Shown here piece by piece: positions 1-64,000 of a stretch of DNA of 64,000 nt (position 1 is its first letter; each line of letters starts with the position of its first letter). Both the position numbers and the translations under genes were made by a program. The stretch is from the IMG/VR virus record IMGVR_UViG_3300042945_001831, positions 17,458-81,457 of that record; one strand, written 5' to 3'. The notes beneath the pieces were generated by a model. That model searched no databases. It saw only the letters and a program-made list of their open reading frames with translations, and was not told where the DNA came from. Source of the stretch: a virus.

Positions 1-3000
1 ACTTTACAAATTCCATCCGAAGCAAGATTTAAACAAAAAAAAATAGGTTCATATTATGCAACAAAAGAAATTCGTAAAATTTTAAATGACAATTTAGATC
101 AAAATACCTTTGAGGAGTTGGATGAACTTAATTCTCATTCTCCAATTATTGGTTGGGCATATGATGGCAATCCAATTTATGGACCGTATGGAAATTCAAA
201 GAGTATTGCAGATTCTTCTGGAACTGGTGGATTAAAGAGGATTGTTTCTGGATACACATTGGATCCAATTAATGATAATTCATTGAGACCATCATATCCA
301 TCTGGATATTTTATTGAAGATTACAATTTTGATGATAGTGGGGATCTTGATGAATATAACGGAAGATTTATTGTTAATTCTGATTTTCCAAATGGATCAT
401 ATGCTTATTTTTCAACTTTAGATGTAGATAAAAATCCAGAATTCCCATATATAACGTTTAAACATCATAATGCAACTGACTTATTCAATTATGATGTATT
501 GAAAACTCAATCAGATTCATATTTAAATACAGGAGAGTATAAGAGGAATATTACGCCACAAGGAATATCAGAGAAATATAAAAAATATCCTTTCTTTGAT
601 GATAATTTTAATTCCAATGTTGATTTACAAGTAATTCTTACAAAAAAATCTGGAATTTCAACAATTAGTGTTAAAGATGGTGGCACTAATTACAAAGTTG
701 GAGACAAAGTAATATTTTCAAATGATTCAAATATTAATTACAATGTAAAAGAAGTTTTAGGAAAAAATATTATATCAATTGCATCTTCAGAAATTATAAA
801 TGAAAATCTTGTTTTTTCATTTTTAGATAAAAAAGTTACTGCATTCAGCACAGTTCCTCACAATTTTGTAAATGGAGACATTGTTGAAATTTCTGGAATT
901 TCATCAGCACTATACAAAAACATAGAAGGATTAAAAACAATTGAAGTTTCAGCAGTAGTTTCATCATTGTCTGTTTCCATTGGAGACACAAGCACTACGG
1001 GAATTACTACATTTATCTCAATTTCAGATCCAACTTCAAATGGCAATTTTATCCCTAATAGTATCATACAAATTGATTCTGAGCAATTATTAATTTTAAA
1101 TCTTGACAATTATAATAACAGATATAGAGTTCAAAGGGCATATAATAATACCGTAGGATCAGCACACACAGCAACAAGCATAGTTCGTTTATTACCAAAA
1201 TCATTTACATTTAATAATAATTCACAAATACAATCAAATATTCAAACTAATTATTCGTATTATTTTAATCCAAATACTTCTATTGGAATTGGCAACAGTT
1301 ATACTAATGTTATCGTAGCAACATCTGGAAGTAATAATATTGTAAAATCTATTCCACCAAAATCAATATATTTACCAGATCACAAATTTAATACTGGAGA
1401 TTTAATTTCTTACACTTCTATAGGTTCAACAATAATTGCATCAAAAAATAGTTCTCTTACTCCAACATTTACATTGAATGATTTTCAAAATTTATATTGT
1501 GTTAAAATCAGTGATGAATATATTGGAATTTCCACAGAAAAAGTTGGATTTACTACTTCTTATGTTTATTTTGTTTCATATACGGGTTCAAATCATAAAT
1601 TTGAATCTATCAAAAATCAAGTAACAGGAAATTGTAAAAAAGTAAATGTCACAGTAACTGTTGAGGATTCAATTGATTTGATGAAAGGTGATAATATAAA
1701 TTTAAATATATTACCAAAATCAAATCAATATTTTAATTTTAAATTTAATGATGCTATAAAAAAATTAGTCGTCAATCCTGTTTCATTTGCATCGACAGCA
1801 GTTGGTGTTGGAACTGCAGATTCTACAATAACAATCAATAACCATAACTATAAAACTGGAGATGTAGTAGTATACACTGCAGAAAATCCAATCACACCAT
1901 TTGTGAATAATGGGATTTACTACGTAATAAAAATATCAAATTCATCTTTTAAATTGGCATCAAATTCTTATAATGCCACAAAACTAGATTATGAATATAT
2001 TGGGATTTCTTCATATGGTTCAGGAACTCACAATTTATCATTAATTAATCCAAAGTTAACTTTTTACAAAGGGAACAATGTTTCTATAGCAGTATCAGAT
2101 ACTAGCTTGTCTGGATATGATATTAAATTTTATTATGATAATGAATTTAAATCAGAATATAATTCAACTTTAATAAGAAAATATGGAGTAATTGGAAATT
2201 CAAATCCTTCATCAATAATAAACTTTTTTATTGATGATTCTATTGAAAAACAATTCTTTTATAGAATTGAAGGAAAAGATATAAAGTTTACTGATACTTA
2301 TCCTTCATCAGCAAATACCGATGTTCAAAATTATTCATTAATAGAAGTAAAACAATCCATATACAATGGATCTCATGTTGTTTCTGGAGTTGGTACAACT
2401 TCATTTAATTTTACTTTAGTTGGAACAGCAGAAACAACATTATACAATCAAACTGGGATTTCAACTGCTTATTATTTTACAAATTCTCAAAATGCAAAAG
2501 GAAAAATATTTTCAATAAAAAAAATTGACTCTAAATTAAATTTAGAAAGAATACCTCAAATTTCCTCTATAAGATCAATTGAAGGATCTGATGGTATTCT
2601 TTCAGTTGAATCAAATGATATTGGAAATATAAAAGATATTAAAGTTATAAATCAAGGTCTTGAATTTTCAAATAATAAAACATTAACACCAAAAGCAGAT
2701 GTATATACTATTTTAAAATTAAAAGATGTATATAAATTAAAAACAATTGGAATTTCTACTGGTGGTAAAAATTATACTTCTCCACCAAATGTAATTGCTA
2801 TTGGAAACTCATCAATTTTAACTAGAACTTCTATACAAGGAAGTTCTGTATCAAAAATAGAAATTATTTCAAATGACAGTGGATTATCGAATGACATTAG
2901 AATTTTACCAATCAATAATTCAAATGGAGTTGGTATTATTAATGCGACATCAAATTTTAAAATTAATACTTTATATCTAAAAGCACCACTTTTAGGATTT

Positions 3001-6000
3001 GTCGAATTTCCATTTGATATAGGAGATAAAATTTTTGTTGAAAACGTTTTAATAACTGATTCATCGGATGGTTATAATTCGAGTGATTATGATTATAAGT
3101 ATTTTACAGTTACTGAAATCAATACAATTTCTGGTTCGGAATATGTTAGATATTCAATTTCTGGTCTTGGTAATACTGGTGGATTATTCGATTCAACAAA
3201 AACTTTTGGTAGGGTCATAAAAGTAGATGATTTATGTTCATTTAATGTAGAATTTGAAAAAATTAATTTTCTAGAAGGCGAAAAGATAACTCAAATTAAT
3301 AATAATACAACCGCATATGTTTCCAAAAATGGTTGGGATTCAGAAGCACAAACTTTAAAAGTTATTAATATCGATGGAAAATTTGAGGAAAACAATCAAA
3401 TAAAAGGGTCTATAGGAAATTATAAATCAAGTATTGACTCTACATATTCATTTGATTTTGATTTAAATGTCAATTCAACTGTCAAAAAAGATAAAGATTG
3501 GAATACAGATAAAGGAAAATTAAATTTTGACAATCAAAGAATTCAAGATAGTGATTATTATCAAAGATTTTCATATTCTATAAAAGGAGAAGTTGAATAT
3601 GATGTGTGGAAAGAACCAGTTAACAGTTTAACTCATACCTCTGGATTTAAAAACTTTTCTAATTTAGAAATACTAAATGGAATTGGAAAAACATCTTCTG
3701 TGAAATCAACTGATTCGCAAATTGATTTAAATGTTGAAATATCAAGTTCATCTTCAGTAAATGATAGATTGTACTATGATCTTGCTTCTGAAGATACCAG
3801 CAATCAATCTTTGTCAAATATAATTAAATTTGATTCCAAAATTATTACAGACTACAATGAATCAAGAACAAATAAAGTTTTAGAAATTGATGATATTAGT
3901 TCACAATTTACGGGAATAACAACTACTATTGGTGGTCAAATTGTTGGTCTGACTTCATTTACTTTGTATAATAATGGAAATACACTATTATACAAACAAT
4001 TCAATTCTTCTGGAATAATAACATCTTCGTCATTGATAACAATTCCTGATCATGAATTTAATACTGGCGAAATATTGAAGTATTCTTCAAATGGAGGAAC
4101 ACCAATTGGAATTGTAACGACAACAATAGTTGGTGTTGGGACAACAACTATATTGCCATCTAATGTATATGCTATCAAAATATCCAAAGATACGATTAAA
4201 CTGGCAGTAGGATCAACTCAAGCATCTTCTGGAATAGCAATAACATTTACTTCTTCCGGCATTGGAACACAACACAGTCTTTCAGTTGAATCAAATTTGG
4301 CCTCAAGTAGATGTTTAATTACTATTGATAATATAATTCAAAGTCCATTATCTAAAAAAAATATATCAGTAGGATTGTCTACTCAAGTTGGATTGACCAC
4401 AACAACAATTTATTTGAATGATATTTCAAAGATTCAAGGAAAATCATTATTAAAAATAGAAAATGAAATTATTAAAGTCAATTTAGTTGGTGTCGGATCA
4501 ACCAATTCTCTCAATGTTATTAGAAGTTATATGGGATCTGTTGCATCCGCACATACTGTTGGTGCAGCAGTTACTGTACTGTCTGGTGATTATACTATAA
4601 ATGACGGTAAAATTTATTTTTCTGATGCTCCTTATGGTCCAACAGGAATTGGATCATTAACGTCAAAATCATCTTTTTCTGGAAGAGTATTTTATCGTTT
4701 AAATTATGGTACAAATTACATAATTGATGATATTTCAGAATCCTTTGATAGTATTCAAAACAAATTTAATTTAACAACAAACGGAACAACTTTATCTGGA
4801 ATACAAACCAGTTTTGGAATTGTTTTGGTCAATAATATTTTCCAAAGACCATTTTACGGGGATGTTGGATCTATTTTGGAGTCAGATTACCAAATTGTTG
4901 GTACTGGACAAACAATTAATTTTACTGGATCTGATTATAGAGATTTACCAAGAGGTGGAGTAATTAATGAATTTGATATAACAAACGGGAGTGGATATCA
5001 ATCACCATATAGGGCATCTGCGTATGTAACTGTTTCTGCTGGCGGAACAATTCAATCAATTGGATTATCAACTGGAGGATCTGGTTATACTGCCACACCT
5101 AGAGTTTCTATTGCAGATACACTTGGAGTTGGAATTGGGGCATCAATTATTTCATCAATAACAAATGGAATTGTGACTTCATTTACAATAATAAATCCAG
5201 GAAGTGGATATACATCTTCCAGCCCACCTACAGTTACTATAGATGAACCATATCCATACAAAAATCTATCATTAATTGGTGGTAATGGCAATGGAGCAAA
5301 AATGAATGTAGTAGTTGGTACGGGAGGAAGTATAATTTCATTTGATCTACAGAATCGTGGTTATAGATACAATGTAGGTGATGTGTTAACTCTTTCTGGA
5401 ATACCATTTAGAACTGGAATTGGAACTTCTGCATTTAAAGTTACAGTAAAGAATAGATATCAAAGTAAATTCTCTGGTTGGACTTTTGGTCAATTATTAG
5501 AACTTGATGATTTTAGCAATTTATTCAATGGATTTAGAAAGTCATTTTTATTAACAAGAACTATAGTCACTAAAGAATATTATAGTATAAATGCACAAAA
5601 AGATTCTGGAATTATTTTGAAAAATAATTTACTTATTTTCTTAAATGATGTATTACAAAAACCAGAAATAGATTACATTTTTAACGGTGGAACTAGACTT
5701 ACATTCCAAGAAGCACCAAAATCTGGAAGTAAATTAAAAATTTATTTTTATGTTGGGTCAACTGAAGATTATTTAATTATTAATGTAAATCAGTCAATAA
5801 AACCAGGAGATAGATTGAGATTACAAAAACAAAATAACGTTCCATCTCAAGACGAAAGAATCATTTATGAATTAATTGCATCAGATAGCGTAGAAACACA
5901 AACTTATGGTGGCATAGGAATAGTCACATCTTCCACATTCTTGAGACCAGTAGTTTGGTCAAAACAGTCTTCCGATATTATTATTGATGGAATTAAAATA

Positions 6001-6702
6001 TCAAAACAGAGAGATTATTTAGAACCACAAATATATCCAAGCACAAATATTATTGCATCAGTTGCATCGACTGATTCTAAAATTTATGTCAAAAATACGT
6101 ATCCATTGTTTAATAATTTAGATGATTTGTCACAAACTTTAAATGATATTAAAATAGTTGGTTTGGGAACTACTGCAGTGACAGAAAAAATAAAAAAAGT
6201 CACATATTCCGGAGATTGTGGAATTATTGTTGGAATTGCCACAAGTGCTACTGGAATAAGCACATCATCTCCTATGATTATTTTTGATATAATTCCAGAT
6301 CCAAATATTCCTGGAAATGTAGTTAAACCAGGAATTTCAACAGGTGATTATTTTGTTATTGAAAATACAATAATTGGATCTGGAGTCACTTCAATAAAGG
6401 ATAATTCATCTTCGATTGTTTCTGTTGGAAATAGCTTTATTGATAATGTTTATTATGCAAGTAATATTACTTCAATTGGATCAAGTTCCCTTCGTGTATA
6501 TTCAAACGTAAAATCTATTTCTGGAATAAACACATCATTATTACCCAAACTTAATTCTTACGGAACCTATACTTGGGGAACAATCAATATATCTAGAAAT
6601 TCAAATTCTAAATCATTTGAATTTTACAATCAAAATGGAATTGCTGGAATTGAAACATCAGCACATGTTTCTAGATTATTGCAATTAAGATTAACTTATT
6701 AA
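1..6702 (+). CDS. Large baseplate-region virion protein with YHYH signature (5' end outside window)
   Basis: The frame is open from base 1 to the stop at 6700-6702, so at least 2233 residues are present and the true start lies upstream. A YHYH-type signature (SPIIGWAYDGNPIYGPYG, about nt 139-192) is typical of giant structural proteins of cyanophages. The rest is Ser/Thr/Gly/Asn-rich beta-type sequence built from recurring modules: H-x-F-x-TGD modules (about 1372, 1837, 4042), ID-x-E...R-x-Y...H modules (about 1070-1198, 4453-4590) and GxGY-type repeats (about 2760, 4983-5400). It lies directly before the gp8 homologue, the position of T4 gene 7, so a baseplate wedge or peripheral baseplate role is inferred from position, not from clear gp7 similarity. 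No signal peptide or membrane segment is seen in the visible part. Confidence 0.75.
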   Translation, partial: TLQIPSEARFKQKKIGSYYATKEIRKILNDNLDQNTFEELDELNSHSPIIGWAYDGNPIYGPYGNSKSIADSSGTGGLKRIVSGYTLDPINDNSLRPSYPSGYFIEDYNFDDSGDLDEYNGRFIVNSDFPNGSYAYFSTLDVDKNPEFPYITFKHHNATDLFNYDVLKTQSDSYLNTGEYKRNITPQGISEKYKKYPFFDDNFNSNVDLQVILTKKSGISTISVKDGGTNYKVGDKVIFSNDSNINYNVKEVLGKNIISIASSEIINENLVFSFLDKKVTAFSTVPHNFVNGDIVEISGISSALYKNIEGLKTIEVSAVVSSLSVSIGDTSTTGITTFISISDPTSNGNFIPNSIIQIDSEQLLILNLDNYNNRYRVQRAYNNTVGSAHTATSIVRLLPKSFTFNNNSQIQSNIQTNYSYYFNPNTSIGIGNSYTNVIVATSGSNNIVKSIPPKSIYLPDHKFNTGDLISYTSIGSTIIASKNSSLTPTFTLNDFQNLYCVKISDEYIGISTEKVGFTTSYVYFVSYTGSNHKFESIKNQVTGNCKKVNVTVTVEDSIDLMKGDNINLNILPKSNQYFNFKFNDAIKKLVVNPVSFASTAVGVGTADSTITINNHNYKTGDVVVYTAENPITPFVNNGIYYVIKISNSSFKLASNSYNATKLDYEYIGISSYGSGTHNLSLINPKLTFYKGNNVSIAVSDTSLSGYDIKFYYDNEFKSEYNSTLIRKYGVIGNSNPSSIINFFIDDSIEKQFFYRIEGKDIKFTDTYPSSANTDVQNYSLIEVKQSIYNGSHVVSGVGTTSFNFTLVGTAETTLYNQTGISTAYYFTNSQNAKGKIFSIKKIDSKLNLERIPQISSIRSIEGSDGILSVESNDIGNIKDIKVINQGLEFSNNKTLTPKADVYTILKLKDVYKLKTIGISTGGKNYTSPPNVIAIGNSSILTRTSIQGSSVSKIEIISNDSGLSNDIRILPINNSNGVGIINATSNFKINTLYLKAPLLGFVEFPFDIGDKIFVENVLITDSSDGYNSSDYDYKYFTVTEINTISGSEYVRYSISGLGNTGGLFDSTKTFGRVIKVDDLCSFNVEFEKINFLEGEKITQINNNTTAYVSKNGWDSEAQTLKVINIDGKFEENNQIKGSIGNYKSSIDSTYSFDFDLNVNSTVKKDKDWNTDKGKLNFDNQRIQDSDYYQRFSYSIKGEVEYDVWKEPVNSLTHTSGFKNFSNLEILNGIGKTSSVKSTDSQIDLNVEISSSSSVNDRLYYDLASEDTSNQSLSNIIKFDSKIITDYNESRTNKVLEIDDISSQFTGITTTIGGQIVGLTSFTLYNNGNTLLYKQFNSSGIITSSSLITIPDHEFNTGEILKYSSNGGTPIGIVTTTIVGVGTTTILPSNVYAIKISKDTIKLAVGSTQASSGIAITFTSSGIGTQHSLSVESNLASSRCLITIDNIIQSPLSKKNISVGLSTQVGLTTTTIYLNDISKIQGKSLLKIENEIIKVNLVGVGSTNSLNVIRSYMGSVASAHTVGAAVTVLSGDYTINDGKIYFSDAPYGPTGIGSLTSKSSFSGRVFYRLNYGTNYIIDDISESFDSIQNKFNLTTNGTTLSGIQTSFGIVLVNNIFQRPFYGDVGSILESDYQIVGTGQTINFTGSDYRDLPRGGVINEFDITNGSGYQSPYRASAYVTVSAGGTIQSIGLSTGGSGYTATPRVSIADTLGVGIGASIISSITNGIVTSFTIINPGSGYTSSSPPTVTIDEPYPYKNLSLIGGNGNGAKMNVVVGTGGSIISFDLQNRGYRYNVGDVLTLSGIPFRTGIGTSAFKVTVKNRYQSKFSGWTFGQLLELDDFSNLFNGFRKSFLLTRTIVTKEYYSINAQKDSGIILKNNLLIFLNDVLQKPEIDYIFNGGTRLTFQEAPKSGSKLKIYFYVGSTEDYLIINVNQSIKPGDRLRLQKQNNVPSQDERIIYELIASDSVETQTYGGIGIVTSSTFLRPVVWSKQSSDIIIDGIKISKQRDYLEPQIYPSTNIIASVASTDSKIYVKNTYPLFNNLDDLSQTLNDIKIVGLGTTAVTEKIKKVTYSGDCGIIVGIATSATGISTSSPMIIFDIIPDPNIPGNVVKPGISTGDYFVIENTIIGSGVTSIKDNSSSIVSVGNSFIDNVYYASNITSIGSSSLRVYSNVKSISGINTSLLPKLNSYGTYTWGTINISRNSNSKSFEFYNQNGIAGIETSAHVSRLLQLRLTY

Positions 6703-6708
6703 TTAAAG

Positions 6709-6716
6709 TATAAATA
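6709..6716 (+). promoter_or_regulatory. T4-type late promoter
   Basis: Exact TATAAATA octamer 17 bases upstream of the gp8 homologue start, in the short gap after the preceding stop. T4 late promoters have this sequence and need gp55 and gp45, both encoded in this window. Confidence 0.7.
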
Positions 6717-6732
6717 GTCAAAAAGACACAAA

Positions 6733-8295
6733 ATGCCCGCCATAATTACTGATCAGTTTAGAATATTAAACACTGAAACTTTTGTTCAAAGTTTTACTGG
6801 AATTGGCACTACAACAAATTATTATTATAGTTTTTTGGCTCATCCAAATCCCACAAATACAAATATTGAAAATTATGGTACTTCTGATTGGCAAACAGAT
6901 CCACCAGAACCAAAAGATTCATTGAGAGAAGAAAATTTATACTTTGATAGTATGTTATTTTTAAAAAGAATAACATCCAATGATGTTGCTAGAATTATTC
7001 CTAGAATTAATTGGGAATCTGGCGTAAGATATGATATGTATAAAAATAATTATAGTATCGACAACCCTTCATCGCAAACTAATGCAAAAACTTTATATGA
7101 ATCTAGTTTTTATGTCTTAAATTCCGAATATAAAGTATACATTTGTTTAAATAATGGATCAAATCCAGAATATTTAAATGGACAAAAATCTTTATATGAA
7201 CCAAATTTTGTAGACACAAATCCACAACAAGCAGGAGATGATGGATATTTGTGGAAGTATCTTTATACAATTTCACCATCAGATATTTTAAAATTTACAA
7301 CTGAAAATTATATTCCTGTTCCAAAATTTTGGGGAGATCAAACAACAGAATCTATTAAAAATTCTGCAGTGAATGGAAAAATACAAACGGCAATTATAAA
7401 AAATAGAGGATCTGGATATACCCTTTCTGGTGGTGGAGGTTCAACTGGAACTATTACGGATATTCCAATACTAGGAGATGGCACTGGAGGAACAGTAACA
7501 ATAACAATTAATAGTGGAGAAATTGATACAATACAAGTTACAAATGGTGGTTCAAATTATACCAAAGCATTTATAAACTTTGGTGTTGGGTTAGGAGGAA
7601 ATCCAGAGATTACAGGAGGTTCTGGAGGTTCTTTTGAAGTAATTATTCCTCCAGTTGGTGGTCATGGATTTAATATTTATAAAGAACTTGGAGCATACAG
7701 GGCTATGGTCTATTCAAAATATGACTCTGACCCAGATTATGTAATTGGAAACAATTTTTCAAGAATTGGAATAATTAAAAATCCAGTTGTTTATGGTAGT
7801 CAAATAGAACCAATAAATACTTCCACAGCAACAAATCTTGGTGCATTAAAATTAAAACCAGTGGGAGCTGGTAATACATCGGATACATCATATCCAATAA
7901 ATGCATTAATAACACAATCTGTTGGAGTTGGGTCCACTGCAGTTGGATATGTTGCTTCTTGGAATGGAAATACTGGTATTTTAAAATACTATCAACCAGT
8001 TGGTCTCTCAACATTGTCTACATATGGATATAAGTTGAATTCATTTGTTGGTTCTGGAACAACAATAAATTGTTCCACCGTCAGTGGATCTCCATTAATT
8101 GTAGATACATCATTTGGAGGTGATAATATTCAAGTTGGCGGAAAAGTGATTCAACTCGGACAAACTTTTTCATCTGGAATTTCAAATCCAGATATAAAAA
8201 AATATTATGGTGAAATAATTTATATTGATAACAGAGCTCCAATCACGAGATCTGCTTCACAAAAAGAAGAATTAAAAATTGTAGTAGAATTCTAA
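6733..8295 (+). CDS. 8: Baseplate wedge protein gp8 homologue
   Basis: Structural protein of the baseplate wedge. Several collinear blocks resemble T4 gp8: IPRINWESGVRYDMYK (T4 IPRRDWGDTRYPDPY), GDDGYLWKYLYTISP followed by ENYIPVP, and a C-terminus GEIIYIDNRAPITRS that matches the T4 end GEMIYMENRPPI. The protein has 520 residues against 334 in T4. The extra length lies mostly in a central Gly-rich insert (about residues 215-300) with GxGY-like beta repeats (NRGSGYTLSGGGG). It follows a late promoter and is spaced 4 bases from the next gene, so the two are likely co-transcribed. The T4 baseplate order supports the call. Confidence 0.85.
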   Translation: MPAIITDQFRILNTETFVQSFTGIGTTTNYYYSFLAHPNPTNTNIENYGTSDWQTDPPEPKDSLREENLYFDSMLFLKRITSNDVARIIPRINWESGVRYDMYKNNYSIDNPSSQTNAKTLYESSFYVLNSEYKVYICLNNGSNPEYLNGQKSLYEPNFVDTNPQQAGDDGYLWKYLYTISPSDILKFTTENYIPVPKFWGDQTTESIKNSAVNGKIQTAIIKNRGSGYTLSGGGGSTGTITDIPILGDGTGGTVTITINSGEIDTIQVTNGGSNYTKAFINFGVGLGGNPEITGGSGGSFEVIIPPVGGHGFNIYKELGAYRAMVYSKYDSDPDYVIGNNFSRIGIIKNPVVYGSQIEPINTSTATNLGALKLKPVGAGNTSDTSYPINALITQSVGVGSTAVGYVASWNGNTGILKYYQPVGLSTLSTYGYKLNSFVGSGTTINCSTVSGSPLIVDTSFGGDNIQVGGKVIQLGQTFSSGISNPDIKKYYGEIIYIDNRAPITRSASQKEELKIVVEF

Positions 8296-8299
8296 AGAA

Positions 8300-11200
8300 A
8301 TGGCACAAAACACTAATTTAAATATCTCTCCATATTTTGATGATTTTGATGAGAATAAAAACTACAAGAAAGTTTTATTCAAACCTGGATTTCCAATTCA
8401 ATCCAGAGAATTAAACACTCTACAATCAATTCTTCAAAATCAAACTGAAAAATTTGGTCAATATTTTTTTAAAGAGGGATCAGTTGTTATTCCAGGGGCA
8501 ACTTTTTATGATGATAGATATTTTGCCGTCAGAATAGATCCATATTTTTTAAATATACCAGTAAAAGAATATACAAGTATATTATCGTCCGAAGAAATTG
8601 AAATAAAAGGAGAAACTTCTGGTGTAACCGCAACTGTTGTTAATAGAATTACAGATACAGAATCCATAGATGGATTTGATACTCTTTATGTAAAATATAA
8701 ATCCTCGGGAACAGATCCAAATGTAAAAACTTTTATTGATGGTGAGAATTTAATTACGCTTTCGGATATTAATTATTCTTTAACTAAAATTTCAACAAAT
8801 AGTTCATTTGCAAAGTGTATAAATTCAAATGCAACTAAAATTGGATCTTCCGCTTCAATTAATGATGGAGTTTATTTTATAAGAGGATATTTTGTAAAAG
8901 TTCAAAAAGAAACAATAATTTTAGATCAATATAGCAATGCTCCTAGTTATAGGATTGGTTTATTAATTAATGAACAAATTATCTCAGCATCAAGTGAAAA
9001 TCAAGATCTTTTTGACAATGCTCAAGGATTTCCAAATGAATCAGCACCTGGAGCTGATAGATTTAAAATCAGTGCAAGTTTACACAAAAAAGAATTAACT
9101 GATTTAAATGATCAAAATTTTGTAGAATTAATTCGTGTAAATCAAGGAATATTGCAAAAATTTGTCAATAAAACAGAATTAAATATTTTCAAAGAAGAAT
9201 TAGCAAGAAGAACATTTGAAGAGTCTGGAGATTATTACGTTTCCCCATTTGCTATTGACGTTAGAGAATCTTTAAATGACAGAATCTCCAATAGAGGTGT
9301 ATATTATGAAAATCAATTAACGCAAAACGGAAATACTCCATCTGATGATATTTTTGTTTTGCAAGTTTCTCCAGGAAAAGCATATGTTAGAGGATATGAT
9401 ATTGATAAATTATCTACATCATCCATAGATTTAGTAAAACCAAGAACCACGAAATCAAAACAGAATGTAAGTTTACCAATAAAAATTGGAAATTTAGTCA
9501 GAACAAATAACGTGTATGGTTCTCCAAAAATTGGATTTTCAACAACATATACAATAAATTTGTTAAATCAAAGATTGGATAGCAATCGCACAATTGGATC
9601 AGCGACAACTATTGGCATCGCTAGAGTTTATGATTTCAATCAAAGATTTGTTTCTGGTATTTCGACCACTGAATACGATTTAAGACTTTTTGATATTCAA
9701 ACATATACTTCAGTTACAATTGGACTTGGTATCACTGCATCAGCAGATTCGCACATTAAAGGTCAATATAGTGGTGCAACTGGATTTTTGAAAAATTCAA
9801 TTGCAAATGAAACATCTTTAACCATATATGATACTAAAGGAAATTTTTCAATTAATGAACCAATTATAGTTAATGGAATTAATGTAGGTAGAAATTTAAC
9901 ATCAATAGTAGATTATAACTTTACTGATGTTAAATCAGTATATGGAGCAGTTGGAGTATCGACTTTTGCTTCTGATTTGGTTTTGGGACAAAAAGCAAAA
10001 GTTTTTACAGAAACAAGTCAATTTACAATTACTCCGGGAACGACAGGGATTAGTACAGTAACAAGCCCAAGTGTTTCGGATTTTAGGTCATTAGTAAAAA
10101 TTGGAGATATTGTACAATATTCTAGACCAGGATTTAGTACAATTACATACAATAGAGTATCAAATGTTTCTGCAACTAAGTTAACAGTTGTTGGTGTATC
10201 TACAGTCATTGGAGTGTGTGAAGGTAATCTTCCTTCTTCTGGGTCGGATTTGACTGTTACTGATTTTGATGTTGTAATTCCATCATTAGAGGATGCATCC
10301 AATCCTGGATATACAATTGATATACAAAATAGATATGTTTCTTCAATTAATTTATTAGATTCTACGTATATTGCAAGAAAACAAATTTTAAAAAATATTA
10401 CAGCATCTACATATACTTTTTATTTGAGTGATCTTGGAGATAATAATATTTATTTTGAACCATTCAAAGAAGATAATTATATTTTAACTTGGGAAACAGG
10501 ACAAAAGGAAGTTTTAACTAGCGCACAAGTATCGTTTAGTTCAAATTTAAGAGAATTGACTATTTCTGGTCTTTCTAGAACTGGAAACGCAACTTTATCT
10601 TGCACAGTAAAGAGAACAACACTTTCATCTAAAGAAAAAACATTAGTTAGATGCAATGAATTAATAATTAATAGATCAAAATATAGTGGATCTGGAATTG
10701 GATCAACTACTTTTAATGATGGCCTTACTTATAATTCAGTATATGGAACTAGAGTACAGGATGATGAAATTTCATTAAATTATCCAGACATTTATAGAAT
10801 TTTAGGTGTTTTTGAATCAAATGATAGTAATAATCCAACTTTACCAGCATTGACAGTCTCATCTCAATCTGACAGTTTTGTAAATAATGTAAAGATAGGA
10901 GAACAACTTATTGGAAATTCTTCTGGGGCACTTGCTCGTGTCGTGTATGTTGATGGATCAAATCAAATAAGGTTTGTATATGAAAATGAAAAAACTTTTG
11001 AAATTGAAGAAATAATAACATTTAAAACTTCTTCTATTGTTGCAACTATTAGTATTTTAATAGTTGGTGATAGAAATATTATTAGAAATTATCAATTTGA
11101 TGATGGGTATAGATTAGAATATGCAGATTATGGAAGAATTATAAGAAACTCTGGAATTGCAGAACCAACTAAAAAATTAAGTATTATTTTTGATTATTAT

Positions 11201-14200
11201 CAAAATAATGAATCATCTGGAACAGTTGAATCTGTAAATAGTTATAATTCATTAAATTATTCTAAAGAAATACCATCAGTATTGGGTGTACGAGCATCCG
11301 ACTATATTGATTTTAGACCAAAAGTTTTACCATATTCTACAACTAGTACACTATCGCCATTTTCATTCTCAAGTAGAAATTTTTCAGGATCTTCTTCTGA
11401 AACAATTGTTTCTAATGAAACAATTGTTGTAGATTATTCGTATTATCTTGGAAGACTGGATAGATTATATCTAACTAAAGATGGATTATTTGAAATAAAA
11501 AAAGGAGAACCATCAGAAAATCCAAAACTTCCTATTCCAAATAATGAAGGATTTGAAGTTGCAACAATTTCAATGAATCCTTATATGATTAATGCTACTA
11601 ATGATTGTTCAATAAAAACTATACCTCATAAGAGGTATACGATGAATGATATTGGGAATCTTGAGACAAGAATCAAAACATTAGAAGATTATACAACTCT
11701 TTCTTTACTTGAAACTGATACAAAAAATCTATCAATAAAAGATCCAAACACTGGACTTGATAAATTTAAATCAGGATTTTTTGTAGATACTTTTAGAAAT
11801 CACGAATCTCATAATTTGACTGGTGATTCTAAATTTGATATTGATATAGAAAATGGAGAATGCAGACCAAGATCAACAGAAAGAAATGTCTCTTTAATTT
11901 TTGAAACAAAATCGTCTTTAGCAAATCCAACAAATTCTGACTATCGTTGGATTGAAGATTTCGAATCTAACAATATTACAAGAAATGGTGTAGGTTTAAC
12001 TTTAAAATATACTGAAGTTCCATTTATTGTACAAGATCTTGCAAGTAGAACAGAAAATATAAATCCTTTCCATATAGCATTATATGCTGGAGCAATTGAA
12101 CTTACTCCAATATCTGATTTCTGGATTGAAGAAGTTATGCTGGAAACTCCAGATGTAATAAAAATTGATTCCGCTTTTGGTGCTGTTGCAGAATTGCTCG
12201 GAGTAGAGGATAGAGAAAACGGTGGAATGTCTGCAAGTTATTGGAATTCTCACGAAACAACTTGGACTGGAAAAGAATTAATTAAAGAAGAATTAGTTAG
12301 TAGTGATGTGATTAGTTCTTCTAGTGTTGTTGATGCACAACGTAGAAATCAAGTTCCACTTAGAAGAGACGTAACTACTACTACTAATGTACTTTCTAAT
12401 GATTATTTACAAACAATACAGCAAACAGGAATAAACAAAACTTTTGGTTTGCAACTAACTGCAGGTGAAGAAAAAATAAGTCTTGGAAATAGAGTTATTG
12501 GAGTTGATGTTTTATATAATTGTCGTTCTAGAAACATTGAAGTAGTTGGAAATAAATTAAAACCAAATACAAGATATTATGTCTTTTTTGAGAATACAGA
12601 TGTAACAGAATATTGCACTCCAAAACTTTTACCAATTACGATGAGAAGAGGGACATTTGCAACTTCTGATATTGTAAGAACTTCAATATCATCACAATCA
12701 GTTGGAAATCCTCAAATCAAATTTAGAGTTGCACAACTAAATCACAAATTTGGTGATTTTAAATCACCAACTGTAACTTACAGTACGGATCCATATACAT
12801 CATCTCCTTTGGGATCATCATATTCCAGCACTAGCACGATTGTAAATCTTGATACTGGAGATTTGGCACTTCTTGTGGATCCATCACGTTCTGGATGGGT
12901 TAGAAAAGGTTCTGTGATAGCAAATGAATCTGGAACTGCTGAAGCAGTTGTTAATGAATTGAGTTTAAGGAGCGATGAAAAAGGAACTCTTATTTTCTCG
13001 TTGTTTATTCCAGATCCAAAAATTCCAAGCAATCCCAAATTTACCACTGGACAGAATACAATTAGAATTACTACAAGTCCAACAAATGCAAACAATTTAG
13101 ACCCAGGTGAAAGTTCTGCACAAACTACTTACTTTGCTACTGGTTATGCACAAAATACTCAAGAACAAACACTTTCAATCAAAACTCCAGAAATTGAAAG
13201 AAAACAAATTGGTTCCGATCAACCAATTACACAAATAACACAAAGTCTTGATGAAAACAGAATTGAAACTAGAACAAATGTTTCTGATACTGGTTGGTAT
13301 GACCCTCTTGCTCAATCTTTCTTAATTGAAAGAGACAAGTATCAAGATGGAGTATTTGTTACTGGTGGAGAAGTTTACTTTAAAACAAAAGATGAAGTTT
13401 CTCCAGTTACAATCCAAATTAGAACTATGAGAGATGGTTCTCCAACTGGAGTAATCGTTCCATTTGGAGAAACTCAAGTAGATCCAAAAGATATTCCACT
13501 TTCCACAGATGGAAGTGCTCCAACTATATTTAAATTTTCAACTCCGGTATATTTGCAATCTGGATATGAATATGCACTTGTTTTAGTATCATCTACTAGC
13601 AAATACTTAACGTTTACATCTAGAGTTGGTGAGGAAGATTTAATTCTTGGGTCAATAAGCAATAAGCAACCATATATGGGTTCATTGTTTAAATCACAAA
13701 ACGGATCAACTTGGGATCCAAGTCAATTTGAAGATTTGAAATTCAAGCTCTTTAAGGCAAAGTTTGTAACAAACACTCCATCTAGTTTCATATTTTACAA
13801 TTCTGATCTTCCAAAAGGTAAGATTTTAAAAGAAAATCCAGCAACTTCATATTCTAAGAGACAATATGTTTCAATTGCAAATACAACTATTTCATTTGCT
13901 CAAGGAAATAGTTTAACACAAACTTCATCTTATGGTAATATTTTTGATTATGGTGGTCCAGTCGGATTAGGAACAAGTTCTTTAGTTGTATCTTCTTCTG
14001 GAATTGGATTAACTAATGGAACTTTTACTGGAATTGGATTTAGTGCATTGACTGGGTATGGAAGTTCTTGTGTTGCAACAGTCACTGTATCTAATGGTGC
14101 TATAAGTAATTTAAATGTAACAAGTGGTGGAAATGGATATAGATCTGGTGATTTGATTTTGGTAAATCAATTAGGAAACACTGGAACTGGCGTAAGAGCA

Positions 14201-15589
14201 ACAGTTGGAATTGTTTCTACTACAAACTTGTTGGTTATTGATGATGTAAATGGATCATTCAATACATTAGATTCTTTGACATATTACAATTCAACTGGTT
14301 CATCATTTGGACTTGCTGCTCCAACTTCTATCAATGATGATCCAATCAGAGATGGATATACATTATTGTTTGATCACAAAAATCACGGAATGCATTCAAG
14401 TTCAAATAAATTAGAAGTAATTAATTTCAATAGTGATTTGTCACCAACAATTCTTTCTTCATCTATTTTGGATACATCAACAACAATAACTGTAAGCAAT
14501 CCTGGAATATTAACTTCATTTGAAGGATCTGCCATAGGTGTTGCTAATACTGGATATTTGCTAATTGATAATGAAATAATTTCTTATAATTCTATTTCTG
14601 GAAATAATATTACAATTACTGAAAGGGGAATTGATAATAGTTTAAAAACAACTCATGCTATAAATTCATTGGTATATACTTATCAATTTAACTCTATTTC
14701 ATTAAGAAAAATCAATAAAACACACAATATTGATTCAAGAGAAAAAACATTTGATAGTTACTATTTAAAATTATCAGATACATCAAAATCATTTAAAACA
14801 ACCAAATCTGGCGGTGGAAAAAATCTTGAAGTTTCTCAAAATGTTCCATTTGAAGTTATTTCTCCAAGAATTAATTCAATAACACCTTCAGGAACAAATA
14901 TTACAGCAAGAATTAAAACAATTTCAGGAACAAGTATTAGTGGAAATGAATCATCATTTGCAGATCAAGGATATGAGAATGTTTCTTTAAATAAATTGAA
15001 TTATCTTAATAGTCCAAGAATTGTGGCATCGAAAGTAAATGAGTATAATTTACTTTCAAATGAAAAGTCATTTGCACTTGAAATGACTTTATCTACAACT
15101 AAAGAAGATGTATCGCCATTTATTGATTTGAATACTGCAAATATTATCGCAATTAGCAACTTGGTTGATGATAAAGTTGAAAACTTTGAGACTGATAATA
15201 GATGTAAAATTCCAGGAAGTGATCCAAATTCTGGAATATATGAAACTAAAAAAATATCTTTGGAGTTCCCAGCAAACTCACTTTATGTTCAATTTGATGG
15301 ACATAAATTTGCTGGAGCAGATATTCGAGTTATGTATAAACTTTATAGAAATGATAATTCAGATTTTCAACAAATTTATACTCCATTTAATACTGATGGA
15401 TCACCAGACAAAACAGTAAATTCAAATAACAATTTAAATCAATTTAGTGAATATAAATTTACTGCAGAAAATCTACCACAATTTAATGGATTTATGATTA
15501 AGGTTATTATGACCTCTAATGATCAATCAAAACCACCTAGAATTAAAAACTTTAGGTCAATTGCTCTTCGTTCATATGCAGCAGAATGA
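8300..15589 (+). CDS. Giant DUF4815-type baseplate/tail structural protein
   Basis: 2429 residues. The N-terminal block (ISPYFDDFDENKNYKKVLF, then PGFPIQSRELNTLQSILQNQ) is the hallmark of DUF4815 structural proteins found in cyanophages just after gp8. A DPLAQSFLIER segment near nt 13300 and the C-terminal region (FNGFMIKVIMTSNDQSKPPRI near nt 15490) are also typical of this family. The middle is beta-rich with ID-x-E...RG...H (about nt 14560-14690) and GxGY modules. It occupies the T4 gene 9-12 position, so a role in the outer baseplate or fibre attachment is inferred. The stop codon overlaps the next start (ATGA). Exact equivalence to T4 gp10 is not established. Confidence 0.75.
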   Translation: MAQNTNLNISPYFDDFDENKNYKKVLFKPGFPIQSRELNTLQSILQNQTEKFGQYFFKEGSVVIPGATFYDDRYFAVRIDPYFLNIPVKEYTSILSSEEIEIKGETSGVTATVVNRITDTESIDGFDTLYVKYKSSGTDPNVKTFIDGENLITLSDINYSLTKISTNSSFAKCINSNATKIGSSASINDGVYFIRGYFVKVQKETIILDQYSNAPSYRIGLLINEQIISASSENQDLFDNAQGFPNESAPGADRFKISASLHKKELTDLNDQNFVELIRVNQGILQKFVNKTELNIFKEELARRTFEESGDYYVSPFAIDVRESLNDRISNRGVYYENQLTQNGNTPSDDIFVLQVSPGKAYVRGYDIDKLSTSSIDLVKPRTTKSKQNVSLPIKIGNLVRTNNVYGSPKIGFSTTYTINLLNQRLDSNRTIGSATTIGIARVYDFNQRFVSGISTTEYDLRLFDIQTYTSVTIGLGITASADSHIKGQYSGATGFLKNSIANETSLTIYDTKGNFSINEPIIVNGINVGRNLTSIVDYNFTDVKSVYGAVGVSTFASDLVLGQKAKVFTETSQFTITPGTTGISTVTSPSVSDFRSLVKIGDIVQYSRPGFSTITYNRVSNVSATKLTVVGVSTVIGVCEGNLPSSGSDLTVTDFDVVIPSLEDASNPGYTIDIQNRYVSSINLLDSTYIARKQILKNITASTYTFYLSDLGDNNIYFEPFKEDNYILTWETGQKEVLTSAQVSFSSNLRELTISGLSRTGNATLSCTVKRTTLSSKEKTLVRCNELIINRSKYSGSGIGSTTFNDGLTYNSVYGTRVQDDEISLNYPDIYRILGVFESNDSNNPTLPALTVSSQSDSFVNNVKIGEQLIGNSSGALARVVYVDGSNQIRFVYENEKTFEIEEIITFKTSSIVATISILIVGDRNIIRNYQFDDGYRLEYADYGRIIRNSGIAEPTKKLSIIFDYYQNNESSGTVESVNSYNSLNYSKEIPSVLGVRASDYIDFRPKVLPYSTTSTLSPFSFSSRNFSGSSSETIVSNETIVVDYSYYLGRLDRLYLTKDGLFEIKKGEPSENPKLPIPNNEGFEVATISMNPYMINATNDCSIKTIPHKRYTMNDIGNLETRIKTLEDYTTLSLLETDTKNLSIKDPNTGLDKFKSGFFVDTFRNHESHNLTGDSKFDIDIENGECRPRSTERNVSLIFETKSSLANPTNSDYRWIEDFESNNITRNGVGLTLKYTEVPFIVQDLASRTENINPFHIALYAGAIELTPISDFWIEEVMLETPDVIKIDSAFGAVAELLGVEDRENGGMSASYWNSHETTWTGKELIKEELVSSDVISSSSVVDAQRRNQVPLRRDVTTTTNVLSNDYLQTIQQTGINKTFGLQLTAGEEKISLGNRVIGVDVLYNCRSRNIEVVGNKLKPNTRYYVFFENTDVTEYCTPKLLPITMRRGTFATSDIVRTSISSQSVGNPQIKFRVAQLNHKFGDFKSPTVTYSTDPYTSSPLGSSYSSTSTIVNLDTGDLALLVDPSRSGWVRKGSVIANESGTAEAVVNELSLRSDEKGTLIFSLFIPDPKIPSNPKFTTGQNTIRITTSPTNANNLDPGESSAQTTYFATGYAQNTQEQTLSIKTPEIERKQIGSDQPITQITQSLDENRIETRTNVSDTGWYDPLAQSFLIERDKYQDGVFVTGGEVYFKTKDEVSPVTIQIRTMRDGSPTGVIVPFGETQVDPKDIPLSTDGSAPTIFKFSTPVYLQSGYEYALVLVSSTSKYLTFTSRVGEEDLILGSISNKQPYMGSLFKSQNGSTWDPSQFEDLKFKLFKAKFVTNTPSSFIFYNSDLPKGKILKENPATSYSKRQYVSIANTTISFAQGNSLTQTSSYGNIFDYGGPVGLGTSSLVVSSSGIGLTNGTFTGIGFSALTGYGSSCVATVTVSNGAISNLNVTSGGNGYRSGDLILVNQLGNTGTGVRATVGIVSTTNLLVIDDVNGSFNTLDSLTYYNSTGSSFGLAAPTSINDDPIRDGYTLLFDHKNHGMHSSSNKLEVINFNSDLSPTILSSSILDTSTTITVSNPGILTSFEGSAIGVANTGYLLIDNEIISYNSISGNNITITERGIDNSLKTTHAINSLVYTYQFNSISLRKINKTHNIDSREKTFDSYYLKLSDTSKSFKTTKSGGGKNLEVSQNVPFEVISPRINSITPSGTNITARIKTISGTSISGNESSFADQGYENVSLNKLNYLNSPRIVASKVNEYNLLSNEKSFALEMTLSTTKEDVSPFIDLNTANIIAISNLVDDKVENFETDNRCKIPGSDPNSGIYETKKISLEFPANSLYVQFDGHKFAGADIRVMYKLYRNDNSDFQQIYTPFNTDGSPDKTVNSNNNLNQFSEYKFTAENLPQFNGFMIKVIMTSNDQSKPPRIKNFRSIALRSYAAE

Positions 15590-15810
15590 ATAATTATTTA
15601 ATAGTAGAAACTGATAGAAATTTAATTAGAGATTTAGATTCTAATGCAATTGTAAATAAAAACAAAAATGAATATGATCAATTTTTAAAAATATCAGAAC
15701 AAAAATATAAAGAAAAAAAAGAATTTGAAGATTTAAAAAATGAAGTCAATTTAATAAAAAGTGATTTAAGTGAAATTAAATCACTTTTAACTTTTATTGT
15801 GAATAAATGA
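15586..15810 (+). CDS. Small charged coiled-coil protein, cyanophage conserved
   Basis: 74 residues, translationally coupled to the upstream structural gene by an ATGA overlap. The sequence is Lys/Glu/Asp-rich: a front part (DRNLIRDLDSNAIVNKNKNEY) and then a heptad-like stretch (about residues 38-70) predicted to form a coiled coil (KKEFEDLKNEVNLIKSDLSE). Similar small proteins sit at this place in many cyanophage genomes. The function is unknown. Its position in the baseplate block suggests a structural or assembly-helper protein. No catalytic motif, signal peptide or membrane segment is present. Confidence 0.65.
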   Translation: MNNYLIVETDRNLIRDLDSNAIVNKNKNEYDQFLKISEQKYKEKKEFEDLKNEVNLIKSDLSEIKSLLTFIVNK

Positions 15811-15812
15811 CT

Positions 15813-15820
15813 TATAAATA
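15813..15820 (+). promoter_or_regulatory. T4-type late promoter
   Basis: Exact TATAAATA in the 39-base gap before the gene at 15850. Transcription would start about 6 bases downstream and cover the fibre-region small genes and the neck genes. Confidence 0.65.
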
Positions 15821-15849
15821 ACTTAGAAAGATTTTAATTTAATGTAATA

Positions 15850-16188
15850 ATGTCTGCATATGTTAGTAACATAATTATTGATGCTGGAAGTGACTTTTCT
15901 CAAACTTTTTATCTTGAGCAATCTACAAATTCACCATTAAATTTATCTGGGTATACTGGAGCATCTTTAATAAAAAAGCACCCAGCAGCATTAAAAACTA
16001 TTGCAGCATTTGTAGTTTCATTTCCAAATAGAATCAATGGAGAAATTGTATTATCTTTGGGATCGACTATTACTTCCACGTTAAAACCTGGAAGATATTG
16101 TTATGATGTATTATTGAATAGTGGTACTAATGTTAAAACCAGAGTAATTGAAGGAAGTGCTATTGTTACTGCTGGAATTACTACTTAA
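15850..16188 (+). CDS. Small beta-rich virion protein, baseplate/fibre region
   Basis: 112 residues beginning SAYVSNIIIDAGSDFSQTF. It has a beta-sandwich-like layout: an N-terminal F-x-QTFYLEQ strand, a YTGASLIKKHP loop, an INGEIVLSLGS strand and a LKPGRYCYDVLL hairpin. This resembles the small domain that opens many phage baseplate upper or receptor-binding proteins, but the link is by pattern only. It follows its own late promoter and is 5 bases from the next fibre-like gene. A structural role is likely; a specific partner cannot be named. Confidence 0.6.
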   Translation: MSAYVSNIIIDAGSDFSQTFYLEQSTNSPLNLSGYTGASLIKKHPAALKTIAAFVVSFPNRINGEIVLSLGSTITSTLKPGRYCYDVLLNSGTNVKTRVIEGSAIVTAGITT

Positions 16189-16193
16189 CAAAA

Positions 16194-17213
16194 ATGTCAG
16201 ATATCAAAGTAAGAGTTGGATCACAAAATGCAATAAAAGTTATATCTACAGTTTCCGGAAAAACTGAAGGACGATTTCCCGGAGATTTAGTAGTAGAAGG
16301 AAATACATTTTTGGGAAATGATTCCAATGATGTATTATCTGTTATTGGAATTGCAACATTCGTTGGAAATATTACTCAAACAGGAACATTTACAAATTTT
16401 GGTGGGGCAATAATTGATGAAATTAGCATTTTTTCAAATGTAATTTCAACAAAATCTGGCACTGGAAATGTACTTTATATTGATCCATATCCAGATGGTT
16501 TGAGTAATGAAGGAAAAGTTGTAATTAAAGGTGATTTGCAAGTTGATGGAACTACAACCACAGTTAATTCAAGCATAATAAGCACAAACGAAACTATTTT
16601 AAATCTTGGTGATATTACAAGTATTAGAACTGTTATTTCTCCAGTCTCTTCTGGTGTAAGTACAATTTCATTGGATTCTATCATAGGTATTAATACTGGT
16701 GATATTATTTCTGGTTCAAATAGTCTTCCAATTTCATCTACAGACAGAACAATTGTTGGATATAATCCAACAACAAAAGTTATTACCATACAGGGATCTA
16801 CATTTTCAAGTATTTCTACCACAACCCAATTAACTATACAGCATTTTTATGACACAAATACAGATAGAGGTATTTCATTCGAATACAATACATCATCTGG
16901 TGTCGAAAATTATAAAAAAGGATTTTTTGGATTTAAAGATAATAGCGGTTACTTTACTTTTATTCCAGATGCTACATTTACAAATAGTGTAGTAACTGGA
17001 ACTAAAGGAACATTAGATATTGGTGCAATTTATTTAAATTTTGCATCTTCTGGTATTAGTACTAGAGGAGTATCTTATTTTGATTCATTTGGAAAATTAG
17101 TAAGTACAAATTCGCCAGAAATTGGATATGCAAGAACATCTAATTATATTCTAACCACAAATGATTCAAATGTTCCTGTTTGGACTAATATATTAGATGG
17201 AGGATCTTTTTGA
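16194..17213 (+). CDS. Fibre- or whisker-like structural protein
   Basis: 339 residues, beta-rich, no recognised enzyme motif. The segment GDLQVDGTTTTVNSS (about residues 117-131) is a recurrent element of phage tail-fibre and cyanophage structural proteins. The protein continues with IISTNETILNLGDI and Ser/Thr/Gly-rich strands. It lies between baseplate proteins and the neck genes 13/14, where T4 has wac (fibritin) and gene 12, so a whisker or short-fibre role is plausible from position. No chaperone-like C-terminal domain is recognised. The start follows the previous stop by 5 bases. Confidence 0.6.
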   Translation: MSDIKVRVGSQNAIKVISTVSGKTEGRFPGDLVVEGNTFLGNDSNDVLSVIGIATFVGNITQTGTFTNFGGAIIDEISIFSNVISTKSGTGNVLYIDPYPDGLSNEGKVVIKGDLQVDGTTTTVNSSIISTNETILNLGDITSIRTVISPVSSGVSTISLDSIIGINTGDIISGSNSLPISSTDRTIVGYNPTTKVITIQGSTFSSISTTTQLTIQHFYDTNTDRGISFEYNTSSGVENYKKGFFGFKDNSGYFTFIPDATFTNSVVTGTKGTLDIGAIYLNFASSGISTRGVSYFDSFGKLVSTNSPEIGYARTSNYILTTNDSNVPVWTNILDGGSF

Positions 17214-17214
17214 T

Positions 17215-17442
17215 ATGGATAGTCAAGTTGATGTCAATATTTTAATTAATGTGTACAATCAAAAAATATCTTCATTGATAAATCAAAATATTTTATTAGA
17301 AGCAAAAATTAAATCAAATTTAAAAGACTACGAAGAAGAAAAAAACACTCTTCTTATAAAAAATCTTGAACTGCAAAAAAAATATGATGAATTGAATAAA
17401 TCAAAGCAAAAAAATCAAAATGATCAAGATAAATACGAATAG
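17215..17442 (+). CDS. Small coiled-coil protein upstream of neck genes
   Basis: 75 residues if started at the ATG at 17215, which has a good ribosome binding site (GGAGGA, 17199-17204) 10 bases upstream. An in-frame ATG at 17197 exists but lies inside the previous gene and would place that purine tract within the coding region. The protein is almost entirely helical and charged (INQNILLEAKIKSNLKDYEE, then KNLELQKKYDELNKSKQKN) and is predicted to be a coiled coil. The function is unknown. Neighbours are a fibre-like protein and gp13, so a structural or assembly role is likely. Confidence 0.6.
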   Translation: MDSQVDVNILINVYNQKISSLINQNILLEAKIKSNLKDYEEEKNTLLIKNLELQKKYDELNKSKQKNQNDQDKYE

Positions 17443-17456
17443 GCGGAAATTTAAAA

Positions 17457-18272
17457 ATGTCTCAACCATCATCTCGTCAAGGTTTAATCGATTACTGCTT
17501 GAGAAAGCTTGGTTATCCAGTTTTAGAAATTAATGTTGATGATGATCAAATAGATGATTTAGTTGATGATGCCATTCAATACTACAATGAGAGGCATTAT
17601 GATGGAATTGAAAGGGTTTATTTAAAACACAAATTAGATAAAGATCAAGTAAATACATTAAGAACCGGGGTTACAACTTCAACTGCATCATCAAATGTTG
17701 GAGTAACTACAGTATCATACACAGAAACAAATAATTTTTTACAACTTCCAGATTATGTTATTGGAGTCAACAACGTATTTAAAGTTGATTCTAGTACTAT
17801 TTCTAGTGGATTATTCAATATTAAGTATCAAATATTTTTAAATGATTTATATTATTATGGAGCATTAGATCTTTTAAATTATTCAATGACAAAAACTTAT
17901 TTGGAAGATTTGAGTAGACTTCTAACACCAGATGTTCAAATAAGATTTAATAAAAAAAATCATAGGTTATATATGGATATTGATTGGGCACAAATGAGTG
18001 ATACAAATTATTTAATATTTGATTGCTACAGAATGATAAATCCATCAGACACGCCAAAAGTATATAATGATTTTTGGTTAAAAAAATATTTGACATCTTT
18101 AATTAAAAGACAATGGGGTCAAAATATGATTAAATTCCAAGGAGTTATGCTTCCTGGTGGTGTTCAACTAAATGGTAGACAAATTTATGATGATGCAGTT
18201 GCAGAAATAGATGAAATTGAGAAGCAACTTAAGTACGAATACGAATTGCCCCCAATGGATATGATCGGATAA
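17457..18272 (+). CDS. 13: Neck protein gp13
   Basis: Head-completion/neck protein that, with gp14, closes the filled capsid and joins it to the tail. The N-terminus (QGLIDYCLRKLGYPVLEINV, then DDDQIDDLVDDAIQYYNERHYDG) is the characteristic gp13 block of cyanophages. The internal WAQMSDTNYLIFDCYRMINP and KKYLTSLIKRQWGQNMIKFQ regions are also conserved. The length of 271 residues is close to T4 gp13 (309). GGCGGA at 17442-17447 serves as a plausible ribosome binding site. The gene is followed 4 bases later by gp14, as in T4. Confidence 0.88.
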   Translation: MSQPSSRQGLIDYCLRKLGYPVLEINVDDDQIDDLVDDAIQYYNERHYDGIERVYLKHKLDKDQVNTLRTGVTTSTASSNVGVTTVSYTETNNFLQLPDYVIGVNNVFKVDSSTISSGLFNIKYQIFLNDLYYYGALDLLNYSMTKTYLEDLSRLLTPDVQIRFNKKNHRLYMDIDWAQMSDTNYLIFDCYRMINPSDTPKVYNDFWLKKYLTSLIKRQWGQNMIKFQGVMLPGGVQLNGRQIYDDAVAEIDEIEKQLKYEYELPPMDMIG

Positions 18273-18276
18273 TATT

Positions 18277-19674
18277 ATGTCACCACTTAATCCATTTTTT
18301 TTACAAGGTTCTGCAAGTGAACAAAGACTGGTTCAAGATTTAATTAATGAACAATTGAGAATGTATGGGCAAGATGTAGTATATCTTCCTAGAAAAATTA
18401 TTAATAAAAAAACTGTCATTAAAGAAGTAGTTGCATCAAAATTTGATGATTCTTTTAGAATTGAAGCATATTTGATGAATTATCAAGGATTTGGCGGTCA
18501 AGGAGATATATTATCAAAATTCGGAGTTCAAACTACAGATCAACTTACTTTAATAATATCAAAAGAAAGATATGAAGATTTCATATCTCCATTTTTAACT
18601 GGAGATGAACAAATAGAATTAACAACAAGACCAGAAGAAGGAGATTTGATATATTTACCATTAGATAATACAATTTTTGAAATTAAATATGTAGAAGGAA
18701 AAGCACCATTCTATCAGTTGAATAATTTGTATGTTTATGAATTGAGATGTGAAGTATTTGACTATGCATCTGACGATATTATTGATACTTCTATATCTGA
18801 AGTTGATGAATCCGTAGAAAATTTTGGATATATAACAACAATCAATATGGTTGGTGCTTCTGCAACTTCAGCATCAGCATCTGTAAGTTTATCCAATATT
18901 ACTGGAAAATCAGTTTCGAGTATAGATCTAATTAATGATGGAACTGGATATTTGTCCACCCCTATTGTTTCAATTTCAACTTCACCAAATGGTATTTCAG
19001 CAACAGCAGTTGCAATTATGACGTATCGTTCTGGACAAACTGGAAATTCTATTGATAAGATTTTAATAATCAACCCAGGATATGGATATACAATTGAACC
19101 AACAGTAACAATAAAATCAAATTCTGGTTCTGGAGCAATTGCAAGTGCAATTATTTCTAGTGGTTCACTTTCAAGTATTAGCATAATTAATACTGGATTT
19201 GAATATTCATCAGCACCAATAGTTTCAATTTCTACTGCTCCTCATGGTGGAACAAATGCCTCTGCAGTATCAACTATAAATTCAGATGGAGAAGTTACTT
19301 CCATAAGATACATCAATGCTGGTGCTGGATATACAATAGCACCAAATATCACATTCACATCACCTTCTGATAGTTCATTTGGAAATTATAAATTTAATGA
19401 AAATGTGAGGGGAGTTTCCACAGGAACAACTGCTTATGTATCTAAATGGGATTCTGTCAATAGAAAACTTGAAGTTAAAGTTACTAATGGAACATTTGCA
19501 GTTGGAGAAACTATTGTTGGTCTGGGAACAACTAATGGTTATAGTGCAAGTTATAAAGTTTTATCAATAGAAAGAGATGATTTGTATGATACATATGCAG
19601 AAAATATTCCTATAGAAAATGAAGCGGATAATATTCTCGATTTCAGCGAAAGAAACCCCTTTGGAGATTATTAA
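18277..19674 (+). CDS. 14: Neck protein gp14 with inserted GxGY beta-repeat region
   Basis: Neck protein that works with gp13. The N-terminal part (NPFFLQGSASEQRLVQDLIN, then YGQDVVYLPRKIINKKTVIKE and QGDILSKFGVQTTDQLTLII) is the gp14 family core. At 465 residues it is much longer than T4 gp14 (256). The excess lies roughly in residues 190-400: four beta repeats of the type I-x-N-x-GxGY-x-x-x-P-x-V-x-I (near residues 213, 259, 298, 341), then a TTAYVSKWDS...GxFxVGExIxG module. The core resumes in the C-terminal tail (NEADNILDFSERNPFGDY). The decorated insert probably projects from the neck. Confidence 0.85.
   Translation: MSPLNPFFLQGSASEQRLVQDLINEQLRMYGQDVVYLPRKIINKKTVIKEVVASKFDDSFRIEAYLMNYQGFGGQGDILSKFGVQTTDQLTLIISKERYEDFISPFLTGDEQIELTTRPEEGDLIYLPLDNTIFEIKYVEGKAPFYQLNNLYVYELRCEVFDYASDDIIDTSISEVDESVENFGYITTINMVGASATSASASVSLSNITGKSVSSIDLINDGTGYLSTPIVSISTSPNGISATAVAIMTYRSGQTGNSIDKILIINPGYGYTIEPTVTIKSNSGSGAIASAIISSGSLSSISIINTGFEYSSAPIVSISTAPHGGTNASAVSTINSDGEVTSIRYINAGAGYTIAPNITFTSPSDSSFGNYKFNENVRGVSTGTTAYVSKWDSVNRKLEVKVTNGTFAVGETIVGLGTTNGYSASYKVLSIERDDLYDTYAENIPIENEADNILDFSERNPFGDY
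18913..19360 (+). repeat. Four tandem GxGY beta repeats inside gp14
   Basis: Coding repeats of about 40-45 residues. Their cores read NDGTGYLSTPIVSIS, NPGYGYTIEPTVTIK, NTGFEYSSAPIVSIS and NAGAGYTIAPNITFT. The same motif family recurs in the large baseplate proteins at 1-6702 and 8300-15589 and in gp8. Confidence 0.75.
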
Positions 19675-19704
19675 ATCTAAATAATTAATAAAACTTTTAA
19701 TATT

Positions 19705-20754
19705 ATGTTTGGACAATACTACTATCACGAAATAATTAGAAAGACTATCATTGCTTTTGGTACTCTTTTTAATACTATTGACATCAAGCATAAAACACAA
19801 AGTAATGAAGACTATAGTATTATTAGAGTTCCAATTGCTTATGGTCCAACAGAAAAGTTTCTTGCTAGATTAGAACAAAAACCAGATTTAAGAAAAAGAG
19901 TATCAATAACACTTCCGAGAATGTCATTTGAAATGACCAGCATTCGTTATGATAATAGTAGAAAAATTTCTACTATGCAAACATTTAAAGTATTAAATCA
20001 AGATAATAAAACTATAAAAAAAATGTTTATGCCTGTTCCATATAATATAGGCATACAACTTTCTATCATGACTCAATATAATGATGATGCTCTGCAAATC
20101 GTAGAACAAATTTTACCTTATTTTCAACCATCATTTAATCTTTCTGTAGATTTAGTATCTTCTATTGCAGAAAAAAGAGATATTCCAATGATTTTGGAAG
20201 ATGTATCATTCAAAGATAATTATGACAGTGGATATGAAGAAAAAAGAACTATAATTTATACATTAGACTTTACAGCAAAAACTTATCTATTTGGTCCAAT
20301 TCCAAATTCCGATGAAGGATTTATTAAAAAAGTACAAGTTGATTATTATAGCAACACAAATACTAAAAATGCTTCCAGACAACTTAGATACGTCGCGGAA
20401 CCAAGAGCAACAAAAGATTATGATGAAGATAATACTACAACATTAGCAGAAAATATTGATAATCAAATTACAAAATTTAATGTTGGAGACACCACAAATC
20501 TGTCTATTGATGATTATATTCAAATTGATACTGAATCAATGTTAATTAAATCAATTGACGGAAATACATTGACTGTAGTGAGAGGAAAAGACAACACACT
20601 TATTGAATCTCACATTAATGGAAGTTATATTAATTTAATCAATTCTTTAGATAATGATTTAATAGAACAAACTGATGATTTTGGATTTAGTGAATATCGT
20701 TATGATTATAACGATGGAAAAGTGTACAGTCCAACTAAAGGTACTGATGTATGA
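19705..20754 (+). CDS. 15: Tail terminator / sheath stabiliser gp15
   Basis: Caps the tail tube and sheath and provides the connection to the neck. The N-terminus MFGQYYYHEIIRKTIIAFGT and the blocks RVPIAYGPTEKFLARLEQKP and ITLPRMSFEMTSIRYD are diagnostic of gp15. The length of 349 exceeds T4 gp15 (272). The C-terminal extra (about residues 245-320) contains an ID-x-E...I-x-GN-x-LTVVRG...H module also seen in the giant baseplate proteins. It lies between gp14 and gp16, as in T4, and its stop overlaps the gp16 start (ATGA). Confidence 0.88.
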   Translation: MFGQYYYHEIIRKTIIAFGTLFNTIDIKHKTQSNEDYSIIRVPIAYGPTEKFLARLEQKPDLRKRVSITLPRMSFEMTSIRYDNSRKISTMQTFKVLNQDNKTIKKMFMPVPYNIGIQLSIMTQYNDDALQIVEQILPYFQPSFNLSVDLVSSIAEKRDIPMILEDVSFKDNYDSGYEEKRTIIYTLDFTAKTYLFGPIPNSDEGFIKKVQVDYYSNTNTKNASRQLRYVAEPRATKDYDEDNTTTLAENIDNQITKFNVGDTTNLSIDDYIQIDTESMLIKSIDGNTLTVVRGKDNTLIESHINGSYINLINSLDNDLIEQTDDFGFSEYRYDYNDGKVYSPTKGTDV

Positions 20755-21182
20755 ATAATAAATTTGATGATATAAATGAAGCATTGGAGATAGAAGCAAC
20801 TCCAATAGAAAAAAAACTTGTAAAAAGATCTTCATCAAAATTATCTAGACCAATAGATATCAATGATTTGGATGCAGATTATGAGTATACAAGAGGGCAT
20901 TATTATGCGTTATTGGAAAAGGGACAAGAAGCCATTGATAGTATATTAGAACTAGCACAAAATTCAGAAAAAGCAAGAGATTTTGAAGTCGCACTTCAAG
21001 GAATTAAAAACATTGCCGATGTTGCTGATAAACTTATGGATCTACAACAAAAAAATAAAAAAATAAGAGAAGAAGAAACAAAACGACCATCTACAGTAAA
21101 TAATTCTGTATTCATTGGTTCAACAGCAGATCTTCATAAATTAATTAAAAATGGGTTCAACTCTGAAGATAAAACTAAATAA
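20751..21182 (+). CDS. 16: Terminase small subunit gp16
   Basis: Small terminase subunit that regulates DNA recognition and packaging by gp17. 143 residues; T4 gp16 has 164. The central helical region (DINDLDADYEYTRGHYYALL, then EKGQEAIDSILELAQNSEKARDFEVALQGI) is the family core, with a coiled-coil-like stretch (VADKLMDLQQKNKKIREEE). It is coupled to gp15 by an ATGA overlap. In T4 gp16 and gp17 are adjacent; here two genes (21203 and 22653) intervene. Confidence 0.82.
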   Translation: MNNKFDDINEALEIEATPIEKKLVKRSSSKLSRPIDINDLDADYEYTRGHYYALLEKGQEAIDSILELAQNSEKARDFEVALQGIKNIADVADKLMDLQQKNKKIREEETKRPSTVNNSVFIGSTADLHKLIKNGFNSEDKTK

Positions 21183-21202
21183 TAAAAGGTAGAGAAAAAA
21201 CA

Positions 21203-22672
21203 ATGAGCACTAACTCTTTTAAAAATTGGAGATTCATTACAGATATGATGATTTGCAATTCTATCATATCGGAAGATTATGAATTTTCAATGGCAAGAAG
21301 TGAGTTGAAAACTGCAAAAAGTGCAATTGATAGATTATTGAAAAAATTGAACGGTGAAGGAAATTTAGAAGCTTGGATACAATCAAAAATCACAAAAGCT
21401 GCTGATTATATTGATACTGTTGCTGACCATATGGATAGTGGAGAGTCAGAAACAGAAGTTAATGAGCAATTAAAACCACACAAAACGGTAGAGCAGATTG
21501 CAAGGAAACATCGTATGGATGTCTCGGATATTCAGAAGCAACTTGATATGGGTGCTCCAATTGAACACGAGCACACAAAAGATAAAACTTTAGCAATTGA
21601 TATTGCTCTTCAACATCTTGATGAAATTCCAGATTATTATACTCGTTTAAAAAAAATGGAAGCATCTGCAAAAAAAGAACATAAAAAGTTCAAAGATGTT
21701 AAAGAGACCGTAACAATTGAAGATGCGAAAGGAAATACATTTTTAGAAATTATTGATTTAATTAAACCAGAAAAAATGAAAGGTGTTAGTGAAGAAACTG
21801 CATCTGGAGATGAATCTCTCCACGATTGGTTTGCAAAATCAAGTGGAACAAATCCAAAAACGGGAAAAAAAGTAAAAGGATGGCCTCAAATTGGTGGAAA
21901 GTTTGCTGGTGCTCCTTGTGCCCGTCAACCAGGACAAACTACTAAACCAAAATGTGGTTCATCAAAAATGGCTGCAAATATGTCCGATGATGAAGAAGAT
22001 GCCGCAGCAAGAAGAAAAAGAAAGGAAGATCCAAATCCAAATAGAACAGGACAAGCAAGAAATGTTAAGACCGAAGAATTTGTAAACGAGGATGCTTGTA
22101 AAGAAAAAGTAAAATCTCGTTATAAAATTTGGCCTAGTGCTTATGCTTCTGGAGCAGTTGTAAAATGTCGTAAAGTTGGTGCTGCAAATTGGGGAACAAA
22201 ATCTGAAAGTACTGATTCACTTGGGGGTGATTGGCATACTCCAATTCGTGAAAGAGCAGATAGATATTGTCCAAAATGTGAAAAACTCGAAAGAAGAACA
22301 GAATGTAAGTATGGTACAAAATATTGGGATATGTTCTCCTTACCAGCAGAGATAATTAGTTCAAAAAAAGATTATAATATAACAATGCCGTATCCTGCAA
22401 ATGAATCAGCAACAATTGAAGATATAGATGAAAACTATCTACGAATACAAACTCGCGGAACAACTTATAGTATACTACTAAATTGGAGAGGGAAATATAT
22501 TACATCACAGATGTTTTTTCCGCAATTTACAAGACCAACGAAAAAACAAGTTACGGATGAAGTGAGAAAAATTTATCCAAATGCAATTGTCTTGTCATTT
22601 AATCCATCCACAAAAGACCCAACAAAACCATTATTATTTACTGGAGATGCAAATGGACCCAAACAGTATTGA
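21203..22672 (+). CDS. Composite multi-domain hypothetical (DUF5661-like plus Cys-rich segments)
   Basis: 489 residues, unknown function. A helical N-terminal part (ARSELKTAKSAIDRLLKKLN, then AWIQSKITKAADYIDTVADHM) occurs in other cyanophage proteins. Residues about 93-155 (PHKTVEQIARKHRMDVSDIQ...EHEHTKDKTLAIDIAL...IPDYYTRLKKME) look like a DUF5661 domain. A segment DWFAKSSGTNPKTGKKVKGW with Cys follows, then CKEKVKSRYKIWPSAYASGA (known widely in viral hypotheticals), a CPKC pair and another Cys (possible zinc site, about residues 355-370). A C-terminal domain (FFPQFTRPTKKQVTDEVRKI) completes it. The purine tract AGGTAGAG (21187-21194) supports the start. It lies between terminase subunit genes, suggesting a packaging or virion-internal role. 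Confidence 0.6.
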   Translation: MSTNSFKNWRFITDMMICNSIISEDYEFSMARSELKTAKSAIDRLLKKLNGEGNLEAWIQSKITKAADYIDTVADHMDSGESETEVNEQLKPHKTVEQIARKHRMDVSDIQKQLDMGAPIEHEHTKDKTLAIDIALQHLDEIPDYYTRLKKMEASAKKEHKKFKDVKETVTIEDAKGNTFLEIIDLIKPEKMKGVSEETASGDESLHDWFAKSSGTNPKTGKKVKGWPQIGGKFAGAPCARQPGQTTKPKCGSSKMAANMSDDEEDAAARRKRKEDPNPNRTGQARNVKTEEFVNEDACKEKVKSRYKIWPSAYASGAVVKCRKVGAANWGTKSESTDSLGGDWHTPIRERADRYCPKCEKLERRTECKYGTKYWDMFSLPAEIISSKKDYNITMPYPANESATIEDIDENYLRIQTRGTTYSILLNWRGKYITSQMFFPQFTRPTKKQVTDEVRKIYPNAIVLSFNPSTKDPTKPLLFTGDANGPKQY

Positions 22673-22844
22673 ACTTCACAATTTAAGTAAAATATTTGAA
22701 TATGAAAAAATTTCAAGAACAATAGATAATTGTGATGATATAAAGTTTTTAAAAAATCTTTCTAAATCTTTTATTAAACTTTACTTTAAACAACAAGAAA
22801 CATTAACCGCAATAGAAGCAAATATAAAAATAAATGATGGTTGA
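22653..22844 (+). CDS. Small conserved protein upstream of terminase large subunit
   Basis: 63 residues starting at the ATG at 22653, with GGAG (22643-22646) seven bases upstream. A longer frame exists but its extra N-terminus lies inside the preceding gene. The sequence DPNSIELHNLSKIFEYEKIS, then LSKSFIKLYFKQQETL, is a pattern commonly found just before gene 17 in cyanophages. It overlaps the previous gene by 20 bases and gene 17 by 11, implying coupled translation. The function is unknown; an all-helical packaging accessory is possible. Confidence 0.7.
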   Translation: MDPNSIELHNLSKIFEYEKISRTIDNCDDIKFLKNLSKSFIKLYFKQQETLTAIEANIKINDG

Positions 22845-24486
22845 AAAACATTATAAAGGAAATCCCAATTTAAAAGCTGAAAACGTTCAAATTGAATTTA
22901 CTAAAGAAAATATTGAAGAGTATATAAGATGTAAAGAAAATCCAATATATTTTGCAAAAAAATATGTAAAGATTGTTTCATTGGATCATGGATTAGTTCC
23001 GTTTGATATGTATGATTTCCAAGAGGAACTGATTAAAAATTTTCATTATAATAGATTTAACATCGCAAAACTCCCCAGACAAACTGGAAAATCGACGACT
23101 GTTGTATCATATCTTCTTCACTATGCTCTTTTTAACGATAATATAAGAATTGCAATTCTGGCAAATAAAGCAGAAACTGCTAGAGAACTTTTAGGTAGGT
23201 TGCAATTATCTTATGAAAATTTACCAGATTGGTTGCAGCAAGGTGTAGGTTCTTGGAACAAAGGTTCTTTGGAACTTGAAAATGGATCTAAAATTGTAGC
23301 AGCATCCACATCATCATCTGCTGTTCGAGGAAATTCTTTTAATATCATTTTCTTGGATGAATTTGCATTTATTCCAAATCATATTGCAGAACAGTTTTTC
23401 TCTTCTGTATATCCTACTATTTCTTCGGGACAAAGCACAAAAGTTATTATCATTTCAACTCCCAACGGGATGAACATGTTTTATAAACTTTGGCATGATG
23501 CGGAGAGAGGAAAGAATGGTTATATTCCACTAGAAGTTCATTGGTCTGCGGTGCCTGGAAGAGACGCAGAGTGGAAACGACAAACGATTGCGAATACTTC
23601 CGAAAGACAGTTTACGCAAGAGTTTGAGTGCGAATTTCTTGGGTCTGTTGATACTTTAATTGCTCCATCAAAACTTAGATCAATGGTCTACGAAGATCCA
23701 TTGAAAAAAAATAAAGGACTTGATGTATATTATGAACCAATTGAAGAAAATAGTTATTTGATGACGGTTGATGTTTCTAGAGGAATGAGTAATGATTATT
23801 CTGCATTTGTAGTTTTTGATATAACCACATTTCCATATAAAGTTGTTGCAAAATATAGAAATAATGAAATAAAACCCATGCTTTTTCCAAACATTATACA
23901 AGATGTCGCAAAAGCATATAATAAATGTTTTGTTTTAGTTGAAGTCAATGATATTGGAGAACAAGTATCAACAATACTTCATTTTGATTTGGAATATGAT
24001 AATATTTTAATGTGTTCAATGAGGGGCAGAGCAGGACAATTAGTTGGGCAAGGATTTTCTGGAAAAAAATCTCAACTTGGAGTGAAAATGTCCAAAACTG
24101 TAAAAAAAGTTGGATGTTCAAATTTAAAGACAATCATAGAAGATGATAAATTAATAATCAGTGATTATGATATTATTAGCGAATTGACCACTTTTATTCA
24201 AAAAAATCAATCATTTGAAGCAGAGGAAGGTTGCAATGATGATTTAGCCATGTGCTTAGTAATTTTTGCTTGGTTGGTTGTTCAAGATTATTTTAGAGAA
24301 ATGACGGATAATGATGTCCGCAAAAGAATATATGAAGAGCAAAAAGATCAAATTGAAGCGGACATGTCTCCATTTGGATTTATTATAGATGGACTCAATG
24401 AAGAAACTTCATTTGTCGATGTTGATGGTGATAGGTGGCACATTGATGAATATGGAGATAGATCATATATGTGGGAATATAATTAA
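22834..24486 (+). CDS. 17: Terminase large subunit gp17 (packaging ATPase/nuclease)
   Basis: DNA-packaging motor and headful nuclease. The Walker A element LPRQTGKST is at about residues 80-88 and the Walker B IIFLDEFAF has acidic residues near 175-176. The coupling region IISTPNGMN follows. The nuclease domain has TVDVSRGMSNDYS (Asp near 313), VLVEVNDIGEQ and CNDDLAM (near 466-472). The length of 550 residues matches cyanophage gp17 (T4 610). The start may be 22834 or 22837 (two adjacent ATG codons). The frame is uninterrupted; no intein or intron is present. A second fragment resembling the gp17 N-terminus occurs at 58643. Confidence 0.95.
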   Translation: MMVEKHYKGNPNLKAENVQIEFTKENIEEYIRCKENPIYFAKKYVKIVSLDHGLVPFDMYDFQEELIKNFHYNRFNIAKLPRQTGKSTTVVSYLLHYALFNDNIRIAILANKAETARELLGRLQLSYENLPDWLQQGVGSWNKGSLELENGSKIVAASTSSSAVRGNSFNIIFLDEFAFIPNHIAEQFFSSVYPTISSGQSTKVIIISTPNGMNMFYKLWHDAERGKNGYIPLEVHWSAVPGRDAEWKRQTIANTSERQFTQEFECEFLGSVDTLIAPSKLRSMVYEDPLKKNKGLDVYYEPIEENSYLMTVDVSRGMSNDYSAFVVFDITTFPYKVVAKYRNNEIKPMLFPNIIQDVAKAYNKCFVLVEVNDIGEQVSTILHFDLEYDNILMCSMRGRAGQLVGQGFSGKKSQLGVKMSKTVKKVGCSNLKTIIEDDKLIISDYDIISELTTFIQKNQSFEAEEGCNDDLAMCLVIFAWLVVQDYFREMTDNDVRKRIYEEQKDQIEADMSPFGFIIDGLNEETSFVDVDGDRWHIDEYGDRSYMWEYN

Positions 24487-24498
24487 AAATTAGTATTT

Positions 24499-24506
24499 TA
24501 TAAATA
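24499..24506 (+). promoter_or_regulatory. T4-type late promoter
   Basis: Exact TATAAATA in the gap between genes 17 and 18, 38 bases upstream of the tail sheath start. It fits high late expression of sheath and tube. Confidence 0.7.
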
Positions 24507-24544
24507 TTTCTAGACAAAAATGAAACTTCTTCAGAGGGAAAAAC

Positions 24545-26914
24545 ATGTCGCTAAACTTAGTATCTCCGGGCGTCAAAACGAGAGAAGTTGACTTAACAAT
24601 TGGGAGAATTGATGCAATCAATGATCAAGTCGGCGCTATAGCAGGACCATTTGAGAAAGGACCAGTAAATGTTCCTATCTTAATTGAAACTGAAAACGAT
24701 CTTCTTAAAACATTCGGTAAGCCTCTTTCGACTGATGCTCAATATGAGTACTGGTTAGGTGCGTCATCATATCTTTCTTATGGTGGCATTCTTAGAGTTA
24801 TTAGAACAGATGGAGACAATTTAAATAATTCAAATGCTGGTGTTTCCGTAGCATCAACTACGCTTAAAATTTCCACATATGAAGATTACATCAATAACCA
24901 ACAAACTGCAACATCTTGGTACTATGCTGCCAAGAATCCAGGAAAGTGGGCAAATAATTTAAAAGTTTGCACGATTGATGCTTTTGCTGACCAAACTATT
25001 TCAGGCATATCAACTACTGGTGTATCTGTTGGAATGGGAATCACCCAGTCAATTGATGGTAGAGTGATTGCTGGTGCAGGATCAACTTCTTCTGCTACTG
25101 GTTATTTGAGAGGAATTATCACTGGTGTAGGTGCAAGTGAACTGTATGTAAAAGTATCTGAAACAGTTTCTGGAACAACAGTTTCGCAAATTGCTTATAC
25201 TGAAGGAAGTACATATGCATTCCAAACTCCAACAACATCTACTGTATCAACAACAGTTGGAGTTGCAACAACTTCTGGTTTTTTGAGTGAATCGTTTGAT
25301 GTTTCAATTACTGGAATCGTAACAACTGGAATTCTACTAGGTGATATTGTTTCTGGAACAAGTGTAGCAGCAGGAACAACGGTTGTTTCTATTGGAGCAA
25401 GTACAATTTTTGTTGACAAAACAATCACAGCAGGTATTGGAACAACAACGTTTACTTTTACAAGAGGTTCTACGTCATCAACTGTTTCAAATGCAATTCA
25501 AGTAATTACCACGGCAGGTGTAACAACTAGCTCAATTACTTCTGCTACATTGTCAGATTGGTATAACCAACAAACTTTAGGTCTTACTAATACTATAGTT
25601 TATTGGAAATCTATTGCAGAAAAACCAAAAACTTCACAGTATTGTGTAGAAAGAAATGGTCGTAATGACGAATTCCACCTTGCAGTTGTAGATGATACTG
25701 GTTTAGTAACTGGTATTGCTGGAAATGTTTTAGAAAAATATACTTACTTATCAAAAGCACTTGATGGTAAGATTTCACCAACAGAACCAGTATACTATAA
25801 AGATTCCATTGCAAATAAATCTTCATATATTTTTGCTGGATATGCACCAACTGGAACTGCTACTGGATTTGCATTAACTACTGGACTTACCGCTACTGGA
25901 ACTGGAAATTGGGGAGCAAATGCACAAGGAACTACATTTAGTGCTGCTGGAAATGTAACTTACAATTTGACTGGTGGTGTTGACTATTCTGCAAATGGTG
26001 GAATGAATGCGACACTTTCAAATATTATTTCATCTTATAATATTCTTACCAATCCAGCGGAATATTCAGTCAATTTCTTAATTTCTGGACCTTCTGGTGG
26101 TGCTACAATTTATGATTCACAATCAAAAGCAAATGCTTTAATTTCTATTGCAGAACAAAGAAAAGATTGCATTGCAGTTATTTCTCCACACAGAGATGGG
26201 GTTGTAAATGTTACCAACTCAGATACACAAACACAAAACGTTATTAATTTCTTTGATTCAATAACTTCATCTTCGTATGCAGTTTTTGATTCTGGATATA
26301 AGTATATGTTTGATAGATTTAATAACACCTTTAGATACGTTGCTTGCAACGCAGACATTGCTGGATTGATGGCTAGAACATCAATCAATCAATATCCTTG
26401 GTTCTCCCCTGCTGGTTCGTCCAGAGGTGGGATCAATGGTGCTGTAAAACTTGCTTACAATCCCTCACAAGCACAAAGAGATTTACTTTATCCAAAGAGA
26501 ATTAATCCAATTATTTTCTCTCCTGGTGCTGGAATCATCTTATTTGGTGATAAGACTGCACTCTCTTATGCTTCTGCTTTTGATAGAATCAACGTTCGTC
26601 GTTTGTTTTTGACAATTGAAGGAACAATTGAAAGGGCAGCAAGATCACAACTTTTTGAATTCAATGACGTAATCACAAGATCAAACTTTATTAACATTGT
26701 TGAACCATATCTCCGCGATGTCAAATCAAAGAGAGGAATTACTGATTTTGTCGTTATCTGTGATGAGACAAATAATACTCCCGATGTGATTGATGGAAAT
26801 CAATTCAGGGCTGATATTTTTGTAAAACCTGCAAGATCAATCAACTTCATTGGACTTACTTTCGTTGCTACTCGCACTGGAGTAAGTTTTGAAGAAGTCA
26901 TTGGAAACGTTTAA
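24545..26914 (+). CDS. 18: Tail sheath protein gp18
   Basis: Contractile sheath monomer. The N-terminus LVSPGVKTREVDLTIGRIDA is the classic sheath opening. The C-terminal third (RINPIIFSPGAGIILFGDKT, then DRINVRRLFLTIEGTIERAA and a final FEEVIGNV) is the conserved sheath domain. It has 789 residues against 659 in T4. The variable middle (about residues 145-345) is Thr/Ser/Gly-rich and probably forms the exposed protrusion domain. The ribosome binding site AGAGGG (24533-24538) precedes the ATG. It follows a late promoter and precedes the tube gene by 20 bases. Confidence 0.95.
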   Translation: MSLNLVSPGVKTREVDLTIGRIDAINDQVGAIAGPFEKGPVNVPILIETENDLLKTFGKPLSTDAQYEYWLGASSYLSYGGILRVIRTDGDNLNNSNAGVSVASTTLKISTYEDYINNQQTATSWYYAAKNPGKWANNLKVCTIDAFADQTISGISTTGVSVGMGITQSIDGRVIAGAGSTSSATGYLRGIITGVGASELYVKVSETVSGTTVSQIAYTEGSTYAFQTPTTSTVSTTVGVATTSGFLSESFDVSITGIVTTGILLGDIVSGTSVAAGTTVVSIGASTIFVDKTITAGIGTTTFTFTRGSTSSTVSNAIQVITTAGVTTSSITSATLSDWYNQQTLGLTNTIVYWKSIAEKPKTSQYCVERNGRNDEFHLAVVDDTGLVTGIAGNVLEKYTYLSKALDGKISPTEPVYYKDSIANKSSYIFAGYAPTGTATGFALTTGLTATGTGNWGANAQGTTFSAAGNVTYNLTGGVDYSANGGMNATLSNIISSYNILTNPAEYSVNFLISGPSGGATIYDSQSKANALISIAEQRKDCIAVISPHRDGVVNVTNSDTQTQNVINFFDSITSSSYAVFDSGYKYMFDRFNNTFRYVACNADIAGLMARTSINQYPWFSPAGSSRGGINGAVKLAYNPSQAQRDLLYPKRINPIIFSPGAGIILFGDKTALSYASAFDRINVRRLFLTIEGTIERAARSQLFEFNDVITRSNFINIVEPYLRDVKSKRGITDFVVICDETNNTPDVIDGNQFRADIFVKPARSINFIGLTFVATRTGVSFEEVIGNV

Positions 26915-26934
26915 TCAACTAGAGGTAAAAAACA

Positions 26935-27564
26935 ATGGCGAACAATCCAAATACAAAAGATAGAACCCTTGATCAATTCAAGGGAAGAATGCTTCAAGGT
27001 GGGGCGAGACCTAATTTATTTGAATGTGAATTATTTTTTCCAACAGAAGCAATTCCAACTGGTTCTACTCCAGATACATTATCCGATGCTACTAGATTTT
27101 TAATTAAAGCAGCAGCTCTTCCAGCATCAACTCTTGGTATTATTGATGTTCCTTTTAGAGGAAGAAATCTTAAAATTGCTGGAGATAGAACATTTGATCC
27201 TTGGACAATCACTGTTATTAATGAGGTTAATTTCGATATCAGAACTGCATTTGAAAGATGGATGAACTTAATTAACAAGCACGAAGATAATGCTGGATTG
27301 ATCAATCCATTTGATTACCAACAAGATGCTTACGTCAAACAACTTGGAAGAGCAGGACTTAATGGAAATGTTCCAACCTCTGACACTCAACTTCCGGTAT
27401 TGAAGCAATATAAGTTTTATGGGGTATTCCCAACTTCAGTAAGTGATATTGCAGTTTCTTATGATTCTTCAGATACAATTGAAGAATTTACTGTAGATCT
27501 CCAAGTTCAATGGTGGGATGCTCTTGATGAAGATGGCAATACTCAACTTGGAACAGGTTCATAA
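26935..27564 (+). CDS. 19: Tail tube protein gp19
   Basis: Inner tail tube monomer. Diagnostic blocks are ATRFLIKAAALPASTLGIID, VPFRGRNLKIAGDRTFDPWT and FDIRTAFERWMNLINKHEDN, followed by KQYKFYGVFPTSVSDIAVSY. At 209 residues it is longer than T4 gp19 (163), as is usual in cyanophages. The start is supported by AGAGG (26919-26923). It lies between sheath and portal as in T4. The stop codon overlaps a possible late-promoter variant for gene 20. Confidence 0.93.
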   Translation: MANNPNTKDRTLDQFKGRMLQGGARPNLFECELFFPTEAIPTGSTPDTLSDATRFLIKAAALPASTLGIIDVPFRGRNLKIAGDRTFDPWTITVINEVNFDIRTAFERWMNLINKHEDNAGLINPFDYQQDAYVKQLGRAGLNGNVPTSDTQLPVLKQYKFYGVFPTSVSDIAVSYDSSDTIEEFTVDLQVQWWDALDEDGNTQLGTGS

Positions 27565-27567
27565 ATA
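27560..27567 (+). promoter_or_regulatory. Possible late promoter (one mismatch)
   Basis: CATAAATA overlapping the gp19 stop codon, 22 bases before the portal gene. It differs from TATAAATA only at the first base. Confidence 0.45.
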
Positions 27568-27589
27568 CTAAAAAGTATTTAAATTTTTG

Positions 27590-29266
27590 ATGGCTAAATT
27601 ATTTGGTTTTAAAATACAGAATACTGGAGATGATAAGTACAAAAAACTTATTTCTCCAGTTGCTCCTAACGACGAAGATAAGTCAGATTTCTATATATCT
27701 AGTGGTTTTTATGGACAATATGTAGATATTGAAGGAGTATATAAAAACGAACAAGACTTGGTAAGAAGATATCGTGAGATGTCTCTTCATCCAGAGTGTG
27801 ATAGTGCTATTGAAGATGTAGTAAACGAAGCAATTGTATCTGATGCAAATGATTCTCCAGTAGAAATTGATTTATCAAATCTTCCAGCATCAGATAAATT
27901 AAAAAAAATTATTCGAGAAGAATTTAAATATATTAAAGAAATATTGGATTTTGATAAAAAGTGTCATGAAATTTTTAGAAATTGGTATGTAGATGGAAGG
28001 ATCTTCTATCATAAAGTAATTGATATGAAAGATCCAAGTTCTGGAATTAAAGAAGTAAGATTTATCGATCCATTAAAAATTAGGTTTATTCGCAAAGCAG
28101 AACAAATATCAAATAATAACCAATCTTCAATGTTTGTAAACAAAGAAGGTTTAGAACAATATCAAGCTCCAAAGATTGAAGAATATTATTTGTATGATCC
28201 AAATAGCCCAACTTCAAGTGGTGGAACAATTTCTTATAGAAATGAATCAAAAAGTGTAAAAATTGCAAAAGACTCAATTACATATGTAACTTCTGGATTG
28301 GTGGACAGAAATAAACAAACAATCCTTTCATATTTACATAAAGCAATTAAGGCACTCAATCAACTTCGAATGATCGAGGATAGTTTAGTTATCTATAGAC
28401 TTTCTCGTGCTCCAGAACGTCGTATATTTTATATTGATGTTGGTAATCTTCCCAAGATTAAAGCAGAGCAATATTTACGAGATGTAATGAATCGTTATAG
28501 AAATAAACTTGTTTATAATGCCGATACTGGAGAAATTCGTGATGATCGTAAGCATATGGCAATGTTGGAAGATTTTTGGTTGCCTCGTAGAGAAGGTGGT
28601 CGTGGAACTGAAATCACTACACTTCCTGGTGGACAAAATCTTGGAGAACTTGCTGACATTGAATATTTTCAAAAGAAATTATACAAATCATTAAATGTTC
28701 CATCAAGTAGAATTGATGTTGGTGGTGGTGGTTTTAATTTAGGAAGATCATCAGAAATTTTAAGAGATGAATTAAAATTCACAAAATTTGTAGGAAGACT
28801 TAGAAAAAGATTTTCTGGAGTTTTTAATGATATGCTGAAAACTCAGCTCATTTTAAAAAATATTGTTACTCCAGAAGACTGGCAAATTTTAAATGATCAT
28901 ATTCAATATGATTATGTTTATGATAATCATTTTTCAAATCTTAAAGATAATGAACTTTTAAATGATCAGTTAGGTGTTGTTGCGGCAATGGAACCATATA
29001 TTGGAAGATATTTTTCTGCAGAATACGTCAGAACTAAAGTATTAAAACAATCTGATACAGAAATGTTGGAAATTGATAAGCAAATCAAAAAAGAGATTGA
29101 AGATGGTATTATTCCAGACCCCAATCAACCAATAGATCCAACAACTGGAATGCCTATGCAAGATATGAATGGATCTATGGATTTGGGGCAACCAATGATG
29201 GAGCCGGGATTAGAAAATCAAGCAAAAGCAACGCAAGTTCAAATGCCAAAAGGTGGAGAGATATAA
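27590..29266 (+). CDS. 20: Portal protein gp20
   Basis: Dodecameric portal vertex protein through which DNA is packaged. Conserved blocks include YREMSLHPECDSAIEDVVNE, RNWYVDGRIFYHKVIDMKDP, RFIDPLKIRFIRK, SYLHKAIKALNQLRMIEDSL, VIYRLSRAPERRIFYIDVGN and EDFWLPRREGGRGTEITTLP. The length of 558 fits T4 gp20 (524). The ATG at 27590 is preferred over the in-frame TTG immediately before it. The C-terminal tail is Pro/Met/Gln-rich. The gene is followed by prohead core genes in T4 order. Confidence 0.95.
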   Translation: MAKLFGFKIQNTGDDKYKKLISPVAPNDEDKSDFYISSGFYGQYVDIEGVYKNEQDLVRRYREMSLHPECDSAIEDVVNEAIVSDANDSPVEIDLSNLPASDKLKKIIREEFKYIKEILDFDKKCHEIFRNWYVDGRIFYHKVIDMKDPSSGIKEVRFIDPLKIRFIRKAEQISNNNQSSMFVNKEGLEQYQAPKIEEYYLYDPNSPTSSGGTISYRNESKSVKIAKDSITYVTSGLVDRNKQTILSYLHKAIKALNQLRMIEDSLVIYRLSRAPERRIFYIDVGNLPKIKAEQYLRDVMNRYRNKLVYNADTGEIRDDRKHMAMLEDFWLPRREGGRGTEITTLPGGQNLGELADIEYFQKKLYKSLNVPSSRIDVGGGGFNLGRSSEILRDELKFTKFVGRLRKRFSGVFNDMLKTQLILKNIVTPEDWQILNDHIQYDYVYDNHFSNLKDNELLNDQLGVVAAMEPYIGRYFSAEYVRTKVLKQSDTEMLEIDKQIKKEIEDGIIPDPNQPIDPTTGMPMQDMNGSMDLGQPMMEPGLENQAKATQVQMPKGGEI

Positions 29267-29269
29267 ATA
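29262..29269 (+). promoter_or_regulatory. T4-type late promoter
   Basis: Exact TATAAATA overlapping the gp20 stop, 28 bases before the prohead core gene at 29298. Confidence 0.65.
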
Positions 29270-29297
29270 GTTTTTAGTTATTATATATCAAAACAGT

Positions 29298-29522
29298 ATG
29301 GATGATTTACTAGATATGATTGTTTCTGATGAGTCTCCTTCACAAATTTCAGACAAAATCAAAGAAATTCTTTTTACAAAAAGTGCAGAAAGAGTTGAGG
29401 CAATGAGACCTCAAGTTTCTTCTAGTCTTTTTGGTGAACAAGATGCAGAAACATATGAAGATGATGATGAAGAAGATGAGGATTATGAAGATGATGAAGA
29501 TTACACCGAGGATGAAGAATAA
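29298..29522 (+). CDS. 67: Acidic prohead core protein, gp67-like
   Basis: 74 residues: a short helical N-terminal part (DDLLDMIVSDESPSQISDKI, then KEILFTKSAERVEAMRP) and a very acidic tail from about residue 50 of almost only Asp, Glu and Tyr. This layout, the size and the place right after the portal gene match T4 gp67 (80 residues, acidic tail), an essential scaffold core component cut to peptides by gp21. Sequence similarity alone would be too weak; composition plus synteny carry the call. The stop overlaps the next start (TAATG). Confidence 0.75.
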   Translation: MDDLLDMIVSDESPSQISDKIKEILFTKSAERVEAMRPQVSSSLFGEQDAETYEDDDEEDEDYEDDEDYTEDEE

Positions 29523-30070
29523 TGACAGTACATAAAGCCGTTGGTCTTGGAAATTCTATTGCAATTACTTCTGGATCTGCAACAACTTCATCTGCACTAT
29601 CTGTTCAAACAAAAGCATTAAGAGTTGTCGCAACTGCTCCAGCTTTTATTGCAATTGGAACAAATCCAACAGCATCAACAACGGATTATTATGTTCCAAG
29701 TGGAGGAACTGCAGTTCTTGCATTAAGTCCAGCATCACAAAGAGTTATTGGAATTACAACAGGAACTGTAACTACAATCACTTTTCCCGAAGGAACTGGA
29801 TCACCATTTGAAGTTGGAGATTTTGTTTCTTTATCTTCTGTTGGGCAATCATATTATAACTTTACACACCAACCTGTAACAGCAGTTGATTCTTCAACTG
29901 GATATAGTGGTTATTATTCTACTAGAGTCAGTATTGGAACAAATACTTCAGGAATTGTAACTGCATTTTCTACTGATGCAAATTTAAGAAAATCTGTGAG
30001 AATATCAGCATATGGAGCAGGAGCAGGAGCTTTATATTATCAACAAGTTCAAATTTCTGGAGACGCATAA
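29522..30070 (+). CDS. Small beta-rich virion protein between core and protease genes
   Basis: 182 residues, Ser/Thr/Gly/Ala-rich, with LRVVATAPAFIAIGTNPTAS, then DYYVPSGGTAVLALSP (about residues 33-70), a pattern repeatedly seen in cyanophage capsid-region structural proteins. It occupies the place of T4 gene 68 but has none of the charge expected of a core protein. A decoration or capsid-associated role is therefore more likely than scaffold. It is translationally coupled to the upstream gp67-like gene and lies 2 bases before gene 21. No enzyme motif is seen. Confidence 0.6.
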   Translation: MTVHKAVGLGNSIAITSGSATTSSALSVQTKALRVVATAPAFIAIGTNPTASTTDYYVPSGGTAVLALSPASQRVIGITTGTVTTITFPEGTGSPFEVGDFVSLSSVGQSYYNFTHQPVTAVDSSTGYSGYYSTRVSIGTNTSGIVTAFSTDANLRKSVRISAYGAGAGALYYQQVQISGDA

Positions 30071-30072
30071 AA

Positions 30073-30723
30073 ATGAAACTCATCACAGAAGAAGTACAAA
30101 AAGTTGAATTTATTGTTGAAGGAAAGGGTTCTGAAAAAAAAATGTTTATTGAAGGTATTTTCCTTCAAGGTGATCTAGAAAATAGAAATAAAAGACGTTA
30201 CCCAACCCAGATTCTTGCTCGTGAAGTAAAAAGATATAATGAAGCATTTGTAGAAAAAGGTCGTGCTCTTGGAGAGTTGGGACATCCAGATGGTCCTACA
30301 GTAAATCTAGATAGAGTTTCTCACAAAATTGTTTCTCTAACTCAAGAAGGAAATAACTTTAGAGGAAAAGCACAACTTTTAGAAACACCAATGGGAAAGA
30401 TTGCAAAATCTTTAATTGGCGAAGGAGTTATGTTGGGTGTTTCTTCTCGTGGTATTGGTTCATTAACTCCAACAAATGAAGGATACTCAGTAGTTGGAGA
30501 AGATTTTATGCTTGCTACTGCTGCTGATATTGTTGCTGATCCTTCTGCTCCAGATGCTTTTGTAAACGGTATTATGGAAGGAAAAGAATGGATTTGGGAA
30601 GGAACTGTTTTGAGAGAAAAAAATGTAAGTAATATTCAAAGAAGAATAAATACATTAGTTGATCAGAAGAGATTGGATGAACAAAAACTCAATCTGTTCA
30701 ATGAATTTCTATCAAATTTATAA
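30073..30723 (+). CDS. 21: Prohead core protease gp21
   Basis: Serine protease that matures the prohead by cutting after Glu in [Leu/Ile]-x-Glu sites and removes capsid targeting sequences. The His block LGELGHPDGPTVNLDRVSHK (His about 71) and the Ser block LGVSSRGIGS (Ser 124 or 125) are those of the herpesvirus-like gp21 family. The ADIVADPSAPDAFVNGIMEG segment is also conserved. At 216 residues it is near T4 gp21 (212). It sits between the small structural gene and gene 22, as in T4. Likely substrates here are gp22, gp67-like, gp23 and the proteins at 52848 and 54044. Confidence 0.93.
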   Translation: MKLITEEVQKVEFIVEGKGSEKKMFIEGIFLQGDLENRNKRRYPTQILAREVKRYNEAFVEKGRALGELGHPDGPTVNLDRVSHKIVSLTQEGNNFRGKAQLLETPMGKIAKSLIGEGVMLGVSSRGIGSLTPTNEGYSVVGEDFMLATAADIVADPSAPDAFVNGIMEGKEWIWEGTVLREKNVSNIQRRINTLVDQKRLDEQKLNLFNEFLSNL

Positions 30724-30725
30724 TT

Positions 30726-30733
30726 TATAAATA
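30726..30733 (+). promoter_or_regulatory. T4-type late promoter
   Basis: TATAAATA, followed directly by AATA, in the 47-base gap before gene 22. It lies 37 bases upstream of the start. Confidence 0.7.
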
Positions 30734-30770
30734 AATATAGATTTAACACAGGTTTAATCGGAGAGTTCAA

Positions 30771-31940
30771 ATGTCCCGTGGTAACAATTTACAAGAAATG
30801 GAAACAGGCACTTCACAATCTCGTACTGCTGTAAATGCTAATGCAAAAGCAGGCGATCCAATGCAGAAATTAGATGCAGGAGCTGTTGCTGGTCAAACCG
30901 GCAGTTGGGAAGATCTTGGTGGTCCCACCCCAGAGAATTACAAATCAACTGATGATTCAGCAAAATTAAAAACTCCTGGAGCAACTCTTAAGCAAGTTAA
31001 GGACGTTATCAACAAAGGCGCAAAACCTGCTGAAGCAATGAAGGGAATGAAAGAAGAGGAAGAACTCGAAGATGAAGATCTTCTTTCAGAAGAAGAAGAG
31101 AAAGAAGATAGCGAAGAGGATGACGATGAAGATAAGAAAGAGAAAAAATCCAAAAAGTCAAAAGACGAAGAAGATGATGACGAAGAAGAAGATGATACTC
31201 CTATGAAAGAAGCATATGACATCGAAGAAGATGTCAATGCTCTTCTAGGTGGAGAAGATCTTTCTGAAGAATTCAAAGAAAAGGCAAAAATTATATTTGA
31301 GTCTGCAATCAATTCAAAGATCGTCGAAATTCAAGAATCACTAGAAGCACATTATGAAGCTCAATTAATTGAGCAAGTTGAAGATATGAAAGTTCAACTT
31401 GCCGAAAGAGTTGATGCATATCTCGAATATGTATCCGATGAATGGATGCAGGAAAATGAACTTTCAGTAGAAAGGGGACTCCAGGCAGAAATGACTGAAT
31501 CTTTCCTTTCTGGTCTGAAAGGACTTTTTGAAGAACATTATGTAACAATCCCTGAAGATAGATATGATGTACTTGAGAGTATGGTAGACAAACTTGATGA
31601 AATGGAGACAAAACTCAATGAGCAAATTTCAAAGAACGTTGCTCTTAATCAAAAACTAGCAGAATCAGTTGCTGATGTAATTTTCAGTGATATTTCTGAG
31701 GGACTTGCAGTTTCACAGAAAGATAAACTTGCTTCTCTAGCAGAAAGTGTTGAGTTTGAAAGTGAAGAAGACTATCGTGAGAAACTAGTAACATTGAGGG
31801 AAGCATATTTTCCCAAGAATACTGGCACTCAAAGAGATCATTCAGAAACATTAACTGAAGAAGGTTCAACTTATAATCAACCAGTTTCTGGTTTGATGGA
31901 ATCATATCTTCAGACTCTGAATAGAGTTTCAAAAAAGTGA
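30771..31940 (+). CDS. 22: Prohead core scaffold protein gp22
   Basis: Main scaffolding protein of the prohead. 389 residues: a Gly/Ser/Thr-rich N-terminal part (about 1-95), an extremely acidic and Lys-rich stretch (about 96-160, long runs of Glu/Asp with KKEKKSKKSKDEEDDDEE), then a helical C-terminal region (residues 165-345, for example AKIIFESAINSKIVEIQES and LESMVDKLDEMETKLNEQIS) typical of gp22. T4 gp22 is 269 residues; the acidic insert accounts for the excess. It is the expected substrate of gp21 and lies immediately before the capsid gene. The ribosome binding site GGAGAG (30760-30765) supports the start. Confidence 0.9.
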   Translation: MSRGNNLQEMETGTSQSRTAVNANAKAGDPMQKLDAGAVAGQTGSWEDLGGPTPENYKSTDDSAKLKTPGATLKQVKDVINKGAKPAEAMKGMKEEEELEDEDLLSEEEEKEDSEEDDDEDKKEKKSKKSKDEEDDDEEEDDTPMKEAYDIEEDVNALLGGEDLSEEFKEKAKIIFESAINSKIVEIQESLEAHYEAQLIEQVEDMKVQLAERVDAYLEYVSDEWMQENELSVERGLQAEMTESFLSGLKGLFEEHYVTIPEDRYDVLESMVDKLDEMETKLNEQISKNVALNQKLAESVADVIFSDISEGLAVSQKDKLASLAESVEFESEEDYREKLVTLREAYFPKNTGTQRDHSETLTEEGSTYNQPVSGLMESYLQTLNRVSKK

Positions 31941-31989
31941 TTTTTAAATCATAAATCAAACTAACAAATTTCCAAAAGAGGCAAAACAA

Positions 31990-33390
31990 ATGCAAATGTT
32001 CAATGCAGAACAATTGCAGGAAAAGTGGGCACCACTTCTAAACTATGAGGGTCTTGATAAAATCAAAGACTCACATCGTAGAATGGTAACTGCAGTCCTG
32101 CTAGAAAACCAAGAAAAATTCTTAAGAGAGGAGCGTGATTTCCTCTATGAAGGACCAACCAACTCAGCTGGAACTGGTGGTTTCTCAAACACTGGAACTG
32201 GTGCAGTTGCTACTGGTCCAGTTGCTGGTTTTGATCCAGTTCTTATTTCATTGATCAGACGTTCAATGCCTAACCTGGTCGCTTATGACCTCGCAGGTGT
32301 TCAGCCAATGAATGGTCCTACCGGACTTATCTTCGCAATGCGTTCACGCTACGGAACAAATAGAACAACTGGAGCTGAAGCATTCTTCAATGAAGCAGAT
32401 ACTTCATTCTCTGGAGAAAACGCAGCACAAAACCTCACAGGTTCCTTCACTGATGTCGCTGCTGGTTTTGGTACTACTTCGAACCCAGCAGGAACAAATC
32501 CAGGTCTTCTTAACCCAGTTGGAACTGCAGTAACCGCTAGCTACGCTACCGGACAAGCAATGAATACTGGCGATGCTGAATCACTCGGTGAAGCTGGTAA
32601 CATATTCAACGAAATGGCTTTCTCAATCGAGAAAGTTACCGTTACTGCAAAATCACGCGCACTGAAAGCTGAGTATTCACTAGAACTCGCTCAAGACCTC
32701 AAGGCAATTCACGGTCTAAATGCAGAAGCAGAACTTGCTAACATTCTCTCAACTGAAATCCTCGCTGAAATCAACAGAGAAGTTATTCGTACAATCTATA
32801 AGGTTGCAGAGCAAGGTGCTGCCGTTAATACTGCTACCTCTGGTATTTTTGACCTTGACGTTGACTCCAATGGTCGTTGGTCAGTTGAGAAGTTCAAAGG
32901 ACTTCTATTCCAAATTGAGCGCGATGCTAACGCAATCGCACAAAGAACTCGTAGAGGAAAGGGTAATATGATCCTCTGCTCGGCAGACGTTGCTTCGGCA
33001 CTCACCATGGCAGGTGTTCTTGATTACACCCCAGCACTTAATGCTAACCTCAACGTTGATGACACTGGTAATACCTTTGCTGGTGTTCTTCAGGGCAAGT
33101 ATCGTGTATATATTGACCCATATTCGGCAAACGTATCTGCTAACCAATACTACGTTGTTGGTTATAAGGGATCTTCACCTTATGATGCAGGTCTCTTCTA
33201 TTGCCCATATGTACCTCTCCAAATGGTACGTGCCGTTGGTCAGGACACCTTCCAGCCAAAAATTGGATTCAAGACTCGTTATGGTCTTGTTGCTAATCCA
33301 TTCGCTGAAGGAACTACTCAAGGTTCTGGTCGTCTTCTTGCTAACGCAAACCGTTACTACAGAAGAGTCCGCGTTGACAATTTAATGTGA
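31990..33390 (+). CDS. 23: Major capsid protein gp23
   Basis: Major head protein. Blocks such as LLENQEKFLREERDFLYEGP, GFDPVLISLIRRSMPNLVAY, DLAGVQPMNGPTGLIFAMRS, RALKAEYSLELAQDLKAIHG and NMILCSADVASALTMAG are gp23 hallmarks. A maturation site for gp21 is predicted after Glu54 (LYE/GPTN). Codon use is visibly more C-ending and GC-richer than in neighbouring genes, as expected for the most highly expressed late gene. GAGG (31978-31981) serves as ribosome binding site. A strong terminator follows. The length of 466 residues is near cyanophage gp23 and T4 (521). Confidence 0.97.
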   Translation: MQMFNAEQLQEKWAPLLNYEGLDKIKDSHRRMVTAVLLENQEKFLREERDFLYEGPTNSAGTGGFSNTGTGAVATGPVAGFDPVLISLIRRSMPNLVAYDLAGVQPMNGPTGLIFAMRSRYGTNRTTGAEAFFNEADTSFSGENAAQNLTGSFTDVAAGFGTTSNPAGTNPGLLNPVGTAVTASYATGQAMNTGDAESLGEAGNIFNEMAFSIEKVTVTAKSRALKAEYSLELAQDLKAIHGLNAEAELANILSTEILAEINREVIRTIYKVAEQGAAVNTATSGIFDLDVDSNGRWSVEKFKGLLFQIERDANAIAQRTRRGKGNMILCSADVASALTMAGVLDYTPALNANLNVDDTGNTFAGVLQGKYRVYIDPYSANVSANQYYVVGYKGSSPYDAGLFYCPYVPLQMVRAVGQDTFQPKIGFKTRYGLVANPFAEGTTQGSGRLLANANRYYRRVRVDNLM

Positions 33391-33412
33391 GCCATTGGTT
33401 CACACATTACTG

Positions 33413-33439
33413 GAGGGTCCTTCGGGACCCTCTTTTTTT
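33413..33439 (+). terminator. Rho-independent terminator after gp23
   Basis: Perfect 8-bp stem GAGGGTCC/GGACCCTC with a TTCG tetraloop, followed by seven T. It is placed 22 bases after the gp23 stop and closes the head gene cluster. Confidence 0.92.
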
Positions 33440-33461
33440 ATGCAAATAAATACAAATAAAA

Positions 33462-34010
33462 ATGTCACAGACACCGTTCTCAAAACAATTATCAAATAGA
33501 AATTACTTATCTCCAGCTGGGTTTAAATTTTCTATTACAAAGATTCCAAAAGCAGATTTTTTTTCTAATTCTGCAAATATTCCTGGAATCAATCTTGGAG
33601 TTGCAATGCAACCAACTTACCTAAAGGATATTCCTGTTCCTGGTGATAAAATAACTTATGATGATTTGTCTTTTAGTTTTTTTGTAGATGAAAATTTAGA
33701 AAATTATCTTGAAGTCCATAAATGGATAAGAGGGCTTGGATATCCAGAAAGTATTCAAGAATTTTCTACATTAAAAGAAAATGATCAATATTTTCCCACC
33801 AATTCAGCAAAAAATCCATATAACGAATATTCTGATGCTTCTTTGTCTATCTACAACAGCAATTTCAATATAATTGCACAAATACATTTTAAAGATGTAT
33901 TTCCTGTGAGTTTATCTCCTGTGGATTTTGATGCAAAATCAGGTGATATCAATTATGTTGAAGCAGAGGTCACTTTTAAGTATTCTATATATGATATAGT
34001 TGTTTTATGA
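33462..34010 (+). CDS. 3: Tail completion / sheath-stabiliser protein, gp3-like
   Basis: 182 residues with a tail-tube-like fold pattern: NYLSPAGFKFSITKIPKADF, then SANIPGINLGVAMQPTYLKD, IPVPGDKITYDDLSFSFFVD and ENLENYLEVHKWIRGLGYPE. This protein follows gp23 in cyanophage genomes and is annotated there as gp3, which caps the tail tube in T4 (176 residues). It also resembles gp19, since tube, gp3 and gp15 share a fold. An alternative reading is a second tube-like protein. It is separated from gp23 by a terminator and has only a weak late-promoter variant (AAATAAATA) upstream. Confidence 0.65.
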   Translation: MSQTPFSKQLSNRNYLSPAGFKFSITKIPKADFFSNSANIPGINLGVAMQPTYLKDIPVPGDKITYDDLSFSFFVDENLENYLEVHKWIRGLGYPESIQEFSTLKENDQYFPTNSAKNPYNEYSDASLSIYNSNFNIIAQIHFKDVFPVSLSPVDFDAKSGDINYVEAEVTFKYSIYDIVVL

Positions 34011-34013
34011 TTT

Positions 34014-34442
34014 ATGAACATTGATGAGATTCAATTATTATGGGAAGAAGATTCAAAAATAGATCAAGACAATCTCCACACGGAGTCATTAAAAATACCT
34101 TCACTTCACGCAAAATATTATAAAATTTACAATAATACGTTAACTCTCAAAAAATCTCAAGAAAACAAGTATAAAATTTTAAAAAAAGAAAAATGGCAAT
34201 ATTACACTGGAAAATCCGATCCTGATGTTTATATTAAAAATCCATTTGATCATAAAGTTTTAAAGCAAGATATAGACAAATATCTTGATGCTGATGAAGA
34301 ATTAATTATTTGTTTAACAAAAATTGAATATTATCAAATGATGATCAATTATTTGGAAAGTATTTTAAAAACAATATTAAACAGAACATATCAATTAAAA
34401 AATGCCATTGAATGGTCAAAATTTGTTGCAGGATATAGTTAA
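34014..34442 (+). CDS. uvsY: Recombination mediator UvsY
   Basis: Loads UvsX recombinase onto gp32-covered single-stranded DNA. 142 residues (T4 137). The arrangement matches T4 UvsY: an acidic helical N-terminus (MNIDEIQLLWEEDSKIDQDN), LHAKYYKIYNNTLTLKKSQE, then WQYYTGKSDPDVYIKNPFD (T4 LDYYSGRGDGDEFSMDRYE) and a C-terminal helix ending WSKFVAG (T4 MRAFEAG). It lies 4 bases before uvsW, the cyanophage order. This is the first gene of the recombination/replication block. Confidence 0.85.
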   Translation: MNIDEIQLLWEEDSKIDQDNLHTESLKIPSLHAKYYKIYNNTLTLKKSQENKYKILKKEKWQYYTGKSDPDVYIKNPFDHKVLKQDIDKYLDADEELIICLTKIEYYQMMINYLESILKTILNRTYQLKNAIEWSKFVAGYS

Positions 34443-34445
34443 AAT

Positions 34446-35912
34446 ATGGCCGACATTATTATTAAAAAGAAGAACGAAATTTTCCTCACATTAAAAGCAG
34501 AACCACATATATTTCAAGAATTGTCAGATCATTTTACTTTTGAAATTCCTGGTGCAAAGTTTATGCCGCAATATCGCAGCAAACATTGGGATGGTAAAAT
34601 AAGATTATTTTCTACACATAATGGTGAAATTTATGTTGGTCTTTTAGATAAAATCATTTCTTGGGCAAAAAATCATGAATACTCAATTGAGTTTGAAAAT
34701 AATAAATTTTATGGAACTCCATTTGAAGAAAATGAGATGATCTCATATGAAGGAGTTTCTGATTATATGAATAAAATTTCAAAACATAAACCAAGAGATT
34801 ATCAAATTGATGCTGTTTGTGATGCATTGAAATATAATCGCAAACTTTTAATATCCCCAACTGCTTCAGGAAAATCTTTAATGATTTATTCTGTTGTTAG
34901 GTATTATATTGAATCAAATAAAAAAATTTTACTTATTGTTCCAACAACTTCTCTCGTGGAACAAATGTATAAAGATTTTGAAGATTATGGATGGAATGCA
35001 AAAGAATATTGTCATAAAATTTATTCAGGTAAAGAAAAAACAACCGATCTTCCTGTAGTGATTACAACTTGGCAATCAATATACAAATTGGATAGAAAAT
35101 TTTTTAAAAATTTTGAAGTTGTAATCGGAGATGAAGCACATCAATTTAAATCAAAGTCATTAATCAGCATTATGACTAAGTTGGATAATGCAAAGTACAG
35201 ATTTGGATTTACTGGAACTTTAGATGGATCACAGACTCATAAATGGGTTTTGGAAGGTCTATTTGGTCCTAGTTATAAAGTAACTCAAACAAAGGATTTA
35301 ATAGATAAAGGACATTTATCAAAATTACAAATTCGTGTTCTTTTGTTAAAACATAATGAACAGCAATTTAATGATTATGAAGAAGAAATTCAATATATTA
35401 TCAATCATCAAAAAAGAAATAATTTTATTAAAAATCTTGTAAATGATTTAAAAGGAAATACATTGGTTCTTTTTAATCGTGTTGAATCTCATGGAACTCC
35501 TCTTTATGAATTAATAAATAAATCAGTAGATAAGAATCGTAGAGTATTTTACGTTCATGGTGGAATAAGCACAGAAGAAAGAGAAAAAGTAAGAGAAATT
35601 ACAGAAAAAGAAAGTAATGCAATTATTGTTGCTTCTTATGGAACATTCTCAACTGGAATCAATATTAAAAATTTGCACAATGTAGTCTTTTCTTCTCCAA
35701 GCAAATCTAGAATAAGAAATCTACAATCTATAGGCAGAGTTTTAAGGAAAGGAGATAGCAAAACAAAAGCTATTCTTTATGATATTGCCGATGATATGAC
35801 TTACAAATCAAGAAAAAATTATACATTAAATCATTTAATTGAAAGAATAAAAATTTATAATGAAGAAAAATTTAACTATGAAATTATACAAGTTAATTTT
35901 AAAGAAAAATGA
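34446..35912 (+). CDS. uvsW: DNA/RNA helicase UvsW
   Basis: Superfamily 2 helicase that resolves R-loops and recombination intermediates and helps switch origin use. 488 residues (T4 503). The N-terminal domain includes FEIPGAKFMPQYRSKHWDGK, then KPRDYQIDAV (Q motif), SPTASGKS (Walker A, about 136-143), GDEAH (DEAH box, near 229-233), FGFTGTLDG (motif III) and a C-terminal helicase domain with ASYGTFSTGINIKNLHNVVF and QSIGRVLRKG (motif VI). The stop overlaps the next start (ATGA). Confidence 0.94.
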   Translation: MADIIIKKKNEIFLTLKAEPHIFQELSDHFTFEIPGAKFMPQYRSKHWDGKIRLFSTHNGEIYVGLLDKIISWAKNHEYSIEFENNKFYGTPFEENEMISYEGVSDYMNKISKHKPRDYQIDAVCDALKYNRKLLISPTASGKSLMIYSVVRYYIESNKKILLIVPTTSLVEQMYKDFEDYGWNAKEYCHKIYSGKEKTTDLPVVITTWQSIYKLDRKFFKNFEVVIGDEAHQFKSKSLISIMTKLDNAKYRFGFTGTLDGSQTHKWVLEGLFGPSYKVTQTKDLIDKGHLSKLQIRVLLLKHNEQQFNDYEEEIQYIINHQKRNNFIKNLVNDLKGNTLVLFNRVESHGTPLYELINKSVDKNRRVFYVHGGISTEEREKVREITEKESNAIIVASYGTFSTGINIKNLHNVVFSSPSKSRIRNLQSIGRVLRKGDSKTKAILYDIADDMTYKSRKNYTLNHLIERIKIYNEEKFNYEIIQVNFKEK

Positions 35913-36298
35913 ACGAAGACTTTTACGCAGCTATAAAATTAATATCTGGTGAAGAAATATTTTCTAAAGTATGTTCTTGTGAAGAAAAAGATAAAACTAT
36001 TTTAATTCTTGATACTCCAGTAGTTATTGAAACAATTAATATTCGTCAATTGGGAGTTAATGCAGTTCGTGTTAATCCTTGGTTAAAATATGCAAATGAT
36101 TCAATTTTAGTCATTAATATGGACAGAATAATTACAATTACTGAAATAAATGATGAATCAATAATTAAAGTATATAATAAATTTTTGAGAGATAAAGATA
36201 AAAAATCTTCTATGAGTAATATTAGTCCTAATATGGGATTTTTATCATCTATTGCTGAAGCAAGAGTATCTTTGGAGAAGTTATATAAAAATAATTAA
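35909..36298 (+). CDS. Small Sm-like (LSm-type) protein
   Basis: 129 residues. The first 80 residues form a beta pattern AAIKLISGEEIFSKV, then LILDTPVVIETINIR, VNPWLKYANDSILVINMDR and IITITEIND. This resembles the Sm/LSm-like small proteins widespread in cyanophages. Two further proteins here (44621 and 44913) have the same layout, suggesting paralogues. RNA binding is inferred from the fold guess only. A charged helical tail follows (about 90-129). It is coupled to uvsW by a 4-base overlap and is the last gene before a new promoter. Confidence 0.55.
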   Translation: MNEDFYAAIKLISGEEIFSKVCSCEEKDKTILILDTPVVIETINIRQLGVNAVRVNPWLKYANDSILVINMDRIITITEINDESIIKVYNKFLRDKDKKSSMSNISPNMGFLSSIAEARVSLEKLYKNN

Positions 36299-36352
36299 AG
36301 CTATAATTGATCTTCAACCCTAACAGAGTGATTATAGGCATATTCAAACTGT

Positions 36353-36382
36353 TTGTCAACTATTTACTTGATGTGCTATAAT
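36353..36382 (+). promoter_or_regulatory. Sigma70-like early promoter upstream of gp55
   Basis: TTGTCA (36353-36358), an 18-base spacer and a perfect TATAAT (36377-36382), in a 109-base gap that otherwise holds no gene. It would drive gp55-gp47-gp46. Confidence 0.7.
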
Positions 36383-36407
36383 AAACCAAAACTAGTAAGA
36401 CTTATAA

Positions 36408-36875
36408 ATGAAAGAAAAGAAAAAAAATCCCAATTATGTTAATAATAAAGATTTTCATGATGCATTGATTACTCATAAGAGAAAAATGGATGAGTCAAAA
36501 GCTAATGGACTTCCACCGCCAAGAATTTCCAATTATCTTGGAGATTGCTTTTTGAAAATTGCTACTCATTTATCATATCGTCCTAATTTTGTAAATTATA
36601 TGTTTCGTGATGATATGATTTCTGATGGTGTGGAAAATTGTGTTCAATATATTAATAATTTTGATGTTAATCGTTCAAATCCGTTTGCTTACTTTACTCA
36701 AATTGTTTGGTATGCTTTTTTGAGGCGTATTTCTAGAGAAAAGAGACAAATGGAAATTAAAGATAAAATTATTGAACGCAGTGGATTTGAAGAGGTATTT
36801 ACTGCTGATGAAGGATACAATAGATCAAATTACAATACAATTAAAGACAATATTCAAATTAAATTAAATCAATGA
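36408..36875 (+). CDS. 55: Late transcription sigma factor gp55
   Basis: Redirects host RNA polymerase to TATAAATA late promoters together with the gp45 clamp. 155 residues (T4 185). Family blocks are FHDALITHKRKMDESKANGL, PPPRISNYLGDCFLKIATHL, FRDDMISDGVENCVQYINNF and NPFAYFTQIVWYAFLRRISR, the last resembling sigma region 2. It is the first gene after a sigma70-like promoter, in the usual cyanophage 55-47-46 order. The stop overlaps gene 47 by 4 bases. Confidence 0.93.
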   Translation: MKEKKKNPNYVNNKDFHDALITHKRKMDESKANGLPPPRISNYLGDCFLKIATHLSYRPNFVNYMFRDDMISDGVENCVQYINNFDVNRSNPFAYFTQIVWYAFLRRISREKRQMEIKDKIIERSGFEEVFTADEGYNRSNYNTIKDNIQIKLNQ

Positions 36876-37915
36876 AGATTGGATTGATTACTGATACTCA
36901 TTATAATTTTAAAAAAGCAAATAAATCTTTTCATGATTATTTTGCAAAATTTTACAATGACATATTTTTTCCTACTTTAGAAAAACATAAAATTCAAACT
37001 GTCATTCATTTGGGCGATGCTTTTGATAGTCGCAAAGGTGTTGATTATTGGGCTCTTGATTGGGCGAAAAAAAATGTTTATGATAGATTTCAAGATTTAG
37101 GAATTACTGTTTATAATATTGTAGGAAATCACGATGCTTATTATAAAAACAGTAATGAAATTAATTCTATAGATACACTTCTTCAACAATATTATAATGT
37201 AGTTAAAGTTTCCAGACCAACAGAATATATTATTGAAGGAATGAAAACAGTTCTTCTTCCTTGGATATGCGCCGATAACGAAAAAGAAACTTTTGATCTT
37301 CTTGAAAAAACAGAAGCAAAAGTTATTTTTGGTCATCTTGAATTAAATGGATTTACAGTTTATCCAGGACAATATCAACAGGATGGATTGGATAAAAAAG
37401 TATTTCAAAAGTTTGATAGAGTTTATTCGGGCCATTATCATACTCGTAGTGATGATGGTAAAATTTTTTATATTGGAAATCCATATCAAATGTTTTGGAA
37501 TGATGTAAATGATGTAAGAGGATTTCATATTTTTGATACTAATGAATATGAATTGGAAAAATTTGATAATCCGTATAATATTTTTGAAAAAATATATTAT
37601 GATGAGACGGATTATAAAAAATTTAATACTTCATATTTGACAAATAAAATGGTTAAGATAATTGTTAGAAAAAAAGAAGATCATTTGATGTTTGATAAGT
37701 TTGTAGACAGTATACTTAAAGTAAATCCATTGGAACTTAAGATATCTGAAAATATTGATGTTTTTGATGATGATGTAGATTGTTCTGATATTACCACGGA
37801 AGATACATTGAGTATTTTGGATAAATATGTTCAAGAAGCAGACTTTGATTTAAATAAAGATATGATAAAAAAACTTCTACGAGATGTATACAAAGAAGCA
37901 TTAGAAATAGAATAA
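36872..37915 (+). CDS. 47: Recombination nuclease subunit gp47 (Mre11/SbcD type)
   Basis: Metallophosphoesterase subunit of the gp46/gp47 nuclease that resects DNA ends for recombination-dependent replication and degrades host DNA. Metal-binding motifs are visible in order: GLITDTHYNF (Asp8, His10), HLGDAFDSRK (Asp49), VGNHDAYY (His87, Asp88), IFGHLELNG and SGHYHTR. The length of 347 residues matches T4 gp47 (339). Its stop shares a base with the start of the next small gene. gp46 follows after that gene. Confidence 0.95.
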   Translation: MKIGLITDTHYNFKKANKSFHDYFAKFYNDIFFPTLEKHKIQTVIHLGDAFDSRKGVDYWALDWAKKNVYDRFQDLGITVYNIVGNHDAYYKNSNEINSIDTLLQQYYNVVKVSRPTEYIIEGMKTVLLPWICADNEKETFDLLEKTEAKVIFGHLELNGFTVYPGQYQQDGLDKKVFQKFDRVYSGHYHTRSDDGKIFYIGNPYQMFWNDVNDVRGFHIFDTNEYELEKFDNPYNIFEKIYYDETDYKKFNTSYLTNKMVKIIVRKKEDHLMFDKFVDSILKVNPLELKISENIDVFDDDVDCSDITTEDTLSILDKYVQEADFDLNKDMIKKLLRDVYKEALEIE

Positions 37916-38202
37916 TGTTTATACTTACTATCAAAGAAAAGGAAAATGAAGGAGCATATGCAGTAATTGATGATGATGGCGAAAAGGCATTGTATTTTTT
38001 TGAAGAAGAAGATGATGCCGAAAGATATGCTGGTCTTTTGGAAGCAGAAGATTATCCAAAAATGGCTGTAATTGAAGTTGAAGATGAACCAGCAATAAAA
38101 ACTTGTGAGATGTATGGATATCATTATGTTATAATTACCCCAAATGAACTTGTAATACCTCCGCGAGAAAATGATTTTATTCAAGCAAATAACTTATCGT
38201 AA
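37915..38202 (+). CDS. DUF3110-like protein between gp47 and gp46
   Basis: 95 residues. The sequence MFILTIKEKENEGAYAVIDD, then ALYFFEEEDDAERYAGLLEA, EDYPKMAVIEVEDEPAI and a GYHYVIITPNELVIPP end resemble the DUF3110 family of cyanobacteria, where a FEDEDDATRYALLLEAQDFP-type block is typical. The function is unknown. It overlaps gp46 by 32 bases and gp47 by 1 base, so it is made together with the nuclease. The match to a mainly cyanobacterial family supports a cyanobacterial host or past transfer from one. The family name is from memory of the pattern, not a search. Confidence 0.65.
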   Translation: MFILTIKEKENEGAYAVIDDDGEKALYFFEEEDDAERYAGLLEAEDYPKMAVIEVEDEPAIKTCEMYGYHYVIITPNELVIPPRENDFIQANNLS

Positions 38203-39889
38203 TTTTTTATCATCAGGAAACCAACCAACTCAAATTAAATTTACAGAACATCCAACTACATTAATTGTTGGTGCAAATGGATCCGGAAAAAGCACAATGT
38301 TAGATGCTTTGTGTTTTAGTTTGTTTAATAAAGCATTTCGTAAAATTACAAAAGGGCAATTAGTCAATTCAACTAACGAAAAAGAATGTTTGGTTGAAAT
38401 TGAATTTAGTATTGGAACAAAAGAGTATAAAATTGTAAGGGGAATTAAACCAAATATTTTTGAAATTTGGATTGATGGTGTTTTGCAAAATAAAGCTGCA
38501 GCATCTACAGATCAACAAAAACAATTAGAAGATAATATTTTAAAATTAAATTATAAGTCATTTACTCAAATTGTAATTTTGGGTAGTGCTTCTTTTGTGC
38601 CATTTATGCAACTATCTACGGCAAATCGTAGAGAAGTCGTAGAAGATTTGTTGGATATTAAAATTTTTTCTGCGATGAATGCGGTAATTAAAGACAGAAT
38701 TAAAAATACAAATGATAAAATCAAAGAACTTTCTTTAAAGCAATCCATGACCGAAGAAAAGGTTGAGATGCAAAAAGATTTTATTGAAAGTATTGAGAAA
38801 AGTGGTAAAGAAAATATAGAAAAGAAAGAGGATAAAATTACTTCCATCATCACCTATATTAACCAATTGGCAGCAGAAAACGAACAAAAAGTATTAGTGG
38901 TGTCAGATAATCTTCAACCTCAATTGGAAGACCTTTTAGATGCATCTAAAAAATTAAAAAAACTTTCCAATTTAAAAGGAAAGATTTCCGAAAAAGTATC
39001 AAACATTACAGAACAGCATAAGTTTTTTAATAATAATTCGGTATGCCCTACCTGTACTCAAACTATTGAAGAGGAATTTAGATTAAATAAAGTAAATGAA
39101 TCTGAAACCAAAGCAAAAGAACTTCAGCAAGGTTATAATGAATTAAAAGATGCAATTCAACAAGAAGAAAAAAGAGAACGTGAATTTAATGCCATTTCAA
39201 AAAAAATCAATTCTTTAAATAATGAAATTTCCAACAATAATGTTAAAATTTCCCAACTTAATAAACAGACAAGAGACTTGGAACAAGAAATTCAAGACAT
39301 TGCCAATAAAATTAAAAATAGAAATGTTGAAAGAGAAGCATTAATTGAACTGGAGAATTCTTTAAATTTGATTCAAATTGAAAAAGCAAATGAAAAAGAA
39401 AATATAACTTATTATGATTTTGCTAATTTTTTAATGAAAGACGGTGGGATTAAAAGTAAAATTATAAAACAATATTTGCCATTGATGAATAAGCAGATTA
39501 ATAAGTATCTGCAAATGATGGACTTTTATATTAATTTTACTCTTGATGAAGAGTTTAATGAAAAAATTAAATCTCCTATTCACGAAGATTTTACATATGA
39601 AAGTTTTAGTGAAGGTGAAAAAATGAGAATTAATCTTGCAATTTTGTTTACTTGGAGAGAAATTGCAAGAATGAAAAATTCAGTTAATACTAATCTTCTT
39701 ATTTTGGACGAAGTGTTTGATAGTTCTTTAGATTTTATGGGAACAGATTATTTTACAAAAATTATTAAATATGTGATAAAAGATACTAATATATTTGTAA
39801 TTTCTCATAAGACAGACGAATTGATTGATAAATTTGATAGGATCATTAAGTTTGATAAAATTAAAGGATTTAGCAAAATGGTTGACTAA
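38171..39889 (+). CDS. 46: Recombination nuclease subunit gp46 (Rad50/SbcC type)
   Basis: ATPase subunit of the gp46/gp47 complex. 572 residues (T4 560). N-terminal TYRNFLSSGNQPTQI, Walker A VGANGSGKSTML (about 34-45), a long coiled coil interrupted by a zinc hook CPTC (Cys292, Cys295) and a second coiled-coil arm. The C-terminal part has the ABC signature YESFSEGEKMRINLAI, Walker B LLILDEVFDSSLD and the switch VISHKTDE. The start overlaps the preceding small gene by 32 bases, which implies coupled translation. Confidence 0.96.
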   Translation: MILFKQITYRNFLSSGNQPTQIKFTEHPTTLIVGANGSGKSTMLDALCFSLFNKAFRKITKGQLVNSTNEKECLVEIEFSIGTKEYKIVRGIKPNIFEIWIDGVLQNKAAASTDQQKQLEDNILKLNYKSFTQIVILGSASFVPFMQLSTANRREVVEDLLDIKIFSAMNAVIKDRIKNTNDKIKELSLKQSMTEEKVEMQKDFIESIEKSGKENIEKKEDKITSIITYINQLAAENEQKVLVVSDNLQPQLEDLLDASKKLKKLSNLKGKISEKVSNITEQHKFFNNNSVCPTCTQTIEEEFRLNKVNESETKAKELQQGYNELKDAIQQEEKREREFNAISKKINSLNNEISNNNVKISQLNKQTRDLEQEIQDIANKIKNRNVEREALIELENSLNLIQIEKANEKENITYYDFANFLMKDGGIKSKIIKQYLPLMNKQINKYLQMMDFYINFTLDEEFNEKIKSPIHEDFTYESFSEGEKMRINLAILFTWREIARMKNSVNTNLLILDEVFDSSLDFMGTDYFTKIIKYVIKDTNIFVISHKTDELIDKFDRIIKFDKIKGFSKMVD

Positions 39890-39910
39890 TCTTTGGTTCT
39901 TTGGTATGAT
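39882..39910 (+). promoter_or_regulatory. Sigma70-like promoter upstream of DUF3310/gp45
   Basis: TTGACT (39882-39887), a 17-base spacer and TATGAT (39905-39910), starting at the very end of gene 46 and reading into the clamp genes. Confidence 0.65.
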
Positions 39911-39934
39911 TGATAAAGATAAATATACCTTTTT

Positions 39935-40261
39935 ATGACTTATTCTGAATTTGATATTATTATGCCCGAAAACACAAATGTTAATGGTTTCTGGAAATAT
40001 AATGAAGACAAAATTCTGAAACAACTTGAAGAGTATATTGCTAGTACTTATAAACAGCATTATGTGGACAGGACTGGTAATGGAACTGAACAAACCCTTG
40101 ATAAGATTAAACATAATCGTCGTGAAGGATTTTGTGCCGGAAATATAACCAAGTATACTGATCGCTATGATACTAAAGGAACACCTCGTGCCGACTTGTT
40201 TAAAGTATTGCACTATACTATTCTTTTGATTAATCATCTCAATCTCGTTGAAAACAAGTGA
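39935..40261 (+). CDS. DUF3310-like protein
   Basis: 108 residues. The C-terminal half, FCAGNITKYTDRYDTKGTPR, then ADLFKVLHYTILLIN, is the DUF3310 signature (C-x-GN-x-x-KY-x-x-RY...DL-x-KA-x-x-Y) found in many phage proteins linked loosely to nucleotide metabolism. The biochemical role is unknown. The N-terminal half is helical and unremarkable. It follows a sigma70-like promoter and lies immediately before the sliding clamp gene, with 17 bases between its stop and the clamp start. Confidence 0.75.
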   Translation: MTYSEFDIIMPENTNVNGFWKYNEDKILKQLEEYIASTYKQHYVDRTGNGTEQTLDKIKHNRREGFCAGNITKYTDRYDTKGTPRADLFKVLHYTILLINHLNLVENK

Positions 40262-40278
40262 AACTCAAATCTCAAATT

Positions 40279-40944
40279 ATGAAACTATCTGAATCTACTA
40301 TTACTATTCTAAAAAACTTTGCTTCAATTAATCAGTCCATTCTGGTAAAAGAAGGTTCTAAACTTCGCACGATTTCGGTAATGAAAAATATTCTTGCCGA
40401 AGCAGAAATTAAAGAAAAGTTCACAAAAGATTTTGCGATTTATGACCTTAATCAATTTCTAAATGGATTGGGACTACACCAGGATCCTGACCTTGATTTT
40501 GAAAATGACTCGCACGTTATTATTCGTGAAGGAAAACGTCGTGTAAAGTATTTCTTTGCTGATCCAGAAGTAATTGTTTCACCACCAGAAAAAGATATTG
40601 TCCTTCCTTCTCAAGATGTTTGTTTTCAACTAGAACATTCTCAATTGGATAATTTGAAAAAAGCAGCAGCAGTTTATCAACTTCCAGATCTTTCTGCTAT
40701 TGGTGAAGCAGGCGTAATTCGTTTGGTTGTTCGTGATAAGAAGAATGATACTTCTAACGAATACTCAATCGTTGTGGGTGAGACCGATAAAGAATTCGCT
40801 TTTAACTTCAAGGTTGAGAACATCAAGATCATTCCTGGATCTTATGATGTGGTTGTGTCAGAAAAACTTCTGTCTAAATTCACAAATGAACGTTATAATT
40901 TGACTTATTATATTGCTCTTGAGCCAGATTCAACATTTAATTAA
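40279..40944 (+). CDS. 45: Sliding clamp gp45
   Basis: Trimeric processivity clamp for gp43 and co-activator of late transcription. The true start is the ATG at 40279 (MKLSESTITILKNFASINQS), which aligns with T4 gp45 MKLSKDTTALLKNFATINSG. An in-frame GTG at 40258 lies inside the previous gene and is rejected. The end, YYIALEPDSTFN, matches T4 YVVALEADSTHDF. 221 residues (T4 228). Family blocks FAIYDLNQFLNGL and FKVENIKIIPGSYDVVVSEK are present. The clamp-loader genes follow downstream. Confidence 0.95.
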   Translation: MKLSESTITILKNFASINQSILVKEGSKLRTISVMKNILAEAEIKEKFTKDFAIYDLNQFLNGLGLHQDPDLDFENDSHVIIREGKRRVKYFFADPEVIVSPPEKDIVLPSQDVCFQLEHSQLDNLKKAAAVYQLPDLSAIGEAGVIRLVVRDKKNDTSNEYSIVVGETDKEFAFNFKVENIKIIPGSYDVVVSEKLLSKFTNERYNLTYYIALEPDSTFN

Positions 40945-40987
40945 TTATCTTCGTATGCCGTCAAGAAAACCTGAATGGATTTAAGTG

Positions 40988-41206
40988 ATGGATAATAGTC
41001 ATCCTGTTTGTAATTTATGTGGAGGTAAAGGATGTGAAAAGTGTCATAGTGGTTGGGAGTGTACTGGAGAAACCTGTAACAAATGTGCTATGGGTTGGGA
41101 ATTGGGATTAGATAAATCAACCATTTCTCAAAAGAGTTCTGGAATAACTCTTAGAACTGTGAATAATTTTGAAAAGACCGTTTGTGAATTAAATTATGAC
41201 AAGTGA
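40988..41206 (+). CDS. Small cysteine-rich zinc-binding-type protein
   Basis: 72 residues from the ATG at 40988 (a GTG one codon earlier is less likely). The N-terminal half has CNLCGGKGCEKC, then CTGETCNKCAMGW: eight Cys in CxxC pairs resembling a DnaJ-type or rubredoxin-like zinc site. The C-terminal half is unstructured and polar. It overlaps the gp44 start by 11 bases, so it belongs to the clamp-loader operon. The function is unknown; small Cys-rich proteins are common at this place in cyanophages. Confidence 0.65.
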   Translation: MDNSHPVCNLCGGKGCEKCHSGWECTGETCNKCAMGWELGLDKSTISQKSSGITLRTVNNFEKTVCELNYDK

Positions 41207-42140
41207 ATTTCTTTTTGTGGAAAAGTACCGTCCTCAAGTGATTGAGGATTGTATTCTTCCTGATGATACTAAAAAAACATTCAAGGAGTTTGTAGAGAAG
41301 GGTGAGATCCCAAATCTCCTTCTTTCTGGACCTCCTGGTATTGGTAAAACTACAATCGCAAAAGCATTGTGTAATGAGTTGGGAGCAGATTATTATGTCA
41401 TCAACGGATCTGACGAAGGACGTTTCCTGGATACTGTACGGAACCAAGCGAAGAACTTCGCTTCGACCGTCTCACTTACGGGATCTTCTAAACACAAAGT
41501 CATCATCATCGATGAAGCAGATAACACGGGCAACGACGTTCAACTCCTACTACGGGCAAATATTGAGACATTTTATAATAACTGCAGATTCATCTTCACC
41601 TGTAACTACAAGAACAAGATCATCGAACCCCTGCACTCCCGATGTGCCGTCATCGACTTCACAATCAAAGGGAAACAAAAGGCACAACTTGCAGGAGCAT
41701 TCTTCAAAAGAGTTCTTCAAATCCTTGATCAAGAAAGGATTGAATATGATGAAAAGGTTGTTGTAGAACTTGTAACCAAACATTTTCCAGATTTTCGTCG
41801 TGTTCTCAACGAATGTCAAAGGTATTCTACTGGTGGGAAAATTGACACTGGAATTCTTGCATCCTTTTCTGATATTGCCGTAAATGATCTTATTCCTCAC
41901 CTCAAAAATAAAAACTTTCCTGAAGTTAGAAAGTGGGTGGTCTCCAACTTGGACAACGATTCTGGTATCGTTCTTCGCAGGGTGTATGATGCCTGTTATG
42001 GTTGCCTTTCATCCCAATCTATCCCTGCTGCCGTTCTTATTATTGCTAAGTATCAGTATCAGAATGCCTTTTGTGCAGACCAGGAGATTAATCTCCTAGC
42101 GGCATTGACTGAAATTATGTGTGAGTGTCAGTTCCAATGA
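41196..42140 (+). CDS. 44: Clamp loader large subunit gp44
   Basis: AAA+ ATPase that opens and loads gp45. 314 residues (T4 319). EKYRPQVIEDCILPDDTKKT, Walker A LSGPPGIGKTTIAKAL (about 43-58), Walker B IIIDEAD (Asp106, Glu107) with the sensor region RFIFTCNYKNKIIEPLHSRC (SRC-type arginine finger) and a C-terminal collar domain. Within the gene, about 41430-41720 is clearly GC-richer (about 44 percent by hand count over 41461-41700) than the flanks (33-35 percent). It is coupled to the next small gene by ATGA. Confidence 0.95.
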   Translation: MTSEFLFVEKYRPQVIEDCILPDDTKKTFKEFVEKGEIPNLLLSGPPGIGKTTIAKALCNELGADYYVINGSDEGRFLDTVRNQAKNFASTVSLTGSSKHKVIIIDEADNTGNDVQLLLRANIETFYNNCRFIFTCNYKNKIIEPLHSRCAVIDFTIKGKQKAQLAGAFFKRVLQILDQERIEYDEKVVVELVTKHFPDFRRVLNECQRYSTGGKIDTGILASFSDIAVNDLIPHLKNKNFPEVRKWVVSNLDNDSGIVLRRVYDACYGCLSSQSIPAAVLIIAKYQYQNAFCADQEINLLAALTEIMCECQFQ

Positions 42141-42346
42141 ATCTATATAAAATCTCATATAAGAATCTAAAAGAAGAATCTATTAAAACAACTCCAGAAA
42201 ATGTAAAGGAGGCAAATGAAGCACTTTTTTATTCTAAAATGAATCTTCCACAGGCAGCAAAGCACTGTGGTATGACGCAGAAAGAAATGAAACTTACTTT
42301 TTTTGAATACCTTAAATATAATAAACCTGATTATGAAATCTCTTAA
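42137..42346 (+). CDS. Small conserved helical protein between clamp loader genes
   Basis: 69 residues starting at the ATG at 42137 (ATGA overlap with gp44). The sequence includes NLYKISYKNLKEESIKTTPE, then VKEANEALFYSKMNLPQAAK and HCGMTQKEMKLTFFEYLKYN. The LPQAAKHCGMTQKEMK part reads like a small helix-turn-helix (a resolvase- or Fis-like pattern). Such a protein is usual between genes 44 and 62 in cyanophages. Its function is unknown; DNA binding or regulation of the replication operon is inferred. Its last 14 bases overlap the Dam methylase start. Confidence 0.65.
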   Translation: MNLYKISYKNLKEESIKTTPENVKEANEALFYSKMNLPQAAKHCGMTQKEMKLTFFEYLKYNKPDYEIS

Positions 42347-43211
42347 GACCCCTTGCCGCTACCCCGGTGGTAAGAGTAGAGCGGTCACTAAAATGGACCA
42401 ATACTTCCCAGATCTTCGCAACTATGATGAATTTCGTGAACCATTTCTTGGTGGAGGATCAGTTGCAATTCACATTACAAAGAAATATCCATACCTTAAG
42501 ATTTGGGTGAACGATCTGTATTCTCCACTTGTAAACTTCTGGCAGCAACTCCAGATGTTTGGGGATGATTTGAAGAATGAACTTAGTGGACTGAAGTTAG
42601 CATATTGTACACCAGAATTAGCAAGAGAATTATTTACAAAGTCAAAGGTACAAATCAATGATGAGTCTGAAACGAACCTTAATCGTGCTGTCGCTTTCTA
42701 TATTGTTAACAAATGTTCTTTTAGTGGTCTTACCGAAAGTTCTTCTTTTTCTCCACAAGCATCAAATAGCAATTTTTCATTGATGGGTATTGAGAAACTC
42801 CCAGAGTATTCAAAGTTAATTGCTAATTGGCGTATAACTAATTACTCCTATGATTATCTAATGGATGGAAACAAGAGTGCTTTTATGTATCTCGACCCTC
42901 CTTATGATATTAAGGATAATCTCTATGGGAATAAAGGATCAATGCACAAAGGATTTGATCACGATAAGTTTGCTGCTGATTGCAATTCCAACAATATGGA
43001 TATGTTGGTAAGTTATAATACTGATCAACTTGTCAAAGATCGTTTCTTAGGTGGAAAATGGAATGCTGCTGAGTTTGATTTGACTTATACAATGCGTTCT
43101 GTTGGTGAATATATGAGAGAGCAAAAACAACGTAAAGAACTGCTACTTTTTAATTATGGAATTGAAGGACTGGTTAAACTCGATCAATCAGACGAAGAAC
43201 AACCTAATTGA
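42333..43211 (+). CDS. dam: DNA adenine N6-methyltransferase, Dam/D12 class
   Basis: Methylates adenine using S-adenosylmethionine; T4 Dam acts on GATC, but the target here is not proven. 292 residues from the ATG at 42333. An N-terminal CRYPGGKSRAV (AdoMet-binding FxGGK-type motif, about 8-18), FREPFLGGGSVA (motif I), and the catalytic MYLDPPYDI (Asp188-Tyr191). The length and order match the D12 class (T4 Dam 259). It is inserted between clamp-loader genes 44 and 62, which are adjacent in T4. Its 3' end overlaps the gp62 start by 56 bases. It may protect phage DNA from host restriction. Confidence 0.92.
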   Translation: MKSLKTPCRYPGGKSRAVTKMDQYFPDLRNYDEFREPFLGGGSVAIHITKKYPYLKIWVNDLYSPLVNFWQQLQMFGDDLKNELSGLKLAYCTPELARELFTKSKVQINDESETNLNRAVAFYIVNKCSFSGLTESSSFSPQASNSNFSLMGIEKLPEYSKLIANWRITNYSYDYLMDGNKSAFMYLDPPYDIKDNLYGNKGSMHKGFDHDKFAADCNSNNMDMLVSYNTDQLVKDRFLGGKWNAAEFDLTYTMRSVGEYMREQKQRKELLLFNYGIEGLVKLDQSDEEQPN

Positions 43212-43536
43212 TGAAGATCCTTCACTTGAGAAGGAATATGCACCATACATTATTAATCGTTGCCTCTCTGGGCATATTGATTGTATTATGTTTGCAAATG
43301 AAATGAATAAGTATAACTTTTTGCCAAAAAAATTACAATATGATTTTTTTATAAATATCATTAGGAACAAGAAGAGATTTTCTCCTTGGATCAAAAAAGA
43401 AACAATTAAAGATCTTGATTATGTTAAAAATTACTATGGATATAGTAATGAAAAAGCACAGCAAGCTTTAAAGATTCTATCTAAAGAACAAATCGACTTC
43501 ATTAAATCTAAATTTGAAACTGGAGGAAAAAAATGA
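43156..43536 (+). CDS. 62: Clamp loader small subunit gp62
   Basis: Partner of gp44 in the clamp loader. 126 residues (T4 gp62 187). The cyanophage gp62 block LKDWLNSINQTKNNLIDEDP, then YAPYIINRCLSGHIDCIMFA and NEMNKYNFLPKKLQYDFFI, is clear. The end ALKILSKEQIDFIKSKFETG is also conserved. The start lies within the last 56 bases of dam, so gp62 translation depends on ribosomes finishing dam or on internal entry. This replaces the usual gp44-gp62 coupling. The stop overlaps regA by ATGA. Confidence 0.9.
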   Translation: MELKDWLNSINQTKNNLIDEDPSLEKEYAPYIINRCLSGHIDCIMFANEMNKYNFLPKKLQYDFFINIIRNKKRFSPWIKKETIKDLDYVKNYYGYSNEKAQQALKILSKEQIDFIKSKFETGGKK

Positions 43537-43970
43537 TTGCTGAACCTGAAGTAAAATGGTCTTCTGACCAAATGATTGAAGTATCTTTGAATGAGCCTGA
43601 TGATTTTCTTAAGGTTCGTGAAACTTTAACTCGTATTGGAGTTGCTTCACGAAAAGAAAAAAAGATTTATCAGTCTTGTCATATTCTGCATAAACAGGGA
43701 AAGTATTTTATTGTTCATTTTAAAGAATTATTTGCACTTGATGGCAAACACGCAAATCTTACTTTAAATGACGTACAACGTAGAAATCGTATTGTACAGT
43801 TACTTTCTGATTGGGGACTAATAACTGTTATTTTTCCAGAAAAAGTTACTGATATTGCACCACTTAATCAGATTAAAGTTTTATCTTATAAAGATAAAGA
43901 TGAATGGGAACTTGAAACCAAATATAATATTGGTAAGAAAAAAGTTAAATCGGAAGAGGAAACCGAATAA
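43533..43970 (+). CDS. regA: Translational repressor RegA
   Basis: Binds initiation regions of early phage mRNAs (in T4 genes 44, 45 and others). The core EVSLNEPDDFLKVRETLTRI, then KIYQSCHILHKQGKYFIVHF, NDVQRRNRIVQLLSDWGLIT and DEWELETKYNIG aligns with T4 RegA (MIEITLKKPEDFLKVKETLT). 145 residues against 122, with an extra N-terminal stretch and a Lys/Glu-rich tail (KKKVKSEEETE). It is the last gene of the clamp operon, followed directly by a strong terminator. Confidence 0.94.
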   Translation: MIAEPEVKWSSDQMIEVSLNEPDDFLKVRETLTRIGVASRKEKKIYQSCHILHKQGKYFIVHFKELFALDGKHANLTLNDVQRRNRIVQLLSDWGLITVIFPEKVTDIAPLNQIKVLSYKDKDEWELETKYNIGKKKVKSEEETE

Positions 43971-44001
43971 AAAAAGACGGGTTTCCTACCCGTCTTTTTT
44001 T
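43971..44001 (+). terminator. Rho-independent terminator after regA
   Basis: Stem GACGGGT/ACCCGTC (43976-43982 and 43988-43994), loop TTCCT, with A-run on the left and seven T on the right, so it can also work on the opposite strand. Confidence 0.9.
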
Positions 44002-44076
44002 ATGATTTCTTATAATTATATACGGATGCTGAAAAGGTCCACAAAACACAAACTCGCTTTTAAAGGAGCTACCATA

Positions 44077-44517
44077 ATGACTAATCTTGCAACATCGCGG
44101 TTTACTGCGTCTGATCTTCCTGCCTTGATGGACAGAATTACACGCAATAGCATTGGAATGGACGAATATTTTGATCGTCTATTGAATCTTCATGAAACTT
44201 CAACTAATTATCCACCTTATAATCTAATTCAAATTAATACCGTTGAATCTCATCTGGAACTCGCACTAGCAGGATTCAAGAAAGAAGAGGTTAATGTTTT
44301 TACAGAATATGGAAAACTTTTTGTCGAAGGGCAAAAAGCAGATGCTGAATCAGATAGGACGTTTATTCACAAGGGAGTAGCTAGTAGAAGTTTTAAACGA
44401 GTATGGACTTTATCAGATGACACAGAAGTACGTGAAGTTACATTTGAAGACGGACTTTTACGAATCGTACTTGGAAAAATAGTACCAGAGCATCATACTC
44501 GTAAAGATTATCTCTAA
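44077..44517 (+). CDS. hsp20: Small heat shock protein Hsp20
   Basis: Alpha-crystallin-type chaperone, typical of cyanophages. 146 residues from the ATG at 44077, chosen for its ribosome binding site AAAGGAG (44062-44068). An upstream extension of the frame lies within regA and the terminator and is rejected. The alpha-crystallin domain runs about residues 45-140: IQINTVESHLELALAGFKKE, EVNVFTEYGKLFVEGQKAD and the C-terminal LSDDTEVREVTFEDGLLRIV. It stands alone between two terminators, so it is its own transcription unit. A TATAAT at 44011-44016 may be its promoter -10, without a clear -35. Confidence 0.9.
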   Translation: MTNLATSRFTASDLPALMDRITRNSIGMDEYFDRLLNLHETSTNYPPYNLIQINTVESHLELALAGFKKEEVNVFTEYGKLFVEGQKADAESDRTFIHKGVASRSFKRVWTLSDDTEVREVTFEDGLLRIVLGKIVPEHHTRKDYL

Positions 44518-44548
44518 ATAGAACTGAATATCGTCGTCGCTATGCCAC

Positions 44549-44590
44549 GGGAGGTAACTGGCAAAATCCAGTTGACACCTCCCATTTTTA
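44549..44590 (+). terminator. Terminator after hsp20, overlapping a promoter
   Basis: Long stem: GGGAGGT (44549-44555) with ACCTCCC (44577-44583), extended by AACTGG (44556-44561) with CCAGTT (44568-44573). Loop CAAAAT, a bulged GAC on the right arm and ATTTTTATT after. The right arm contains the -35 of the next promoter. Confidence 0.85.
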
Positions 44591-44600
44591 TTGCTAAAAT
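44572..44600 (+). promoter_or_regulatory. Sigma70-like promoter for the Sm-like/gp43 operon
   Basis: Perfect TTGACA (44572-44577), a 17-base spacer and TAAAAT (44595-44600). The -35 lies inside the 3' arm of the hsp20 terminator, so terminator and promoter overlap. Confidence 0.75.
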
Positions 44601-44620
44601 TTTAAAAAAGGACATAAAAA

Positions 44621-44995
44621 ATGACTGTAAAGCTTGCATTATTGAAATCTGGTGAAGAAGTTATTTCTGATATTAAAGAATTTAGAGATCCTGATGATAA
44701 TTTAGTTTCTTATCTTTTTAAAAGGCCACATTACGTTAAACTATCTTCTTCTCAAGTATTAGTTGAGGGAGTAGAGCAAACAAAATATAATGCATCATTT
44801 TATAAATGGATGGCACTATCAAAGGATAATGATATTGTTGTTAATTATGATTGGGTAGTTTGTATTGTTGAACCAATTGATGAAATTAAAAAATCTTATG
44901 AGGAGAAAATGAATGGAGCAGGAAATAGTGGAAACGGAATCGGAGATTCTGACACAAGTAATAGTCTTACTGAATCGGTCAATTTTGATCAGTAA
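44621..44995 (+). CDS. Small Sm-like protein upstream of DNA polymerase (first of two)
   Basis: 124 residues. The beta-rich core TVKLALLKSGEEVISDIKEF, then YLFKRPHYVKLSSSQVLVEG, YKWMALSKDNDIVVNYDWVV and CIVEPIDEIKKSYEEK has the same layout as the protein at 35909 (K-L-x-SGEE-x...W-x...D-x-I-x-x). This suggests an Sm/LSm-like fold. A Gly/Ser/Asn-rich tail follows. It is the first gene after a strong promoter and overlaps the next gene by 83 bases. RNA binding is inference only. Confidence 0.55.
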   Translation: MTVKLALLKSGEEVISDIKEFRDPDDNLVSYLFKRPHYVKLSSSQVLVEGVEQTKYNASFYKWMALSKDNDIVVNYDWVVCIVEPIDEIKKSYEEKMNGAGNSGNGIGDSDTSNSLTESVNFDQ

Positions 44996-45209
44996 GATTC
45001 AGGAAGTATTGGCTGATATTGGTCAACCAGACTGTAGACTTATTTCTCCATATGAAATTGTAACCAGTGAATCTGGGGAAAAAACTCTAGTGAAGTGGTT
45101 AAACAATATTACAAATGATGTTGAAATTATGATTAGTTCAGATAAAATTTTGACTCTCGTTGAGCCAAATGGAAAATTACTTGATGATTATCTAGAAGTT
45201 ACAAAATGA
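44913..45209 (+). CDS. Small Sm-like protein upstream of DNA polymerase (second of two)
   Basis: 98 residues. An N-terminal Glu-rich, then hydrophobic helical stretch (ILTQVIVLLNRSILISKIQE) and a beta part (CRLISPYEIVTSESGEKTLV, then KWLNNITNDVEIMISSDKIL and TLVEPNGKLLDDYLEV). It resembles the other two Sm-like proteins here, especially the closing D-x-I-x-T-x-VEP strand. The long 83-base overlap with the previous gene in another frame is unusual; the first 27 residues are read from that overlap. The stop overlaps the DNA polymerase start (ATGA). Function unknown. Confidence 0.6.
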   Translation: MEQEIVETESEILTQVIVLLNRSILISKIQEVLADIGQPDCRLISPYEIVTSESGEKTLVKWLNNITNDVEIMISSDKILTLVEPNGKLLDDYLEVTK

Positions 45210-47701
45210 GATTTTATACCAACGTCTATGAAAAATTTAATAAAATGTTGGTTCGTGGTTATGAGGACGGTAGGTATTTCCAATTAGAAGAAGAGTTTCA
45301 ACCAACTCTTTATGTGACTTCTAAAAAACAAAGTAAATACAAAACTCTTGATGGATTAAGTGTTGAACCAATTCAACCTGGAAAGATTTCTGATTGTAAG
45401 GAATTTTTAAAAAAATATGAAAATGTAGAAGGATTTACTGTTTATGGTAATGATAATTACAAAGCACAATATATTTCTGAAACTTATCCAGAAGATGAAA
45501 TTAAGTTTGATATTAAAAAAATTCGTCTCGTAACAATCGACATTGAGGTTGCATCAGAGAATGGATTTCCAAATGTATTTGATTGTGCAGAAGAACTTCT
45601 AGCAATCACATTACAAAATTATTCAACAAAGAATATCATTTGTTTTGCTTCTCGTCCTTATGTTAATACTCGCAAAGATGTAGTATATGTCGAATGTAGA
45701 GATGAAATTGATTTAATTCAGCACTTTCTTGCATTTTGGGAAAGAGAAACTCCTGATGTGATTACAGGTTGGAACTGTGAGTTGTATGATATTCCTTATA
45801 TTGCCGGAAGAATTGATAGAATTCTTGGCGAAAAAGAAGCACGTCGTCTTTCTCCTTGGGGAAATATTCACAAACGAGAACTTGTAATTAAGGGAAGGGA
45901 TCAAATCTTTTATGAGGTTTCTGGAATATCGATTATTGATTACCTTGACCTTTATAAGAAATTTACTTATAAAGCACAGGAATCTTATCGTCTAGACCAT
46001 ATTGCGAATGTGGAACTAGGTCAAAAAAAATTAGACCACTCTGAGTTTGAGACCTTTAAGGATTTTTATACAAAAGATTGGCAAAAATTTATTGATTATA
46101 ATATTCGAGACGTAGAACTTGTAGATCAATTAGAAGACAAGATGAAACTTATCGAACTATGTTTTACGATGGCTTATGACGCAAAAATAAATTTTAATGA
46201 TGTGTTCTTTCAGGTAAGAACTTGGGATGCAATCATTTATAACTATTTAAAAAAAAGAAACATTGTCATTCCTCCTAAAGATCGTTCGGAAAAGAGTGAT
46301 AAATTTGCGGGGGCATATGTTAAGGAACCAAAACCTGGAAAGTATGATTATGTAGTAAGTTTCGATTTGAATTCACTTTATCCGCATTTAATTATGCAAT
46401 ATAATATCTCACCAGAAACTTTGATTGATGCAAGACACCCAAGTGCAACAGTAGATAAAATTTTGAATAAAGAATTGGATCTTTCTGATTATAAAGACTA
46501 TGCAGTATGCCCGAATGGTGCGATGTATCGTAAAGACGTTCGTGGTTTTCTTCCAGAACTAATGGAGAAAATGTATAATGACCGTGTAATTTTTAAGAAA
46601 AAAATGTTGGAGGCAAAACAACAATATGAAAAGTCAAAGACGAAAGAATTAGAAAGGGAAATTTCAAGATGCAACAATATCCAAATGGCAAAAAAGATTT
46701 CTCTTAATAGTGCTTATGGTGCTATTGGAAATCAGTATTTCAGGTATTATAAACTATCAAATGCTGAAGCAATTACAATGTCTGGGCAAGTTTCCATTCG
46801 TTGGATTGAACGTAAAATGAATTCATATTTAAACAAAATTCTTAAAACAAATGATGTTGACTATGTTATTGCTTCAGATACTGATTCTATTTACCTTAAT
46901 ATGGGTCCTTTTGTTGAGACTGTATACAAGGGAAGAGAGAAAACTACTGAAGAAATTGTTGGGTTCCTTGATAAGGTCTGTGCGATGGAATTTGAAAAAT
47001 ATATTGAGAGTTCTTACCAAGAACTGGCTGACTATGTGAATGCATACGACCAGAAAATGCAAATGAAACGGGAAAATATTGCCGACCGTGGAATTTGGAC
47101 TGCCAAGAAACGTTATATCTTGAATGTCTGGGATAGTGAAGGTGTTCGTTATGATGAACCTAAATTAAAAATTATGGGATTGGAAGCAGTTAAATCTTCT
47201 ACTCCTGCACCTTGTCGTCAAAAGATTAAAGATGCTCTTAAAATTGTAATGACCAAAACTGAAGATGAAATGATATCTTTTATAGATAATTTCCGTAAAC
47301 AATTTAATAAACTTTCTCCAGAAGAAATTTCATTTCCACGTTCAATTAATGACGTTGATAAACATAAATGTTCATCAAATCTTTATAGTAAAGGAACTCC
47401 AATTCACGCAAGAGGAGCAATTCTTTATAATCATCTAATTAAAGAAAAGAAATTGGACAAGAAATATGCAAAAATTCAAAATGGCGAGAAGATTAAATTT
47501 TGTTATTTGAAACTTCCAAATCCAATTCGTGAGAATGTAATTTCTTATATTCAAGAATTCCCTAAAGAATTTGGATTAGACAAATACATTGATTATGACC
47601 TACAATTCAGTAAAGCATTTTTGGAACCAATGAAAGTAATTTTGGATGCAATTGAGTGGAATGTAGAAAAAAAAGTTAGTTTAGAATCATTTTTTGAATA
47701 G
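45206..47701 (+). CDS. 43: DNA polymerase gp43 (family B)
   Basis: Replicative polymerase with proofreading exonuclease. 831 residues (T4 898). Exo I LVTIDIEVAS (Asp112, Glu114, the same numbering as in T4), Exo II WNCELYDIPYI, Exo III YNIRDVELVD, polymerase motif A FDLNSLYPHLIMQ (Asp387), motif B KKISLNSAYGAIGNQYFR and motif C ASDTDSIYLN (Asp558, Asp560). The C-terminal end AIEWNVEKKVSLESFFE carries a plausible clamp-binding tail (SLESFF). No intein or intron interrupts it. It is coupled upstream by ATGA and followed after 9 bases by uvsX. Confidence 0.97.
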   Translation: MRFYTNVYEKFNKMLVRGYEDGRYFQLEEEFQPTLYVTSKKQSKYKTLDGLSVEPIQPGKISDCKEFLKKYENVEGFTVYGNDNYKAQYISETYPEDEIKFDIKKIRLVTIDIEVASENGFPNVFDCAEELLAITLQNYSTKNIICFASRPYVNTRKDVVYVECRDEIDLIQHFLAFWERETPDVITGWNCELYDIPYIAGRIDRILGEKEARRLSPWGNIHKRELVIKGRDQIFYEVSGISIIDYLDLYKKFTYKAQESYRLDHIANVELGQKKLDHSEFETFKDFYTKDWQKFIDYNIRDVELVDQLEDKMKLIELCFTMAYDAKINFNDVFFQVRTWDAIIYNYLKKRNIVIPPKDRSEKSDKFAGAYVKEPKPGKYDYVVSFDLNSLYPHLIMQYNISPETLIDARHPSATVDKILNKELDLSDYKDYAVCPNGAMYRKDVRGFLPELMEKMYNDRVIFKKKMLEAKQQYEKSKTKELEREISRCNNIQMAKKISLNSAYGAIGNQYFRYYKLSNAEAITMSGQVSIRWIERKMNSYLNKILKTNDVDYVIASDTDSIYLNMGPFVETVYKGREKTTEEIVGFLDKVCAMEFEKYIESSYQELADYVNAYDQKMQMKRENIADRGIWTAKKRYILNVWDSEGVRYDEPKLKIMGLEAVKSSTPAPCRQKIKDALKIVMTKTEDEMISFIDNFRKQFNKLSPEEISFPRSINDVDKHKCSSNLYSKGTPIHARGAILYNHLIKEKKLDKKYAKIQNGEKIKFCYLKLPNPIRENVISYIQEFPKEFGLDKYIDYDLQFSKAFLEPMKVILDAIEWNVEKKVSLESFFE

Positions 47702-47710
47702 GAAAAAATT

Positions 47711-48715
47711 ATGGATTTTTTAAAAGATATTGTAAAAGAAATTGGTGGAGAATACACACAACTTGCGGCAGATATTGACGAGACTGAATCATATGTGGAC
47801 ACGGGTTCGTACATATTTAATGCTCTTGTATCTGGGAGTATCTTTGGTGGTGTATCTGGTAATAAAATCACTGCAATCGCAGGTGAAAGTTCTACTGGAA
47901 AAACTTTCTTCTCTCTCGCCGTTGTTAAAAATTTCCTTGACAATAATCCTACTGGATATTGTCTGTATTTTGATACTGAAGCAGCAATCACTAAATCCCT
48001 CTTGGAGAGTCGCGGCATCGACACATCAAGGCTTGTCGTGGTTAATGTTGTCACCGTAGAAGAGTTTCGTGGTAAGGCATTAAAAGCAGTTGACCTTTAT
48101 ATGAAGAAACCAGAAGTAGAACGCAGTCCTTGTATGTTTGTTCTAGATTCTCTTGGTATGCTTTCAACCAGTAAAGAGATCAATGATGCTCTGAATGACA
48201 AAGAAGTTAGGGATATGACAAAATCCCAACTGATTAAAGGTGCATTTCGTATGCTTACTCTGAAGTTGGGTCAGGCAAATATTCCTATGATCGTTACTAA
48301 TCATACCTATGATGTCATTGGTTCTTATGTTCCTACCAAAGAGATGGGTGGTGGTAGTGGACTTAAGTATGCTGCTTCTACCATCATTTATCTTTCAAAG
48401 AAAAAAGAGAAAGATGGAACAGAAGTCATTGGAAATATTATCAAGGCAAAGACTGCAAAGTCGCGTTTAAGTAAAGAGAATCAGGAAGTTGAAATTCGTC
48501 TTTTCTATGATGAACGTGGTCTTGATAGGTATTATGGTCTGCTTGAATTGGGTGAACTTGGTGGAATTTGGAAAAATGTTGCGGGTAGATACGAAATGGA
48601 TGGTAAGAAAATTTATGCAAAACAAATCCTTGCAGAACCAGAAAAATATTTTACTCCAGAAGTAATGCAAGCACTTGACGAAATTTCAAGAAAAGAGTTT
48701 AGTTATGGTGTATGA
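47711..48715 (+). CDS. uvsX: RecA-like recombinase UvsX
   Basis: Strand-exchange protein for recombination-dependent replication. 334 residues (T4 391). Walker [17 protein letters not shown] (Gly58-Thr65), [11 protein letters not shown], Walker [14 protein letters not shown] and the DNA-binding loop region ETGG-like [20 protein letters not shown] are in order. GGAAAA (47701-47706) is the likely ribosome binding site. It partners with UvsY, encoded at 34014. The stop overlaps the following oxygenase gene by ATGA. Confidence 0.95.
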
Positions 48716-49257
48716 AAAACATCAGAATTATAAAAACTGGTATTGATATATCCAAGATACTAGAACAACTCAAACAGTACCCAGAAGATTGGGGATCTCA
48801 AAAAAAAATTAAAGGAACCGAACAGTTAGATCCCAAAAAATATATTACAACTGTTGATATTCTTCAATTGATAATGGGTGGAATAGAAAATCAAGGTCAA
48901 TATGTTGGAAATTCTGAAATTTGCATTCAAACACCTGCATATGAAAAGCACACAGAGATTCTTAAATTTTTAAAGACATATTTTAAGAAGATTCGTCGTT
49001 GTGCTTTTCTTTCTTTGCCTATTGGTGAAATTGTTGGAACTCATATTGATGAGGGAACTTACTATCTCACAAAAGATAGATATCATCTTTCCATTCAGGG
49101 AAAATACAAGTATACTGTTGGGGATGAAACTGTGATTGTTGAACCTGGAACTTTCTTTTGGTTTAATAATAAACTTCCCCATAGTGCTGAAAATATTGGT
49201 GATGAAGTTAGAATTACTTTTGTGTTCGATGCTCCACATCACAAACGAAATCCATAG
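48712..49257 (+). CDS. 2OG-Fe(II) oxygenase, Asp/Asn hydroxylase-like
   Basis: 181 residues. The C-terminal half has a double-stranded beta-helix pattern: [15 protein letters not shown] (iron ligands His111 and Asp113), [40 protein letters not shown] (distal His157) and [12 protein letters not shown] (Arg167 region for 2-oxoglutarate). This fits the aspartyl/asparaginyl beta-hydroxylase-like branch. Many cyanophages carry 2OG oxygenases of unknown substrate. It is embedded between uvsX and helicase gene 41 with an ATGA overlap, so it is expressed with the replisome genes. The substrate is unknown. Confidence 0.75.
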
Positions 49258-49268
49258 TTAGAGGAGTA

Positions 49269-50645
49269 ATGGAAAAAGTCGAAACTACTATTTTGAGAAA
49301 TTTACTTTTCAATAATGATTATTGTAGAAAAGTATTACCTTTTATTAAAAATGAATATTTTGAAAACCTTCACGAGAAAGTAGTTTTTGAAGAGATTTGT
49401 AAATTTATTGTTGCTTATGAACAACTAGCAACCAAAGAAGTTCTTTTGATTGAAACAGAAAAAAGAACTGATATTACAGAAGATACTTACAAAATTATTT
49501 GTGATTATATTTCTAAACTTGATGATACACCGGCAGATAAACAATGGTTAGTAGATACTACTGAAAAGTGGTGTAAAGACCGAGCAATTTATCTTGCTCT
49601 TATGGAAAGTATTAAAATTGCTGATGGACAAGATGAAAAGAAGTCTAGAGATTCCATTCCAACAATTTTACAAGAAGCACTTTCTATTGGATTTGATAGC
49701 CACATTGGACATGATTACCTAAAAGATTACCAAGAACGATATGACTCTTATCACAGGAAAGAAGACAAAATCCCATTTGATTTGGAATATTTTAACAAAA
49801 TTACCAAAGGGGGCATCCCTAGTAAAACTCTTAACATCGCACTTGCTGGTACGGGTGTCGGGAAATCTTTATTCATGTGCCATGTGGCTAGCTCCGTCTT
49901 GCTCCAAGGACGGAACGTATTGTACATTACGCTTGAGATGGCAGAAGAAAAAATTGCTGAACGAATTGACGCAAATCTTTTAAATGTGAATATTAAAGAT
50001 ATTGAAACATTGCCAAAAATGATGTTTGATACAAAAGTAAATAATATTGCAAAAAAGACACAAGGAACTTTAATTATTAAAGAATATCCAACTGCTTCCG
50101 CACACGCAGGACATTTTAGAGCACTTCTAAATGAACTCTCTCTTAAGAAATCATTTAAACCTGATATTATTTTTATTGACTACCTTAATATTTGTGGATC
50201 CTCAAGATATAAGAGTAATTTTTCAGTTAATTCTTATTCGTATGTCAAAGCAATTGCAGAGGAACTTCGTGGTCTTGCAGTTGAATCAAATGTTCCAATT
50301 GTTTCGGCTACCCAGACTACTCGTAGTGGTTTTTCTAGCTCTGATCCTGACCTTACTGATACTAGTGAGTCCTTTGGTCTCCCTGCTACTGCTGATCTTA
50401 TGTTTGCCCTTATTAGCACAGAAGAGTTGGAACAACTTGGGCAGATTATGGTAAAACAATTGAAGAATCGTTATAATGATCCAACAATGAATAAAAGATT
50501 CGTAGTTGGTATTGATAGAGCAAAAATGCGTCTTTATGATGTGGAGCAAAGTGCTCAAAAGGATATACTTGACTCAGGACAGGAAGAAGAGTATACTTAT
50601 GAAGAATCTAAAAAAACAGACAAATTCTCAGGATTTAAATTTTAA
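49269..50645 (+). CDS. 41: Replicative helicase gp41 (DnaB type)
   Basis: Hexameric 5'-3' helicase that works with primase gp61. 458 residues (T4 475). N-terminal domain, then FDLEYFNKITKGGIPSKTLN, Walker A ALAGTGVGKSLFMCHV (Gly194-Ser200), YITLEMAEEKIAERI, Walker B IIFIDYLNICGS, and VSATQTTRSGFSSSDPDLTD, then the C-terminal motif. The TRSGF/SSSD point, where split inteins are known in metagenomic gp41 genes, is uninterrupted here. Two short GC-rich, GC3-shifted patches occur around the Walker A (49801-49920) and around that site (50300-50400). GAGGAG (49260-49265) is the ribosome binding site. Confidence 0.95.
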   Translation: MEKVETTILRNLLFNNDYCRKVLPFIKNEYFENLHEKVVFEEICKFIVAYEQLATKEVLLIETEKRTDITEDTYKIICDYISKLDDTPADKQWLVDTTEKWCKDRAIYLALMESIKIADGQDEKKSRDSIPTILQEALSIGFDSHIGHDYLKDYQERYDSYHRKEDKIPFDLEYFNKITKGGIPSKTLNIALAGTGVGKSLFMCHVASSVLLQGRNVLYITLEMAEEKIAERIDANLLNVNIKDIETLPKMMFDTKVNNIAKKTQGTLIIKEYPTASAHAGHFRALLNELSLKKSFKPDIIFIDYLNICGSSRYKSNFSVNSYSYVKAIAEELRGLAVESNVPIVSATQTTRSGFSSSDPDLTDTSESFGLPATADLMFALISTEELEQLGQIMVKQLKNRYNDPTMNKRFVVGIDRAKMRLYDVEQSAQKDILDSGQEEEYTYEESKKTDKFSGFKF

Positions 50646-50649
50646 CAAT

Positions 50650-51060
50650 ATGACACAACGAATTGACTTTGATAAATATCAAAACTTTGTAGATGCAGTA
50701 ACATCTGATGCTTCTAAAGATTTTGTAGCACTTGCTGATCGTCTAGTTGCTCTGGATGAAAAAGGTGCAAACATTGAGCGTCTTTTGACTGCTGGTGTTG
50801 GCATTAATGCTGAAGGCGGTGAGTTTCTAGAAATTGTAAAAAAACTAGTTTTTCAAGGTAAATCTTGGAATGATGAGAATCGCACACATCTAATCAAAGA
50901 ACTTGGTGATATTATGTGGTATGTTGCCCAAGCTTGTATTGCTCTTAATGTTTCTTTTGATGATGTAATTCAGACAAATATTGATAAACTGATGAAGCGT
51001 TATCCAGATGGATTCTTTGATGTTTATTACAGTGAAAATCGTGAAACAGGAGACATCTAA
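50650..51060 (+). CDS. mazG: MazG-like nucleotide pyrophosphohydrolase
   Basis: Hydrolyses nucleoside triphosphates to monophosphates; in cyanophages it was proposed to recycle host DNA or change ppGpp levels. 136 residues from the ATG at 50650, 4 bases after gp41; a longer upstream frame overlaps gp41 and is rejected. Metal-binding motifs of the all-alpha NTP-PPase fold are present: EGGEFLEIVKK (Glu55, Glu58) and ELGDIMWYVAQ (Glu84, Asp87). The helix with SFDDVIQTNIDKLMKRYPDG is typical of the fold. The stop overlaps the next start. Confidence 0.9.
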   Translation: MTQRIDFDKYQNFVDAVTSDASKDFVALADRLVALDEKGANIERLLTAGVGINAEGGEFLEIVKKLVFQGKSWNDENRTHLIKELGDIMWYVAQACIALNVSFDDVIQTNIDKLMKRYPDGFFDVYYSENRETGDI

Positions 51061-51239
51061 TGGCAAAAGCAGTATCTATTAAAATTGATGTTCGTGCTGC
51101 TGCGGCAGTTCGTCAAATCTTGTTTGATGCACAAAAAGGATATACTTATGATGAGGGTTCTGTTCCTCCTCGTATTGTTGATATTCGTAATGTGATTTCA
51201 GATCTTGATTCAAAAATTGAAGAACAAGTAAAAGAATAA
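51060..51239 (+). CDS. Small conserved hypothetical after MazG
   Basis: 59 residues, start at the ATG sharing the last base of the mazG stop (TAATG). The sequence AKAVSIKIDVRAAAAVRQIL, then FDAQKGYTYDEGSVPPRIVD and IRNVISDLDSKIEEQVKE is mostly helical with one loop. No known domain is recognised. The coding call rests on the tight coupling, good codon pattern and the terminator directly behind it. Similar small proteins near mazG occur in cyanophages. Function unknown. Confidence 0.6.
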   Translation: MAKAVSIKIDVRAAAAVRQILFDAQKGYTYDEGSVPPRIVDIRNVISDLDSKIEEQVKE

Positions 51240-51243
51240 ATTG

Positions 51244-51281
51244 ATCTCCTCTTTCTAAATATAAGAAAGAGGAGATTTTTT
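51244..51281 (+). terminator. Rho-independent terminator closing the gp43-gp41 operon
   Basis: Perfect 13-bp stem ATCTCCTCTTTCT/AGAAAGAGGAGAT (51244-51256 and 51264-51276) with a 7-base loop and a T run after it. It separates the replication block from the next late block. Confidence 0.92.
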
Positions 51282-51283
51282 GT

Positions 51284-52822
51284 ATGGCATTGCCCGCAGC
51301 AGAAATTATCAATGAAACAATGTGGGTAATCTATTTTTTGGTTGCTAAAAAATCTTCAAATTTTGTACTTAAAGGTACAAATATAGATGAAAATTTTATG
51401 ATTGATATTTTTGAATCCAAAGGAAAATTGTCTGGATTCATTAAAGATTATGGATTTAGCCAACAACTATCTGGATTGAGATCTGAAATTTCAAACATAG
51501 ATTCTAAAGTGAATTCTAAAGATGCAAAAAAATATTTTTCAGAAAATGGTTGGCACGATGCTTTGCAATCTCAAGTAAAAAATTTAATTAAAAATCAAAA
51601 AATATCATTTATTGATAAATTAAAAATAGTAAGACAAACTGATTTTTATGAGATGAGTGATATTAAAGAGTTTTTATCAAAAGTTTGGAAAATTTTTAAA
51701 TTTTCTGCAGCTTACGATAGATGGAATCCATCTGATGTTTGGTTTTATAGTGATATTGCCATTAGGGAGATAAAAGATTATATTAAACTGACATCGGTAA
51801 ATAAACAAGAAACAAATTTTTTACAAGATAGAATTAAAAAAAATCTAGCTATAGATGACATTGCGGGTTTAAATAAACTTATACTAAAACTTTATGAAGA
51901 AAAAAAATTAGCTCCAATTTCACTTAAAAAATCAACATTAAATAAAGGAGTTTATTCTTCTAGGATAGGATTAGTTAATGTTCCTCAAAATGATATGGGA
52001 AGACCAACCCCACCAAAAGTAACAGAAAAACAAGATCCAATAAAATTATATCCAAACAAATATATTTCTGGTGGAGTTCGTGGGTCCAAGGGAACAAATC
52101 TTAAATATGATATTGAAATAGATCAAGTAATTTTAGATATGGATGGTAACAAAAAATATAAAAGAGAAACAGATTCTGTAGTTTACGATGACAAAGGAAA
52201 AGTATTGGTTGTAACAAAAGAAGACAAATTTATAGAAGCTCAAGGTGGATCTTTTGGTATGAAAGATGCAGAAAAAGTTGTATATACTGCATCAGGTAGC
52301 AGAGAGATTAAAAAAATTAGAAGAGATGTGTTCAAAAAATCATTATCAAGTGATCTCATAAGCCAAGGTGAAATGATTGGAAAAACTTATGAAGATAAAT
52401 TAAAAAATTCTTATAATTATATTGAAGGAATGTCAAATGTTTTAGAACCATCTACTAAAAATAAAAAATTGGCATTTTCTGTTGCTGAAATTAATAATAA
52501 TCAAAATATGAAGGATAAAAAAGTATATGAGGAAGTACAAAATAAACTTGAAATTGCTCTTGCGGTAAAAAATTCTGGAAAAGAAGATGAAGTTATTTTG
52601 GATTTGTGGTCTGCTATAACAAGCAAAGGAATTACAAATAGAAAAGATTATGAAAGAATGGTTGAGAGAATTGGATATGGAATATATAATAGATCAAAAA
52701 AATCAGGACAAAAACAATTAACTCAAAAAGAAGCGGATGAATTAGCAAAACAATCATTGAGAGCAACAATAATGGGAAATCAATCTAAAGTTCCTGGTTC
52801 ATTTCATATCAAATTATATTGA
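51284..52822 (+). CDS. Unrecognised 512-residue protein at start of accessory late block
   Basis: No family is recognised with confidence. The N-terminus (ALPAAEIINETMWVIYFLVA) is hydrophobic but not a clear signal peptide. A motif KFSAAYDRWNPSDVWFYSD (about residues 140-160), the W-x-PSD-x-W type, occurs in various large-phage hypotheticals. The middle (about 265-335) is beta-rich and Lys-rich, the C-terminal third helical, ending VPGSFHIKLY. The start lies only a few bases after the terminator stem with no obvious promoter, so expression may come from an undetected signal. The next genes carry capsid targeting sequences, so a virion-internal protein is a guess. Confidence 0.6.
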   Translation: MALPAAEIINETMWVIYFLVAKKSSNFVLKGTNIDENFMIDIFESKGKLSGFIKDYGFSQQLSGLRSEISNIDSKVNSKDAKKYFSENGWHDALQSQVKNLIKNQKISFIDKLKIVRQTDFYEMSDIKEFLSKVWKIFKFSAAYDRWNPSDVWFYSDIAIREIKDYIKLTSVNKQETNFLQDRIKKNLAIDDIAGLNKLILKLYEEKKLAPISLKKSTLNKGVYSSRIGLVNVPQNDMGRPTPPKVTEKQDPIKLYPNKYISGGVRGSKGTNLKYDIEIDQVILDMDGNKKYKRETDSVVYDDKGKVLVVTKEDKFIEAQGGSFGMKDAEKVVYTASGSREIKKIRRDVFKKSLSSDLISQGEMIGKTYEDKLKNSYNYIEGMSNVLEPSTKNKKLAFSVAEINNNQNMKDKKVYEEVQNKLEIALAVKNSGKEDEVILDLWSAITSKGITNRKDYERMVERIGYGIYNRSKKSGQKQLTQKEADELAKQSLRATIMGNQSKVPGSFHIKLY

Positions 52823-52829
52823 ATAAATA
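52822..52829 (+). promoter_or_regulatory. Weak late-promoter variant
   Basis: AATAAATA overlapping the stop of the previous gene, 18 bases before the gene at 52848. One mismatch to TATAAATA; support comes mainly from position. Confidence 0.35.
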
Positions 52830-52847
52830 ACTAAAAATCCTGTGTAG

Positions 52848-54038
52848 ATGAAAAGTTTTTCCCAATTTATTAAAGAAGCAGTAGAAACACTTGCATCTAC
52901 TGAAGCAAAGAATCGTGGTCTTAAGGGAGATGGTCACGGAGATTGGTATGATAAACAGGGCAATCTTGTAGCAAAAACTGTAGGTGGAAAGTTAAAATAT
53001 TTTGGTCAAGGTGGTGCTGGAACTCAACAACAACAAGCACCACCACAACAACAAGCAGCATCACAACAGCAGAAGGCAGCACCACAACAAGCAACGCAGC
53101 AACAAGAAGCAGAACCAGAACAAACTAATGGTGTTGCAATTGTAATTGGAAGATTTAATCCTCCATCTAAAAATCACGGAGCATTATTAAAAGCAGGATT
53201 TTCTCAAGCAAAAAGAAGAGGATTTGAGTATCGTATCTATCCAAGTCGGATTCAGGACGATAATACAAATCCATTAAATCCAAAATTAAAGATTTCTTAT
53301 ATGAAATCAATGTTTCCAGATTATGCTGATTATATTGTAGATAGTCAAGATTCAAAAACTATTTTTGATGTATTGGGATCTTTGTATGAAGATGGATATA
53401 CTGATGTCGTGATCGTTGCTGGACAGGATAGACTTGGTGAATTTCAAAGTCTTGTTCATAAGGGTGATGGGCAATCGTATCAATTCAATAATATTGAAGT
53501 TGTTACATCTGGAGTAAAAGATCCTGATAGTGAAGTAGAAACTGCTGGCTCCTCTGCTTTGATGAGAGCTGCTGCAGCAATTGAAGATTTTTCTAGATTT
53601 TCTACTGGACTTCCACCAACAATGAAAAAGGGAGAACAAAAAGAATTGTTTAATACTATTCGTAGATCTATGAATGTCCAAGAAGATACTGAAATATGGA
53701 GAATTGCACCAGAATTGGATTATGAAGGATTGAGGTGGAATTATAAGAATAAAGGTCTTTATGAAGTTGGTAATTTAATTGAAAATTTAAATAGTGGATT
53801 GATTGGTGAAGTAATTCGTCGTGGAACAAATTATTTGATTTGTGTTACCGAAGATGGGATAATGTTTAAAAATTGGTTGAAAGATGTTCGTGAAGTATAT
53901 GAAATTGGAACTGATGAATATAGAGCACATTTTCAAAAAGGAACTCCAGGACAAGACGTTGAATCATATACCAATGTGAGAATTAAACCTACAGTGCCAA
54001 AAAAATCTATAAATATCAATAGAAAAAGAAGTATCTAG
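52848..54038 (+). CDS. Nucleotidyltransferase-domain protein with capsid targeting sequence
   Basis: 396 residues. The first ten residues MKSFSQFIKE followed by Ala closely copy the T4 capsid targeting sequence MKTYQEFIAE/A, cut by gp21 after Glu10. This predicts packaging inside the head and delivery with DNA. Then come a short domain (GHGDWYDKQGNLVAKTVGGK), a Gln/Ala/Pro-rich linker (about 58-92) and a cytidylyltransferase/NMN adenylyltransferase-like domain. That domain has VIGRFNPPSKNHGALL (101-115), VVIVAGQDRLGEF and AGSSALMRAAA (ISSTxxR-like). The first His of the HxGH motif is replaced by Ser107, while His110 is kept. A C-terminal beta domain (about 280-365) follows. Substrate unknown; NAD or nucleotide metabolism is possible. 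Confidence 0.75.
   Translation: MKSFSQFIKEAVETLASTEAKNRGLKGDGHGDWYDKQGNLVAKTVGGKLKYFGQGGAGTQQQQAPPQQQAASQQQKAAPQQATQQQEAEPEQTNGVAIVIGRFNPPSKNHGALLKAGFSQAKRRGFEYRIYPSRIQDDNTNPLNPKLKISYMKSMFPDYADYIVDSQDSKTIFDVLGSLYEDGYTDVVIVAGQDRLGEFQSLVHKGDGQSYQFNNIEVVTSGVKDPDSEVETAGSSALMRAAAAIEDFSRFSTGLPPTMKKGEQKELFNTIRRSMNVQEDTEIWRIAPELDYEGLRWNYKNKGLYEVGNLIENLNSGLIGEVIRRGTNYLICVTEDGIMFKNWLKDVREVYEIGTDEYRAHFQKGTPGQDVESYTNVRIKPTVPKKSININRKRSI
54008..54015 (+). promoter_or_regulatory. T4-type late promoter inside the end of the previous gene
   Basis: Exact TATAAATA 28 bases upstream of the start at 54044. Its position is right for a late promoter even though it lies in coding sequence. Confidence 0.55.
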
Positions 54039-54043
54039 GTAAA

Positions 54044-55321
54044 ATGAGAACTTGGAAGGAAATTATAAAAGAAGCAACTGCTGCTGAAACACGTAAGGCA
54101 GGTGAAGCAGCTTTGAAAGAGATACAAGCAGAAAACAAAAAAGATAAAAATATAAAAAAGAAATCGGAATATACGGAATATTTGCAAAAGCAACTTGAAT
54201 TTAAAAAACAAAAATATGAAGATCAAAAGAAAGCACAGGTTGAAAGAATAAGACGAAAAGGAGTTCAACAGAATGTAGATAAAGCAAAGGCATCTATTTC
54301 TGGAATTAAAACTCAACAAATTAGTGATAAGGAGGGGGATGCTACTGCATACTCAAAAGCCATTGGGAATGTAGGTTCTGCTACTGCTGGTGTTGCAGGT
54401 GCTGCATATCACGGAGCACGAGCATTGTTGGCAAAAAGAGCAGCAGCAAAAAAAGCAGCAGAAGCAAAGGAAAAGCAAATAGAAAAAAAGCAACCAAAAG
54501 CAGGAGGCAGGCCACCTACTCCTAAACCAGCAACTCCTGGAGCAGGTTTGCCAAAACCTGCTGCGCCAAGATTAGGAGGAGCACCACAACCAAAATTACT
54601 TACTCCACAAACAAAAAAATTAGCTCCAGCAACAAAGAGACTTCCTCCTTCTGGTGGTGCTCCTGAAAGTTCTAGAGGTCCAAAACCAACATCGTTAGGT
54701 CAGAGAGCAAGACAAAATCCAGAACTTAAAAAGAGAATGATTGCTCAACGTAATGAGGAATATTCTAATTGGAGAGAAGAATTTCTTTATGAAATTGATA
54801 TTGAAAAACCAAATACCAAAGGAAAAAAGAAAGATATTGTTGATGTGATGCCAAAAAATGCAACAAATAAAATTGATCTCAATCCAAATGAAGGACAAGT
54901 AAAAGAATCAATTGAGAAGGAACCAATTGAAAAAGAAAATCCTGGAATGGATGTAAAAAAAAATCAACAACTGAAGCAGCAACTTATGCTTCAAAGAAAA
55001 ATTCAAATGGCTAAATTGACACAATTGAATAAAGGAATTCCACTTGAATCTTATGAATTTGAAGGAAATATAATTGATGAAGAAGGTCCTGTATTGTCTG
55101 TTGGAAGAGGAGAAAAACTTCCAGTAAGTAAAGGTGCTGGACTTACTGCTAAAGGTAGAGAAAAATACAATCGTGCAACTGGTTCAAATCTTCAAGCACC
55201 AGTAACTGGTGATGTAAAACCAGGAAGTAAAGCAGCACAACGCCGTAAGAATTTTTGCTCTCGTAGTAGAAGTTGGAAAGGCGAAAGAGGTTTAGCAGCA
55301 AGAAGACGTTGGAAGTGTTGA
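54044..55321 (+). CDS. Basic, probably packaged internal protein with capsid targeting sequence
   Basis: 425 residues, very Lys/Arg/Ala/Pro-rich. The N-terminus MRTWKEIIKE followed by Ala fits the T4 capsid targeting sequence with the gp21 cut after Glu10. A helical charged region follows (about 12-85), then an Ala/Gly stretch (GSATAGVAGAAYHGARALLA), a Pro/Lys-rich linker (about 145-225) and an acidic/amphipathic middle. The C-terminal domain GLTAKGREKYNRATGSNLQA, then KAAQRRKNFCSRSRSWKGER and ARRRWKC matches a DUF6321-like phage domain from memory. The net basic charge suits DNA contact inside the head. A late promoter lies upstream. Confidence 0.72.
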   Translation: MRTWKEIIKEATAAETRKAGEAALKEIQAENKKDKNIKKKSEYTEYLQKQLEFKKQKYEDQKKAQVERIRRKGVQQNVDKAKASISGIKTQQISDKEGDATAYSKAIGNVGSATAGVAGAAYHGARALLAKRAAAKKAAEAKEKQIEKKQPKAGGRPPTPKPATPGAGLPKPAAPRLGGAPQPKLLTPQTKKLAPATKRLPPSGGAPESSRGPKPTSLGQRARQNPELKKRMIAQRNEEYSNWREEFLYEIDIEKPNTKGKKKDIVDVMPKNATNKIDLNPNEGQVKESIEKEPIEKENPGMDVKKNQQLKQQLMLQRKIQMAKLTQLNKGIPLESYEFEGNIIDEEGPVLSVGRGEKLPVSKGAGLTAKGREKYNRATGSNLQAPVTGDVKPGSKAAQRRKNFCSRSRSWKGERGLAARRRWKC

Positions 55322-55322
55322 T

Positions 55323-56204
55323 GTGTCTGAAGAATTATCTGATTTTTTTAATCTACTAGCAGAAAATAAAAAAAAGAAAAAAGAAGAATTTGACTCTGTG
55401 GTCGGTGACTTGGGGTTAGATTCTGTTTTTGAAGAATTTGTCAACTTAAAAAAAGAAACTAAAAAGAAAAAAGTACAGGAACAAAAAACTGTTAGAGCAT
55501 TTGAAAAATGGTTATATACTGAGACACCTATAGAACAAGAACAAATTATTGAAAGTGCAATTGAAGAATCTTTTGATAAAGTTCTTGAGGTTTTTGGCGA
55601 TAATGAAGAAAATCTGATTGAAAAATCACTTGGATTACTTTCTGAACCATCAGATGTTAAACAAAAAAATGATCAATTAACTCCTCTGAACCAAAAGTTT
55701 GCAACACTTGATGATTTGCAAAAGCATTACAGCACTTTCCTTTCTCGTATTCAACAACAACTCTCCACAATAGGTGGAGGAGGAGAAACTCGTTTGAGAT
55801 ACTTAGATGATATTGTAGGTATTGCAACGAATTCTGGTGCTTATAATAATAAATTTTTACAATGGAATTCTACAACGAATAAAGCAGAGTTTGTTGATCC
55901 AAATGATGTTGGTGGCACAACAATTGTAAATATCTCTGGTATTACCACTTACTATCAGGCATCAAATGTTGACGATTATATTGGTGTAAATGCAAATGTT
56001 CCTGTAACAATAGTCCTTCCAATATCTCCAAATACTGGAAAAAAACTTATCGTAAAAGACGAAGGTAATAAGATTGCTACATACAATATAACAGTTCAGG
56101 CAGGTGCTGGAACAAGTGTAGAGAATGATAGTTCAGTTATTATGACTATCAATCATCAATCACTAACATATTTTTTTAATGGAAACAATTGGTTTATTGT
56201 CTAA
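55323..56204 (+). CDS. Fibre-like virion protein with conserved helical N-terminus
   Basis: 293 residues with a GTG start at 55323 overlapping the previous stop. The ATG at 55321 is in another frame and gives no long product. The N-terminal part EELSDFFNLLAENKKKKKEE, then FDSVVGDLGLDSVFEEFV is a recurring opening of cyanophage fibre-type proteins. The middle is helical and acidic (about 65-150). The C-terminal half (about 175-293) is a beta domain (NNKFLQWNSTTNKAEFVDPN, then VTIVLPISPNTGKKLIVKDE) of the type found at fibre ends. A terminator follows. The partner or receptor is unknown. Confidence 0.65.
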   Translation: MSEELSDFFNLLAENKKKKKEEFDSVVGDLGLDSVFEEFVNLKKETKKKKVQEQKTVRAFEKWLYTETPIEQEQIIESAIEESFDKVLEVFGDNEENLIEKSLGLLSEPSDVKQKNDQLTPLNQKFATLDDLQKHYSTFLSRIQQQLSTIGGGGETRLRYLDDIVGIATNSGAYNNKFLQWNSTTNKAEFVDPNDVGGTTIVNISGITTYYQASNVDDYIGVNANVPVTIVLPISPNTGKKLIVKDEGNKIATYNITVQAGAGTSVENDSSVIMTINHQSLTYFFNGNNWFIV

Positions 56205-56244
56205 CTAAATATCAATACCTGTGTGGTTCGCATCTATCAGGTGG

Positions 56245-56270
56245 AAAAGGTGCTTTCGGGCACCTTTTCT
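56245..56270 (+). terminator. Rho-independent terminator after fibre-like gene
   Basis: Stem AAAAGGTGC/GCACCTTTT (56245-56253 and 56260-56268) with loop TTTCGG, ending in a short T-rich tract. Confidence 0.8.
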
Positions 56271-56272
56271 TG

Positions 56273-56280
56273 TATAAATA
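56273..56280 (+). promoter_or_regulatory. T4-type late promoter for the GIY-YIG gene
   Basis: Exact TATAAATA between the terminator and the endonuclease start, 26 bases upstream of the ATG at 56307. Confidence 0.7.
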
Positions 56281-56306
56281 TTATTGCGAACCATAACAGA
56301 GTAGAA

Positions 56307-56873
56307 ATGATTTATTACACTTACGCATATTTGCGGGTAGATAGAACACCTTATTACATAGGAAAAGGAAAAGGTAATAGGGCATATAGAAGAAGATATA
56401 AAGGTGAAATAAAATCATCAAAAGATAAATCAAGAATAATCTTCCTCAAACAAAATCTAACTGAAGAAGAAGCATTTAGACACGAAAAGTATATGATTTC
56501 TGTCTTTGGTAGAAAAGATTTAGGAACTGGTATTCTTCATAATAGAACTGATGGTGGTGAAGGGTGTTCTGGAGCAAAAAGAAGTGAAGAAACAAAATTA
56601 AAAATGAGAACTCCTAAAAAAACAACAATAAATATGAAAAAACCAAAAAGTGAGGAGCATAAGAAAAAAATAGGATTGCATAGAAAAGGAAAAAAACACA
56701 CGGAAGAAGCAAGAAAAAAAATGAGTGATGCTCAGGTTAGGAGAATTATCACTGATGAATTTAGAGAAAAAATTCAAAAAAGTAGAATGGGAAGAAAACA
56801 TTCCGAAGAAACAAAACAAAAAATGAGAGAAAAAGCATTATTAAGAGAAGAACTAAAACGGAACAATAAATAA
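56307..56873 (+). CDS. Free-standing GIY-YIG homing endonuclease with NUMOD3 motifs
   Basis: 188 residues from the ATG at 56307, chosen because it follows the late promoter and begins the domain directly. The GIY-YIG domain has YTYAYLRVDRTPYYIGKGKG (about residues 4-23), then NRAYRRRYKGE and an EEEAFRHEKYMISVFGRKDL block with the catalytic Glu region and GGEGCSGAKRSEET. The C-terminal DNA-binding part contains three NUMOD3-type repeats (SEETKLKM, SEEHKKKIGLHRKGKKHTEE, GRKHSEETKQKM). It resembles the T4 Seg endonucleases. It sits between fibre-like genes, and a fragment resembling the gp17 N-terminus lies downstream at 58643. Confidence 0.88.
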   Translation: MIYYTYAYLRVDRTPYYIGKGKGNRAYRRRYKGEIKSSKDKSRIIFLKQNLTEEEAFRHEKYMISVFGRKDLGTGILHNRTDGGEGCSGAKRSEETKLKMRTPKKTTINMKKPKSEEHKKKIGLHRKGKKHTEEARKKMSDAQVRRIITDEFREKIQKSRMGRKHSEETKQKMREKALLREELKRNNK

Positions 56874-56891
56874 GGTATCAGTATAATTGTT

Positions 56892-58637
56892 ATGTCTTAT
56901 AATCCTCTTCCACAACCAGCACAATCCGTAGTTCTTACAGGTGCTGGAACATCATTAGTTACTTATGCTAACCCATTTCCAGTATCTCTTGGAAGTTCAA
57001 GTATTACAATTAATGGAAGCATTACAATTCCAACAACTGTAAGTGTTGCAAGTTCTGCTGCAAATCCAGTTCATACTCATATTACTCAAATTGGTTCAAG
57101 TGGTCTTTTAGAAGACGAAGGTATTCCATATATGCCTATTGGTATTGGAACTGCACAAAATCTAAATCTTTCATATCTTCCAGTTGGCATTTCCACATTA
57201 CTGAATACTGTAAGTATAGGAAATACAGTATCAATCTCCAACACTTCTTTTTATGTTCTAAATCCAGTCACAACAGTCGCAGTATCAGGTATTGGTTCTA
57301 CTGTTACAGTTCAAGGAACAGTAGGAATTGGAACAACGGGGCAAGTATCAATCAACCTCAATAGTGCTCCTGTAAGTTCTACTAATCCCCTACCAGTTAC
57401 GGGAACACTGGGAATTTCTACAACAGCAGTAGTATCAACTACTCTACCATCAACTTCAAGTGATGCATTTGGTCGTTTAAGAATATCTCAACCTCTTACC
57501 TTATTTGATAGTTCTCACAGATATAGAGACAATAATCTTTGGGAAAGTTTAGTTGTAGGAACTGGTTCAACCGTTGGATTTGTAACCGCACAAGGTTTGA
57601 TTAATATTGGTATTGGAACTACTGCTGGTTGTTCTGTAATTAGAGAAACAACAAAAGTATTTTCATATCAACCAGGAAAATCTTTATTGATTTTGAATAC
57701 CTTTGTAATGAATGCACCAAAAACAAATCTAAGACAAAGAGTTGGATATTTTGGTGCTGATAATGGAATGTATCTGGAACTTGATGGGAATACTTTATAT
57801 TTTGTAGAAAGAAGTTTATCTACCGCAACCACAACCAGAGTCGCACAATCAAGTTGGAATATTGATAGGTTAGATGGAACTGGTGCTTCTGGTATCACAT
57901 TAGACACCACAAAAGCACAAATTCTTTGGATGGATATTGAGTGGTTGGGACTTGGAACCGTAAGAATGGGATTTGTAATCAACGGACAATTTATTCACTG
58001 CCATTCATTCCATCACGCAAATGTAATTGAATCAACTTATATCACAACAGCATCATTACCTTTGAGATATGAAATTGCTAATACAGGAATTACAACCAGT
58101 GCAAGCACACTTAAACAAGTTTGTTCTACTGTAATTTCAGAGGGTGGTTATGAACTTCGTGGATTGCAACAAGCAATTAGCATTCCAATTAATTCTCCAA
58201 GAACATTGGGAACTGCGGGAACATTTTATCCTGTAATATCTTTGCGTCTCAAAGCATCACCAAATCGTTTGGATGCGATTGTAATTCTCACAGCACTTTC
58301 TATAATGCCAATTAGCACTGGTAATTTTAATTGGCAAGTTAGAGCATCTGAAACTACTACTGGTGGTTCTTGGGTAAGTGCTGGAGATGATAGTGCTGTT
58401 GAATATAATATTACTGGAACTTCTGCTGCTGGGGGAAGAATACTAGCAAGTGGATTTTTTAACGCATCAAATCAAGCAGCAAGTCAAGTTGATATTCTGA
58501 AAGAAGCATTATTTAAGTTTCAGTTAGAAAGAAATGGATTAACTTCAACTCCTTATGAACTTACACTTGTGGTTGCTTCTGATGGTGGTAGTGATACTGT
58601 TGTTGCTTCTATGGACTGGGAAGAGATTAGTAGGTAA
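56892..58637 (+). CDS. Virion structural / adhesin-like protein
   Basis: 581 residues. The N-terminal third is Thr/Ser/Val-rich and repetitive (NTVSIGNTVSISNTSFYVLN and similar), probably fibrous. From about residue 190 a globular region begins DAFGRLRISQPLTLFDSSHR, then YRDNNLWESLVVGTG, RQRVGYFGADNGMYLELDGN and QILWMDIEWLGLGTVRMGFV. The FGRLRxSxPxTLFDS block is shared by structural proteins of many phages. No chaperone domain is recognised. Neighbours are fibre-like genes, so exposure on the tail or head surface is inferred. An AATAAATAAGG stretch (about 56865-56875) may be a weak late promoter. Confidence 0.7.
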   Translation: MSYNPLPQPAQSVVLTGAGTSLVTYANPFPVSLGSSSITINGSITIPTTVSVASSAANPVHTHITQIGSSGLLEDEGIPYMPIGIGTAQNLNLSYLPVGISTLLNTVSIGNTVSISNTSFYVLNPVTTVAVSGIGSTVTVQGTVGIGTTGQVSINLNSAPVSSTNPLPVTGTLGISTTAVVSTTLPSTSSDAFGRLRISQPLTLFDSSHRYRDNNLWESLVVGTGSTVGFVTAQGLINIGIGTTAGCSVIRETTKVFSYQPGKSLLILNTFVMNAPKTNLRQRVGYFGADNGMYLELDGNTLYFVERSLSTATTTRVAQSSWNIDRLDGTGASGITLDTTKAQILWMDIEWLGLGTVRMGFVINGQFIHCHSFHHANVIESTYITTASLPLRYEIANTGITTSASTLKQVCSTVISEGGYELRGLQQAISIPINSPRTLGTAGTFYPVISLRLKASPNRLDAIVILTALSIMPISTGNFNWQVRASETTTGGSWVSAGDDSAVEYNITGTSAAGGRILASGFFNASNQAASQVDILKEALFKFQLERNGLTSTPYELTLVVASDGGSDTVVASMDWEEISR

Positions 58638-58642
58638 TTTTT

Positions 58643-58732
58643 ATGAGTGATAATATCTACTTAGGTAATCCACTTTTAAAAAAAGCAAATACACCTATAC
58701 AATTTTTACTGGATTATATTGAGAACTTATAA
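58643..58732 (+). pseudogene. Short fragment resembling the terminase large subunit N-terminus
   Basis: 29 codons starting at the ATG at 58643, reading MSDNIYLGNPLLKKANTPIQ and then FLLDYIENL before a stop. The front part strongly resembles the opening of cyanophage gp17 proteins (GNPNLK-x-x-N-x-x-IEFT; the local gp17 at 22834 reads KGNPNLKAENVQIEFTKENI). After the shared part the frame diverges and stops. It could be a duplication relic or a short expressed peptide. No packaging motif is present. Confidence 0.5.
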
Positions 58733-58772
58733 TAAATAAATAAGATAGGATCATTCTTCACACGAGGTCATT

Positions 58773-58958
58773 ATGTCACTAGCAGCAATTATCGCTTGGG
58801 CAAATGCTAATCAAGCACTTATCGCAACTGTTCTTTTCGCAGTTTCAGAGGCACTTGGAGCGAATCCAAAAATCAAAGCAAACGGTCTTCTTTCACTTAT
58901 TCTTTTACAAGTTCAAGGACAACTAAAATCAAAGGGTGCTAAAGACTTAACACCTTAA
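58773..58958 (+). CDS. Small hydrophobic protein, possible holin-like or membrane peptide
   Basis: 61 residues. MSLAAIIAWANANQALIATV, then LFAVSEALGANPKIKANGLL and SLILLQVQGQLKSKGAKDLT: two hydrophobic helical stretches (about 3-27 and 36-52) joined by a short polar turn. The motif SEALGANPKIKANG is common in small cyanophage proteins at similar places. Size and hydrophobicity would allow a holin, but no neighbouring lysin supports this. GAGG (58761-58764) is its ribosome binding site. It is closed by its own terminator, so it may be made in large amounts. Confidence 0.65.
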   Translation: MSLAAIIAWANANQALIATVLFAVSEALGANPKIKANGLLSLILLQVQGQLKSKGAKDLTP

Positions 58959-58984
58959 TCATTTATTGATTAATATTTGGGAAG

Positions 58985-59010
58985 GGGGAGTTTGATACTC
59001 CCCTATTTTT
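58985..59010 (+). terminator. Rho-independent terminator after the small hydrophobic protein gene
   Basis: Stem GGGGAGT/ACTCCCC (58985-58991 and 58997-59003), loop TTGAT, then TATTTTT. The T run merges into the next late promoter. Confidence 0.88.
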
Positions 59011-59017
59011 ATAAATA
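59010..59017 (+). promoter_or_regulatory. T4-type late promoter
   Basis: Exact TATAAATA directly after the terminator T run, 31 bases upstream of the gene at 59049. Confidence 0.7.
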
Positions 59018-59048
59018 AGTTTAGGAAAAAAAATTAACGAGAAAACAC

Positions 59049-60074
59049 ATGGCACTTTGGGGTATTTCAACATCTTCAGAAACTGCGGCAAATAATTACG
59101 CTATTCCAAAATTTCAAAAAGAAACGGACCGTAACACGAGCCCTTGGAATACTTTTGCAGATGTTCGTGGTTGGATTCAAAGAAGATACAAAACTAAAGA
59201 GAATTCAGGAATTTCCACTCGTTATTTTGATGAAGTTTTAGTTCCAGTTGTTGGAATTAATAGTACTAATACTGGTGGAACTACTGGTCTTGGTACTGCT
59301 GGTCCAGTTGCAGTTTTCTTCGAAGATCCTAATCAGGCATCACCAATTTCTATTGGTGGTGGTGCAACTACCGGTATTTCTACAAATACTACTGGTTATG
59401 TTCATGTTGTGTTTAATGAACTTGTTTTTGCTGGTGCTGGCGCAACAGTTAGAATTCGTACTTTTGATGCAAATAATGCTAATGAATCGACAGCAATTAT
59501 TGGATATGCCGTATCGAATACTGGCACTCAATATGCTTGGGCAGGACCTGCTACCAATCATGGATCACCAAATGTATACACAGGATATAATGGTCAGATT
59601 ACAAATAGAGTAGCATTTGCATTTACTTCACCAAGTTCAGTTCTGACTGCACAAGTTAATTTCTTAACATCTGCAACTTCGGCGGGTCAAACTGTTGCAA
59701 TTGGTGGAACAAATATTTGGGTTGATTCTGTGGCAAATGTTGCTGTGGGAAGTTCATTGACAATTACTGGAAAACTTACCAATGTTCCTGTTGTTTCAAT
59801 TGGTGATACTTTTGTAAGAATTGGAAGTGGAAGCACAATTGGCACGACAATTACTGCAGGAATTGCTGCTACTTTTAGTACAAGAACTAATGCTACTAAA
59901 TTGTTTATTGACGTTCCGAGTGGATTTGTTGGCGTCATTACCGATGGTTCAAATGGCGTTGGAGTAATCAGCTCATTTACGTCACAATTTGGGGATATTC
60001 TTCTTCGTAATGTTGCCGGTGCTGGAACAACTTCTGGGGTTGGACTCGGAACTACTACATTGACCGTTAGATAA
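59049..60074 (+). CDS. Conserved cyanophage virion structural protein
   Basis: 341 residues. The opening MALWGISTSSETAANNYAIP, then FADVRGWIQRRYKTKENSGI and STRYFDEVLVPVVGINSTN is a recurrent signature of a late cyanophage protein found in virions. The rest is Gly/Thr/Ser-rich beta sequence (VFFEDPNQASPISIGGGATT, VHVVFNELVFAGAGATVRIR). It lacks enzyme motifs. It follows a late promoter and heads a small cluster with the genes at 60082 and 60453, which also co-occur in cyanophages. The location in the virion is unknown. Confidence 0.7.
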   Translation: MALWGISTSSETAANNYAIPKFQKETDRNTSPWNTFADVRGWIQRRYKTKENSGISTRYFDEVLVPVVGINSTNTGGTTGLGTAGPVAVFFEDPNQASPISIGGGATTGISTNTTGYVHVVFNELVFAGAGATVRIRTFDANNANESTAIIGYAVSNTGTQYAWAGPATNHGSPNVYTGYNGQITNRVAFAFTSPSSVLTAQVNFLTSATSAGQTVAIGGTNIWVDSVANVAVGSSLTITGKLTNVPVVSIGDTFVRIGSGSTIGTTITAGIAATFSTRTNATKLFIDVPSGFVGVITDGSNGVGVISSFTSQFGDILLRNVAGAGTTSGVGLGTTTLTVR

Positions 60075-60081
60075 AAATTAA

Positions 60082-60453
60082 ATGAAGTTTGATGAATTGA
60101 GTGAAGAAAACTATATAATGTTTGCTATTAAACATTATGAAAATCCTCAAGCTGTAACGCAAGAGGATTTTTTTGAAGATATGAAAAGATTTAAATGGAT
60201 TAAACGATTATTAAATAAGTATAAAAATACTGGTGATTTGAATATTCATTTAACTATTAATCATTTTATTGTTTTGTATAATATTTTTGGAGAAGCAACT
60301 ACTCCTCTATTATTTTTTAAAATTGATAAAAATCTTTGGAGTGTGCTAAAAACATTTATTGTTTATCTTGGTAGAATTCCTGAATATCCAAAAACAGCAT
60401 TAAATGATATACCTATTGATGAAAAATGTTTTAATATACTCAAATCACTTTAA
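60082..60453 (+). CDS. Conserved cyanophage hypothetical (DUF7207-like)
   Basis: 123 residues, mostly helical. MKFDELSEENYIMFAIKHYE, then EDFFEDMKRFKWIKRLLNKY, NIHLTINHFIVLYNIFGEAT and LLFFKIDKNLWSVLKTFIVY. This pattern is very common in marine T4-like phages; the DUF7207 name is from memory. The function is unknown. It sits 7 bases after a structural gene and overlaps the next gene (TAATG), so it is expressed late. No signal peptide; the hydrophobic parts look like buried helices rather than membrane segments. Confidence 0.7.
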   Translation: MKFDELSEENYIMFAIKHYENPQAVTQEDFFEDMKRFKWIKRLLNKYKNTGDLNIHLTINHFIVLYNIFGEATTPLLFFKIDKNLWSVLKTFIVYLGRIPEYPKTALNDIPIDEKCFNILKSL

Positions 60454-60668
60454 TGAAAAATAAAAGTCTTCAAAAAATTATTAATATTATTCGCTCCCTT
60501 CATGAAGAAAGTGGAGGTGGTGCTCCAACAAACAGTCTTATTGGAGGAAATATTGCAGGAACAAAAGAAGCAGGTGATGATCCTCCAGTAAGAAAGAAAA
60601 AAAATTATATCTACGGCACAGGATTCCGTAAAAATTGGATGCAAAAAAGAAATACACCACAAAACTAA
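60453..60668 (+). CDS. Small basic protein with amphipathic N-terminus
   Basis: 71 residues. The N-terminal helix MKNKSLQKIINIIRSLHEES is followed by GGGAPTNSLIGGNIAGTKEA, then GDDPPVRKKKNYIYGTGFRK and NWMQKR. The PTNS...IAGT...PPVRKKK...G-x-RKNWM pattern is conserved in cyanophages. The N-terminal helix contains a possible gp21 cut site (LHE/E, after Glu18), which would allow packaging in the head, but the match to the T4 targeting sequence is weak. It is coupled to the previous gene by a TAATG overlap. Function unknown. Confidence 0.6.
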   Translation: MKNKSLQKIINIIRSLHEESGGGAPTNSLIGGNIAGTKEAGDDPPVRKKKNYIYGTGFRKNWMQKRNTPQN

Positions 60669-60688
60669 TTAAAATAAATAATAATATA

Positions 60689-60731
60689 TTGATTTATTAA
60701 ATTCGTTTCGTGATTTGGAAACGTAAATCAA
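60689..60731 (+). promoter_or_regulatory. Stable RNA stem upstream of the gene at 60746
   Basis: TTGATTTA (60689-60696) pairs with TAAATCAA (60724-60731), and CGTTTC (60704-60709) with GAAACG (60718-60723), separated by a 7-base bulge on the left. Loop GTGATTTG. It ends 14 bases before the ATG and has no T run, so it is not a normal terminator. Confidence 0.45.
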
Positions 60732-60745
60732 TCCTTTCGTCTAAA

Positions 60746-61186
60746 ATGTTTAATAACGCAACTGCCGATACAAAAATTGCTGTGTTAGAAGAAAGATTGT
60801 CATCATATGAACTTATGATGAAAAAGATTGATGAAGCGATTCAATTGATGGGCAAAACCAGTCAAAACATAAGTAAGATGCTTGCTGTTCATGATGAAAG
60901 AATTGAACAATGCCATAAAACTGACGACTTAATTACTAAATTGATTGATGAAGTAAGAGAACAGAACAAAGAACAATGTGATAATATATCAGAAAGAATT
61001 GATGATCTTGAGAAAGAAGTTTCTGATGTTTCGAAAATTAAGTGGATGACTGCAGGTTGTGGTGTTCTTTTAGTTGTTTTAATTGGAGCATTTGCTTCTC
61101 TCTTGTCAGGTTGGTGGACACCATCAGAAATGCAAATACAACGTCAAGGACACCTACATCGACAAAACGTTCCGGCTAACAATTGA
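60746..61186 (+). CDS. Coiled-coil protein with C-terminal membrane segment
   Basis: 146 residues from the ATG at 60746 (an in-frame GTG at 60710 lies in the RNA stem and is rejected). Residues about 5-100 form a long coiled coil (TKIAVLEERLSSYELMMKKI, then DEVREQNKEQCDNISERIDD and LEKEVSDVSKI). One transmembrane helix (about 103-128, WMTAGCGVLLVVLIGAFASL) and a short polar tail follow. The layout is like phage inner-membrane or spanin-type accessory proteins, and similar ones are common in cyanophages. Function unknown. A sigma70-like promoter for gp61 begins at its end. Confidence 0.65.
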   Translation: MFNNATADTKIAVLEERLSSYELMMKKIDEAIQLMGKTSQNISKMLAVHDERIEQCHKTDDLITKLIDEVREQNKEQCDNISERIDDLEKEVSDVSKIKWMTAGCGVLLVVLIGAFASLLSGWWTPSEMQIQRQGHLHRQNVPANN

Positions 61187-61211
61187 CAAGAAGATAATTC
61201 TTTAGTAGGAT
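61183..61211 (+). promoter_or_regulatory. Sigma70-like promoter upstream of primase gene 61
   Basis: Perfect TTGACA (61183-61188), a 17-base spacer and TAGGAT (61206-61211). Transcription would start just before the gp61 ATG at 61235 and run into nrdA. Confidence 0.65.
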
Positions 61212-61234
61212 GATAGTCCTGAATATCTTTTGTG

Positions 61235-62236
61235 ATGAGTTATATTGATTCCAAATATATCGGGTTGGTTTCTTCCCGACTGGATAAGTTCGCCAAGAAA
61301 AAAGAAGGTCTTTATAACTTTAGATGTCCTTATTGTGGCGATAGTCAAAAGACAAAGAGCAAGGCAAGGGGGTATATTTATCAATTAAAGAACGATCATA
61401 ATTTCAAATGTCATAATTGTGGGACTTCCAGAACACTTACAAATTTTTTAAAAGATATGGATACTGTTCTTTATGATCAGTATGTGATGGAAAGATATAG
61501 AGAGGGAACTACCGGAAAAAGATCTCAAACAAAGAATCCAGAATTTAATTTTGAGAAACCAAATTTTTCAAAAAAGTCATTTAACCTTCCTACTATCGCA
61601 GAACTAAATAAAGAACACTTCGCAAGAAAATATTTAGAAGATAGAAAAATACCCAATAACTATCTGTGTGAATTGTATTTCTGTGAAAAGTTTAAAGAAT
61701 GGACGAATACTCAAAAACATACCTTTGATAAAATAGAAAAAGATGAACCACGAATCATTATTCCTTTAATCAATAAAGGAGAAATATTTGGATTTCAAGG
61801 TCGCAGTTTAAATAAAAAATCAAAGGTAAAATACATCACAATTATTCTTAATGATGCACATCCAAAAATTTATAATTTGGATAAACCAGATTATGATAAA
61901 ATTGTTTATGTTGTTGAAGGGCCAATTGATAGTATGTTTTTAGATAATTCAATTGCTATGGTTGGTGCGGATATTGATAAAATGTTTTTTTTATCTAACT
62001 TTGAAATAGAATTTGTGATGGTTTATGATAATGAAAAACGAAATAAACAAATTGTTGATAGGATGGAAAAAGCAATAGAAATGCGACTTCCAATCGTCAT
62101 TTGGCCAAATGACTTGAAAGAAAAAGATATCAATGATATGATCCTTTCAGGAATTGATGCCCAAAAAATCATCAAGGAAAATACTTATATGGGACTAGAA
62201 GCAAAAGCAAAACTTATTGGATGGAAACGAGTATGA
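61235..62236 (+). CDS. 61: DNA primase gp61
   Basis: Makes RNA primers with helicase gp41. 333 residues (T4 342), start at the ATG at 61235; a GTG one codon earlier is less likely. An N-terminal zinc-binding domain with CPYCGD (Cys31, Cys34) and CHNCG (Cys59, Cys62), then EPRIIIPLINKGEIFGFQGR, VKYITIILNDAHPKIYNLDK and the TOPRIM part YVVEGPIDSMFLDNSIAMVG, followed by VYDNEKRNKQ and KEKDINDMIL. These align with T4 gp61 (VLEGPIDSLFIENGIAITGG). The stop overlaps nrdA (ATGA). Confidence 0.95.
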   Translation: MSYIDSKYIGLVSSRLDKFAKKKEGLYNFRCPYCGDSQKTKSKARGYIYQLKNDHNFKCHNCGTSRTLTNFLKDMDTVLYDQYVMERYREGTTGKRSQTKNPEFNFEKPNFSKKSFNLPTIAELNKEHFARKYLEDRKIPNNYLCELYFCEKFKEWTNTQKHTFDKIEKDEPRIIIPLINKGEIFGFQGRSLNKKSKVKYITIILNDAHPKIYNLDKPDYDKIVYVVEGPIDSMFLDNSIAMVGADIDKMFFLSNFEIEFVMVYDNEKRNKQIVDRMEKAIEMRLPIVIWPNDLKEKDINDMILSGIDAQKIIKENTYMGLEAKAKLIGWKRV

Positions 62237-63918
62237 GCAACGGTACAAAGGTAATTAAAAGAAGTGGTGATAATGAACCTCTTGATCTGAATAAACTTCA
62301 CTTGATGGTTGAAGAATCATGTAGGGATCTTTCCGGCGTTTCTGCATCACAGGTTGAAATGCAATCCGGTATTCAATTTTATGATGGAATTACCACAGCA
62401 GAAATTCAAGAGATTTTGATTCGCTCTGCTTCTGATTTGATTGATTTGGATAATCCAAATTATCAATTTGTTGCAGCAAGGCTACTTTTGTTTTCTATAA
62501 GAAAATCTTTGTATGGAAGAGTTCAAGATCATCCTATTTTTATAAACCACATTAAAAATTGTGTTAATGTTGGAGTATATGATCCAGAAATTTTAACCAA
62601 TTATACAGAAGAAGAAATTGATAAACTTGGTAATTATATTAAACATAGTAGAGATTATCTTTTTACCTATGCTGGTCTTCGTCAAGTAGTTGATAAGTAT
62701 CTTGTTCAAGATCGCAGTAGTGGAAAAGTATATGAAACTCCTCAGTTCATGTACATGATGATTGCTGCTACTATTTTTGCTAGATATCCAAAAGAAACTA
62801 GAATTTCTTATATTAAAAGATACTACGACGCAATCTCAAAGCACAAAATTAATATTCCTACTCCGATTATGGCAGGAGTTAGAACACCACTTAGACAATT
62901 TGCGTCTTGTGTTCTCATTGATGTTGATGATACTCTCGATAGCATCTTTAGTTCTGATATGTCTATCGGCAGATATGTTGCACAAAGGGCGGGAATTGGT
63001 ATCAATTCGGGTCGAATCCGTGGCATCAACAGTAAAATCAGAGGCGGTGAAGTTGTCCACACAGGTGTTATTCCTTTCCTTAAAAAGTTTGAATCAACTG
63101 TACGTTGTTGTACTCAAAATGGTATTCGTGGCGGATCAGCAACTGTACACTTCCCAATTTGGCACCAAGAAATAGAGGATATTATCGTATTAAAAAATAA
63201 TAAAGGAACCGAAGATAACCGTGTTCGTAAGTTAGACTACAGTATCCAAATCAGCAAAATTTTCTATGAACGATTCATTCAAAACGGAGAAATCACACTC
63301 TTCTCTCCACACGACGTTCCTGGTCTTTATGATGCTTTTGGCACTGATCGATTTGACGACCTTTATGTGGGTTATGAACGAGATGGATCTATTCCAAGAA
63401 AAACTATTGGCGCTCAAGAACTCTTTCTAAATCTCCTGAAAGAACGTGCTGAAACTGGTCGTATTTACATTATGAATATCGACCATTGCAATTCTCACTC
63501 TTCCTTTATGGATAAGGTTGAGATGAGTAACCTTTGTGTTGCTGGTGATACTCAAATTAAAATCAAGTATCCAGAATCTGTTGGAGACCAATATGGTGTT
63601 TGGTATTGGAATGTTCTTGAAAAAGAAATTCAAATAGAAGACCTAGAAGATTATATTATTATGAGGCAGTGTGAAATGTATGACTCAAATTCCCCTCAGA
63701 TTGAAGTTCTTTCTTATAATACAGAAACTAATCAACAAGAATGGGCACAAATTACTAATTTTGCCGAAACATCACCAAAAGCAAAGGTTATGAAAATTAC
63801 TGATGAAGAAAGTGGTAAGAGTATTGTAGTGACACCAGAGCACAAAGTATTCACAAAAAATCGTGGATATGTAATGGCAAAAGACCTAACCGAAACTGAT
63901 GAATTGGTAATCAACTAA
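62233..63918 (+). CDS. nrdA: Ribonucleotide reductase large subunit NrdA, N-terminal half fused to split-intein N-half
   Basis: Class I ribonucleotide reductase large subunit, incomplete by design. Start at the ATG at 62233 (ATGA with gp61). Residues 1-434 are the N-extein: an ATP-cone (about 4-90; KVIKRSGDNEPLDLNKLHLM), RQFASCVLIDVDDTLDSIF (Cys226, equal to E. coli Cys225), and QRAGIGINSGRIRGINSKIR. It ends at SNL just before the catalytic N-L-C-x-E motif. Residues 435-561 are an intein N-half beginning CVAGDTQIKI and ending ETDELVIN, then a true stop. The C-terminal reductase half is not in the window. Activity would need trans-splicing with a C-half encoded elsewhere. Confidence 0.92.
   Translation: MSNGTKVIKRSGDNEPLDLNKLHLMVEESCRDLSGVSASQVEMQSGIQFYDGITTAEIQEILIRSASDLIDLDNPNYQFVAARLLLFSIRKSLYGRVQDHPIFINHIKNCVNVGVYDPEILTNYTEEEIDKLGNYIKHSRDYLFTYAGLRQVVDKYLVQDRSSGKVYETPQFMYMMIAATIFARYPKETRISYIKRYYDAISKHKINIPTPIMAGVRTPLRQFASCVLIDVDDTLDSIFSSDMSIGRYVAQRAGIGINSGRIRGINSKIRGGEVVHTGVIPFLKKFESTVRCCTQNGIRGGSATVHFPIWHQEIEDIIVLKNNKGTEDNRVRKLDYSIQISKIFYERFIQNGEITLFSPHDVPGLYDAFGTDRFDDLYVGYERDGSIPRKTIGAQELFLNLLKERAETGRIYIMNIDHCNSHSSFMDKVEMSNLCVAGDTQIKIKYPESVGDQYGVWYWNVLEKEIQIEDLEDYIIMRQCEMYDSNSPQIEVLSYNTETNQQEWAQITNFAETSPKAKVMKITDEESGKSIVVTPEHKVFTKNRGYVMAKDLTETDELVIN
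63535..63915 (+). other. Split intein N-terminal domain (IntN) within nrdA
   Basis: 127 codons. Block A CVAGDTQIKI starts with the nucleophilic Cys. A middle section has IEVLSYNTETNQQEWAQI. Block B is KITDEESGKSIVVTPEHKVF with the catalytic TxxH (Thr-Pro-Glu-His), then TKNRGYVMAKDLTETDELV. The frame ends right after this block, where known NrdA/NrdJ-type split inteins are cut. No endonuclease domain or blocks F/G follow. Confidence 0.9.
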
Positions 63919-63922
63919 TATG

Positions 63923-63976
63923 ATAGGAAGTGTAATTTCCATATCTTATAAATAGTTATGAGATTACACTTCCTAT
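63923..63976 (+). promoter_or_regulatory. Inverted repeat enclosing a late promoter before a probable homing endonuclease
   Basis: Perfect 14-bp arms ATAGGAAGTGTAAT (63923-63936) and ATTACACTTCCTAT (63963-63976). The 26-base loop carries TATAAATA (63947-63954). The right arm ends two bases before the ATG at 63978. Read-through RNA would fold and mask the start; late RNA, starting near 63960, would lack the left arm. Confidence 0.8.
63947..63954 (+). promoter_or_regulatory. T4-type late promoter inside the hairpin
   Basis: Exact TATAAATA, 23 bases upstream of the ATG at 63978, in the loop of the inverted repeat. Confidence 0.75.
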
Positions 63977-63977
63977 A

Positions 63978-64000
63978 ATGAAAACATATATTGTTTATAA
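63978..64000 (+). CDS. Start of a gene cut by the window end, probably a homing endonuclease
   Basis: Only seven codons are visible: MKTYIVY. This is a usual opening of GIY-YIG endonucleases, in which the first strand contains the GIY tripeptide equivalent (I-V-Y). The position in the gap of a fractured nrdA, behind a hairpin-controlled late promoter, is where free-standing homing endonucleases are known in split-intein loci. The identity cannot be proven from seven residues. Confidence 0.4.

Follow-up and report, generated by a model that had tools for sequence, protein, structure and literature searches.

A switch combining a hairpin with a late promoter has been described for the phage endonuclease genes I-TevI, I-TevII, I-TevIII and segB and for mobE of Aeromonas phage Aeh1, with a consensus ribosome-binding site (RBS) buried in the hairpin (PMC2988022). 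In the case of I-TevI, the GIY-YIG endonuclease of the T4 td intron, the late promoter is placed such that late RNA lacks one arm of the hairpin, and an operator resembling the homing site (15/20 identity) lies over this promoter and mediates autorepression (PMC2988022). The Aeh1 mobE gene splits nrdA, again with a late promoter and an inhibitory hairpin (PMC2988022, citing Gibb and Edgell 2007 and 2009). A sequence-only reading of the DNA studied here had named I-TevI as its precedent, and these descriptions bear this out. To our knowledge, the Aeh1 mobE locus has no intein, and the two NrdA parts associate without splicing. Loci of another kind were reportedly described in 2009 by Dassa et al.: fractured genes from metagenomes, nrdA among them, in which an endonuclease said to belong to a new, Vsr-like family lies between the N half (IntN) and the C half (IntC) of a split intein. 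We know of no hairpin/late-promoter switch for fractured genes of this type. Both the switch logic (T4 introns, Aeh1 mobE) and fractured split-intein genes were known beforehand; their combination, which we describe here, appears to be new, and in the part of the literature that was covered we found no report joining split-intein fractured genes with an I-TevI-type switch.

The cyanophage locus under study resembles I-TevI in encoding a GIY-YIG endonuclease, in placing the late promoter so that late RNA would lack one arm, and in having over this promoter an operator-like sequence that resembles the homing site (16/16 in the best case here). It differs in that a split intein takes the place of the group I intron, that both arms are inverted, junction-like copies, and that the stem holds no Shine-Dalgarno sequence (SD). 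The I-TevI-type switch buries an SD about 8 nt before the AUG; no buried SD is found in the cyanophages, whose element would operate in the I-TevI manner while falling, on this feature, outside the type in its strict sense. With Aeh1 mobE it shares an endonuclease gene splitting nrdA, a late promoter and a putatively inhibitory hairpin, whereas MobE is an HNH endonuclease whose RBS is sequestered. With the fractured genes of Dassa et al. it shares the order IntN - endonuclease - IntC, the endonuclease here being of the GIY-YIG family. Based on the results presented below, we propose, with a probability of about 0.74, that the inverted repeat acts as a stage-dependent switch of the homing endonuclease gene lying between the two halves of the split-intein nrdA.

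The DNA analysed (hereafter the window) is a stretch of 64,000 nucleotides from IMG/VR virus record IMGVR_UViG_3300042945_001831; all features lie on the + strand unless otherwise stated. The ORF at 62221-63918 is an nrdA gene (class Ia ribonucleotide reductase large subunit) interrupted by the N half of an intein. Up to the junction with the intein, its N-extein (62221..63534; Pfam PF03477, PF00317, PF02867) shares ~79% DNA identity with nrdA of cyanophages, and IntN follows at 63535..63918, from the Cys codon at 63535-63537 to the TAA at 63916-63918, with a weak PF14890 match just below the cut-off. Relatives with a contiguous intein (e.g. L006, L026) continue through IntC and NrdA-C. In the window, IntN is followed by the start of the GIY-YIG homing endonuclease gene (63978..64000), of which only 7 codons (MKTYIVY) are present, position 64000 being the end of the 81,457-bp record; the endonuclease encoded here could therefore be intact or not. 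In relatives, the full-length endonuclease has about 223-234 aa, with a GIY-YIG domain (PF01541) at E = 6.9e-13 in L003 and 6e-12 in L080. The order IntN, endonuclease, IntC was read on separate ORFs in L003, L004, L008 and others, in agreement with the split-intein setting that the sequence-only reading had assumed. In the cassette loci that were read fully, the IntC ATG overlaps the endonuclease stop codon and is served by an SD (AGGAG) within the 3' end of the endonuclease gene. As IntC has its own SD, NrdA-C should be translatable without translation of the endonuclease. Elsewhere in the window, a cytidyltransferase-like ORF (52848-54035) has a short match at residues 291-351 to phrog_4808, annotated as ribonucleotide reductase alpha subunit.

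Between IntN and the endonuclease gene, a repeat search found two 14-nt arms, ATAGGAAGTGTAAT (left, 63923-63936) and ATTACACTTCCTAT (right, 63963-63976), which are perfectly complementary with a spacing of 26 nt and lengthen to 20 nt at 90% (63920-63939 / 63960-63979). A single base (63977) separates the right arm from the ATG at 63978-63980, and the loop contains TATAAATA (63947-63954), a late promoter of the T4 type (NATAAATA). Perfect arms, a promoter motif in the loop and a nearby ATG were what the sequence-only reading had claimed, and all three are confirmed. The predicted RNA fold has an energy of -27.3 kcal/mol (z = -5.2), and 0/200 shuffles were equally stable. NATAAATA occurs 26 times on the window's + strand, and of these sites only this one is surrounded by a long inverted repeat, the next-best repeat measuring 8 bp, and 20,000 random window positions gave one repeat of at least 14 bp, possibly the same hairpin. 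By T4 late-promoter geometry, transcription from the loop is predicted to start at 63960, the 6th base past the motif, so that the late leader would measure 18 nt and lack the left arm, an element present only in read-through RNA. The same geometry is kept in the relatives. The reading had also claimed that the hairpin masks the start of the endonuclease gene. The stem does cover the start region, but there is no SD there to mask: none is found at the window locus in the right arm or between the right arm and the ATG, and a tetramer test showed no SD-like tetramer 4-16 nt upstream of this ATG. Since 43/58 window ORFs have no SD-like tetramer, a start without an SD is nothing out of the ordinary in this phage.

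In the proposed switch, transcription running on from nrdA, presumably early in infection, would yield RNA in which the two arms pair, forming a stem of 14-20 bp that ends one base before the endonuclease AUG. Rather than burying an RBS, this stem would keep ribosomes off the SD-less start region, and NrdA would still be made and spliced by way of the strong SD of IntC. Late in infection, TATAAATA in the loop would start an RNA near 63960, past the left arm; the start region of this RNA would be open, and the endonuclease would be made. Finally, the endonuclease would probably bind the inverted arm copies and repress its own late promoter. By our computation, the start region of the endonuclease gene (-16 to +6) would cost 14.6 +/- 3.3 kcal/mol to open in read-through RNA vs 1.9 +/- 0.6 kcal/mol in late RNA; the value for the other window genes is 5.6 +/- 3.1 kcal/mol. 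The endonuclease would be translated from the late and not from the read-through RNA. Ribosomes terminating at the IntN stop, a few bases from the stem, may partly melt it.

The conservation of this arrangement was assessed in relatives obtained by searching IMG/VR with the IntN protein alone, from which 80 loci were kept. Of these, 67 are split and 13 have a contiguous intein and no cassette; the complete cassette of hairpin, promoter and endonuclease gene is present in 66/67 split relatives. The sole split locus without endonuclease is L007, where positions 4370-4450 contain the left arm only, directly followed by the SD and ATG of IntC, an arrangement that looks like a deletion of the endonuclease gene. 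We aligned 32 distinct hairpins, some of which came from a scan requiring ATAAATA; neither the 66 loci of the IntN search nor the hairpin of Klebsiella phage KP13-7 (see below) was selected by this motif. ATAAATA is invariant in 32/32 of these hairpins, and any of T, C, G and A can precede it, in line with NATAAATA. In the same alignment, 95.9% of the cells of the 17-bp stem are paired, and 3 stem pairs show two-sided changes, compared with 0.5 in shuffles. When changes were placed on the endonuclease tree, we counted 4 compensated double changes (in L080, in L114 and twice in KP13-7), 10 changes to G-U, 6 to A-C and 4 to other mismatches. Covariation of the arms had been named by the sequence-only reading as a check on a T4-style switch, and the idea gains support from these compensated changes, from the invariant motif and from the layout of Yersinia phage TG1 described below. 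The alignment thus provides good evidence that the inverted repeat is maintained, and weak evidence that the RNA strand, and not a DNA palindrome, is what selection acts on; the asymmetry between G-U and A-C changes was rejected as proof of RNA-level selection, as 10 vs 6 events on the endonuclease tree is not significant.

Two other ideas were considered for these loci and rejected. A conserved 6-codon mini-ORF over the endonuclease start (ATG 63958 ... TAATG) has lost its ATG in L047, L057, L060 and L066 and its reading frame in L058. For a portable cassette inserted at other sites, pattern scans returned the nrdA intein site only, where the context was read, and the other matches looked like chance. 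As a separate observation, in L021 (about 3130-3530), in L022-L025 and in L054 (from 4675), the C-extein is interrupted soon after the contiguous intein by another ORF (MENKIAFVYEWNNLKTGMKYTGSHFG in L021), which is preceded by TATAAATA and marks a second nrdA break site.

Outside the cyanophages, a homologous hairpin with AATAAATA in the loop was found in the Klebsiella jumbo phage KP13-7 (OP617745.1, L222 2441-2520). There, the nrdA IntN is followed by CATAGGTAGTGTGATTTC-TAATAAATAACAT-GAAATCACACTACC, the gene for a 36% identical GIY-YIG endonuclease and IntC. The arms are altered relative to those of the cyanophages, yet they remain perfectly complementary through compensated changes; compared by eye, they match the phage's own nrdA junction at about 9/16. 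The stem lies ~17 nt upstream of the ATG, and from 5.7 kcal/mol in read-through RNA the predicted cost of opening drops only to 2.0 kcal/mol in late RNA. Past IntC, KP13-7 has more ORFs, annotated as hypothetical, before the annotated nrdA_2.

A cultured T-even phage, Yersinia phage TG1 (KP202158.1, L225 2740-2870), also has a split nrdA intein. Its order is IntN, ATGATGCTCCTT-ATAAATAATTAA-AAGGAGCATCAT-A-ATG (flanking letters omitted), endonuclease gene, IntC. As in the cyanophages, the endonuclease gene lies between the intein halves, TATAAATA occupies the same place in the loop, and the ATG sits just past the stem. Unlike in the cyanophages, the endonuclease is of the HNH type (phrog_655), the hairpin has no sequence in common with the cyanophage hairpin, the right arm buries an SD (AAGGAG), as in the I-TevI-type switch, and the arms show no similarity to the phage's own nrdA junction. 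From these sequences, the TG1 and cyanophage hairpins look like a convergent use of the same switch. A search of IMG/VR for relatives of the TG1 and KP13-7 endonucleases returned none except TG1 itself, and a quick look at Campylobacter phages with a split nrdA showed no such hairpin. TG1 and KP13-7 are isolated phages, so the switch can be tested in them.

The arms also resemble the nrdA sequence at the intein junction. GAGATTACACTTCCTA (63960-63975), which overlaps the predicted late start, is a copy of the nrdA sequence 3' of the intein insertion site, namely the codons Glu-Ile-Thr-Leu-Pro directly after it, and is identical at 16/16 positions to nrdA of the intein-less Synechococcus phage DSL-LC03. 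A second, inverted junction-like copy, GAAATTACACTTCCTA, is read on the - strand as the reverse complement of the left arm (63924-63939) and is identical to C-extein bases in L011. The best or tied match of GAGATTACACTTCCTA outside the hairpin falls at the nrdA junction in 34/44 distinct cassette loci, and none of 2000 shuffled arms matched the junction nearly as well. By sequence similarity, a homing-site-like sequence therefore overlaps the late promoter. Since the arms copy the sequence beside the homing site, the endonuclease probably binds them and shuts its own late promoter; both arms would then probably be operators and the repeat an autorepressor site as well. An element whose arms copy the target site would tie its self-control to target recognition. 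The possibility that the arms follow the junction of their own genome was rejected (mean mismatches 3.75 vs 3.82).

The same observations feed the alternative that survives best, although we regard it as unlikely: the element would act at the DNA level only, as inverted endonuclease operators flanking a late promoter, with the RNA hairpin a by-product. The match of both arms to nrdA sequence 3' of the insertion site is in line with this, as is the repression by I-TevI of its own late promoter via a homing-site-like operator (PMC2988022), and two sites for one protein would co-vary too. Because an operator role explains the co-variation of the arms as well, our confidence in the RNA switch does not rise above about 0.75. 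However, the arms of TG1, in the same layout, are unlike its own nrdA junction but bury an SD, the cyanophage arms do not vary in step with their own genome's junction, and protein binding alone does not explain why a near-perfect stem should end one base before an ATG.

Translational coupling, in which the hairpin would draw the IntN stop near the endonuclease AUG so that re-initiation offsets the missing SD, is less probable still. The IntN stop lies about -1 to +4 nt from the stem base in the loci inspected, and the endonuclease gene has no SD to rely on; yet coupling leaves unexplained the invariant promoter in the loop, which would make RNA without IntN, and it sits poorly with the good SD hidden by the TG1 stem and with the KP13-7 AUG ~17 nt past the stem. 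A transcription terminator or 3'-end stabiliser of the nrdA N-half RNA, which the position of the stem directly after a stop codon might suggest, is very improbable, as the stem is AT-rich with a 26-nt loop and no U-run instead of the GC-rich stem and T run of an intrinsic terminator, a terminator search found no such site, there is no Rfam match of note, and both the promoter and the nearness of the ATG would go unexplained.

Returning to the stage switch, we advance a broader version of it tentatively, giving it slightly less than an even chance: that one 58-bp element is at once an attenuator in read-through RNA, a late promoter and an inverted operator pair copied from the homing site, and that unrelated nucleases residing in one and the same split-intein gene (GIY-YIG in cyanophages/KP13-7, HNH in TG1) acquired switches of this kind independently. 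The switch would carry a strategy familiar from T4 introns over to split inteins, in phages that are abundant and mostly uncultured. The apparent convergence of unrelated nucleases on one layout suggests that staying silent early could be generally required of a selfish gene housed in an essential split gene.

The motif in the hairpin loop also occurs across the rest of the window. NATAAATA is the published cyanophage late motif (PMC2984593), and its placement in the window fits this description. The word count of TATAAATA is at chance (11 vs 10.1). In the intergenic DNA, which makes up ~4.2 kb of the 64 kb, a script counted about 16 NATAAATA sites on the + strand vs 0 on the - strand. TATAAATA lies 16-38 nt upstream of the baseplate wedge, tail-fibre assembly, tail sheath and head scaffold genes, and the portal gene is preceded by CATAAATA. 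A further ORF (56307-56870), which matches the homing-endonuclease family phrog_314 to which the cassette endonuclease also belongs, starts 26 nt after a copy of TATAAATA with no long inverted repeat there. Nine NATAAATA sites were mapped 16-38 nt before start codons (6709, 15813, 24499, 27560, 29262, 30726, 54008, 56273 and 59010); several of them precede structural genes, and together they form a usable late-promoter map of this phage.
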